Assembly: GCA_947178155.1 (NCBI GenBank)
Contig: CAMWXG010000011.1
Coordinates: forward strand, 1-34,765
Direction of reading: 5' to 3'
Origin: an uncultured Lachnoclostridium sp.
Lineage (GTDB): Bacteria > Bacillota > Clostridia > Lachnospirales > Lachnospiraceae
Length of the DNA stretch: 34,765 nucleotides
Shown: positions 1 to 34,765 of the stretch, one piece after another
How the letters are laid out: the number at the start of each line of letters is the position of its first letter
Position numbering within the stretch: position 1 is the first letter of the stretch
Position numbers and translations under genes: made by a program
Notes under the pieces: generated by a model
The model's input: only the letters and a program-made list of their open reading frames with translations
Told to the model about the DNA's origin: nothing
Databases searched by the model: none

Positions 1-306
1 GTCATATATTGGCAGAAGATAATTAGCAGGATAACCATTATCAGTTAAAAGTTTTGTTTTCTTTTGAATGAGAGCGTTTCTTCTATTAATATATGAAAAA
101 CTTTCATTACTTGTTTCTTCTTGGGAAAATAGTGATAAACGAGCCAGATTCGCTGAAATTTTAATTATTTCGTGCTGAATGGTTTCAAGCTCTGGAAATA
201 GTGTACAAAGCTTTTCATAGCGTTCATCAATAATATGGCTGTTTTTTAAACGTGTCATATCATATTCATACATAATATTCTGATACTGCGTAGTTGAAAT
301 TCCCAT
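1..306 (-). CDS. DnaC-like helicase-loader ATPase, N-terminal part (cut by window edge)
   Basis: This reading frame is open from the window edge to an ATG at 304-306 and is not in the ORF track. A CAGGAGA ribosome binding site lies just upstream. About 102 codons are visible, beginning MGISTTQYQNIMYEYDMTRL and running into DNGYPANYLPIYD. This helical N-terminus ending in a 'GYP..YL' segment resembles the region before the zinc motif and AAA+ core of clostridial DnaC-type ATP-binding proteins, which load the replicative helicase. The Walker motifs would lie beyond the edge, so the call rests on N-terminal resemblance and on position directly after a DnaD-domain gene on the same strand (46 nt gap). 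The two are probably one operon. Confidence 0.7.
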   Translation of the reverse strand, partial: MGISTTQYQNIMYEYDMTRLKNSHIIDERYEKLCTLFPELETIQHEIIKISANLARLSLFSQEETSNESFSYINRRNALIQKKTKLLTDNGYPANYLLPIYD

Positions 307-352
307 AAAAATCTCCTGTCATAATGTATTTAATGTGAGAAGCATGTCTGTA

Positions 353-1732
353 TTATCCACGCTTAAGAAGTTTTTGTTCCAACTCATCAACATCTGATTG
401 AGAAGTTCCTCTTTGTTGAAAGTTGTTAAATTGGTTTTTATTTTGTGGTTTTGCAGTAGCTTTTTGAGCAGTTTTATTTTTTTTCTGTTCAGCTTTATTT
501 TTGGCATAGAGTTCATCTGCCTTTTTAACATCTTGTAATGTATGTACATCTTTTTTGTGCCAGTTGTCAAGTATGCCATCTGCATATTTAAAATCAGCTT
601 TCTGCAATTTTAACATAGTACGGCTGCATGCATCAAGTATAACAGATAAATCCATATTCCATTCATTCATCCATTTATGTGTGAACTGCTTTTCGATAAC
701 TGCAAGAGGGCGTCCAAGTGCAAATGCCTTGGATATTGATGTATGTGCAGAATTATAACTAACTGATACAGATTTCGCTTCTTCTGGTGTTTTTACATTT
801 TGCTCGTCCCATGATATAGCCACAGCCTGAATATAATTTACATTAGTTTTTCCAAGTGAGATACAATATTCATATAAATGTAGTAATAAATCAACTGAAA
901 AATTAAGGTTATCATACAAATATGAAATAAGCTGAATTTCTTTAGAGCTTAAAGGGCGGTTAAGGTATTTTTCTATAACACGGCATATCCAGTTGAATTC
1001 TGTATTGTTGGCGAGCTGTTGTGCCTGTTCTTTAGTTATATTAATTTCTATGTATGCTCCGTTTTTTTTCTCTGTTTGATTATTGTCAGAAACAGATGAA
1101 TCAGCAGGAGCATCTGTTGCAGCAACTATATTATTAGAGTTTTCTGTTTCTTCTATACTAGTTGTATTGTTAGTTTGATTTGAATTGTTCTTATTTACAA
1201 CAGGCTTTTTTGGTGTATTCAAATTATTGTTTTCAGAAGTGCTATTTTTTAATGTATTCAAATCATTATTAGTATAATTGTCATTTTTTGGTATGTCTGT
1301 ATTACTTTTGGCAGTAGCATTATTTTGAGTGTATGCATCGCTTTTTGATATATTTGAAGTATTGTGTTCATAAGTGCTATTTTGCGATAGTGGTAAATTA
1401 TTAAGATTCTTGGCAGCGTTTTTAGAAGCAGTACCGGGATTTAGCAGTTCAACTCCTGTCATCTGCCCGTTTTGGGAATTTCTTGATATATATATAAGAT
1501 TATTTTTTTCCCAATATTTAAGCGCACGTATAATATCATTTTCAGTATTATCCATCATATCAGCCAGTGCAGAAACTGATATGTTTGTATCGCCAGACTG
1601 TATACATTTGCATAGGAAGAGGTATACTTTGACATAGCTTCCGTTTGCTGCAATCATATAATTATCAATAAATGTATTAAAGATATATGTTACAGAAGGC
1701 ATACAGCTTGAGCATTTTAATAACGTATCCAT
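353..1732 (-). CDS. DnaD-domain replication initiation protein with Asn-rich linker
   Basis: 459 residues; the ATG at 1732 follows a strong AAAAGGAGGAAATT. Residues about 15-95 form a winged-helix-like N-terminus (VYLFLCKCI, then a helix-turn-helix-like stretch). Residues about 105-225 are a low-complexity linker rich in Asn, Ser and Thr. Two tandem DnaD/DnaB_2-type helical domains follow at about 245-318 and 333-402; the second carries the family's YxxGILxxWHKK-type motif (YADGILDNWHKK). The tail to 459 is Lys/Gln rich. DnaD proteins bind and remodel DNA and help load helicase at origins or restart sites. It lies upstream of the DnaC-like gene and downstream of murC on the same strand. The unusually long Asn-rich linker is the odd feature; the domain call is secure. 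Confidence 0.88.
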   Translation of the reverse strand: MDTLLKCSSCMPSVTYIFNTFIDNYMIAANGSYVKVYLFLCKCIQSGDTNISVSALADMMDNTENDIIRALKYWEKNNLIYISRNSQNGQMTGVELLNPGTASKNAAKNLNNLPLSQNSTYEHNTSNISKSDAYTQNNATAKSNTDIPKNDNYTNNDLNTLKNSTSENNNLNTPKKPVVNKNNSNQTNNTTSIEETENSNNIVAATDAPADSSVSDNNQTEKKNGAYIEINITKEQAQQLANNTEFNWICRVIEKYLNRPLSSKEIQLISYLYDNLNFSVDLLLHLYEYCISLGKTNVNYIQAVAISWDEQNVKTPEEAKSVSVSYNSAHTSISKAFALGRPLAVIEKQFTHKWMNEWNMDLSVILDACSRTMLKLQKADFKYADGILDNWHKKDVHTLQDVKKADELYAKNKAEQKKNKTAQKATAKPQNKNQFNNFQQRGTSQSDVDELEQKLLKRG

Positions 1733-1840
1733 AATTTCCTCCTTTTGATTAATTACTATTATAGTTATAGTTGTCGCTACAGTTTAGCTTTTGTTTTATG
1801 TTGTTTAATAGGGAAGTGCTGTAATCGCAACGGTATACTA
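1733..1840. other. 5' flank of the DnaD gene
   Basis: AT-rich stretch between the DnaD-gene start and the palindrome pair. On the minus strand a TATAAT (plus 1758-1763) lies about 25 nt before the start codon. The hexamer 17 nt further up, TAAACT, is a poor -35, so a promoter is possible but not convincing. No ORF is seen. Confidence 0.35.
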
Positions 1841-2006
1841 ACTAGTACAACCCGATTTAATTAACCATACCTTTTGCTGGTCTGCTTTTCCGATAGCACA
1901 GGCGTAAAATCCTCAACGTAGCCCGCTACGCCTACGTTTTTACACCTGCACTCTCAAAAAAGCATACTCACCAAAAGATAAGGTAATTAAATTGGATTAT
2001 ACTAGT
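1841..2006. repeat. Imperfect ~166-bp palindrome A (MITE-like or structured RNA)
   Basis: Begins with ACTAGTACAA and ends with TTATACTAGT. The two arms pair along most of the length: CGATTTAATTAACC against GGTAATTAAATTGG, CTTTTG against CAAAAG, GGCGTAAAA against TTTTTACACC, with a GC-rich centre around GTAGCCCGCTAC. By hand alignment most arm differences are C/T or A/G changes that give G-U pairs only in the minus-strand RNA, the direction of murC to dnaD transcription. It may act as a terminator or processing structure, or be a mobile palindromic element. No ORF lies inside. Confidence 0.7.
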
Positions 2007-2167
2007 ACAACGTTTCTTAGTCACTCATACACTTAGTACTTGCTATTTCCGCTATCGCTGCGTTGTCGTCAGTCAACAATGCCACCGCATTGCCTCCTTC
2101 CTCCGCCTTGCGCTGACAAAAATATCAAGCACTAAGTATATGGGGATTAAGGAAACGTTATACTAGT
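2001..2167. repeat. Imperfect ~167-bp palindrome B, sharing ACTAGT with palindrome A
   Basis: Starts at the ACTAGT that ends palindrome A and runs to the next ACTAGT at 2162-2167. Arms ACTAGTACAACGTTTC and GAAACGTTATACTAGT pair, as do ACTTAGTACTTG and CAAGCACTAAGT. The centre is GC-rich with an AATGC/GCATT stem at its tip. Apart from the ends its sequence is unrelated to palindrome A, yet both have the same asymmetric termini (ACTAGTAC left, ACTAGTAT on the reverse complement of the right) and nearly the same length. The outer ends of the pair extend to CTAACTAGTAYAAC. Confidence 0.7.
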
Positions 2168-2193
2168 TAGCTGGCTGTGGAGCCTATACTTTG

Positions 2194-3573
2194 CTATTTA
2201 AGTAAGTCCTCGCCTATATTTACTACATCGCCTGCGCCCATAGTGATAATTAAATCACCTGGCTGACATTTCTTAATAAGGAATTCTTCAATCTCTTTAA
2301 ATGAAGGAAAGTAATATGCTTCTTTATTAAGTTCTGCAAGTTCTTCTTTGAGATTAAGTGAGGATACGATTCCTGTATCAACTTCTCTTGAAGCGTATAT
2401 ATCTGTAAGCACAACGTTTTCAGCAATAGAAAGAGCATCAGCAAATTCATGAAGAAACTCAATAGTTCTTGAGTATGTATGTGGCTGAAATACACACCAG
2501 AGATGTTTGTGTGGATAATCGGCAGCAGTTGTAAGAGTTGCCTTTATCTCCGTTGGGTGATGGGCATAGTCATCTATAACAGTTACCCCGTTAAATGTAC
2601 CTTTTAATTCAAAACGTCTCCCTGTTCCACCAAATGAATTAAGTCCTTTGGCTATTATATCATCAGGAATGTTGTAAAATTTGGCAATAGCAGCTACAGC
2701 AAGTGCATTTTCTATGTTATGCCTGCCAGGAACATTGAGGACAATATGACAGCTTGTATGATTTTCTTTATCCTTTAAATCAAATGAGACACACATATTT
2801 TCATCAAAAGAGATATTTTCAGCTGTGTAATCAGCACTATTTTCAATGCCAAAGGTTACAATTTTACATTGAAGGTCAGATGTGATTTCATCAAGCCTAT
2901 CAGTAGTACTGTTTATAGCAAGTATACCATTTTCAGGTATCAGCCTGGCAAATTTTTTGAAAGAGCTACGTATATCTTCAAGGTCCTTAAAAAAATCAAG
3001 GTGGTCAGCATCAATATTTAAGATTATGCCTGCGGTAGGATAGAATTTCAAAAAGCTGTTTGTGTATTCACATGCTTCTGTGATAAAGTTGTCTGAATGA
3101 CCTACACGTATATTTCCGTTAATTGCATCAAGTATTCCACCTACAGATATAGTAGGGTCTTTATCTGCTGCAAGAAAAATATGTGAAAGCATGGAAGTAG
3201 CTGTGGTTTTCCCATGTGTGCCAGCCACAGCTATTGAGTTGACATAATTCTTCATTACCTGCCCAACCATTTCAGCGCGGTTTATCATAGGTATGCCAAG
3301 CTCCTTTGCGGCTATATATTCAGGGTTATCGGGATGTATAGCCGCAGTATATACTATAAAATCTATGTCTTTAGTTATATTTGAAGCATTTTGTCCATAT
3401 ATTATATGGACACCCAGTGATGATAGATGTTTTGTTATTTTACTTTCTGTCTTATCTGAGCCATATACGGTAAAACCATATTCATGAAAGAGTTGTGCGA
3501 AACCGCTCATGCTTATTCCGCCAATGCCGATAAAATATGCTTTACATGGTTTTTTCAGATCAATATGATACAT
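2194..3573 (-). CDS. murC: UDP-N-acetylmuramate--L-alanine ligase MurC
   Basis: 459 residues, the normal family length. It adds L-alanine to UDP-MurNAc using ATP, the first amino-acid step of peptidoglycan stem-peptide synthesis in the cytoplasm. Visible features are the N-terminal Rossmann glycine motif (GIGGISMSG, about residues 16-24), the Mur-ligase ATP loop GTHGKTT (118-124), the central EACEYTNSFL stretch and the C-terminal domain with DDYAHHPTE. The ATG start has only a weak ribosome binding site (GGACGGTG). The gene stops just after palindrome B on the minus strand and may be co-transcribed with the replication genes downstream. Confidence 0.97.
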   Translation of the reverse strand: MYHIDLKKPCKAYFIGIGGISMSGFAQLFHEYGFTVYGSDKTESKITKHLSSLGVHIIYGQNASNITKDIDFIVYTAAIHPDNPEYIAAKELGIPMINRAEMVGQVMKNYVNSIAVAGTHGKTTATSMLSHIFLAADKDPTISVGGILDAINGNIRVGHSDNFITEACEYTNSFLKFYPTAGIILNIDADHLDFFKDLEDIRSSFKKFARLIPENGILAINSTTDRLDEITSDLQCKIVTFGIENSADYTAENISFDENMCVSFDLKDKENHTSCHIVLNVPGRHNIENALAVAAIAKFYNIPDDIIAKGLNSFGGTGRRFELKGTFNGVTVIDDYAHHPTEIKATLTTAADYPHKHLWCVFQPHTYSRTIEFLHEFADALSIAENVVLTDIYASREVDTGIVSSLNLKEELAELNKEAYYFPSFKEIEEFLIKKCQPGDLIITMGAGDVVNIGEDLLK

Positions 3574-3594
3574 AGTGACACCGTCCTATTCTAT

Positions 3595-3624
3595 ATTATA
3601 TTATGAAATAATTGTGGTTAGCAA
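3595..3624 (-). promoter_or_regulatory. Candidate murC promoter
   Basis: On the minus strand TTGCTA (plus 3619-3624) and TATAAT (plus 3595-3600) are separated by 18 nt and lie about 20 nt before the murC start. It diverges from glgC. An inverted repeat, AATAACTA/TAGTTATT at 3623-3643, abuts the -35 side. Confidence 0.5.
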
Positions 3625-3652
3625 TAACTAATAGCTAGTTATTGTCATTAAT

Positions 3653-3683
3653 TATGTTATAATATTAAATGTATTATAACATA
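3653..3683. promoter_or_regulatory. 11-bp inverted repeat in the murC/glgC divergent region
   Basis: TATGTTATAAT and ATTATAACATA form a perfect 11-bp inverted repeat with a 9-nt spacer. Each arm contains a TATAAT-like hexamer. It could be an operator or overlapping divergent -10 elements, but AT-rich palindromes are common in such DNA. Confidence 0.35.
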
Positions 3684-3829
3684 CTATTTTTAATTATAGT
3701 AGATGTGGCGGAAAATACAATTGCTAAAAATGCTTTTAGTAAAATTGCACATAAATTATGGCACATTTTGGTAATGTATACAAATTGCATAAAAAATGTA
3801 AAAAAAATTTCAAAATTTAGTAAAATTTA

Positions 3830-3858
3830 TTCACAATTTGTTAATGATATGCTATAAT
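3830..3858 (+). promoter_or_regulatory. Candidate glgC-glgD promoter
   Basis: TTCACA (3830-3835) and a perfect TATAAT (3853-3858) with a 17-nt spacer. The predicted start of transcription near 3865 leaves a leader of about 100 nt before the GTG start of glgC. Confidence 0.6.
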
Positions 3859-3967
3859 ACATTCGTAAGAAAGTAAATACTATTTAATATGGATGTCAAT
3901 AATATTTATTGAGATTTTTCTCGGATTAAAGAAGTATATTCCATATAAATACAACGGGGGTGATCGC

Positions 3968-5242
3968 GTGATTAAAAAAGAAATGATAGCAATGTTACTT
4001 GCAGGCGGACAAGGTTCACGTCTGGGCGTGCTTACAGCTGATGTTGCCAAACCAGCGGTAGCTTTTGGAGGTAAGTACAGGATTATTGATTTTCCACTTA
4101 GTAATTGTATTAACTCAGGTGTTGATACAGTTGGTGTACTGACACAGTACCAGCCGTTACGTCTGAATACGCATATAGGTATAGGTATACCATGGGATTT
4201 GGATAGGAATGTTGGCGGAGTGTCAATATTGCCGCCATATGAGAAAAGCAATAGCAGTGAATGGTATACAGGTACAGCAAATGCCATATACCAGAATATG
4301 AAATACATGGAGTATTATAATCCGGAATATGTTCTTATACTTGGAGGAGATCATATTTATAAGATGGATTATGAAGTTATGCTTGACTTCCATAAAGCAA
4401 GTAAGGCAGATGTTACACTGGCAACTATACCTGTACCTATGGAAGAGGCAAGTCGTTTTGGTGTAGTTATAACTGATGAAAGCAAGCGTATTCTTGAGTT
4501 TGAAGAAAAACCTGAGCATCCACGCAGTAATCTTGCATCTATGGGTATTTACATTTTTTCATGGCCTGTACTTAGGGATTCTTTACTTAAGCTAAAAGAC
4601 CAGCCGTCATGTGATTTTGGTAAGCATATTATCCCATACTGCTATGAGCAGGGTAAGAGGATTTTTGCATATGAGTATAACGGATATTGGAAAGATGTAG
4701 GAACACTTGGTTCATATTGGCAGGCCAATATGGAGCTTATTGACCTTATACCGATATTTAATTTGTATGAGGAATTTTGGAAGATATATACAAAGAGCGA
4801 TAATATTACACCGCAATATATTTCAGGCAATGCTGTAATTGACAAAGCAATTATAGGTGAGGGCGCCGAGATATTTGGTGAAGTTCACAATTCAGTAATT
4901 GGTTCAGGTGTTCATATAGCTCCTGGAGCAATAGTAAGAGATTCTATTATAATGACGGATGCTGAGATTGGAAGCAATACAGTAGTTGATAAGTCAATTA
5001 TAGCAGAGAAAGTAAAGATAGGCTCAAGTTGTGTGCTTGGTACAGGTAAAGATGTGCCTAATAAGATTAAACCTGATGTATATTCATTTGGACTGGTAAC
5101 TATTGGCGAGGACAGTATAGTGCCTGATAATGTTCAGATAGGAAAAAACACTGCTATTTCAGGTGTTACAGACATAAGTGATTATCCAGGAGGAATACTT
5201 GAAAGCGGTGAGACTTTAATTAAGGTAGGTGAGAAGATATGA
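3968..5242 (+). CDS. glgC: Glucose-1-phosphate adenylyltransferase GlgC
   Basis: Makes ADP-glucose from glucose-1-phosphate and ATP, the committed step of bacterial glycogen synthesis. I choose the GTG at 3968 (424 residues) over the ORF-track ATG at 3893, because GGGGGTGA sits just before it and the family begins close to [14 protein letters not shown]. The nucleotide-binding loop is [25 protein letters not shown] and the YWKDVGT segment typical of the family follow. The C-terminal third has the hexapeptide pattern of a left-handed beta-helix (for example [13 protein letters not shown]). The stop overlaps the glgD start by 4 nt (ATGA), implying translational coupling. Confidence 0.96.
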
Positions 5243-6360
5243 GAGCAATAGGTATTGTATTAGCTGGAGGTAACAGCAGCAGGATGAAGGAACTCTCAAA
5301 TAAGCGTGCAGTGGCAGCTATGCCTATTGCGGGAGGGTACCGTAGTATTGATTTTGTACTCAGCAGCATGAGTAATTCACATATACAGAAAGTTGCAGTA
5401 TACACACAATATAATGCAAAATCATTGAATGAACACCTTAATTCATCAAAGTGGTGGGATTTCGGAAGAAAGCAGGGCGGACTTTATATATTTACACCAA
5501 CTACTACACCTAATAATAGTTATTGGTATAGGGGTACAGCAGATGCGATAGCACAGAATTTGGATTTTCTTAAAAATAGTCACGAGCCATATGTTGTAAT
5601 AGCTTCAGGTGATGGTATCTACAAGCTTGATTATGCAAAGGTACTTGAATATCACATAGCTAAAAAAGCAGATTTTACTGTGGTCACAGCAAACATACAG
5701 GGACAGGATGATCCAAGTCGTTTTGGAGTTATAAAGACAGACTCTGATGGAAGGGTAACAGATTTTGAAGAAAAGCCTATAAGTGCTGAGGGATATCAGG
5801 TATCTGCCGGTATATATATTGTACGTCGTAGACAGTTGATTGAGCTGATTGAGAAATCAGTGGAAGAGGAAAGATATGATTTTGTAAAAGATATTCTTAT
5901 AAGATACAAAGGTATAAAGAGAGTATATGCATATCCTATTGACACATATTGGAGCAATATTTCATCAGTAGAGTCATATTTTAGTACAAATATGGATTTC
6001 TTAAAAGATGATGTACGCAATTACTTCTTTAAGCAGTATCCAAATGTATACTCAAAAGTACAAGATTTACCACCTGCAAAATATAACAATGGTTCTTCAG
6101 TTAAAAACAGCCTTGTTTCGAGTGGATGTATTATTAATGGAAATGTTGAAGGTTCAATACTGTTTAAAAATGTATATGTTGGCAATAACTGTTCAATTAA
6201 GAATTCTATCATATTAAATGATGTGTATATAGGTGATAATACTCATATTGAAAACTGTATTATGGAGAGCAGGGATACAATACGCGCCAATTCTGATTAC
6301 AAAGGTGAAAATGGCGAGATTAAGATTATTGTAGAAAAGAATGAAAGATACGCACTATAG
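5239..6360 (+). CDS. glgD: GlgD, paralogous ADP-glucose pyrophosphorylase subunit
   Basis: 373 residues, starting inside the last codons of glgC. It has the same fold as GlgC but a degenerate nucleotide loop ([12 protein letters not shown] instead of GGxGSRL), with GDGIYKLDY and FEEKP retained and a shortened beta-helix tail. In Firmicutes GlgD forms a mixed complex with GlgC and modulates its activity; alone it is usually poorly active. Length, order and coupling all fit this pair. The gene ends 39 nt before spoVG with no visible terminator between them. Confidence 0.95.
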
Positions 6361-6399
6361 GTAAGGAATTTTTCCGAACAACCAAAGGGGGTTAATTAG

Positions 6400-6687
6400 G
6401 TGGAAATAACAGACATAAGAGTACGTAAAATCACGAAAGAAGGGAAGATGAAGGCAGTAGTTTCAATGACTTTAGATGATGAATTTGTAGTTCATGACAT
6501 AAAAGTTATTGATGGTGATAAAGGGTTGTTTATCGCAATGCCGAGCAGACGTGCCAGAGATGGTGAATTTAGGGATATAGCACATCCTATTAATTCAAAA
6601 ACACGTGAAATAATGCAAAAAGTGATTTTAGAAAAGTATGAGCAGGCAGTTAATGATCTGGAAGACTATAGTGAGCATAATGACTAG
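6400..6687 (+). CDS. spoVG: SpoVG family RNA/DNA-binding regulator
   Basis: 95 residues from a GTG start preceded by AAAGGGGG. The N-terminus ([11 protein letters not shown]), [18 protein letters not shown] and the [18 protein letters not shown] block are diagnostic of SpoVG. The protein is a small nucleic-acid-binding regulator first described in sporulation and septation but also present in non-spore formers. Its position between glgD and the ribosomal cluster, ahead of a terminator, suggests it ends the glg transcript, though a promoter of its own is not excluded. Confidence 0.96.
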
Positions 6688-6708
6688 AATATAATGTATA
6701 AGCTTAAC

Positions 6709-6739
6709 AAAAAGCATCGATATTTATCGGTGCTTTTTG
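6709..6739 (+). terminator. Rho-independent terminator after spoVG
   Basis: AAAAAGCATCGAT and ATCGGTGCTTTTT form a stem with one G-T pair, about 22 nt after the spoVG stop and ending in a T-run. It separates the glg/spoVG unit from the S10 operon. The ORF-track entry 6694-6924 runs across it and is not a gene. Confidence 0.85.
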
Positions 6740-6859
6740 TCTATATTATATTTTGTTCATTCCCACGGTTTGCACTCCCCATAAAAAGCAATTTTCAAAT
6801 ACGTCCTGAGGCTGAATTACAACAAATTTGTAAAATTTTCAAAAAATTTACAAAAATGC

Positions 6860-6888
6860 TTGCAAAAGTCTTAAAAAGAGTGTATACT
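6860..6888 (+). promoter_or_regulatory. S10 operon promoter
   Basis: TTGCAA and TATACT separated by exactly 17 nt. It follows the spoVG terminator and lies about 300 nt upstream of rpsJ, so it is the best candidate to drive the ribosomal cluster. Confidence 0.7.
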
Positions 6889-6894
6889 AGCAAC

Positions 6895-7194
6895 TGCTGT
6901 GACATTGATAGCTGTGAAGCATGAGGTTGCTGTTGTATATATAACAGGTTTTCTGTGGAGCGAATGTCAAGTTAGGAAAACTGGCGACAAGTCACTGTAC
7001 AATAATTAGAGAAATTCGTAAAGTTATTACGAAATTTTATAGGGTATTTTTGTGCTTGATTAATGTATTTTGATTAGAACAAGACACACCCGGATAAGTG
7101 TACAGTCACCGCTTGTTGTGCTGAAATTAACAGACAAGGATATTTCTATCTAAATAAATGTCTGTAAAAGTGCGAAAAGGAGGCGGCTTTTTTT
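6895..7194 (+). promoter_or_regulatory. Structured 5' leader of the S10 operon
   Basis: About 300 nt of untranslated leader with several exact complementary segments: TGACATT (6900-6906) with AATGTCA (6963-6969), enclosing a CTGTT/AACAG hairpin; ACTGTACA (6994-7001) with TGTACAGT (7099-7106), enclosing the hairpin TTCGTAA/TTACGAA (7015-7033). This is the layout of an autoregulatory ribosomal-protein leader (in E. coli, L4 controls the S10 leader), but I cannot assign a ligand. The leader ends with AAAAGGAGGCGG before rpsJ. Confidence 0.6.
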
Positions 7195-7512
7195 ATGGCA
7201 ACAAATATTATGAGAATTACACTCAAGGCATATGACCACAATCAGATTGATCATGCTGCTGGAAAGATTATTGAGACGGTAAAAAAGACTGGAGCAAAGG
7301 TCAGCGGTCCAGTACCTCTTCCTACAAAGAAAGAGGTAGTTACAATTCTTCGTGCAGTACACAAATATAAGGACTCAAGAGAGCAGTTTGAGCAGAGGAC
7401 ACATAAAAGATTGATTGATGTCATTGCTCCTACACAAAAGACCATAGAAGCTCTTACAAAGATGGAGATGCCATCAGGTGTAGCTGTAGTTCTTAAAATG
7501 AAAGAAAAGTAA
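7195..7512 (+). CDS. rpsJ: 30S ribosomal protein S10
   Basis: 105 residues, normal size. S10 sits in the 30S head and, as NusE, also joins transcription antitermination complexes. The signature [11 protein letters not shown] and the THKRLIDV segment are clear. The ATG follows AAAAGGAGG. It is the first gene of the S10 operon; an 84-nt gap precedes rplC. Confidence 0.98.
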
Positions 7513-7596
7513 TTAGTTTATCAGCCATCTGGCTAGAATGATTTTAATGTCACAGAATGTTAAAATCCGCTGTAGATTAACAGGAGGTATATAATA

Positions 7597-8280
7597 ATGA
7601 AAAAAGGTATTTTGGCAACGAAAATCGGTATGACACAGATTTTCAATGACAACGGAGTATTAACTCCGGTTACTGTACTTGAAGCAGGTCCATGTTATGT
7701 AACACAGGTAAAGACTGCAGAAAATGATGGGTACAGTGCTGTTCAGGTGGGCTTTGTTGATAAGAAGGACAAGATTATCACAAAGGATGCTGTCGGCAGA
7801 AAAGAAGTAAAGAGAATTCATGGCGTAAATAAGCCACAACAGGGACATTTTGCAAAAGCGGGTGTTTCTGGTAAAAGGTATCTGAAAGAATTTAAATTTG
7901 AAAACGCTGAAGAGTATGCTCTAGGTCAGGAGATTAAGGCTGATATCTTTGCAGCAGGCGACAAAGTTGATGCAACAGGAACATCAAAGGGTAAAGGGTT
8001 CCAAGGTGCAATTAAAAGACATGGTTTGCACAGAGGACCTATGGGGCATGGTTCAAAGTTCCACAGACATGCAGGTTCAAATGGTGCATGTTCTGATCCA
8101 AGCCGCGTGTTCAAAGGTAAGAAAATGCCAGGACATATGGGTGCTGAGAAAGTTACAATCCAGAATCTTGAAGTAGTAAGGGTTGATGCTGATAAGAACC
8201 TTATTTTGGTTAAAGGTGCAGTACCAGGACCTAAAAAGGCATGTGTGGTATTAAAAGAGAGCGTTAAAGGCGGGAAATAA
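7597..8280 (+). CDS. rplC: 50S ribosomal protein L3
   Basis: 227 residues, slightly longer than the usual 205-215. It begins [16 protein letters not shown] and carries the [14 protein letters not shown] and [11 protein letters not shown] blocks of L3, whose extension approaches the peptidyl-transferase centre. The ATG is preceded by AGGAGG. It ends 26 nt before rplD. Confidence 0.98.
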
Positions 8281-8306
8281 TTCTTTTGGAAAGGAGGAAT
8301 ACACAG

Positions 8307-8930
8307 ATGGCTAACGTATCTGTTTATAATATGGAAGGCAGCGAAGTTGGAAAGATTGATTTAAATGACAACGTATTTGCTGTTAAAGTAAATGAACATT
8401 TGGTTCACATGGCTGTAACATTACAGCTTGCAAATAAACGTCAGGGTACACAAAAGGCTAAGACACGTTCAGAAGTGAGCGGTGGTGGAAGAAAGCCTTG
8501 GAGACAAAAGGGAACAGGTCATGCAAGACAGGGTTCTATAAGAGCTCCACAGTGGACTGGCGGTGGAGTAGTATTCGCACCAAAGCCTAGAGATTATTCA
8601 TTTAAGATGAATAAGAAGGAAAAAGCAGGTGCTATGAAATCTGCACTTACAAGCAGGGTAAATGAAGAGAAGTTTCTTGTATTAGACTCACTTAAGTTTG
8701 ATGAGATTAAGACAAAGAAGATGGTAAATGTACTTGATGCATTAAAGGTAAAGAAAGCTCTTGTAATTCTTGACGGGGAAGATAATGCAAATGTTGCACT
8801 TTCTACAAGAAATATTGAAGGAGTAAAAGCTGTTAATACAAATGCAATTAATGTATATGATATCTTAAAATATGATACAGTTATTATTACTAAGAATGCA
8901 GTATCTAAGATTGAGGAGGTGTATGCATAA
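8307..8930 (+). CDS. rplD: 50S ribosomal protein L4
   Basis: 207 residues from the ATG at 8307. The ORF-track start (8286) adds seven codons that overlap the AAGGAGGAAT ribosome binding site. The long loop that lines the exit tunnel is visible as [18 protein letters not shown]. In other bacteria L4 also represses its own operon, making it a candidate ligand for the leader upstream of rpsJ. Its stop overlaps the rplW start by one base (TAATG). Confidence 0.97.
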
Positions 8931-9229
8931 TGGCAGATTTAAAGTATTATGATATTATCCTAAAGCCAGTTGTAACTGAAAAGTCTATGTCTGCTATGGA
9001 GGACAAAACGTACACATTCCTTGTGCACACAGATGCAACAAAAACCCAGATAAAAGAAGCTGTTGAAAAGCTTTTTGAGGGAACAAAGGTTGATAAAGTC
9101 AATACAATGAATCTTGAAGGTAAGACTCGTCGTCGTGGAAGAACGTCAGGCAAGACTGCTAAGAAAAAGAAAGCTATTGTAAAGTTGACAAATGACAGCA
9201 AAGAAATAGAAATCTTTGAAGGTCTTTAA
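8930..9229 (+). CDS. rplW: 50S ribosomal protein L23
   Basis: 99 residues. L23 lies at the exit-tunnel mouth, where trigger factor and SRP dock. KPVVTEKSM near the N-terminus and the basic loop GKTRRRGRTSGKTAKKKK identify it. It is coupled to rplD by TAATG, with a GGAGG eleven nt upstream inside the end of rplD. Confidence 0.97.
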   Translation: MADLKYYDIILKPVVTEKSMSAMEDKTYTFLVHTDATKTQIKEAVEKLFEGTKVDKVNTMNLEGKTRRRGRTSGKTAKKKKAIVKLTNDSKEIEIFEGL

Positions 9230-9290
9230 AATATAGAGTGCCTGTTTGGAAAACCTATCGAACAGGAAGATATTGAAAGGAGAAAATGTC

Positions 9291-10136
9291 ATGGGAATTA
9301 AATCATTTAACCCATATACACCTTCCAGAAGACACATGACAGTTTCTGATAAAGTTGAAATAACAACTGATAAACCAGAAAAGTCTCTTACAGTGTCATT
9401 AAAGAAGAATGCTGGGCGCAACAGTCAGGGTAAGATTACAGTAAGACATCGCGGCGGCGGTTCTAGAAGAAAATATAGAATTATTGATTTTAAAAGGAAG
9501 AAAGATGGTATTCCTGCAACAGTTAAAAGTATTGAGTATGATCCTAACAGAACAGCAAATATTGCTTTGATAGCATATGTTGATGGTCAGAAAGCATATA
9601 TATTAGCACCGGAAGGACTTAAAGTAGGACAGAAGGTTATGAATGGCCCTACAGCAGAGATTGAGGTTGGAAATTGTCTTCCACTTGAAAATATTCCAGT
9701 AGGTACACAGATTCATAATATTGAGCTTTATCCTGGAAGAGGCGGACAGCTTGTACGTGCAGCAGGAAATGTTGCTCAGCTTATGGCTAAAGAAGGTAAG
9801 TATGCAACGCTTAGACTTCCATCAGGAGAAATGAGAATGGTACCTATTAACTGCAGAGCAACAATAGGTGTAATTGGTAATGGTGAGCACGCGCTTATAA
9901 ATATAGGTAAAGCAGGGCGTAAGCGTAACATGGGTATCAGACCTACAGTTCGTGGTTCTGTTATGAACCCTAATGACCATCCACATGGTGGTGGTGAAGG
10001 TAAGACAAGTGTCGGACGTCCAGGCCCTTGCACTCCGTGGGGTAAACCAGCTCTTGGCTTAAAGACTCGTAAGAAGCATAACAAGTCAGACAGGATGATA
10101 GTAAGAAGACGTGATGGCAAAGCTTTAGCTAAATAA
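9291..10136 (+). CDS. rplB: 50S ribosomal protein L2
   Basis: 281 residues from ATG 9291 (GAAAGGAG upstream); the ORF-track start at 9246 adds 15 spurious codons. Begins [14 protein letters not shown]. The conserved peptidyl-transferase-proximal block reads [12 protein letters not shown], with the key His preserved and Asn where many bacteria have Val. A short CCTGTT/AACAGG hairpin lies in the gap after rplW. Confidence 0.98.
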
Positions 10137-10217
10137 AAGTAAAGTGTTTTGTGTAATAGTTTGAGCTTTGGATAGATTAGCCGGTGATATAAATATACCG
10201 GCAGAATGGAGGATATA

Positions 10218-10490
10218 ATGGCACGTTCATTAAAAAAAGGCCCTTTTGCTGATGCAAGCCTTCTTAAGAAAGTAGATGCTCAGGTGGCATCAGGCGATAA
10301 GCAGGTTATTAAAACATGGTCTCGCCGTTCTACCATTTTCCCATCATTTGTTGGTTTAACATTCGCAGTACATGATGGAAGAAAGCATGTACCTGTATAT
10401 GTTACAGAGGATATGGTTGGACATAAGCTTGGTGAGTTCGTTGCAACAAGGACTTACAGAGGGCATGGTAAAGACGAGAAGAAACGTTAA
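10218..10490 (+). CDS. rpsS: 30S ribosomal protein S19
   Basis: 90 residues from ATG 10218. The track start at 10206 overlaps the TGGAGG ribosome binding site and is rejected. The protein begins [10 protein letters not shown] and contains [14 protein letters not shown] and [16 protein letters not shown]. It works with S13 in the 30S head. A 130-nt gap to rplV follows. Confidence 0.97.
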
Positions 10491-10620
10491 ACTAATTTAA
10501 GTTATATGCTAAAATAGTAAAGTTAAAATAATAAAAGAGAGTTAATATATTATTCAGATATGCTATGTGTGGCACATGCCGCCATAGCCTGTTTATAAAA
10601 ACTGAAAGGAGGCTTCATAA
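10491..10620 (+). promoter_or_regulatory. rpsS-rplV spacer with hairpin
   Basis: A 130-nt AT-rich gap, long for this cluster. GCTATG (10562-10567) pairs with CATAGC (10583-10588), with GGCA/CCGC-like pairing inside. There is no T-run, so it is probably an mRNA structure and not a terminator. GAAAGGAGG precedes rplV. Confidence 0.4.
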
Positions 10621-11010
10621 ATGGCAAAGGGACATAGAACCAAGATAAAAAGAGAGAGAAATGAGAACCAGAGAGACACAAGACCTTCAGCAAAATTATC
10701 TTATGCAAGAGTTTCTGTACAGAAGGCCTGCTATGTGTTAGATGCCATAAGAGGCAAAGATGTTGAAACAGCTATTGGTATTTTATCTTACAATCCAAGA
10801 TATGCTTCAAGCATCATTTTAAAATTATTACAGTCTGCAATTGCAAATGCTGAAAATAATAATGGCATGGATCCGGCAGATTTATATATTGAAGAGTGTT
10901 TTGCAAACAAAGGACCGACAATGAAGAGAATAAGGCCAAGAGCTCAGGGAAGGGCTTACCGCATCGAAAAAAGAATGAGCCATATTACTATAATTCTCAA
11001 CGAGCGTTAA
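10621..11010 (+). CDS. rplV: 50S ribosomal protein L22
   Basis: 129 residues. L22 reaches into the exit tunnel opposite L4. The SYARVSVQKACYVLDAIRGK segment and the C-terminal hairpin GPTMKRIRPRAQGRAYRI are typical. The first 20 residues are very basic (KGHRTKIKRERNENQR), an N-terminal extension relative to shorter homologues. Confidence 0.97.
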   Translation: MAKGHRTKIKRERNENQRDTRPSAKLSYARVSVQKACYVLDAIRGKDVETAIGILSYNPRYASSIILKLLQSAIANAENNNGMDPADLYIEECFANKGPTMKRIRPRAQGRAYRIEKRMSHITIILNER

Positions 11011-11039
11011 TTGGTTTTGGTCTATGAAAGGAGATTAAA

Positions 11040-11708
11040 ATGGGACAGAAGGTTAATCCTCATGGTTTAAGAGTCGGTGTTATCAGCGACTGGGATTCCA
11101 ATTGGTATGCAGAGGAAAACTTTGCAGACTATCTTGTAGAAGATTATAAGATTAGGGAATTTGTAAAGAAGAAGTTATACAGTGCCGGTATCTCAAAGAT
11201 AGAAATTGAAAGACCTACAGATAAGGTAAGGGTTATAATTCATACAGCTAAACCAGGTTTTGTAATTGGTAAGGGCGGTGCTGAGATTGAGAGCTTAAAG
11301 AAAGAGCTTTTGAAAGTATTGGATAGGAAGGTTGTTCTCGATATTAAGATTATGGATATTAAGAACCCTGACAGACATGCACAGCTTGTTGCTGAGAATA
11401 TTGCACAGCAGTTGGAGAATCGTGTTTCATTCCGTCGTGCTATGAAGTCTGCAATGGGCAGAACATTAAAAACAGGTGCAAAAGGTATTAAAACAAGTTG
11501 TTCAGGACGTCTTGGTGGTGCTGATATGGCTCGTACAGAGTTTTATAGTGAAGGAAACATTCCGCTCCAGACATTGCGTGCAGATATTGATTATGGTTTT
11601 GCAGAAGCTGACACAACTTATGGTAAAGTCGGCGTAAAGGTTTGGATTTATAATGGCGAGGTACTTCCGACAAAGAATGATACTAAAAAGGAAGGGAGCG
11701 ATAAATAA
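11040..11708 (+). CDS. rpsC: 30S ribosomal protein S3
   Basis: 222 residues beginning [13 protein letters not shown]. The KH domain RNA loop is seen as [13 protein letters not shown], and the C-terminal domain includes [14 protein letters not shown]3 lines the mRNA entry channel and contributes to helicase activity there. It shares a base with rplP (TAATG). Confidence 0.98.
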
Positions 11709-12145
11709 TGTTAATGCCAAAGAGAGTTAAACACCGCAAGCAGTTTCGTGGTAGGATGAAAGGAAAAGCGCTCAGAGGAAATAAGATTACAAATGGTGAA
11801 TTTGGTATTGTAGCATTGGAGCCTGCTTGGATTAAATCAAATCAGATAGAGGCAGCCCGTATTGCTATGACACGTCATATTAAGCGTGGTGGTAAAGTTT
11901 GGATTAAGATTTTTCCAGATAAGCCGGTTACAAAGACTCCGGCTGAAACTCGAATGGGTAAAGGTAAAGGCGCTCTTGAATATTGGGTAGCAGTAGTTAA
12001 GCCGGGACGTGTAATGTTTGAGATTTCCGGTGTGTCAGAAGAAGTAGCCAGAGAAGCTTTACGTCTTGCAACTCACAAGTTGCCTGTTAAATGTAAGGTC
12101 GTATCTCGTGCAGATTTAGAAGGAGGTGCGGGCAGTGAAGAGTAA
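11708..12145 (+). CDS. rplP: 50S ribosomal protein L16
   Basis: 145 residues, beginning [15 protein letters not shown], the standard L16 start, so the first ATG is kept. [24 protein letters not shown] is the conserved core. L16 organises the A-site tRNA region of the large subunit. Its last 11 nt overlap the rpmC start. Confidence 0.98.
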
Positions 12146-12335
12146 ACAGTTTATAGAAGACTTAAGGAGTAAGTCTGTTGAGGAATTAAATGCTGATTTA
12201 GTAGCTGCTAAGAAGGAACTTTTCAATCTTAGATTTCAGAATGCGACTAACCAGTTAGAGAATACAAGCAGGATTAAAGAAGTTAAAAAGAATATCGCAA
12301 GGATCAAGACGGTGCTCGCAGCAGCACAGAACTGA
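12135..12335 (+). CDS. rpmC: 50S ribosomal protein L29
   Basis: 66 residues from the GTG at 12135, spaced 8 nt from AGGAGG. The track's GTG at 12126 overlaps that site. Two-helix L29 fold with [20 protein letters not shown]. It overlaps rplP, implying coupled translation. Confidence 0.96.
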
Positions 12336-12362
12336 TTTTAGGATTGAAAGGAGGATACGAGC

Positions 12363-12617
12363 GTGGAGAGAAATCTTAGGAAAACTCGTGTAGGTAAAGT
12401 AGTCAGCGATAAGATGAATAAGACAATAGTTGTTGCAATCGTTGATAATGTAAAGCATCCGCTTTATAATAAGATTGTAAAAAGAACTTATAAATTAAAA
12501 GCTCATGATGAAGAAAATACATGCAAGATTGGTGATAGAGTAAAAGTAATGGAAACAAGACCGTTATCAAAAGATAAAAGGTGGAGACTTGTAGAAGTTA
12601 TTGAAAGAGCTAAATAA
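12363..12617 (+). CDS. rpsQ: 30S ribosomal protein S17
   Basis: 84 residues from a GTG start after [28 protein letters not shown] and [19 protein letters not shown] are characteristic. It is an OB-fold protein that binds 16S rRNA early in assembly. A CACATA/TATGTG hairpin lies in the 52-nt gap to rplN. Confidence 0.97.
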
Positions 12618-12669
12618 ATTTTAGTTTAATGGCGCACATATTATATGTGGCGGAATATGGAGGTTAGAC

Positions 12670-13038
12670 ATGATACAGCAGGAATCAAGGCTTAAGGTAG
12701 CTGATAATACAGGTGCTAAGGAACTTCTTTGTATCAGGGTTATGGGCGGTTCAACAAGGAGATATGCCGGAATTGGTGATATAATAGTTGCTACTGTCAA
12801 AGATGCAACGCCGGGTGGCGTTGTAAAAAAAGGTGATGTTGTAAAGGCTGTCGTTGTACGAACGGTAAAAAGTACACGCCGTCCTGATGGTTCTTATATT
12901 AGATTTGATGAGAATGCGGCAGTAATTATTCGTGATGACAAGACACCAAGAGGAACCCGTATATTTGGACCTGTTGCTAGGGAATTAAGAGATAAGCAGT
13001 TTATGAAGATAGTTTCACTAGCACCGGAAGTATTATAA
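12670..13038 (+). CDS. rplN: 50S ribosomal protein L14
   Basis: 122 residues, exact family length. It begins [19 protein letters not shown] and contains the [14 protein letters not shown] block. L14 contacts 16S rRNA across the subunit interface and is the target of the silencing factor RsfS. It is 12 nt from rplX. Confidence 0.98.
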
Positions 13039-13050
13039 GGAGGTGTCAGA

Positions 13051-13356
13051 ATGGCAACAAGTAAGATTAAAAAGGGCGATACAGTAAAAGTTATCGTTGG
13101 TAAAGATAAAGGCAGAGAGGGTAAAGTAACAGCCGTTAAAAACGGTAAGGTAATTATTGAAGGCATCAATCAGGTTACTAAGCATACAAAGCCAAGCCAG
13201 GCAAATCCACAGGGCGGTATAGTGCAGCAGGCTGCTCCAATTGATATTTCAAATGTTATGTATGTTAGTAAGGGAAAACCTTCACGTGTTGGATTTAAGA
13301 TTGAAGACGGCAAAAAAGTCCGTTATGCAAAGGCAACAGGTGAAGTGATTGACTAA
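13051..13356 (+). CDS. rplX: 50S ribosomal protein L24
   Basis: 101 residues with an N-terminal KOW motif ([20 protein letters not shown]). L24 nucleates 50S assembly on 23S rRNA. An AGGAGGTGTC site follows the rplN stop immediately. Confidence 0.97.
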
Positions 13357-13380
13357 TTTTATGAAAGGAGGCTGTTAGCG

Positions 13381-13920
13381 TTGACTCGTTTGAAAGAGAC
13401 TTATCTGAATGAAATCGTAGATGGTATGACCAAGAAGTTTGGTTATAAAAACGTTATGCAGGTGCCAAAGCTTGAAAAGATTGTTATAAATATGGGCGTT
13501 GGTGAAGCGAAAGAAAATTCAAAAATTCTTGATGCAGCTATGAAAGACCTTGAGATTATCTCAGGACAGAAGCCTGTTGCTACAAAGGCTAAGAATTCAG
13601 TTGCAAACTTTAAAATCAGAGAGGGTATGCCTATAGGCTGTAAAGTTACATTGAGAGGCGATAAGATGTATGATTTTTTGGATCGCCTTGTAAATTTAGC
13701 ATTGCCACGTGTACGTGATTTTAGAGGTGTAAATCCTAATGCATTTGATGGAAGAGGAAATTATGCACTTGGAATCAAGGAGCAGTTAATCTTCCCTGAA
13801 ATAGAGTATGATAAAGTTGACAGGGTAAGAGGTATGGATGTTATATTTGTTACTACTGCAAGGACAGATGAAGAGGCTCGTGAATTATTAACACAGTTCG
13901 GTATGCCGTTTAAAAAATAA
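13381..13920 (+). CDS. rplE: 50S ribosomal protein L5
   Basis: 179 residues from a TTG start (GAAAGGAGG 9 nt upstream), beginning [12 protein letters not shown]. The core has [26 protein letters not shown] and the C-terminal [17 protein letters not shown]5 binds 5S rRNA and contacts P-site tRNA. TTG is the only suitable start here. Confidence 0.97.
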
Positions 13921-13932
13921 GGAGGGAATTTC

Positions 13933-14118
13933 ATGGCTAAGACTTCTATGAAAGTAAAGCAGCAGCGCAAAGCTAAATTCTCTACAAGAGAGTATAGTCG
14001 CTGCAGGATTTGTGGCAGGCCACATGCTTATTTGAGAAAATATGGAATTTGCAGAATCTGCTTCCGTGAATTAGCTTATAAAGGACAGATTCCGGGCGTG
14101 AAGAAAGCAAGCTGGTAA
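13933..14118 (+). CDS. rpsZ: 30S ribosomal protein S14, zinc-binding short type
   Basis: 61 residues, the short zinc form (S14 type Z, rpsN1). Two CxxC pairs are present: CRIC near residue 24 and CRIC near residue 40. The spacing of 12 nt after rplE includes AAGGAGGG. The zinc-independent long form, if present, would be elsewhere. Confidence 0.97.
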
Positions 14119-14133
14119 GGAGGTAAAACTAAG

Positions 14134-14535
14134 ATGATGACGAGCGATCCTATTGCAGATATGCTTACTAGAATTCGTAATGCAAATACTGCAAAGCACG
14201 ATACAGTAGATGTACCTGCTTCAAAGATGAAGGTTTCTATCGCAGAGATCCTCTTAAAGGAAGGTTACATTAAGAAGTTTGATATGGTTGATGTAGATGG
14301 CATCAAGATGATTCATATTACATTAAAATATGGTGCAGATAAGAATGATAAGATTATTTCAGGCTTAAAGAGAATTTCCAAACCGGGACTTCGTGTTTAT
14401 GCCGGAAAAGATGAGCTTCCTAAAGTTCTTGGCGGACTTGGTATCGCTATTATTTCTACAAATAAGGGCGTTATGACTGATAAAGAAGCAAGAAAAGCAA
14501 ATGTTGGCGGTGAAGTGCTTGCATTTATCTGGTAA
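14134..14535 (+). CDS. rpsH: 30S ribosomal protein S8
   Basis: 133 residues. It begins [18 protein letters not shown]; either of two adjacent ATGs could initiate. The C-terminus [20 protein letters not shown] is the conserved RNA-binding segment. In E. coli, S8 represses the spc operon; no matching site was identified here. Confidence 0.97.
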
Positions 14536-14594
14536 TGATAAATTGTATAAGTAATTCATATAATTAAAACCTAAGAATATGGAGGTGCAACGGC

Positions 14595-15137
14595 ATGTCA
14601 CGAATTGGAAAAATGCCTATCGCTATACCAGCAGGAGTAACTGTTGATATTGCAGAAAATAATAAAGTGACTGTAAAAGGGCCAAAAGGAACTCTTGAGA
14701 GAGTTCTTCCCGCAGAGATGGAAATTAAAAAAGATGGTGAGGAAGTAGTAGTAAACAGACCAAGCGATCTTAAGAAGATGAAATCTTTACACGGCCTTAC
14801 AAGAACTCTCATTTACAACATGGTTGTAGGTGTGACAGAAGGGTACACTAAAGAGCTTGAAGTAAATGGTGTAGGTTACAGAGCTCAGAAACAGGGTAAG
14901 AAATTAGTTCTTTCACTGGGATATTCACATCCGGTAGAGATGGAAGATCCAGATGGATTGGAAGTTACTGTGGAAGGACAGAATAAGATTATTGTAAAAG
15001 GTATAGATAAGGAAAAGGTCGGCCAGTACGCTGCTGAAATCAGAGAAAAGAGAGCTCCTGAGCCATATAAGGGCAAAGGTATCAAGTATGCTGATGAGGT
15101 TATTAGACGTAAAGTCGGTAAGACAGGTAAAAAATAA
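14595..15137 (+). CDS. rplF: 50S ribosomal protein L6
   Basis: 180 residues. [15 protein letters not shown] at the start and [19 protein letters not shown] at the end are unmistakable. L6 lies near the sarcin-ricin loop, where elongation factors bind. A GGAGGTGCAACGGC sequence precedes the ATG. Confidence 0.98.
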
Positions 15138-15155
15138 TAAAGGAGTGAATATACG

Positions 15156-15524
15156 ATGATTAAGAAGCAGTCAAGAAGTAAAGTTCGTGTGAAAAAGCAC
15201 ATGAAGGTTCGTAATCGTCTTTCAGGTACAGCAGAAAGACCGCGTTTAGCTGTGTTTAGAAGCAACAATCATATGTACGCTCAGATTATAGATGATACTG
15301 TTGGCAATACTTTAGTTTCAGCTTCTACTCTCCAGAAAGATGTTAAAGCTGAACTGGAAAAGACAAACAATGTGGATGCAGCAGCGAAGCTTGGTGAAGT
15401 AATTGCTAAGAAAGCTCTGGATAAGGGTATTGCAACTGTTGTCTTTGATAGAGGCGGTTTTATATATCAGGGTAAAGTTAAGGCTTTGGCTGATGCAGCA
15501 AGAGAAGCAGGCTTAGAATTTTAA
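15156..15524 (+). CDS. rplR: 50S ribosomal protein L18
   Basis: 122 residues. L18 carries 5S rRNA into the large subunit together with L5. [25 protein letters not shown] (seen in part) and the terminal [20 protein letters not shown] are diagnostic. The ATG follows AAAGGAGTG. Confidence 0.97.
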
Positions 15525-15561
15525 GCTTTGCCGGATTTATTATTATTTAGGAGGAAAACTC

Positions 15562-16071
15562 ATGAAACGTACAATTATTGATGCCAGCCAGTTAGAGCTG
15601 GAAGATAATGTAGTAACGATTAAGCGTGTTACCAAAGTTGTTAAAGGTGGACGTAATATGAGATTTACTGCATTAGTAGTAGTTGGCGATAAGAACGGAC
15701 ATGTCGGAGTTGGTCTTGGTAAAGCTACTGAAATTCCAGAAGCTATTCGTAAGGGAAAAGAAGATGCAACAAAGAAATTAATAGAAGTTCCTATCGATGA
15801 GAACGGCAGTGTACCACATGATTATACTGGCAAGTTTGGCAGTGCTTCCGTACTTATTAAGAAAGCACCAGAAGGTACTGGTATTATCGCTGGTGGTCCG
15901 GCACGTGCCGTACTTGAGCTTGCAGGCTATAAGAATATTCGTACAAAGTCTCTTGGTTCTAACAATAAGCAGAATGTCGTACTTGCTGCAGTAAATGGTC
16001 TTGAGAATCTTAAGAGACCGGAAGATGTAGCAAGAGCTCGTGGAATATCTGTTGAAGAACTTTTAGGCTGA
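15562..16071 (+). CDS. rpsE: 30S ribosomal protein S5
   Basis: 169 residues. The double-stranded-RNA-binding domain shows [15 protein letters not shown] and [17 protein letters not shown], followed by [20 protein letters not shown]5 affects decoding fidelity; spectinomycin contacts map to its N-terminal loop near residues 20-30. AGGAGG precedes the start. Confidence 0.98.
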
Positions 16072-16091
16072 TAAATGATTGGAGGCTAATT

Positions 16092-16274
16092 ATGGCAGAA
16101 AAGTTAAAGATTACATTAGTTAAATCTACAATTGGAGCCATACCAAAGCAGCGTGCAACTGTTGAAGCATTAGGCTTAAGAAAGTTGAATAAAACAGTTG
16201 AGCTGCCTGATAATGATGCTGTAAGAGGCATGATTTGGCATGTAAGACACCTTGTAAAGGTTGAAGAGATTTAA
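16092..16274 (+). CDS. rpmD: 50S ribosomal protein L30
   Basis: 60 residues, with [24 protein letters not shown] and a final [13 protein letters not shown]. It is 20 nt after rpsE with GGAGG in between. It is followed by a 235-nt gap, unusual at this point of the cluster. Confidence 0.96.
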
Positions 16275-16295
16275 TATACGGATTTTTAAGAGTCG

Positions 16296-16330
16296 GCGTA
16301 GTATAGGAGTAATTTCTCCTTATATTATGC
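16296..16330 (+). promoter_or_regulatory. Hairpin after rpmD, possible weak terminator
   Basis: GCGTAGTATAGGAG pairs with CTCCTTATATTATGC, using wobble pairs and one bulge, and is followed by TGATTTTA. The T-run is poor, so it may be a weak terminator or an mRNA-stabilising structure. Confidence 0.4.
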
Positions 16331-16359
16331 TGATTTTAGGTTATAATTGCAAAAAATGC

Positions 16360-16389
16360 TGTACAAGCACATGCATTTTATGTTATAAT
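16360..16389 (+). promoter_or_regulatory. Candidate internal promoter before rplO
   Basis: Perfect TATAAT (16384-16389) with an extended -10 (TGTTATAAT). TGTACA lies 18 nt upstream as a weak -35. It would supply rplO, secY and adk separately from the upstream operon. Confidence 0.55.
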
Positions 16390-16404
16390 ATCGATTTGTA
16401 GCGA

Positions 16405-16478
16405 GGGTAAATATAGTTTTACATTACTTTTAATTAATTAGATAGAGAAAGTAATGTTTACCGGAAAGCTATATGCCC
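16405..16478 (+). promoter_or_regulatory. Long hairpin leader before rplO
   Basis: ACATTACTTT (16421-16430) and AAAGTAATGT (16448-16457) are perfectly complementary over 10 bp. Outside them ATATAG pairs with CTATAT and GGG with CCC. The structure follows the candidate promoter and ends about 30 nt before rplO, so it may control L15 or SecY expression. Confidence 0.5.
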
Positions 16479-16509
16479 GTTAGTGATTTATTATTAGGAG
16501 GTAAATAAA

Positions 16510-16950
16510 ATGAATTTATCAAATTTAAGTCCGGCAGAAGGTTCTAAACAGAGTAACAATTTCAGAAGAGGTCGTGGACATGGTTCAGGCAACGGCAAGA
16601 CAGCAGGTAAAGGTCATAAGGGACAGAAGGCACGTTCAGGGGCACCACGTCCAGGGTTTGAAGGTGGTCAGATGCCACTTTACAGACGTATTCCTAAAAG
16701 AGGATTTACAAATTATAACTCTAAAGAAATAGTTGCAATTAACATTGACAAGTTAGAAAAATTTAATGATGGAGATGTAGTTACTGTTGAAGCATTACTC
16801 GAAAAAGGCATCATTAGCAATCCAAAAGATGGAGTTAAGGTGCTTGGAAATGGAGAATTAACTAAGAAGCTTACAGTTCAGGTCAATGCATTTAGTAAGA
16901 GTGCAGCTGAAAAGATAGAGGCTCTTGGTGGAAAAGCTGAGGTGATTTAA
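16510..16950 (+). CDS. rplO: 50S ribosomal protein L15
   Basis: 146 residues. The Gly/Arg-rich N-terminus ([20 protein letters not shown]) and [18 protein letters not shown] identify L15, a late-assembly protein of the 50S. An AGGAGG lies 9 nt upstream. The stop is 2 nt before the secY ATG. Confidence 0.98.
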
Positions 16951-16952
16951 GG

Positions 16953-18290
16953 ATGTTTGAGACAGTCCGTAACGCATTTAGAATCAAGGAATTGAGGAAT
17001 AAGATATTTTATACTTTAATTACTTTGGTTATTGTACGTATAGGATGTCAGCTTCCGGTTCCCGGAGTTGATGCGTCATACATTTCAGAATGGTTTAGCA
17101 GTCAGAATTCGCTTGATTTCTTTAATCAGTTGACAGGTGGTTCTTTCTCATCAATGTCTATTTTTGCATTGAATATAACACCATATATTACTGCATCTAT
17201 TATTATTCAGCTTCTTACAATAGCTATACCAAGGCTTGAAGAGCTGCATAAAGATGGAGAAGAAGGCAGAAAGAAACTTGCAGAATATACAAGATATCTT
17301 ACAATTGCACTTTCAATAATGGAGAGTGCTGCTATGGCTGTTGGCTTTGGCAGAAGCGGTTATCTGACAGAGGGTGTGTCATTTACATCTGTATCAGTTA
17401 TAATTATGGCACTTACGGCAGGTTCAGCATATCTTATGTGGCTTGGTGAACAGATTACTGAAAGAGGAATTGGAAATGGTATTTCAATAATACTTCTTTA
17501 CAATATTGTGTCAAGAATTCCGGAAGACATGGCAAACCTCTATGAGAAGTTTGTAGGAGGTGCAAGCAATGTTACAAATGGTTTGCTTGCTGCAATTGTT
17601 ATCCTTGCCGTATTAATAGGCATGGTTATATTTATTGTTATTCTTTCAGATGGTGAAAGAAGGATAAATGTACAGTATTCTAAGAAAACACAAGGCAGAA
17701 AGCTTGTAGGCGGTCAGTCATCACATATTCCGCTAAAGGTTAATACAGCAGGTGTTATTCCTGTAATTTTTGCAGGTTCACTATTTTCGATGCCAATAGT
17801 TATAGCAAGTTTTGCAGGTGTACAACCAGCTTCAGGCGATGGGGCATCACTTGGACAGAAGATATTAAAGGTACTCAATCAGAATGCATGGTGTAATTTT
17901 GAAAGCTTTGGAGAGTTTAAGTATACACTTGGACTTCTCATATATATTGTACTATTAATCTTCTTTGCATATTTCTATACGTCAATTACCTTTAATCCAC
18001 AGGAAATTGCAATAAATATGAAGAAGCAGGGCGGATTTATACCTGGTATCAGACCAGGAAAGCCTACTACTGACTATCTTACAAAGGTATTAAATAATAT
18101 TATCTTTATAGGTGCAGTAGGTCTTACAATAGTAGCAGTTGTACCAATTTTTTGTTCAGGTGCATTTGGGGCAGACGTATCATTTGGTGGAACATCACTT
18201 ATCATTATTGTAGGTGTTGTGCTTGAAACATTAAAACAGGTAGAGTCTCAGATGCTTGTGCGTCATTACAGAGGTTTTATAAGTGAATAG
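16953..18290 (+). CDS. secY: Protein translocase channel subunit SecY
   Basis: 445 residues with about ten hydrophobic membrane segments. It forms the protein-conducting channel in the cytoplasmic membrane with SecE and SecG. Visible landmarks are the start FETVRNAFRIKELRNKI, the plug-region GSFSSMSIFALNITPYITAS, GNGISIILLYNI and the cytoplasmic loop GGFIPGIRPGKPT used by SecA and ribosomes. It is coupled to rplO with a 2-nt gap. Confidence 0.98.
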   Translation: MFETVRNAFRIKELRNKIFYTLITLVIVRIGCQLPVPGVDASYISEWFSSQNSLDFFNQLTGGSFSSMSIFALNITPYITASIIIQLLTIAIPRLEELHKDGEEGRKKLAEYTRYLTIALSIMESAAMAVGFGRSGYLTEGVSFTSVSVIIMALTAGSAYLMWLGEQITERGIGNGISIILLYNIVSRIPEDMANLYEKFVGGASNVTNGLLAAIVILAVLIGMVIFIVILSDGERRINVQYSKKTQGRKLVGGQSSHIPLKVNTAGVIPVIFAGSLFSMPIVIASFAGVQPASGDGASLGQKILKVLNQNAWCNFESFGEFKYTLGLLIYIVLLIFFAYFYTSITFNPQEIAINMKKQGGFIPGIRPGKPTTDYLTKVLNNIIFIGAVGLTIVAVVPIFCSGAFGADVSFGGTSLIIIVGVVLETLKQVESQMLVRHYRGFISE

Positions 18291-18336
18291 AAGATATTTT
18301 TATAGAAAATATTTTGCTTTTTAATAGTTGAAAATT

Positions 18337-18380
18337 GGACGCTTATAGGTTATTATAGACTTTGAGCGTCCTATTTTTTT
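18337..18380 (+). terminator. Terminator-like hairpin between secY and adk
   Basis: GGACGCT (18337-18343) pairs with AGCGTCC (18365-18371), and TATTTTTTT follows. It sits in the middle of an otherwise continuous gene series, so it is likely a partial terminator or attenuator setting the secY to adk ratio. Confidence 0.65.
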
Positions 18381-18425
18381 CCATAGGCTAATACGTATTT
18401 TTTATTTAATGAAAGGGGAATGATT

Positions 18426-19073
18426 ATGAAGATTATTATGTTAGGTGCACCTGGTGCAGGAAAAGGAACTTATGCAAAAGAGATAACACAGAAGTATAGT
18501 ATTCCGGCAATCTCTACAGGAGATATATTACGTGAGAATGTTAAGAATGGTACAGAATTAGGCAAAAAAGCAAAAGGATTTATGGATGCAGGAGCTTTAG
18601 TGCCTGATGAACTTGTATGTGATATTGTTGTGGACCGTTTACAGAAAGATGATTGTAAAAATGGTTATATACTTGATGGATTTCCAAGGACAATACCACA
18701 GGCAGAAGAGCTTAAGAAAGCACTTGAAAATCAAGGAGCAGCTATTGATTTTGCCATTGATATAGAAATGCCGGATGAAGCTATCATTGAGAGAATGTCA
18801 GGAAGAAGAGTATGTAAAGGATGTGGTGCAACTTATCATGTTGTTAATATTCCACCAAAGAAAGAAGGAATATGTGATGAATGCGGAAGTGAGATAATAC
18901 TTCGTGCTGATGACGCACCTGAGACAGTAAAGAAAAGACTTGGTGTTTATCATGAAGAAACAGCTCCACTTATTGAATATTACAAAAAAGAAGGAATACT
19001 TCATGAAATAGATGGTACGCTTGGCTTGGAAGGCTGTATAAACGCTATCTGTGATGTTCTTGAATCAAAATAG
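18426..19073 (+). CDS. adk: Adenylate kinase, zinc-binding lid type
   Basis: 215 residues from ATG 18426; the track's ATG at 18420 is too close to the GAAAGGGG site. It interconverts ATP + AMP and 2 ADP. The P-loop GAPGAGKGT is at residues 7-15, GFPRT at 85-89, and the lid carries four cysteines (C130, C133, C150, C153) that form a zinc site, as is common in Gram-positives. A secY-adk-map order is standard for this cluster. Confidence 0.97.
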
Positions 19074-19098
19074 TTTTTATATTTATAAATGTATATAT

Positions 19099-19131
19099 AC
19101 TACTGTTTGCCAAGTATAAGTGAACAGTAGT
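19099..19131. other. 9-bp perfect hairpin after adk
   Basis: ACTACTGTT and AACAGTAGT flank a 15-nt loop 26 nt after the adk stop. There is no T-run on either side, so it looks like an mRNA 3'-end or processing structure more than a terminator. Confidence 0.4.
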
Positions 19132-19160
19132 GTATTACATTCTGATACTTAAAAAATAAT

Positions 19161-19368
19161 GTTACTGTTCACTTCGTTACCAGTAACAAGCAGTGCTTTC
19201 AGCACTGAATGCACACATTTTGCCAAAATAAGATTTTCTTTGAAAATAAGATTTTCTCTGAAAATAAGATTTTCTCTGAAAATCATGAAAAATGGCGCTA
19301 CAAAACTCGTACTTTTGGCAAAAATCATGTCAAAAATCCTCGAATTTGGCGTGGGTGTGAAAAGTAAC
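19161..19368. mobile_element. MITE-like 208-bp element with terminal inverted repeats
   Basis: Begins GTTACTGTTCAC and ends GTGTGAAAAGTAAC, giving imperfect terminal inverted repeats (GTTACTNTTCAC). The left end also folds on itself (GTTACT...AGTAAC, 19161-19187). The 8-mer AAAATAAT occurs immediately outside both ends (19153-19160 and 19369-19376), as expected of a target-site duplication, although the DNA is AT-rich. The interior carries an 18-bp triplication and no transposase. Related partial copies lie at 20489, 29647 and 31285. Confidence 0.65.
19225..19278. repeat. Three tandem 18-bp repeats inside the MITE-like element
   Basis: AAAATAAGATTTTCTYTG occurs three times head to tail; copies 2 and 3 are identical and copy 1 differs by one base. 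They create the KIRFSL triple repeat in the falsely extended map ORF. Confidence 0.9.
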
Positions 19369-19395
19369 AAAATAATTACAGAAAGAAGGCATATT

Positions 19396-20160
19396 ATGTC
19401 AGTAACAATCAAGTCAGAAAATGAGATAGAATTAATGCGGGAAGCAGGCAGAATTCTTTCAATCGTGCATGATGAGATGGCAAAGATTATACGTCCGGGT
19501 GTAAGTACAATGGATATTAACCGTAAAGGTGAGGAGGTTATCCGCAGTTATGGATGTATTCCTGCATTCTTAAACTATAATGGATTTCCGGCTTCAATTT
19601 GTGTATCGGTAAATGATGAAGTAGTACATGGTATTCCTGATAAGAAGAGAATACTTAAAGAAGGAGATATAGTAAGTCTTGATGCAGGAGTTGTATATAA
19701 AGGATACAATTCAGATGCTGCCAGAACACATGCTGTAGGTGAGATATCAGAGGAAGATAAAAAACTTATTGAGGTGACAAAACAGAGTTTCTTTGAAGGT
19801 GTCAAAATGGCAAAGGCGGGGAATCATCTTTTTGACATTTCCAAAGCAATTCAGGATTATGCAGAGAGTTTCGGATTTTCAGTAGTACGTGAGATGGTCG
19901 GTCATGGTATTGGCAAAAAGATGCATGAAGAACCTCAGGTGCCTAACTTTAAGCCAATAGGAAGGGGAATGAAGCTTCGTAAAGGCATGACGCTTGCAAT
20001 AGAGCCTATGATTAACAGAGGGGCAAAGGAAATATGGATTTTAGAGGATGGATGGACTTGTGTTACAAGAGATTCACAAAATTCAGCACATTATGAAAAT
20101 ACTGTTCTTATTACAGAGGGAGAGCCTGAATTGTTTTCGTATAATAAGGACTTGGCATAA
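19396..20160 (+). CDS. map: Methionine aminopeptidase type I
   Basis: 254 residues from ATG 19396 (AGAAGG upstream). It removes the initiator methionine from nascent proteins. The metal ligands are all present: D96 and D107 (SLDAGVVYKGYNSDAA), H170 (GHGIG), E203 (IEP) and E234 (YENT). The ORF track extends it 79 codons upstream, but that segment is repeat DNA and is rejected. The family starts close to the chosen Met. Confidence 0.97.
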   Translation: MSVTIKSENEIELMREAGRILSIVHDEMAKIIRPGVSTMDINRKGEEVIRSYGCIPAFLNYNGFPASICVSVNDEVVHGIPDKKRILKEGDIVSLDAGVVYKGYNSDAARTHAVGEISEEDKKLIEVTKQSFFEGVKMAKAGNHLFDISKAIQDYAESFGFSVVREMVGHGIGKKMHEEPQVPNFKPIGRGMKLRKGMTLAIEPMINRGAKEIWILEDGWTCVTRDSQNSAHYENTVLITEGEPELFSYNKDLA

Positions 20161-20209
20161 AGAACTATTAATATAATAGGCATTATTATTAAATGGAGGA
20201 GAATTGATT

Positions 20210-20428
20210 ATGTCGAAAGAAGATGTTATTGAAATTGAAGGTGTTGTAGTTGAAAAACTTCCAAATGCAATGTTTAAAGTTGAGCTTGAAAATGGGCATC
20301 AAGTACTTGCGCATATAAGTGGAAAGCTTCGCAAAAACTTTATCAGAATCCTTCCAGGGGATAAAGTTACTATGGAAATGTCTCCATATGACTTGACAAA
20401 AGGTCGTATTACATGGAGAGATAAGTAA
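20210..20428 (+). CDS. infA: Translation initiation factor IF-1
   Basis: 72 residues, the standard length, beginning [13 protein letters not shown] and ending GRITWRDK, an S1-type OB fold that binds the 30S A site. The ATG at 20210 is 10 nt from GGAGG; the track's TTG two codons earlier is not needed. Confidence 0.97.
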
Positions 20429-20488
20429 GCAACAGGAATTTTAGTTACAATTCATCTGTGCAAGCAAGCTTGAAATATTGGGAATTGA

Positions 20489-20515
20489 GTTACTGTTCAT
20501 ATTGTTACCGGTAAC
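20489..20515. repeat. Short repeat fragment resembling the MITE-like left end
   Basis: This 27-bp segment starts GTTACTGTTCA and ends GTTACCGGTAAC, matching the left-end hairpin of the element at 19161 at most positions. A second, wider pairing ATTGTTAC/GTAACAAT overlaps it. It lies in the infA-rpmJ gap and may fold in the mRNA. Confidence 0.55.
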
Positions 20516-20551
20516 GTGTAACAATATTTATTAAATATTGGAAAAAAGTGC

Positions 20552-20580
20552 TTGCATCATTTTTAATATTGTGATAAACT
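20552..20580 (+). promoter_or_regulatory. Candidate promoter before rpmJ
   Basis: TTGCAT and TAAACT are spaced by 17 nt, with a TGA extended -10 immediately before the -10. The -10 itself is weak. It is 33 nt before the rpmJ start. Confidence 0.4.
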
Positions 20581-20613
20581 ATCAAATGGACTTTATGAAA
20601 GGAGGTTATTGCT

Positions 20614-20727
20614 GTGAAAGTTAGATCTTCAGTAAAACCAATTTGCGAAAAATGTAAGGTCATCAAAAGAAAGGGCAGGATCAGAATAATCTGTGAAAAT
20701 CCAAGACACAAACAGAGACAGGGCTAA
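20614..20727 (+). CDS. rpmJ: 50S ribosomal protein L36, zinc type
   Basis: 37 residues from a GTG start 8 nt after AAAGGAGG; too short for the ORF track. The sequence [14 protein letters not shown], then [13 protein letters not shown], gives the CxxC, C and H zinc ribbon of the C+ form. This is its usual place between infA and rpsM. Confidence 0.96.
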
Positions 20728-20737
20728 TTAGAAACGG

Positions 20738-20764
20738 AAGCCAAAGCGAATAACTTTGGTTTTT
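20738..20764 (+). terminator. Terminator after rpmJ
   Basis: CCAAAG and CTTTGG enclose a 7-nt loop, flanked by AAG and a TTTTT run. It marks a break between the infA-rpmJ part and the alpha operon (rpsM onward). Confidence 0.65.
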
Positions 20765-21150
20765 CTGTTATTATAATAAATCTTGCTTTCTGTGCGTTAT
20801 GATGCATAACTGCGTCATGATATTGTAGATGGAGTGATTAACCATTTCAGCGGCAGATGTGTCTTTTCATCTAAAGCTGGTCCTATCAACGGCAGATTGA
20901 TGACTGCGGCGTAGTACCGACTGTCATTTCGCAGACAGTCTCTCTTTATGCACATGCCAATCCAGAGGAATATACTACTAAAGTGACATATTGGCGGCGT
21001 GTGAGTAGTGGAAAAATGTTCACCTACTCGATTAATTAGAACAAAGTCTATGCAGTAGGATTACAATTTAAAGCGGCTGGCAGTGATCTGTTTCACTGTA
21101 ATCAATTATTAACTATTAAAAAAGAAGATTAATGGAGGTGTAAAGTACAC
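20765..21150 (+). promoter_or_regulatory. Long structured region before rpsM (candidate leader RNA)
   Basis: About 385 nt without a plausible ORF but dense in exact stems: GTTATG/CATAAC (20796-20810), CAGC..AGATG/CATCT..GCTG (20848-20879), ATCAA/TTGAT (20885-20901), GACTGTC/GACAGTC (20919-20940), GAGTAG/CTACTC (21003-21029), and GATTACA/TGTAATC (21059-21103) enclosing CAGTGA/TCACTG. It follows a terminator and precedes rpsM, where the alpha operon of E. coli is regulated by S4. A promoter was not clear; TATAAT at 20772-20777 lacks a good -35. It could equally be a separate non-coding RNA. Confidence 0.55.
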
Positions 21151-21519
21151 ATGGCACGTATTAGTGGTGTAGATTTACCAAGAGAGAAACGTGTTGAGAT
21201 AGGTCTTACCTATATATATGGAATAGGAAGGGCAAGCTCAAACCGTATTTTAGCAGAAGCTAAAGTCAATCCTGACACACGTGTAAAAGACCTTACGGAT
21301 GATGAGGTTTCCCGTATTCGTGATGTTATTGATGCTTCACAGACAGTAGAAGGTGATTTACGCAGGGAGATTGCGTTAAATATTAAGAGACTTCAGGAAA
21401 TAGGCTGTTATAGAGGTATACGTCATAGGAAAGGGCTTCCGGTAAGAGGTCAGAAGACTAAGACAAATGCAAGAACCCGTAAAGGGCCAAAGCGTACTGT
21501 CGCAAATAAGAAGAAATAA
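21151..21519 (+). CDS. rpsM: 30S ribosomal protein S13
   Basis: 122 residues. [26 protein letters not shown] and the basic tail [16 protein letters not shown] are typical. S13 bridges 30S head and 50S and contacts P-site tRNA. First gene of the alpha operon, with TGGAGGTG 14 nt upstream. Confidence 0.98.
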
Positions 21520-21553
21520 TAAGTATGTACAAATCTAATAGGAGGGTTTGACA

Positions 21554-21949
21554 ATGGCTAAACAGGTAACAAAAAAGGCAGGTAAGAAGCGTGTCAAGAA
21601 AAACGTCGGACATGGACAGGCACACATTCAGTCTTCCTTCAATAATACAATCGTTACACTTACAGATGCTGAGGGAAATGCAATTTCATGGGCTAGTGCA
21701 GGTGGATTAGGTTTTAGAGGTTCAAAGAAGTCTACTCCATATGCAGCGCAGATGGCAGCAGAAACAGCAGCAAAGGCAGCATTACCACATGGATTGACTT
21801 CCGTAGATGTTATGGTTAAGGGACCTGGTTCAGGACGTGAAGCAGCAATCCGAGCATTACAGGCATGTGGAATTGATGTTACAAGCATCAGAGATGTGAC
21901 ACCTGTACCACACAATGGCTGCAGACCGCCAAAGCGTCGTAGGGTATAA
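21554..21949 (+). CDS. rpsK: 30S ribosomal protein S11
   Basis: 131 residues from ATG 21554; the track's TTG two codons earlier is closer to the GGAGGG site and unlikely. Contains [20 protein letters not shown] and the C-terminal [18 protein letters not shown]. It forms the 30S platform near the Shine-Dalgarno helix. Confidence 0.98.
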
Positions 21950-22007
21950 TTATTTACAGAGACATGAAAATAGAGGATTGTGTATTAATATTAGGAGGAA
22001 ATATAAA

Positions 22008-22601
22008 ATGGCAAGAGATATGACGCCAGTACTCAAAAGATGCAGAAGTCTTGGCATTGATCCTACATTTATGGGACTTGATAAAAAATCAAATAGAAAT
22101 GCAAGAGCGGGCAGAAAGCAGAGTGAGTACGGTCTTCAGTTAAAAGAAAAGCAGAAGGCAAAGTTTATCTATGGAGTTTTAGAGAAACCATTTAGAAATA
22201 ATTTTGCAAGGGCACAGAAGTTAAAGTATGGTACAACAGGTGAGAACCTTATGATTATACTTGAGCTTCGTCTTGATAATGTACTTTTCAGAATGGGATA
22301 TGGACGTACAAGAAAGGAAGCAAGACAGATTGTTGACCATAAGCATGTACTTGTAAATGGAAAGTGTGTAAATATTCCTTCATATGAGGTTAAGCCAGGT
22401 GACATTATAGAAATTAAAGAGAAATTTAAAAGTGCACAAAGGTACAAAGATATTCTTGAAGTTACAGATGGAAGAATAGTTCCAGAATGGCTTGAAGTTG
22501 ATCATGAAAAACTTTCTGGTGTTGTTAAAGAAATCCCAACAAGAGAACAGATAGATGTTCCTGTTAATGAAGTGCTTATCGTCGAGTTATATTCTAAGTA
22601 A
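22008..22601 (+). CDS. rpsD: 30S ribosomal protein S4
   Basis: 197 residues from ATG 22008 after AGGAGGAAA. The track ORF begins 31 codons earlier inside the end of rpsK and is wrong. MARDMTPVLKRCRSLGI, KAKFIYGVLEKPF and the S4 RNA-binding domain (RLDNVLFRMGYGRTRKEARQ) are seen. S4 nucleates 30S assembly, and in several bacteria S4 represses its own operon. The N-terminal cysteine zinc cluster of some S4 proteins is absent. Confidence 0.97.
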   Translation: MARDMTPVLKRCRSLGIDPTFMGLDKKSNRNARAGRKQSEYGLQLKEKQKAKFIYGVLEKPFRNNFARAQKLKYGTTGENLMIILELRLDNVLFRMGYGRTRKEARQIVDHKHVLVNGKCVNIPSYEVKPGDIIEIKEKFKSAQRYKDILEVTDGRIVPEWLEVDHEKLSGVVKEIPTREQIDVPVNEVLIVELYSK

Positions 22602-22650
22602 TATTAACCTGTGAGTATGTAAGCATAACACCCAAAAGGAGGTACTTGGA

Positions 22651-23613
22651 GTGCTTGATTTTAAAGAACCAAATATTGAGATTGCAGAAATTTCAGAAGA
22701 TAAAAGATATGGACGTTTTGTTGTCGAACCTCTTGAAAGAGGCTATGGTACGACTTTGGGTAATTCCCTGAGAAGAATTATGCTTTCATCATTACCGGGT
22801 ACGGCTGTCAGTCACATAAAGATTGATGGTGTAGTTCATGAGTTTGCAGCAATTCCGGGTGTCAAGGAAGATGTTACTGAGATTATTATGAATATCAAAA
22901 GTTTGGCTATTAAGAATAACAGCGAATTTGACGAAGTAAAGACTGCTTATATAGAAGCTTCTGGTGAGGGAGTAGTTACAGCAGCAGATATTCAGGTGGA
23001 CTCAGATATTGAGATTATGAATCCGGAACAGGTTATTGCTACATTAAGTGGTGGATCTGATTGTAAGCTGTATATTGAGATGACAATTGTTAATAATCGT
23101 GGTTATGTAAGTTCTGAAAAAAATAAGAGAGAAGACTTACCTATTAATGTAATTGCAATTGATTCAATCTTTACACCGGTAGAGAGGGTGAACATCAAGA
23201 TTGAAAATACTCGTGTTGGTCAGATTACTGATTATGATAAGTTGACATTGGATGTATATACAAATGGTACAATAGAGCCAAGTGATGCAGTAAGTCTTGC
23301 TGCAAAGGTTTTAAGCGACCATTTAAAATCCTTTATTAATCTTTCAGATAAGACTTCCAGCATACCTGTAATGGCTGAAAAGGAAGAAAGTGATAAGGAC
23401 AAAGTTCTTGAAATGAATATTGATGAGCTTGAGCTTTCAGTAAGGTCTTATAACTGTCTTAAGAGAGCAGGCATCAATACTGTTGAAGAACTTTGCAATC
23501 GTACATCTGAAGATATGATGAAGGTAAGAAACTTAGGACGCAAGTCTTTAGAAGAAGTTTTGGCTAAGTTAAAGGAATTAGGACTTTCGCTTAACTTAGG
23601 TGACGATAATTAG
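22651..23613 (+). CDS. rpoA: DNA-directed RNA polymerase subunit alpha
   Basis: 320 residues from a GTG start after AAAAGGAGG. The N-terminal domain (about 1-230) dimerises and assembles beta and beta'; [22 protein letters not shown] is the signature. A short linker leads to the C-terminal domain (about 250-315), with [18 protein letters not shown] and [11 protein letters not shown], which binds UP elements and activators. Confidence 0.98.
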
Positions 23614-23624
23614 GAGGTAAGCAG

Positions 23625-24167
23625 ATGGCAGGCTATAGAAAACTTGGAAGGACTTCCAGCCAGAGGAAAGCATTGCTTCGCAATCAGGTTACAGACTTGC
23701 TTTATTATGGCAAGATTATTACAACTGAGGCGAAAGCAAAGGAAATCCGCAGAATTGCAGAAAAAATTATTGCTATGGGTATTAGAGAGTGCAATAATTA
23801 TGATATGGTTACAGTAACTGCTAAGGTTGCACGTAAAGATGCAGATGGTAAGAGAGTTAAAGAAGTTAAAGATGGCAAGAAGGTTACAATATATGATGAA
23901 GTAGAAAAAGAGATTAAGAAAGACCAGCCTTCAAGACTTCATGCAAGAAGACAGATGCAGAAAACTCTCTATAAGGTAAAAGTAGTTCCGAAGGAAGTTA
24001 GCGGGCGCAAGAGAAATACTAAGACGGTAGATGTAGCTGCAAAAGTTTTAGACGAGTTAGGACCAAAGTATGCTGAGCGCAATGGCAACGGTGGTTATAC
24101 ACGTATTGTTAAGATTGGACAGCGTAAGGGTGATGCTGCAATGCAGGTACTTATTGAATTAGTATAA
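23625..24167 (+). CDS. rplQ: 50S ribosomal protein L17 with internal insertion
   Basis: 180 residues against the usual 115-130. The conserved ends are intact (YRKLGRTSSQRKALLRNQ at the start; PKYAERNGNGGYTRIVK and DAAMQVLIELV at the end). A charged insertion of roughly 45-50 residues, about residues 50-100, lies between the first helix block and the LHARRQ motif. It is Lys/Asp/Val rich (DADGKRVKEVKDGKK). L17 sits near the tunnel exit, so the extra loop may be solvent exposed. Last gene of the cluster, followed by a terminator. Confidence 0.95.
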   Translation: MAGYRKLGRTSSQRKALLRNQVTDLLYYGKIITTEAKAKEIRRIAEKIIAMGIRECNNYDMVTVTAKVARKDADGKRVKEVKDGKKVTIYDEVEKEIKKDQPSRLHARRQMQKTLYKVKVVPKEVSGRKRNTKTVDVAAKVLDELGPKYAERNGNGGYTRIVKIGQRKGDAAMQVLIELV

Positions 24168-24196
24168 TTGTGTAACTAAGTTTTTTGACAACATTT

Positions 24197-24226
24197 AGGC
24201 TATCACATTTTTTGTGGTAGCCTTTA
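24197..24226 (+). terminator. Terminator after rplQ
   Basis: AGGCTATCACA and TGTGGTAGCCT pair over 11 bp with one G-T pair; the 5-nt loop is all T and TTTAT follows. It ends the ribosomal supercluster, 23 nt before ecfA1. Confidence 0.85.
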
Positions 24227-24248
24227 TGTATTAATATGAGGGATTAGT

Positions 24249-25109
24249 ATGAAACCATTTATAATAGCGAAGGATTTAGTGCATGAGTATTCAAGGCGTG
24301 ATGAAGATGGAAATGTTACTGATATTAAGAGGGCTCTGGATGGTATTGATATGGAAGTTTCTGCAGGAGATTTTATTGCAGTGCTGGGTGCAAATGGTTC
24401 AGGTAAATCTACATTTGCAAAGCATCTTAACGCTCTTCTCACTCCCACAGAGGGTACTCTTTTAGTAGATGGCATGGATACTTCTGACCACGATAATGAT
24501 TTGGATGTGCGATGTGTTGCGGGAATGGTTTTTCAGAATCCTGACAACCAGATTATTTCAAATGTAGTAGAAGAGGATGTTGGCTTTGGTCCTGAGAATA
24601 TGGGAGTTCCGACAGAAAAGATATGGGAACGCGTTGAGGAAAGTTTAAAGAATGTTGGAATGTACAAATATAGAAAGATGTCTCCGAATCATCTTTCAGG
24701 AGGTCAAAAACAGCGTGTAGCAATAGCAGGAGTAATGGCAATGAGACCAAAGTGTATAATACTTGATGAACCAACAGCTATGCTGGACCCCGTAGGACGA
24801 AGAGCAGTAATAGACACTGTGACAGAACTTAACAAGAAAGAGAACATTACAGTAATACTTATAACTCATTATATGGAAGAAGTTACAGGTGCAGATTATG
24901 TATTTGTAATGAATGATGGCAAAGTGAGTATGCAAGGGACACCAAGACAGATATTTGCAAGAAGTGAGGAACTTAAGGAATATAGGCTGACAATTCCTGA
25001 AGTGACAAAGATAGCATTGCATCTTAGGAAAATGGGCATAGAGCTTCCAAAGGATATATTAAATGAAGAAGAGCTTGTAAAGGCTTTGATAGAGCTTAAA
25101 AATTTTTGA
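24249..25109 (+). CDS. ecfA1: ECF transporter ATPase A1
   Basis: 286 residues. Walker A GANGSGKST is at 47-55, the Q-loop at FQNPDNQ, ABC signature LSGGQKQR near 149 and Walker B CIILDEP. With EcfA2 and EcfT it forms the shared energy module that powers import of vitamins or metal ions through interchangeable S components, none of which is encoded here. GAGGG lies 9 nt before the start. The start falls just after the rplQ terminator. Confidence 0.95.
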   Translation: MKPFIIAKDLVHEYSRRDEDGNVTDIKRALDGIDMEVSAGDFIAVLGANGSGKSTFAKHLNALLTPTEGTLLVDGMDTSDHDNDLDVRCVAGMVFQNPDNQIISNVVEEDVGFGPENMGVPTEKIWERVEESLKNVGMYKYRKMSPNHLSGGQKQRVAIAGVMAMRPKCIILDEPTAMLDPVGRRAVIDTVTELNKKENITVILITHYMEEVTGADYVFVMNDGKVSMQGTPRQIFARSEELKEYRLTIPEVTKIALHLRKMGIELPKDILNEEELVKALIELKNF

Positions 25110-25133
25110 CAAAAACAGCACAGGAGGATTATC

Positions 25134-25991
25134 ATGTCGATTATAATGCAGTTGGAAAATGTCAGTTATATATATGGTATTGGAAGCGGTCATGAGAAAC
25201 AGGCATTAAAAAATATTAATCTTAAGATAAATGCTGGAGAGTTTATAGGTCTTGTCGGACATACTGGTTCAGGTAAATCTACTCTTGCTCAACTTTTAAA
25301 TGGTCTTGAGCACGCTACAACAGGAGAAATATATTATGATGGAAGGAATATTTATGATAAAGATTATGATATGAAAAGTCTCCGTGGAAATGTAGGACTT
25401 GTTTTTCAATATCCAGAACATCAGCTGTTTGAAGCTACAGTTGAAGAAGATGTGCAGTTTGGACCACGTAATTTAGGACTGCCACTGCTTGAGGTAGAGC
25501 TGCGTTCGTATAATGCGCTAAAAATGGTTGGAATTAGTGATGATTTAATAGATGTTTCGCCCTTTGTACTATCAGGTGGGCAGAAAAGACGTGTAGCTAT
25601 AGCAGGAGTTCTTGCAATGCAGCCAAAGCTGCTTGTACTTGATGAGCCTATGGCAGGACTTGATCCAACAGGAAGAGAAGAAATATTGAATATTCTAAGG
25701 AATTTACGTGATAAGCAGAAAATAACTATAATACTTATATCACACAGTATGGAGGATATAGCTGAATATGCTGATAGAGTTATTGTTATGAATAAAGGTG
25801 AGGTAGTGCTTGAGGGTGAACCTAAAAAAATATTTCAATTTGAGGAAGAATTAGAAAAAATTGGTCTTGGAGTTCCACAATCTACAAAGGTTATACACAG
25901 GCTTAGAAAAATGGGAGCAGATATACCATATAGCTGTATAACAGCAGAGGAAAGTGCAGGAGCTATTTATAAATGGCTACAGCGTGTGTGA
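25134..25991 (+). CDS. ecfA2: ECF transporter ATPase A2
   Basis: 285 residues, paralogous to EcfA1. Walker A GHTGSGKST (42-50), FQYPEHQLFE, signature LSGGQKRR and Walker B LLVLDEPMAGLDP. Gene order A1-A2-T matches the standard clostridial ECF operon. AGGAGGATTATC precedes the ATG. Confidence 0.95.
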   Translation: MSIIMQLENVSYIYGIGSGHEKQALKNINLKINAGEFIGLVGHTGSGKSTLAQLLNGLEHATTGEIYYDGRNIYDKDYDMKSLRGNVGLVFQYPEHQLFEATVEEDVQFGPRNLGLPLLEVELRSYNALKMVGISDDLIDVSPFVLSGGQKRRVAIAGVLAMQPKLLVLDEPMAGLDPTGREEILNILRNLRDKQKITIILISHSMEDIAEYADRVIVMNKGEVVLEGEPKKIFQFEEELEKIGLGVPQSTKVIHRLRKMGADIPYSCITAEESAGAIYKWLQRV

Positions 25992-26147
25992 AAATTAATT
26001 ATTACAATCATTAATAAATTATGGACAAGTTTCTTAACAGAAGTTTTTCTTTTAAATGAGTGAGTATGGGATTGATACATTGATAGATACTATTAAAGGA
26101 TTTCTATGTTTATAGTAGTGTTATCATTGATAGAATTGGAGATTAAT

Positions 26148-26957
26148 ATGATACGTGACATAACAATAGGACAGTATTATCAAACAGAATCCGTTATACA
26201 CAAATTGGATTCCAGAGTAAAAATAATTGCAACCCTCGTTTATATTATTTCGCTTTTTTGTTTTAATAATTTTAGTGGGTACATATTGGCTGCATTGTTT
26301 TTTTTATGCATTGTAAAGCTTTCAAAAGTGCCATTTAAATTTATTGTAAAAGGGCTTAAACCAATTATGTTTATGCTGATATTTACTGCGGCACTAAATC
26401 TTTTGTGGACGCCGGGAGAGCATATACTATTTGAAGCAGGAGTCATTGTAATTACTCTTGAAGGAATTAAAAAGATGGCATTTATGGCACTGAGGCTTAT
26501 ATTCCTTATAATAGGTTCATCTCTTATGACACTTACCACAACACCTAATCAGCTTACTGATGCAATAGAGCATCTTTTAAGACTATTAAACTATATAAAA
26601 GTACCTGTACATGAAGTAGCAATGATGATGTCAATAGCACTTCGTTTTATTCCTATTCTGATAGAAGAGACAGATAAAATAATGAAAGCACAGCTTGCCA
26701 GGGGTGCAGATTTTGAATCAGGAAATATAATTCACAGAATAAAGAGTATGATACCAATATTAATACCGCTTTTTGTATCAGCTGCAAGACGTGCAAATGA
26801 TCTTGCACTTGCAATGGATTCAAGATGTTATCATGGAGGCAGGGGAAGGACTAAAATGAAACCGCTTAAGTACAAATCATGTGATTTTATTGCTTATTTT
26901 ATACTTTTATGTTATATAGTACTTTTAATAATTATAAGAAAGTTTGTGCCATTTTAA
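26148..26957 (+). CDS. ecfT: ECF transporter membrane subunit EcfT
   Basis: 269 residues from ATG 26148 (TTGGAGATTAAT upstream); the track start at 26106 adds 14 codons without a ribosome binding site. Hydrophobic segments fill about residues 25-120 and the last 25 residues. The coupling helices that contact the ATPases carry ARG (AQLARGADF) and a variant second motif, SRCYHGG. The 156-nt gap after ecfA2 holds no clear terminator. Confidence 0.94.
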   Translation: MIRDITIGQYYQTESVIHKLDSRVKIIATLVYIISLFCFNNFSGYILAALFFLCIVKLSKVPFKFIVKGLKPIMFMLIFTAALNLLWTPGEHILFEAGVIVITLEGIKKMAFMALRLIFLIIGSSLMTLTTTPNQLTDAIEHLLRLLNYIKVPVHEVAMMMSIALRFIPILIEETDKIMKAQLARGADFESGNIIHRIKSMIPILIPLFVSAARRANDLALAMDSRCYHGGRGRTKMKPLKYKSCDFIAYFILLCYIVLLIIIRKFVPF

Positions 26958-26988
26958 TAGAATTATTTATGAAGGAGACCAGTATTAA

Positions 26989-27723
26989 TTGAAAAGAATT
27001 AAGTTGATAGTTGCATATGATGGAACAAATTATCATGGATGGCAGGTTCAGTTAGGCAAGGCTACAATAGAAGGAGAGCTAAATAAAGCAATTTCATCAC
27101 TGACTAAAGAGGATATAAAAGTTATAGGGGCAAGCCGTACTGATGCAGGAGTGCATGCACTTGGCAATGTAGCAGTATTTGACACAGAGTCACAAATACC
27201 TGCTGAGAAGTTTTCATACGCACTTAATCAAAGGCTTCCAAAAGATATAGTTATACAAAAATCAGATGAAGTATCATTGAATTTTCATCCACGTCATTGT
27301 AACTGCAGTAAAACATATGAGTATACTATATTAAACAGAACATTTCCTTTGCCAGAGTATCGCAATACTGCATATTTTTATTATGGAAAGCTTGATATAG
27401 AAAAAATGAGGACTGCAGGAAGAGCATTTGTTGGAGAACACGATTTTAAAGGTTTTTGTTCAGCAGGTGCACAAGTGCAGACAACCATTAGAATTATTTA
27501 CAGCCTTGAAGTTATAAAAGAAGGTGAACTCATAAAAATTAGAGTTAATGGAAATGGCTTTCTTTATAATATGGTGAGGATAATTGCAGGAACGCTTATA
27601 GAAGTTGGCAGGGACAGAATTGCGCCAGATGATATAGCAGGGATAATATCCTCATGTGATCGGTCTAAGGCAGGGGCTACAGCTCCGGCGGAAGGGTTAA
27701 AACTTATGGTAATTGAGTATTGA
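26989..27723 (+). CDS. truA: tRNA pseudouridine(38-40) synthase TruA
   Basis: 244 residues from a TTG start spaced 8 nt after GAAGGAG. Catalytic Asp52 is in GASRTDAGVHALG; YDGTNYHGWQ and NGNGFLYNMVRIIAGTL are the other family blocks. It isomerises uridines in the anticodon stem-loop of many tRNAs. Its stop codon lies within the -35 of the downstream tRNA-Leu promoter. Confidence 0.97.
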   Translation: MKRIKLIVAYDGTNYHGWQVQLGKATIEGELNKAISSLTKEDIKVIGASRTDAGVHALGNVAVFDTESQIPAEKFSYALNQRLPKDIVIQKSDEVSLNFHPRHCNCSKTYEYTILNRTFPLPEYRNTAYFYYGKLDIEKMRTAGRAFVGEHDFKGFCSAGAQVQTTIRIIYSLEVIKEGELIKIRVNGNGFLYNMVRIIAGTLIEVGRDRIAPDDIAGIISSCDRSKAGATAPAEGLKLMVIEY

Positions 27724-27748
27724 CATTAATGTACTTTGATGGTAATAT
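27720..27748 (+). promoter_or_regulatory. Promoter of tRNA-Leu(TAG)
   Basis: TTGACA, 17-nt spacer, TAATAT. The TGA of the -35 is also the truA stop codon. The predicted transcript starts about 30 nt before the mature tRNA. Confidence 0.75.
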
Positions 27749-27785
27749 TATACAGGTCGTGTTTAAGTAATCGACTATTAAGAAT

Positions 27786-27868
27786 GCGGAATTGTCGGAA
27801 TTGGCAGACGAGCGAGATTTAGGTTCTCGTGCCCTAGCGGCGTGTGGGTTCAAGTCCCACATTCCGCA
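27786..27868 (+). tRNA. tRNA-Leu, anticodon TAG
   Basis: 83 nt. Acceptor GCGGAAT pairs with ATTCCGC, plus discriminator A. The anticodon arm CGAGA-TTTAGGT-TCTCG gives TAG. A long variable arm (class II) and a GTGGGTTCAAGTCCCAC T-arm are present. The 3' CCA is not encoded. Confidence 0.96.
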
Positions 27869-27900
27869 TTTTATTTTTTAATAGAATTTTCAAACACGCT

Positions 27901-28353
27901 CTAAAGAATTCCACAGGGAATTGTATATTGTTTATATTTTGCAATTAGCTTATCCAGCCAGTTATCATTATAGTTAACTAAACTTCCAACATAAATCATA
28001 TCAATATCTTTGGCGATATTTTCTGCCAGTTTTTCATTTTTACAAAGTTCGCAGACATTATCATATATGATATTTTTGTAGAAATCTTTACTGTAATATA
28101 AATCTTGTATTTTGCAGTCTGTATTGTCTGATGTTTTATTAAGTTGACTTTTATTAATTTTAATATTTTCTACTTGCTTCTTTACCTTTGTCTCAATTTC
28201 GTTTTTAATACGATTCCATTCAGATTCAAATTCCTGAAAATTTCGTTTTTTAAGTACTTCATAAATATTTAGATTATCAAATATTTCTTTACGGCAGATA
28301 CAATTTCTAAGCCGGTACCAAAGTCCGGCAGAAGTTGTTATTATATTACAAAG
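27901..28353 (-). pseudogene. Start-less ORF, probable 5'-truncated gene remnant
   Basis: On the minus strand a frame of about 150 codons is open from an in-frame TAG at 28354 to TAG at 27901, and is absent from the ORF track. It contains no in-frame ATG, GTG or TTG until very late (DMIYVG). The peptide is hydrophilic with plausible composition (for example NLNIYEVLKKRNFQEFESEW and ending QYTIPCGIL), and such length without stops is unlikely by chance in AT-rich DNA. I do not recognise the family. Its 5' end abuts the HD-GYP gene, so an upstream part may have been lost by deletion. A promoter-like pair sits exactly at its 5' end. Confidence 0.5.
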
Positions 28354-28371
28354 CTATTATTATGCTGTAAA
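28343..28371 (-). promoter_or_regulatory. Promoter-like pair ahead of the start-less ORF
   Basis: On the minus strand TTTACA, 17 nt, TAATAT, four bases past the HD-GYP stop codon. Transcription would begin inside the start-less frame, close to a GCCGG/CCGGC hairpin. Confidence 0.4.
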
Positions 28372-28374
28372 GTA

Positions 28375-29478
28375 TTATTGGATTACAAGATTTGCACATG
28401 ATACATCATCTGCAAGATTATATAATTGTCCTGTTGTCAGGCTTACCACAGTAGGCCTTAAAGCACAGCCTTTATTGTTTTTGACTACTCGCGCCTGTTC
28501 TCCATTGCTTAGTGTAACATTTGTATCCACAGGATATAGTATTACGGTTTCCAAAAAGCTTTTCATTGCATCTATGTCAAGCTCAGCAGTCATTGATATA
28601 ATGATTTCTATTGCAGTTCTCTGTGAAAGTCCCTTTTTATAAGGACGCTCTGTGACAAGTGCATCATATACATCAGCAACTGATAATATTTTTGCAAAAT
28701 TGGATATTTTATCAGAAGATACACCAAGAGGATAGCCTTTTCCGTTCATTTTTTCATGGTGTTGCAATACTGCAAGTGCAATGGATTTGGAGAAATTTTC
28801 TTTTTCTTTTAAGATTTCATATCCAAATACAGTATGTTTTTTCATAACTTCAAATTCTGCATCGTCTAATTTGGCAGGTTTATTTAGTATTTCCAAAGGA
28901 ACTTTTGACTTGCCTATATCATGTAGCAGGCCGGCAATGCCTATACTATATATATCATCAGGGCTATATTCCATATTTTTAGCTATAATCATTGATATCG
29001 TGGCAACATCCACACTGTGCTTAAATGTATACTCATCACTCGTTTTTAGTGCACTGATGTCCACTGCAATAGCTGAATTGTCATTAATTGCTTTCATCAA
29101 ATCATTAGTTATGCTGGTTGTAGTGTTTGCAAAATGACCAGTGTCAGTATTATTGTATAAATATTGTATACCTGTGGAAACTCTTTGTTTGACACTTTCA
29201 GTAAGCATAACTTTTGAAGGGTCTTCTTTTCTCTCCTTGTCAATGGTTTTTTGAATTTTTGGTGGAAGAGGCGGCTCTTTCTTTTCAGGAATAATATCCT
29301 CCTCACCTTCACTTACATATATACCTGCAATTCCAAGTTTTTGAAGCTCCTTAATCATATATTGGTCAAGATATGTACCCCTTGCTATAAGTGTACGATC
29401 AAGTCTGTCTTTTATGTGCTGGTCGATTCGCATACCTTCCTCAAGTGAGCGTGTTCTAACAAAATAGCGTTTTATCAA
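28375..29478 (-). CDS. HD-GYP domain phosphodiesterase (c-di-GMP type)
   Basis: 367 residues from a TTG start with AGAGG nearby. Residues 1-65 resemble the DUF3391-type N-terminal domain (YFVRTRSLEEGMRI); a Pro/Lys-rich linker follows. The HD-GYP domain at about 145-320 has HDIGK (186-190), HHEKMNGKGYP (240-250) and VADVYDALVTERPYKK. The family hydrolyses cyclic di-GMP, so a signalling role is expected. No membrane segment is seen. The start codon is the least certain part; no ATG fits better. Confidence 0.9.
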   Translation of the reverse strand: MIKRYFVRTRSLEEGMRIDQHIKDRLDRTLIARGTYLDQYMIKELQKLGIAGIYVSEGEEDIIPEKKEPPLPPKIQKTIDKERKEDPSKVMLTESVKQRVSTGIQYLYNNTDTGHFANTTTSITNDLMKAINDNSAIAVDISALKTSDEYTFKHSVDVATISMIIAKNMEYSPDDIYSIGIAGLLHDIGKSKVPLEILNKPAKLDDAEFEVMKKHTVFGYEILKEKENFSKSIALAVLQHHEKMNGKGYPLGVSSDKISNFAKILSVADVYDALVTERPYKKGLSQRTAIEIIISMTAELDIDAMKSFLETVILYPVDTNVTLSNGEQARVVKNNKGCALRPTVVSLTTGQLYNLADDVSCANLVIQ

Positions 29479-29646
29479 AGTAATACCTCTTCTTTCTAAT
29501 ATGTATTAAATTTACAAGTTCAGTTTATGATAAAGCTGAATTATAGTATATGTATAATGATTATTACTATCCTATAATATTATCTCTCGTTTTACATTTA
29601 AAAGCAAGCTAAATTTGATAAACATTGAATGTTTTGATATAATGTG

Positions 29647-29710
29647 GTTACTTTTCACACTCACGCCAAATTCGAGGATTTTTGCAGCGCCCTTTTGTAT
29701 GATTTTGGCA
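29647..29710. repeat. Partial MITE-like copy (opposite orientation) before the SprT-like gene
   Basis: GTTACTTTTCACACTCACGC and the following CAAATTCGAGGATTTTTG match the reverse complement of the right end of the element at 19161-19368 with one difference in 38 nt. Beyond that only a shortened GCGCC...TATGATTTT core remains. The ORF track starts its 219-residue ORF inside this copy. Confidence 0.7.
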
Positions 29711-29742
29711 TATGTTTTGATTACATAAAATGGAGGTTTAAT

Positions 29743-30303
29743 GTGCAGGACAGTTTTAGGATAATAACAGCGGGAAATGTTGACAGAATACGTTTTAAGA
29801 AGATAATTATGTCAGCAGAACAAAAGTTAGACGAGCTTGGAATAGAATATGGAAATATAGTTTTATGGGAGGTAAATACAAGAGCAAGAAAGCGATATGG
29901 GCAGTGCAGAATTATAAGAAGCGGCTGTTATTCTATTGATATATCAGAAACTATATTTGAAGCAGATGACAATGCTGTTGAAGAAGTAGTGATGCATGAG
30001 CTTATTCATTCATGTAAGGGTTGTATGAATCATGGAGCCCTATGGAAAAAGTATGCACATATGCTTAATGAAAGGTATGGTTGCAATATTACTACAACTG
30101 GTTCTGATGAAAAATATGGAATTAAAAATAGTGAGACAAATAGCAACTGTGATTATAAATATTTATATAGATGCTGCGGTTGTGGCAGGTTTATAGGATA
30201 CCATAAAAAGGGAAAGGTAGTAAAAATACTTTCAGGAGAGCTTAAAGGATATGTTTCATGTAAATGTGGCAGCAGGAAATTTGTGGTGCATAAATGGTCA
30301 TAA
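29743..30303 (+). CDS. SprT-like zinc metalloprotein
   Basis: 186 residues from the GTG at 29743, which has TGGAGG at 6 nt; the longer ORF-track start (29644) lies in repeat DNA. The active-site motif HELIH is at 85-89 with a further His at 97 (NHGALWKKYAHML), as in SprT/Spartan-like proteases. The C-terminus has a zinc-ribbon-like set of cysteines (CCGC at 144-147; CKC at 173-175). The bacterial role is poorly known; eukaryotic relatives degrade DNA-protein crosslinks. The call is by motif. Confidence 0.82.
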   Translation: MQDSFRIITAGNVDRIRFKKIIMSAEQKLDELGIEYGNIVLWEVNTRARKRYGQCRIIRSGCYSIDISETIFEADDNAVEEVVMHELIHSCKGCMNHGALWKKYAHMLNERYGCNITTTGSDEKYGIKNSETNSNCDYKYLYRCCGCGRFIGYHKKGKVVKILSGELKGYVSCKCGSRKFVVHKWS

Positions 30304-30359
30304 AAATTCATACATATTAAATTAGAAAAGATAAAAATAATTATAAAGTGAGGCAGTGT

Positions 30360-30905
30360 ATGGATATTGTGGTTTTTATTTCAAGTATTATAATTCCATT
30401 GCTTATTTTTTGTGTAATTGGATATGGACTTTTGAATAAGGTAGATATATTTGATGCATTTGCAGATGGAGCAAGAGATGGGTTTAAAGTAGTATTTAAC
30501 ATTCTTCCTACACTGATAGGTTTAATGCTGGCTATAGGGCTTCTGCGAGCATCAGGTGCATTAGATGTACTTGCAGAGATTATGTCACCATATATGGAAC
30601 GTTTGCATTTTCCGGCAGAACTAGTACCATTATCTTTAATAAAAATGTTTTCGTCATCTGCTGCAACAGGTCTTCTTACTGATGTGTATAAAAATTTTGG
30701 AACTGATTCCAGACAGGGTTATATGGCATCTCTGCTTATGTGTTGTTCAGAAACGATATTTTATACTATATCAGTGTACTTTATGGCAACAGGTGATAAG
30801 AAGCATAAACCTGTAACAGGTATAAGATGGATGCTTGCCGGAGCACTTATAAGTACGTTTGCGGGAATGGCTGCTTGTGTAGTTTTAACTGATATGATGC
30901 TTTAG
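30360..30905 (+). CDS. spmB: Spore maturation protein SpmB homologue
   Basis: 181 residues from ATG 30360 (TGAGG 7 nt upstream), four codons after the track's GTG. It has about four hydrophobic segments, a nucleoside-recognition (Gate) domain and the typical SSSAATGLLTDVYKNFG and CCSETIFYTISVYF blocks. With SpmA it affects spore core dehydration in Bacillus and Clostridium. SpmA normally sits directly upstream, but here the upstream gene is SprT-like, so SpmB stands alone in this window. Confidence 0.88.
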   Translation: MDIVVFISSIIIPLLIFCVIGYGLLNKVDIFDAFADGARDGFKVVFNILPTLIGLMLAIGLLRASGALDVLAEIMSPYMERLHFPAELVPLSLIKMFSSSAATGLLTDVYKNFGTDSRQGYMASLLMCCSETIFYTISVYFMATGDKKHKPVTGIRWMLAGALISTFAGMAACVVLTDMML

Positions 30906-30953
30906 AGTATATCTGGTTACAAAAATAAATATAAAAAAATATGAAAAAAAGTA

Positions 30954-30982
30954 TTGACAGAGTAGTATAAAAATGGTAATAT
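30954..30982 (+). promoter_or_regulatory. Promoter of tRNA-Leu(AAG)
   Basis: TTGACA, 17-nt spacer, TAATAT, identical in both hexamers and spacing to the promoter of the other tRNA-Leu in this window. Confidence 0.78.
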
Positions 30983-31030
30983 ATCAATTGTTCGGTGCGG
31001 CGCTTATGTGTCGGTACTAAAATTGAATAT

Positions 31031-31114
31031 GCGGAAGTGCTGGAACTGGCAGACAGGCTAGACTAAGGATCTAGTGTTGGCAACGACGTGAGGGTTCAAG
31101 TCCCTTCTTCCGCA
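31031..31114 (+). tRNA. tRNA-Leu, anticodon AAG
   Basis: 84 nt. Acceptor GCGGAAG pairs with CTTCCGC, discriminator A. The anticodon arm CTAGA-CTAAGGA-TCTAG gives AAG, and a long variable arm (GTTGGCAACGAC) is present. CCA is not encoded. An A34 leucine tRNA is uncommon in bacteria. Confidence 0.95.
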
Positions 31115-31121
31115 TTGTTTT

Positions 31122-31147
31122 AAAGCCTTGTAGTACAAGGCTTTTTT
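31122..31147 (+). terminator. Terminator of tRNA-Leu(AAG)
   Basis: AAAGCCTTG and CAAGGCTTT form a perfect 9-bp stem with a TTTTTT run, 8 nt after the tRNA. Confidence 0.88.
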
Positions 31148-31246
31148 GATTTTCAAAGAGAACTTATTGTAACAGATTACTGATAAAGAAAGCTGAAATG
31201 TTAAAACATACTTGCTGGTTTTATAGAAGAAAGGAGTGAAGAGCTT

Positions 31247-31282
31247 ATGAGTCTTATGTTAGAAGAGTGGAAGATGCCATAA
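31247..31282 (+). pseudogene. 11-codon ORF with strong RBS, possibly the 5' stub of a lost gene
   Basis: AAAGGAGTG lies 7-8 nt before ATG. The frame reads MSLMLEEWKMP and stops, and a repeat fragment begins 3 nt later. It could be the start of a gene truncated by that element, or a short leader peptide; there is no further support. Confidence 0.35.
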
Positions 31283-31284
31283 AT

Positions 31285-31388
31285 ACAAGTTTTGTGGCGC
31301 CATTTTGCATGATTTTTCGCAAAATGTGTGCATTTCAGCGCTGAAAGCGCTACTTGTTACTATGAGCGGCGTAGCCGTGAATAGTAAT
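31285..31388. repeat. Partial MITE-like copy (opposite orientation) upstream of the LRR gene
   Basis: The segments AAGTTTTGTGGCGCCATTTT, GCAAAATGTGTGCATT and GCTGAAAGCGC, then CTTGTTACT, match the reverse complement of 19161-19310 with scattered changes. The terminal hairpin is different in sequence but still palindromic (TTGTTACTATGAGC... to ATAGTAAT). The right third of the element is missing. Confidence 0.65.
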
Positions 31389-31429
31389 GTTTTTGATTAA
31401 AAATATTTTGCGAAAGGATAAAATAGAAC

Positions 31430-32704
31430 ATGAAAAGACGAAATTTATCACTTATATTTTTTATAGTGCTGGTTATTGTCGGCAATATCAGCGGCTATGC
31501 TGATGCATCAATAAAACCAGTTTCACTTACAAAAACAAGTTTTACCTTAAAAGTTGGAGAATCAAAGACTATGAAGGTAAAAAATACTGGCAATATGAAA
31601 ATCCAAAAGAAAACATTTACTTCTACAAACAAGGAAGTTGCTGTCGTCACAAAAAAAGGTAAGGTGATAGCTAAGAAGAAAGGTGATACCACTATTAAGG
31701 TTGTAGTTAAGTATGTGAAAAATAAAAAAGCCACAACAATGACTTTAAAATGTAAGGTGCTGGTGATTGGCAATAGTAACGCTGATACCACAAATAAGCC
31801 AGACACGACAGGAACAGAAATATCTGGAAATATAAATGATATAGTAGCACTGAAAAAGCTTATTGAAGAGCAAAAAGCACTGGGAGCAAAGGTCAATGAT
31901 GACTTGGCTGGTGAACAATACAAATGGGATGAAGATGGAAATTTGATTGCTATTGATTGGCCTGATTGTCTTCTTAGTGGAAACATTTCATTGTCAGATT
32001 TTACAAGATTAGAAAAATTTAATTGTTATGGAAATAATGTGACAAGTCTTGATGTCAGTGAAAATAAAGCATTGACCAGCCTGGATTGTCATGAGAACCA
32101 AGTGATGAGTCTGGATGTTAGCAGAAACATTTTGTTGACAGAGTTGTATTGTAACAATAACTATATAACAAGTTTAGATGTTAGCAAAAACACAACATTG
32201 ACAAAACTTATTTGTAGTAACAACCGTCTGACAAGTCTTGATGTCAGCAATAATATGGTTTTGACATTGGTATCTTGCTTTAACAATCATCTTGCAAGTC
32301 TTGATGTAAGCAACAGTATGGCATTGACAGAGTTGTATTGCCAAGATAACCGATTGACAAGTCTTGATGTTAGCAATAGTACGGCACTGACAGAATTATA
32401 TTGCGGCAGCAATAATCTGACAAGTTTGGATGTCAGTAAAAATACGAAATTGATAGGGCTTGATTGCCAGGATAATGACCTGACAAGTTTAGATGTCAGT
32501 AAAAATATAGATTTGTTAGAGATACAATGTAGAGATAACAGTTTGACAAGTCTTGATGTCAGCAAAAATGCAGTTTTGTTAGCGCTGGATTGTAGTAACA
32601 ATGATATTAAAAAATTAGATATCAGTTATAATATTGCATTGAGAAATTTATTATGCGATGATAATGTTTTTGTTGTTGATAATAACAATAGAAATTTTAA
32701 ATAA
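31430..32704 (+). CDS. Secreted Big2-like and leucine-rich-repeat surface protein
   Basis: 424 residues. A signal peptide (KRRNLSLIFFIVLVIVGNISG, cleavage near 23-27) leads to a Big2/Ig-like domain at about 30-112 (SLTKTSFTLKVGESKTM, SNKxVAVVxKKGKVIAKKKG pattern). An acidic linker follows, then ten near-identical 21-residue repeats from about 204 to 413 with the consensus LTSLDVSxNxxLTxLxC. No LPXTG, transmembrane or wall-binding domain follows, so it is probably released or bound by other means. Such proteins mediate adhesion or carbohydrate contacts, but no ligand is evident. AAAGGAT upstream is a modest ribosome binding site. Confidence 0.88.
   Translation: MKRRNLSLIFFIVLVIVGNISGYADASIKPVSLTKTSFTLKVGESKTMKVKNTGNMKIQKKTFTSTNKEVAVVTKKGKVIAKKKGDTTIKVVVKYVKNKKATTMTLKCKVLVIGNSNADTTNKPDTTGTEISGNINDIVALKKLIEEQKALGAKVNDDLAGEQYKWDEDGNLIAIDWPDCLLSGNISLSDFTRLEKFNCYGNNVTSLDVSENKALTSLDCHENQVMSLDVSRNILLTELYCNNNYITSLDVSKNTTLTKLICSNNRLTSLDVSNNMVLTLVSCFNNHLASLDVSNSMALTELYCQDNRLTSLDVSNSTALTELYCGSNNLTSLDVSKNTKLIGLDCQDNDLTSLDVSKNIDLLEIQCRDNSLTSLDVSKNAVLLALDCSNNDIKKLDISYNIALRNLLCDDNVFVVDNNNRNFK
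32039..32668 (+). repeat. Ten 63-bp coding repeats of the LRR array
   Basis: Each unit encodes the 21-residue repeat, and short blocks such as GACAAGTCTTGATGT recur almost unchanged, for example near 32040, 32229, 32356 and 32544. The DNA-level similarity suggests recent duplication or ongoing homogenisation. Confidence 0.85.
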
Positions 32705-32755
32705 TATAACAATGAAGAAAATCCTGATATAAGGAAAGAGATTTTGGATGCAAAT

Positions 32756-32808
32756 AAAAGTCCCATTAAGACATGGTTCTGCAATGTCTTAATGGGACTT
32801 TTGTTTTT
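32756..32808. terminator. Bidirectional terminator between the LRR gene and the MATE gene
   Basis: AAAAGTCCCATTAAGACAT and its exact complement form a perfect 19-bp stem with a 9-nt loop. T-runs exist in both directions, and it lies between convergent genes, just after the MATE stop codon. Confidence 0.92.
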
Positions 32809-34135
32809 AATAATGGTATTTCTTTCTTTTGGCAATGAGGAAAGACTGTGAAATAATAAATGCAAATACTTCTGCAACTGTGTTTGTCCACCAAATGCCC
32901 TCTAACCCAAAGAATTGAGGCAAAAGCAAGATTGAAAGCATTTGAAATACAAGTGTTCTTAAAAATGAAATAGCTGCTGATATTCCTCCATTATTTAATG
33001 CAGTAAAAAATGAAGATGTATAAATATTTATTCCTGCCAAAATAAATGAAAAAGAAAATATCTTAAAAGCATGTTTTGTCATATCAAAAAGTCCATTATC
33101 ATAGCCAACAAAGATATTTGCAAGCGGTGCTGCAAATATATGCGCAAGTAGTTTCATGGTAATTCCTGCAATACACATTAACAGGAGACTTTTTTGAAGT
33201 ATATTTTTTAATTCACTATAATTTTTCGCTCCATAGTGATAACCAACAATAGGAGATGCGCCAATAGTATAGCCAATAAAAATAGCAATGAAGATAAATT
33301 GGACATACATAATTACACCATAAGCAGCAACACCATTTTCACCAGCAAATTTAAGAAGCTGCATGTTATAGAGCATGCTTATAATTGAACCTGATATATT
33401 AGACATAAGTTCAGATGAGCCATTTATACATGCTTTTAACAATATTTTTCCTTCAAGTTTTGTTTTTGTAAGACGCAATAAACTGCTGTTGGGAAACAGA
33501 AAATATATAAATGGCAGGATTCCGCCAATACATTCGCTGATGCCTGTAGCAAGTGCAGCACCTGCTACACCCCATTTAAATACTGCAATAAATAAACCAT
33601 CTAATGCCATATTGGTAATACCTGCTGCTACAGTTGCGGCAAGCCCAAGTTTAGGTTTTTCAGCGGCAGATAAGAAAGTCTGGAATACATTTTGCAGCAT
33701 AAATGCAGTATTAAATGACATAGCTATTCTTCCATAAAGAACACAATCATCTATCATTGCATCTGTTGCTCCTAGCAGATAAGCTATTGGGCGTATAAAT
33801 GTAATACCAATAAATGAAAGTACAATACCACATATTATTGTTAAAATTATCATCATAGTAAAATAGCGGTTTGCATTACTTTTTTCATTCATACCTATTG
33901 TCTTTGCAACTAAAGCACTACCGCCGGTACCAATCATGAAACCAACTCCGCCTAGTATCATAATAAACGGCATAACAAGATTAATTGCAGCAAAAGGTGT
34001 CTTTCCTACATAATTTGATACAAAAAAACCATCTACTACGCCATAAATTGAAGTAAATACCATCATCATAATAGGTGGAAAGCAAAATCTTAATAATTTT
34101 TTATAAGTAAAATGATCAGATAGTTGTATTGCCAT
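32807..34135 (-). CDS. MATE family multidrug efflux transporter
   Basis: 442 residues from ATG 34135; the ORF track's TTG at 34150 overlaps the AAAGGAG site. About twelve hydrophobic segments in two similar halves fit the MATE/MepA fold (FCFPPIMMMVFTSIYGVVDGFF near the start; GGTGSALVAKTIGM; NALAxGxx-like NMALDGLFIAV). These antiporters expel cationic drugs using Na+ or H+. The gene is 16 nt after a MarR-type regulator, a common arrangement. Substrate unknown. Confidence 0.92.
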   Translation of the reverse strand: MAIQLSDHFTYKKLLRFCFPPIMMMVFTSIYGVVDGFFVSNYVGKTPFAAINLVMPFIMILGGVGFMIGTGGSALVAKTIGMNEKSNANRYFTMMIILTIICGIVLSFIGITFIRPIAYLLGATDAMIDDCVLYGRIAMSFNTAFMLQNVFQTFLSAAEKPKLGLAATVAAGITNMALDGLFIAVFKWGVAGAALATGISECIGGILPFIYFLFPNSSLLRLTKTKLEGKILLKACINGSSELMSNISGSIISMLYNMQLLKFAGENGVAAYGVIMYVQFIFIAIFIGYTIGASPIVGYHYGAKNYSELKNILQKSLLLMCIAGITMKLLAHIFAAPLANIFVGYDNGLFDMTKHAFKIFSFSFILAGINIYTSSFFTALNNGGISAAISFLRTLVFQMLSILLLPQFFGLEGIWWTNTVAEVFAFIISQSFLIAKRKKYHY

Positions 34136-34151
34136 TTCTTCTCCTTTCAAG

Positions 34152-34604
34152 TTAATCTTTGGTTAATATCTGCATATTGTTTTTTAATATATTTGTGTAC
34201 TTTTTAAATAATTTAAGAAAGATTTCTTTTTCTTCATTTTCAAGCTCTGAAAAAGACTTTTGTTCAATATGCATAACCCTGTCAACTGTAATGCTTGCGA
34301 GTTTAATACCTTTTTGGGTAAGGTGTATTTGTTTGTTACGGTGATTGTTAATCTGTTTTAATTCAATATAGCCGTTGGTTTCTAATTTTTTCAATGCAGA
34401 ATTAACGGTTTGTTTTGGCTGATATATTGTACAGCAAATTTCACTTTGTGTTAGTTCTGCATCGCTTTCACGCAAAACATATAATATCCAAAATGCACAG
34501 TCAGACAGACCAAAGGTTTTAGCTGCCTCATGGTAAAGTTTATCATTTTCTTTTATTATGCTGTTATATTCTAAAAGTTTTTTGTCTATATTTAATTTAT
34601 CCAT
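34152..34604 (-). CDS. MarR family transcriptional regulator
   Basis: 150 residues, usual length. The winged helix lies at about 50-105: LTQSEICCTIYQPKQTVNSALKKLETNGYIEL is the recognition part, and NNHRNKQIHLTQKG is the wing. Long N- and C-terminal helices would dimerise. It is first in an operon with the MATE gene and likely represses both until a ligand binds. GGGAG precedes the ATG. Confidence 0.92.
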   Translation of the reverse strand: MDKLNIDKKLLEYNSIIKENDKLYHEAAKTFGLSDCAFWILYVLRESDAELTQSEICCTIYQPKQTVNSALKKLETNGYIELKQINNHRNKQIHLTQKGIKLASITVDRVMHIEQKSFSELENEEKEIFLKLFKKYTNILKNNMQILTKD

Positions 34605-34628
34605 TTTTTATCTCCCTAATTATCCGAA

Positions 34629-34671
34629 ATCAGACTATATTCAATATAATCCCATATCAGACTTTTGTCAA
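34629..34671 (-). promoter_or_regulatory. marR-MATE promoter with direct repeats
   Basis: On the minus strand TTGACA (plus 34666-34671), 17 nt, TATATT (plus 34643-34648). The 8-mer AGTCTGAT occurs twice, once in the spacer (34656-34663) and once just after the -10 (34629-34636), 27 bp apart. An ATATTGAATAT palindrome overlaps the -10. These are good candidate sites for autorepression. Confidence 0.65.
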
Positions 34672-34740
34672 CAAATTTTTTAAAAGTTTTATTATTTCAT
34701 TTTTGTGTTTCTTCAATAAGTTTTTTGGATACATCATAAA

Positions 34741-34762
34741 AAAAGCTGCTATACTTTAGCAA
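34741..34762 (-). terminator. Possible terminator of a minus-strand gene beyond the edge
   Basis: On the minus strand TGCTA and TAGCA form a short stem with GCTTTTTTT after it. The stem is only 5 bp, so this is tentative. Confidence 0.3.
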
Positions 34763-34765
34763 GAA

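Follow-up and report, generated by a model that had tools for sequence, protein, structure and literature searches.

The two adjacent palindromes A and B, which lie side by side in the genome of an uncultured Lachnoclostridium, are best explained as non-autonomous MITEs with the ends and target of the IS630 family (Tc1/mariner) and with a strand-biased fold under selection. We put the probability of this reading at roughly 85%, a figure that applies jointly to the whole explanation, including dependence on IS630 for movement in the manner of the pneumococcal repeat RUP. The pair was found in a window of 34,765 nucleotides (the whole stretch of DNA that was analysed, contig CAMWXG010000011.1), held by a MAG that we call G000.

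A first-pass annotation of the window had described two adjacent palindromes, and both could be delimited from CTAG to CTAG: element A occupies positions 1842-2005 (164 bp, core type I) and element B positions 2002-2166 (165 bp, core type II). They are near-perfect palindromes flanked upstream by murC (Mur ligase; 2194-3573, minus strand) and downstream by a DnaD/DnaB-like replication initiation gene (PF07261; DnaD/DnaB_2 domain; 353-1732, minus strand). The CTAG at 2002-2005 is common to both, one element having been inserted in the end CTAG of the other, and CTAG-sharing tandems of this kind recur at other loci (L028, L056, L154, L158, L209 and L319). The terminal inverted repeats of A are CTAGTACAACCCGATTTAATTAACCA on the left (1842-1867, plus strand) and, read on the minus strand, CTAGTATAATCCAATTTAATTACCTT on the right (1980-2005). 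The interiors had been called unrelated, which holds for the arms but not for the elements as a whole, as A and B fall in one superfamily with two core types. The conserved tip of the type I core in A (1911-1937, minus strand) is ACGTAGGCGTAGCGGGCTACGTTGAGG, common to Lachnospiraceae genomes with unrelated arms, and that of the type II core in B (2060-2108, minus strand) is AAGGCGGAGGAAGGAGGCAATGCGGTGGCATTGTTGACTGACGACAACGC.

In both elements the well-folding strand, hereafter X, is the minus strand. Comparison of the two strands as RNA gave -86.1 versus -56.4 kcal/mol for A and -79.3 versus -58.2 kcal/mol for B (minus versus plus), a minus-strand advantage of 30 and 21 kcal/mol, respectively, with z scores of -13.9 and -11.4 and none of 200 shuffles folding as well. 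The arm differences had been said to favour this strand by about a dozen to one; read on the minus strand, they do so in A (10 G-U-type versus 1 A-C-type) and more weakly in B (8 versus 5).

Both elements are members of a multicopy family. Within G000, A has three more copies that are 98% identical to it over 164-167 bp, with others down to ~73%, and B has three more at 99% identity; relatives carry hundreds of element copies. Further subfamilies (C, D, E and one ending AGCGTGTTTGAAAATT) have unrelated arms and nearly equal lengths. A covariance-model search for relatives, which the annotation had suggested, recovered full-length homologues in 26 of 99 related genomes with model R1 (built from B/C/D) and in 29 of 99 with model R2 (built from A/E). 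A pattern scan for the type I core gave matches in Blautia wexlerae, Coprococcus catus, Fusicatenibacter, Dorea, [Eubacterium] cellulosolvens and a large number of further Lachnospiraceae records. At 163-168 bp, with inverted ends, no coding capacity and many copies per genome, the elements have the features by which MITEs are defined, and a mobile palindromic family, named by the annotation as its alternative, is what these copies represent, with an IS630-type transposase as the probable mobiliser. No Rfam family scored above its gathering threshold, the sub-threshold matches being to unrelated hairpin families, and no existing description of this Lachnospiraceae family was found in the open-access literature.

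Several other features of the family were seen along the way. The AGCGTGTTTGAAAATT subfamily is a CTAG-bounded hairpin of 165-166 bp with a one-strand preference and is abundant in G000, with this end at 27885-27899 of the window and at 34 other sites in the MAG, and also at L142 and L109. Among 2.9 million viral contigs the core motif hardly occurs (1 and 0 matches), yet it is common in host chromosomes. In the centre of the elements at L132, L146, L147 and L148, a second repeat of ~50 nt, consisting of a hairpin and the tail GGACCGAAGCGGAGCGTAGA, sits within the core as an insertion; it occurs in several elements and in both orientations, and resembles a REP-type repeat.

CTAG stood at both ends of 108 of 123 extracted copies, whose lengths were mostly 164-166, and the flanks showed a weak A-CTAG-T preference. 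Where elements had inserted into coding sequence (L116, L126, L129 and L166), the interrupted reading frames close with exactly one CTAG; at L115 the frame test favoured zero retained CTAG, but two unrelated genes are joined there. Target-site duplication is present, with duplication of TA and of CTAG indistinguishable here. A DNA-level search of relatives for empty sites, using the joined flanks, gave no spanning match. Related hairpins at L018, L105, L107, L108, L149, L152 and L077 (G068) end in sequences like TTAGGAACTG or CTAAGGACTCGTC and have flanks centred on TA, not CTAG; G068 has a type II-like core, and 33 matches to IS630 transposases were counted in it.

The ends connect the elements to IS630. 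In insertion sequences (ISs) of this family from the same genus and family, the terminal repeats coincide with the outermost ~24-34 nt of the elements. The case for A is an IS of 1391 bp in genome G023 (L435:1254-2644), whose transposase gene is intact, with a product of 435 aa (NF033545, 204 bits), and whose ends, CTAGTATAATCCAATTTAATTAG and TTAGTATAATCCAATTTAATTACC, are the arms of subfamily A: the left repeat of A is nearly the same as these ends, the counterpart of its right repeat is TTAGTATAATCCAATTTAATTACCTT, and another subfamily A copy matched the IS end at 26 of 26 nt by BLAST. Other IS630s (L411, L412, L413, L415 and L416) carry the ends of other subfamilies, matching at 20-23 of 24 nt. 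Across seven IS630s, BLAST matches to the elements stop at 14-34 nt from the ends, and the core is therefore not IS-derived. Origin of the elements by internal deletion of an IS630 was rejected on the same ground, the interior having no IS match beyond 34 nt. The IS630 family has the same terminal repeats and the same CTAG/TA target as the elements, from which it differs in size and content: the ISs found here are 1.26-1.39 kb long and encode a transposase, whereas the elements encode nothing and have a core that is not in the ISs. According to the title of Tenzen and Ohtsubo (1991), as listed in PMC2170065, IS630 prefers TA in CTAG.

Detection of the transposase across genomes was uneven. It was present in G007, G023 and, as a fragment (G000:C89) with the ends of another subfamily, in G000, and was not found in G013, G025, G026, G029 or G034. 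Its absence from element-rich genomes may be due to helpers that have died out or to gaps in the assemblies. A CTAG-anchored inverted-repeat search over 2.7 Mb of loci gave no autonomous versions, which surfaced only in IS630 loci outside that 2.7 Mb, and no recurrent neighbour gene that might be a hidden mobiliser lay beside the copies, where ordinary genes alone were found.

The asymmetry between strands, claimed from the pair in the window, is real and extends across the family. X folds better in 35 of 35 representatives (<80% identity), both as RNA and as ssDNA, and in 34 of 35 when the outer arms are taken alone. Among 15 representatives at <70% identity, arm differences were G-U-type in 93 cases and A-C-type in 42, including 29 versus 11 in the terminal 30 positions. 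Subfamilies with differing terminal repeats have in common a single folded core that the ISs lack and in which internal loops and spacing are conserved. In 50 non-redundant type I elements, 82.8% of structure pairs were Watson-Crick, 7.8% G-U and 2.8% A-C, in comparison with 24-30% Watson-Crick in slid controls, and 50 of 69 pairs showed at least three Watson-Crick types; these counts are flattered by an alignment that was fitted to the structure. Palindromes can also covary through DNA-level correction, with no selection on RNA. For both reasons the contrast between G-U and A-C is the better argument, and selection on the fold is its probable cause.

The asymmetry of a MITE could instead have arisen from strand-biased mutation (for example, deamination on one strand) or from DNA-level correction of the palindrome, with no selection on the fold. 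We regard this as unlikely. In its favour, private mutations of single copies, which are near neutral, lean slightly to G-U (51 versus 40 to A-C) while not departing from parity, and ssDNA energies prefer the same strand as RNA energies. Set against this, the bias is stronger in diverged lineages than among private mutations (93:42 versus 51:40), a gap of borderline strength, internal loops and spacing are conserved across subfamilies, and pairs covary with several Watson-Crick types.

The annotation had read the asymmetry as selection for an RNA structure in the murC-dnaD transcript, be it a regulator, a stabiliser or a processing site, selected in place. X is indeed the sense strand of both adjoining genes and folds very stably. 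However, the same elements, some of them near-identical, stand at many unrelated loci, 25 congener murC/dnaD loci lack the pair (a few perhaps cut by contig ends), and private mutations are near neutral. Orientation, too, is random, an outcome that the annotation had itself named as telling against its proposal: relative to replication, X lay on the leading-sense strand in 62 of 137 intact copies and on the other in 75, and a gene-based test gave 23 copies against and 15 along transcription, no clear preference. Selection within this transcript is therefore very improbable. In a model-scored set of 69 copies (L338-L397) that includes more degraded ones, X was antisense to genes in 47, and a strand bias relative to replication was present (47/69) that is absent in intact copies; since the intact copies lack it, we do not read this bias as an insertion preference, and the antisense excess possibly reflects purging of sense copies.

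Movement by other machinery is likewise very improbable. One such rival is single-strand movement by an HUH transposase (Y1, RAYT), as in REP/REPIN-like elements. This would account for a one-strand fold, and the better folding of one strand also as ssDNA and the tetranucleotide at the hairpin foot agree with such a mode. Yet Y1 transposases are absent from G000 and from the element-rich genomes G007, G013, G025, G026 and G029 and present in several genomes that have no elements, intact copies show no leading/lagging bias, and the ends match IS630 repeats instead. Equally remote is mobility of the hairpin RNA through reverse transcription, which by inference would directly account for selection on the X-strand RNA fold but is contradicted by the exact ends, the CTAG target and the IS630 terminal repeats, and no reverse transcriptase was found in G060 and G025. 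As mobilisers, RAYT/Y1 and reverse transcriptase were both rejected, their presence not being consistent across element-bearing genomes.

We return to IS630-dependent MITEs. The outer ~24-34 bp are terminal inverted repeats of IS630-family insertion sequences, and in the mechanism that we propose an IS630 transposase acting in trans would cut the element and paste it into the TA of a CTAG, duplicating TA or CTAG. Between these repeats lies a conserved hairpin-forming core of two types, foreign to IS630 elements, and the full length forms one irregular hairpin with pairing probably kept by compensatory change and, where the arms differ, mostly by G-U on one fixed strand. Selection would then act on persistence or spread of the element through a single-stranded form, most likely RNA rather than ssDNA, because inserted copies decay near-neutrally while lineages keep the fold; it seems to bear on the single-stranded fold of the moving element and not on host transcripts. 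The arm differences may also prevent a perfect, unstable DNA palindrome. A more speculative extension, which we consider possible though doubtful, is that the core acts as a functional module, of RNA or ssDNA, which has joined with many different IS630 terminal repeats. Its single-stranded fold would then be needed for the element to spread or to be tolerated, for instance because it binds the transposase or a host factor, or because it shields transcripts of the host.

The nearest known system is RUP (repeat unit of pneumococcus), a 107-bp element proposed to be moved by IS630-Spn1 (PMC2229807, PMC3049150). Like the A/B family, RUP is non-autonomous, has IS630 terminal repeats and a TA target, and its ends pair in a long hairpin. 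In contrast, RUP is one streptococcal sequence family, whereas the A/B superfamily, at 163-168 bp, has many terminal repeats around a common folded core and is set apart by its fixed-strand G-U asymmetry. ERIC and YPAL (RU-1, RU-2) of enterobacteria, at 127 and ~167 bp, are likewise long, palindromic, MITE-like and folded over their whole length (PMC2267715, PMC2759123); they belong to other hosts and are single sequence families in those papers, and we draw the likeness with no claim of sequence relation. REP/REPIN elements with RAYT are also high-copy, non-autonomous palindromes, but the A/B elements are much longer and differ in mobiliser, ends and target.

These results assign a probable mobiliser to a repeat family that is abundant in gut Lachnospiraceae, Blautia and Coprococcus among them, with ends and a target that can be used for annotation. 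The A/B superfamily is also a case in which the folded core is conserved while the terminal repeats around it differ, and its fixed-strand G-U bias provides a handle on the old question of why many bacterial MITEs form long hairpins.

Follow-up and report, generated by a model that had tools for sequence, protein, structure and literature searches.

The gap of 423 nt that separates rpmJ from rpsM in a contig of an uncultured Lachnoclostridium sp. (GenBank CAMWXG010000011.1, positions 1 to 34,765, called the window below) raises the question of what this spacer contributes to the alpha operon that follows it. The genes run ...map-infA-rpmJ, then rpsM, rpsK, rpsD, rpoA, rplQ, and the sole Rfam ribosomal leader found in the window is the S10-Clostridia leader at 6906-6990. 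An earlier note, made from the letters alone, had described an infA-rpmJ segment closed by a terminator-like hairpin and followed by about 385 nt of structured RNA. The hairpin is present as described (Table 1), and a CCAAAG/CUUUGG hairpin followed by a U-run can be read at the corresponding position of about nine species within the genus, as well as in certain other genera. Its action as a transcription terminator we regard as plausible only, because in the full fold its U-run falls within a stem and because many relatives possess an unrelated hairpin at this position. Inverted repeats, e.g. ATATTGTTAC/GTAACAATAT, also occur in the preceding infA-rpmJ gap (about 185 nt, window 20429-20613).

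On comparative grounds, window 20781-21104 is one conserved RNA of predicted structure with about 210 core positions. Folding of the 433-nt stretch that comprises the gap with its edges is more stable than 99 of 100 shuffled sequences (z = -3.45), and the comparative evidence for structure is much stronger than this single-sequence folding energy. A nucleotide search matched 24 of 61 genomes, every match falling within the genus of the window, and a covariance model recovered the leader in 24 of the 28 genomes of that genus; rpsM was not detectable in the four that it missed, and therefore the leader is present wherever it could be observed (24 of 24 genus genomes with rpsM). The earlier note was prepared to give up its reading if relatives lacked conserved sequence or structure; both were found, in these genomes and in other Lachnospiraceae genera. 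Segment-by-segment alignment of the relatives resolved the RNA into a fixed core and variable inserts. The major insert, between P9 and the 3' strand of P8, is unusually long in the window, which is why the region resembled 385 nt of structure, and folding of this insert with its edges shows no excess stability over shuffles (z = -0.82). Thus, the structured region proposed before rpsM is conserved and covarying, but not over the whole 385 nt.

Table 1. Features of the rpmJ-rpsM gap and the start of rpsM (window coordinates)
Feature	Positions	Strand	Basis
Terminator-like hairpin 3' of rpmJ	20733..20769	+	z = -3.67; CCAAAG/CUUUGG likeness in relatives
Conserved leader RNA, full extent (insert + 210 positions of the model)	20781..21104	+	covariance model R1, 169.2 bits
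P1 5' strand UUGCUUU, partner 21070-21076 (AAAGCGG)	20783..20789	+	alignment; also kept in other genera
P2 hairpin	20799..20818	+	6/7 pairs changed on both sides
P3 5' strand AUUGUA, partner 21062-21067 (UACAAU)	20822..20827	+	alignment; U-A to C-G in two genus members
P4 hairpin, loop UGAUU(A); UGAUU 20835-20839 pairs with 21100-21104 (pseudoknot)	20829..20845	+	alignment, complementarity tests
P5 hairpin, loop UGUCUUU (also given as UGUCAUUU; UGUCAUU in most relatives)	20849..20878	+	7/8 pairs changed on both sides
P6 5' strand GUCUUAU, partner 21055-21061 (AUAAGAU)	20880..20886	+	4/7 pairs changed on both sides
P7 hairpin GCAG/CUGC, loop AUUGAUGA, near-invariant sequence	20892..20907	+	alignment
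P8 5' strand GCGUAG, partner 21048-21053 (CUAUGC)	20909..20914	+	alignment
P9 hairpin, loop AUUUCGCA	20919..20940	+	alignment
Species-variable insert between P9 and P8 3' strand	20941..21045	+	105 nt; 9-109 nt in relatives; no excess stability
3' strands of P8, P6, P3, P1, nearly continuous	21048..21076	+	alignment
GCGGCUG, then last hairpin (GCAGUG/CACUGU); module common to most Lachnospiraceae rpsM leaders	21073..21099	+	alignment, leader comparison
AAUCA tail, pseudoknot 3' half	21100..21104	+	complementarity tests
rpsM Shine-Dalgarno GGAGG	21134..21138	+	read from sequence
rpsM (S13), first alpha-operon gene (rpsM-rpsK-rpsD-rpoA-rplQ)	21151..21519	+	ORF + protein matches

According to the comparative model, the RNA consists of ten helices and one pseudoknot: a domain closed by P1 contains P2 as well as a long-range arm of stacked helices (P3-P6-P8) with the side hairpins P4, P5, P7 and P9. 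P1 is immediately followed by GCGGCUG and the last hairpin. Several unpaired stretches are near-invariant (UCUGUUCGUU, UGAUGA and AUUUCGCA). Neither a conserved anti-Shine-Dalgarno strand nor a conserved intrinsic terminator was seen within the leader. P9 was considered as an attenuator terminator and rejected, as its U-tail is not conserved in relatives; likewise, a short frame that could encode a leader peptide (AUGAUAUUGUAG) loses its start or stop in relatives upon inspection. A leader without P6-P9 was encountered in Lachnoclostridium sp. UBA3320 (L005/L195, 523-664), in which P1-P5 are retained, as are the last hairpin and the tail that forms the pseudoknot; it is possibly a natural minimal version or else an assembly fault, a scaffold join being nearby. 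An apparent second leader copy before rpmJ in the same sequence was discarded because a scaffold join with a run of N lies in between.

In the manner of the check proposed in the earlier note, alignment of the rpmJ-rpsM gap followed by R-scape, the aligned leaders were examined for covariation with a tree-based permutation test modelled on R-scape rather than R-scape itself. Among 21,115 column pairs only two were significant, both of them within the proposed structure; when the test was restricted to the 67 pairs of the structure, five were significant. In alignment A1 (20 sequences, with variable inserts removed and the loop of the last hairpin cut to about four bases), standard pairs fill 99.0% of the cells of these 67 pairs as compared to 29-59% when the structure is slid along the alignment, a lenient control since the structure was derived from the same sequences. 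Changes on both sides were observed in 24 pairs and 77 cells (11.0 and 22.5 after shuffling). P1, P3 and P7 are nearly unvarying within the genus. P7 has no covariation support because its pairs never vary, while P3 gains support from the variants AUCGUA/UACGGU in two members of the genus and AUUGUG/CACAAU or ACUGUG/CAUGGU in other genera.

The pseudoknot joins the AAUCA tail, directly 3' of the last hairpin, to the complementary UGAUU loop of P4, and the 3' end is thereby folded back on the P1-closed domain. Loops of the UGAUU type and tails of the AAUCA type co-occur (Fisher p = 1.3e-5) across 65 leaders labelled as lying outside the genus, a set that includes a few genus members. Runs of complementarity that span 6 nt or more are present in 12 leaders, whereas 1000 permutations gave 2.9 such leaders on average and never more than 9. 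Variants that preserve the pairing were identified as well: UGAUGA/UCAUCA (L208, L254), UUGAUG/CAUCAA (L235) and UUGAUUCG/CGAAUCAA (L039), with a partial case in L021.

Beyond the genus, model R1 identified the leader, at E values no higher than 0.12, in 18 of the leaders fetched from other genera of the Lachnospiraceae, and in a strict scan of the family it was found in 15 of 334 genera, the genus of the window included. Carriers include Anaerocolumna, Herbinix, Mobilitalea, Mobilisporobacter and Acetivibrio ethanolgignens. Across 299 other genomes of the phylum R1 gave no credible match; one short, weak hit (L307) was taken as spurious, as no leader features could be read in it. A pattern scan of genome contigs returned 102 stretches, of which 64 were model-positive, and all 64 are flanked by rpmJ and/or rpsM; none of the 35 pattern matches located away from these genes has a supported model match, and neither does any of four found in viral contigs. 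The leader is therefore tied to one genomic slot, and it is restricted to part of the Lachnospiraceae.

The earlier note could not match the region to a known leader class, and our searches agree: no family of Rfam 15 matches the leader region or its relatives, even at a lax threshold. We found no description of the leader in the mainly open-access articles searched for rpsM leaders. The same slot, before rpsM-rpsK-rpsD-rpoA-rplQ, is occupied in sister genera of the family by the S4-Clostridia leader (RF03140), which was described by Eckert and Weinberg 2020 (PMC7247131). RF03140 comprises 55 positions and its helices are unlike those of the new leader; searches up to E 10 do not detect it in the window region or in 16 relatives, and no genome of the genus scores above its cut-off. 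Among 107 other genera, by raw genus counts that ignore phylogeny and with the RF03140-like class assigned by regular expression, the new leader occurs in 19, an RF03140-like leader in about 30, and both in none. The Alpha_RBS element (RF00140), the pseudoknotted leader of the E. coli alpha operon with S4 as its known ligand, went undetected in the window region even with the threshold at E 10. Both Alpha_RBS and the new leader precede the alpha operon and contain a pseudoknot; however, that of Alpha_RBS overlaps the start site, whereas that of the new leader ends about 30 nt before the GGAGG and does not include the ribosome binding site. The Bacillus-type S4 leader, with a sequence and structure motif that includes GUAA, acts at rpsD and not before rpsM, and shares with the new leader the proposed ligand, S4. 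Clostridia are said to lack it (PMC7247131). With respect to what is general for ribosomal-protein leaders, the new RNA has a conserved, covarying structure that is consistently located upstream of ribosomal-protein genes.

Comparison of the rpsM leaders revealed further elements. The GCGGCUG-plus-hairpin module (window 21073-21099) occurs in the rpsM leaders of 79 of the 107 other genera, of which it is the most widespread part, and has no Rfam match. It usually adjoins both the new and the RF03140-type leaders, at the 3' end of the former and the 5' end of the latter; its loop often contains CACCAGG...GUUGU, and its arms vary almost everywhere yet stay complementary. Between this module and rpsM, 33 of the 107 genera (L040, L049, L061, L069, L092 and others) have a hairpin ACAUUUCAGRC...GRGCUG or GCAUUUCACC. 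Eight Lachnospiraceae genomes (L101, L102, L105, L114, L142, L148, L149, L151) carry the element GAAUC...AUGUUUUAAARACAGGAA...GAUUC before rpsK; none of the remaining fetched loci showed it, and no relevant Rfam match was obtained. In these genomes the rpmJ-rpsM gap measures 17-119 nt and the new leader is absent. The pre-rpsK element may be a regulator that substitutes for the leader but does not cover rpsM; if so, it would make S13 a less likely candidate for the controlled protein. The region around the rpsM start, GGAGGUGUAA...CACAUGG (window 21134-21153), is conserved family-wide in most rpsM genes, even those without the leader, and has the potential to fold into a small hairpin next to the Shine-Dalgarno sequence.

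What does the RNA do? The earlier note left open whether it is an alpha-operon autoregulatory element or an independent structured RNA; as every relative found sits in the rpmJ-rpsM slot, a cis-acting leader is favoured. Its location, its mutual exclusivity with the presumed S4 leader and the content of the operon make feedback by a ribosomal protein the most likely function, and S4 is the most likely ligand, given that alpha-operon leaders elsewhere respond to it. Eckert and Weinberg consider an operon gene whose product is a leader ligand elsewhere to be the best guess for the ligand (PMC7247131). We infer that window 20781-21104 is probably the 5' leader of the alpha-operon mRNA and represents a new structural class of ribosomal-protein leaders. 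The encoded protein, most likely S4, would bind the folded domain once it exceeds the free rRNA sites and would stabilize the pseudoknotted fold. The 3' tail would then be drawn to the domain, some 30 nt upstream of the GGAGG, and this arrangement could obstruct the ribosome or trap it. Such a fold would lower translation from rpsM and, via coupling, of the whole operon, and the upstream hairpin would partly separate the leader transcript from the preceding operon. Resemblance to the S4 site of 16S rRNA is a helpful but dispensable feature of such leaders; at the level of primary sequence, mimicry of 16S rRNA was not detected in sense or antisense orientation, the alignment being no better than with shuffles (p = 0.90). 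GUAAAG near the Shine-Dalgarno sequence was rejected as a mimic of the S4 site, as genomes that have no leader also contain a similar GGAGGUGUA...CACA. The rpsD region (matches indicate DNA homology only) remains part of the operon whether or not the leader is present, and gene content is therefore uninformative on the ligand.

It is unlikely, although worth considering, that this pseudoknotted class of ~200 positions responds to a signal other than one ribosomal protein (e.g. a small molecule or an intermediate of assembly) in its control of the alpha operon, and that whole regulatory modules are exchanged in the fixed rpmJ-rpsM slot as the family evolves. Slightly less probable is a cis-regulatory, riboswitch-like aptamer for a signal that is not a ribosomal protein (a small molecule, the translation state or ribosome assembly): the large size of the RNA, exceeding the 55-position leader that it replaces, its near-invariant unpaired stretches and its pseudoknot would suit such a sensor, but riboswitches usually also precede metabolic genes, whereas this RNA is found before one ribosomal-protein operon only, and sister genera have the presumed S4 leader in its place.

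A two-state switch, in which GATTACA would alternate between P3/P6 and the downstream TGTAATC as its pairing partner, is improbable. This stem formed the outer part of the nested GATTACA/TGTAATC-CAGTGA/TCACTG structure proposed near the ribosome binding site, of which the CAGTGA/TCACTG part is a conserved hairpin. The two outer strands are complementary (at least 6 of 7 pairs) in 19 of 23 members of the genus, and the stem is predicted in the fold of the isolated 3' end; however, four species of the genus lose it while retaining the AAUCA tail, and other genera with the pseudoknot have CACAAU or CAUGGU as the corresponding strand and cannot form it, so that GATTACA/TGTAATC is not the conserved pairing. 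In the window, GATTACAAT serves to complete two long helices and the AATCA tail has its partner in the distant UGAUU loop, and the complementarity can be understood as incidental to P3 and the pseudoknot. We consider equally doubtful an independent small RNA with its own promoter, for which rpsM merely happens to lie downstream: the upstream hairpin and a TATAAT at 20772-20777 would be compatible with it, but no convincing -35 element accompanies the latter and no promoter was called there, the RNA has no 3' terminator and only a short spacer to the rpsM Shine-Dalgarno sequence, and it was never found outside the rpmJ-rpsM slot. Chance structure in an AU-rich spacer, in line with the only moderately unusual single-sequence folding, is refuted by conservation and covariation and can be practically dismissed.

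The RNA in front of rpsM, probably a ribosomal-protein feedback leader, thus represents a large class absent from Rfam and from the papers searched, in an abundant gut family for which an alpha-operon leader had previously been described in some members only. In this family unrelated RNA structures replace one another in one operon slot. Such swapping makes it testable how several RNA folds perform one regulatory job and which protein is the ligand, and the defined pseudoknot offers precise mutations with which to do so.
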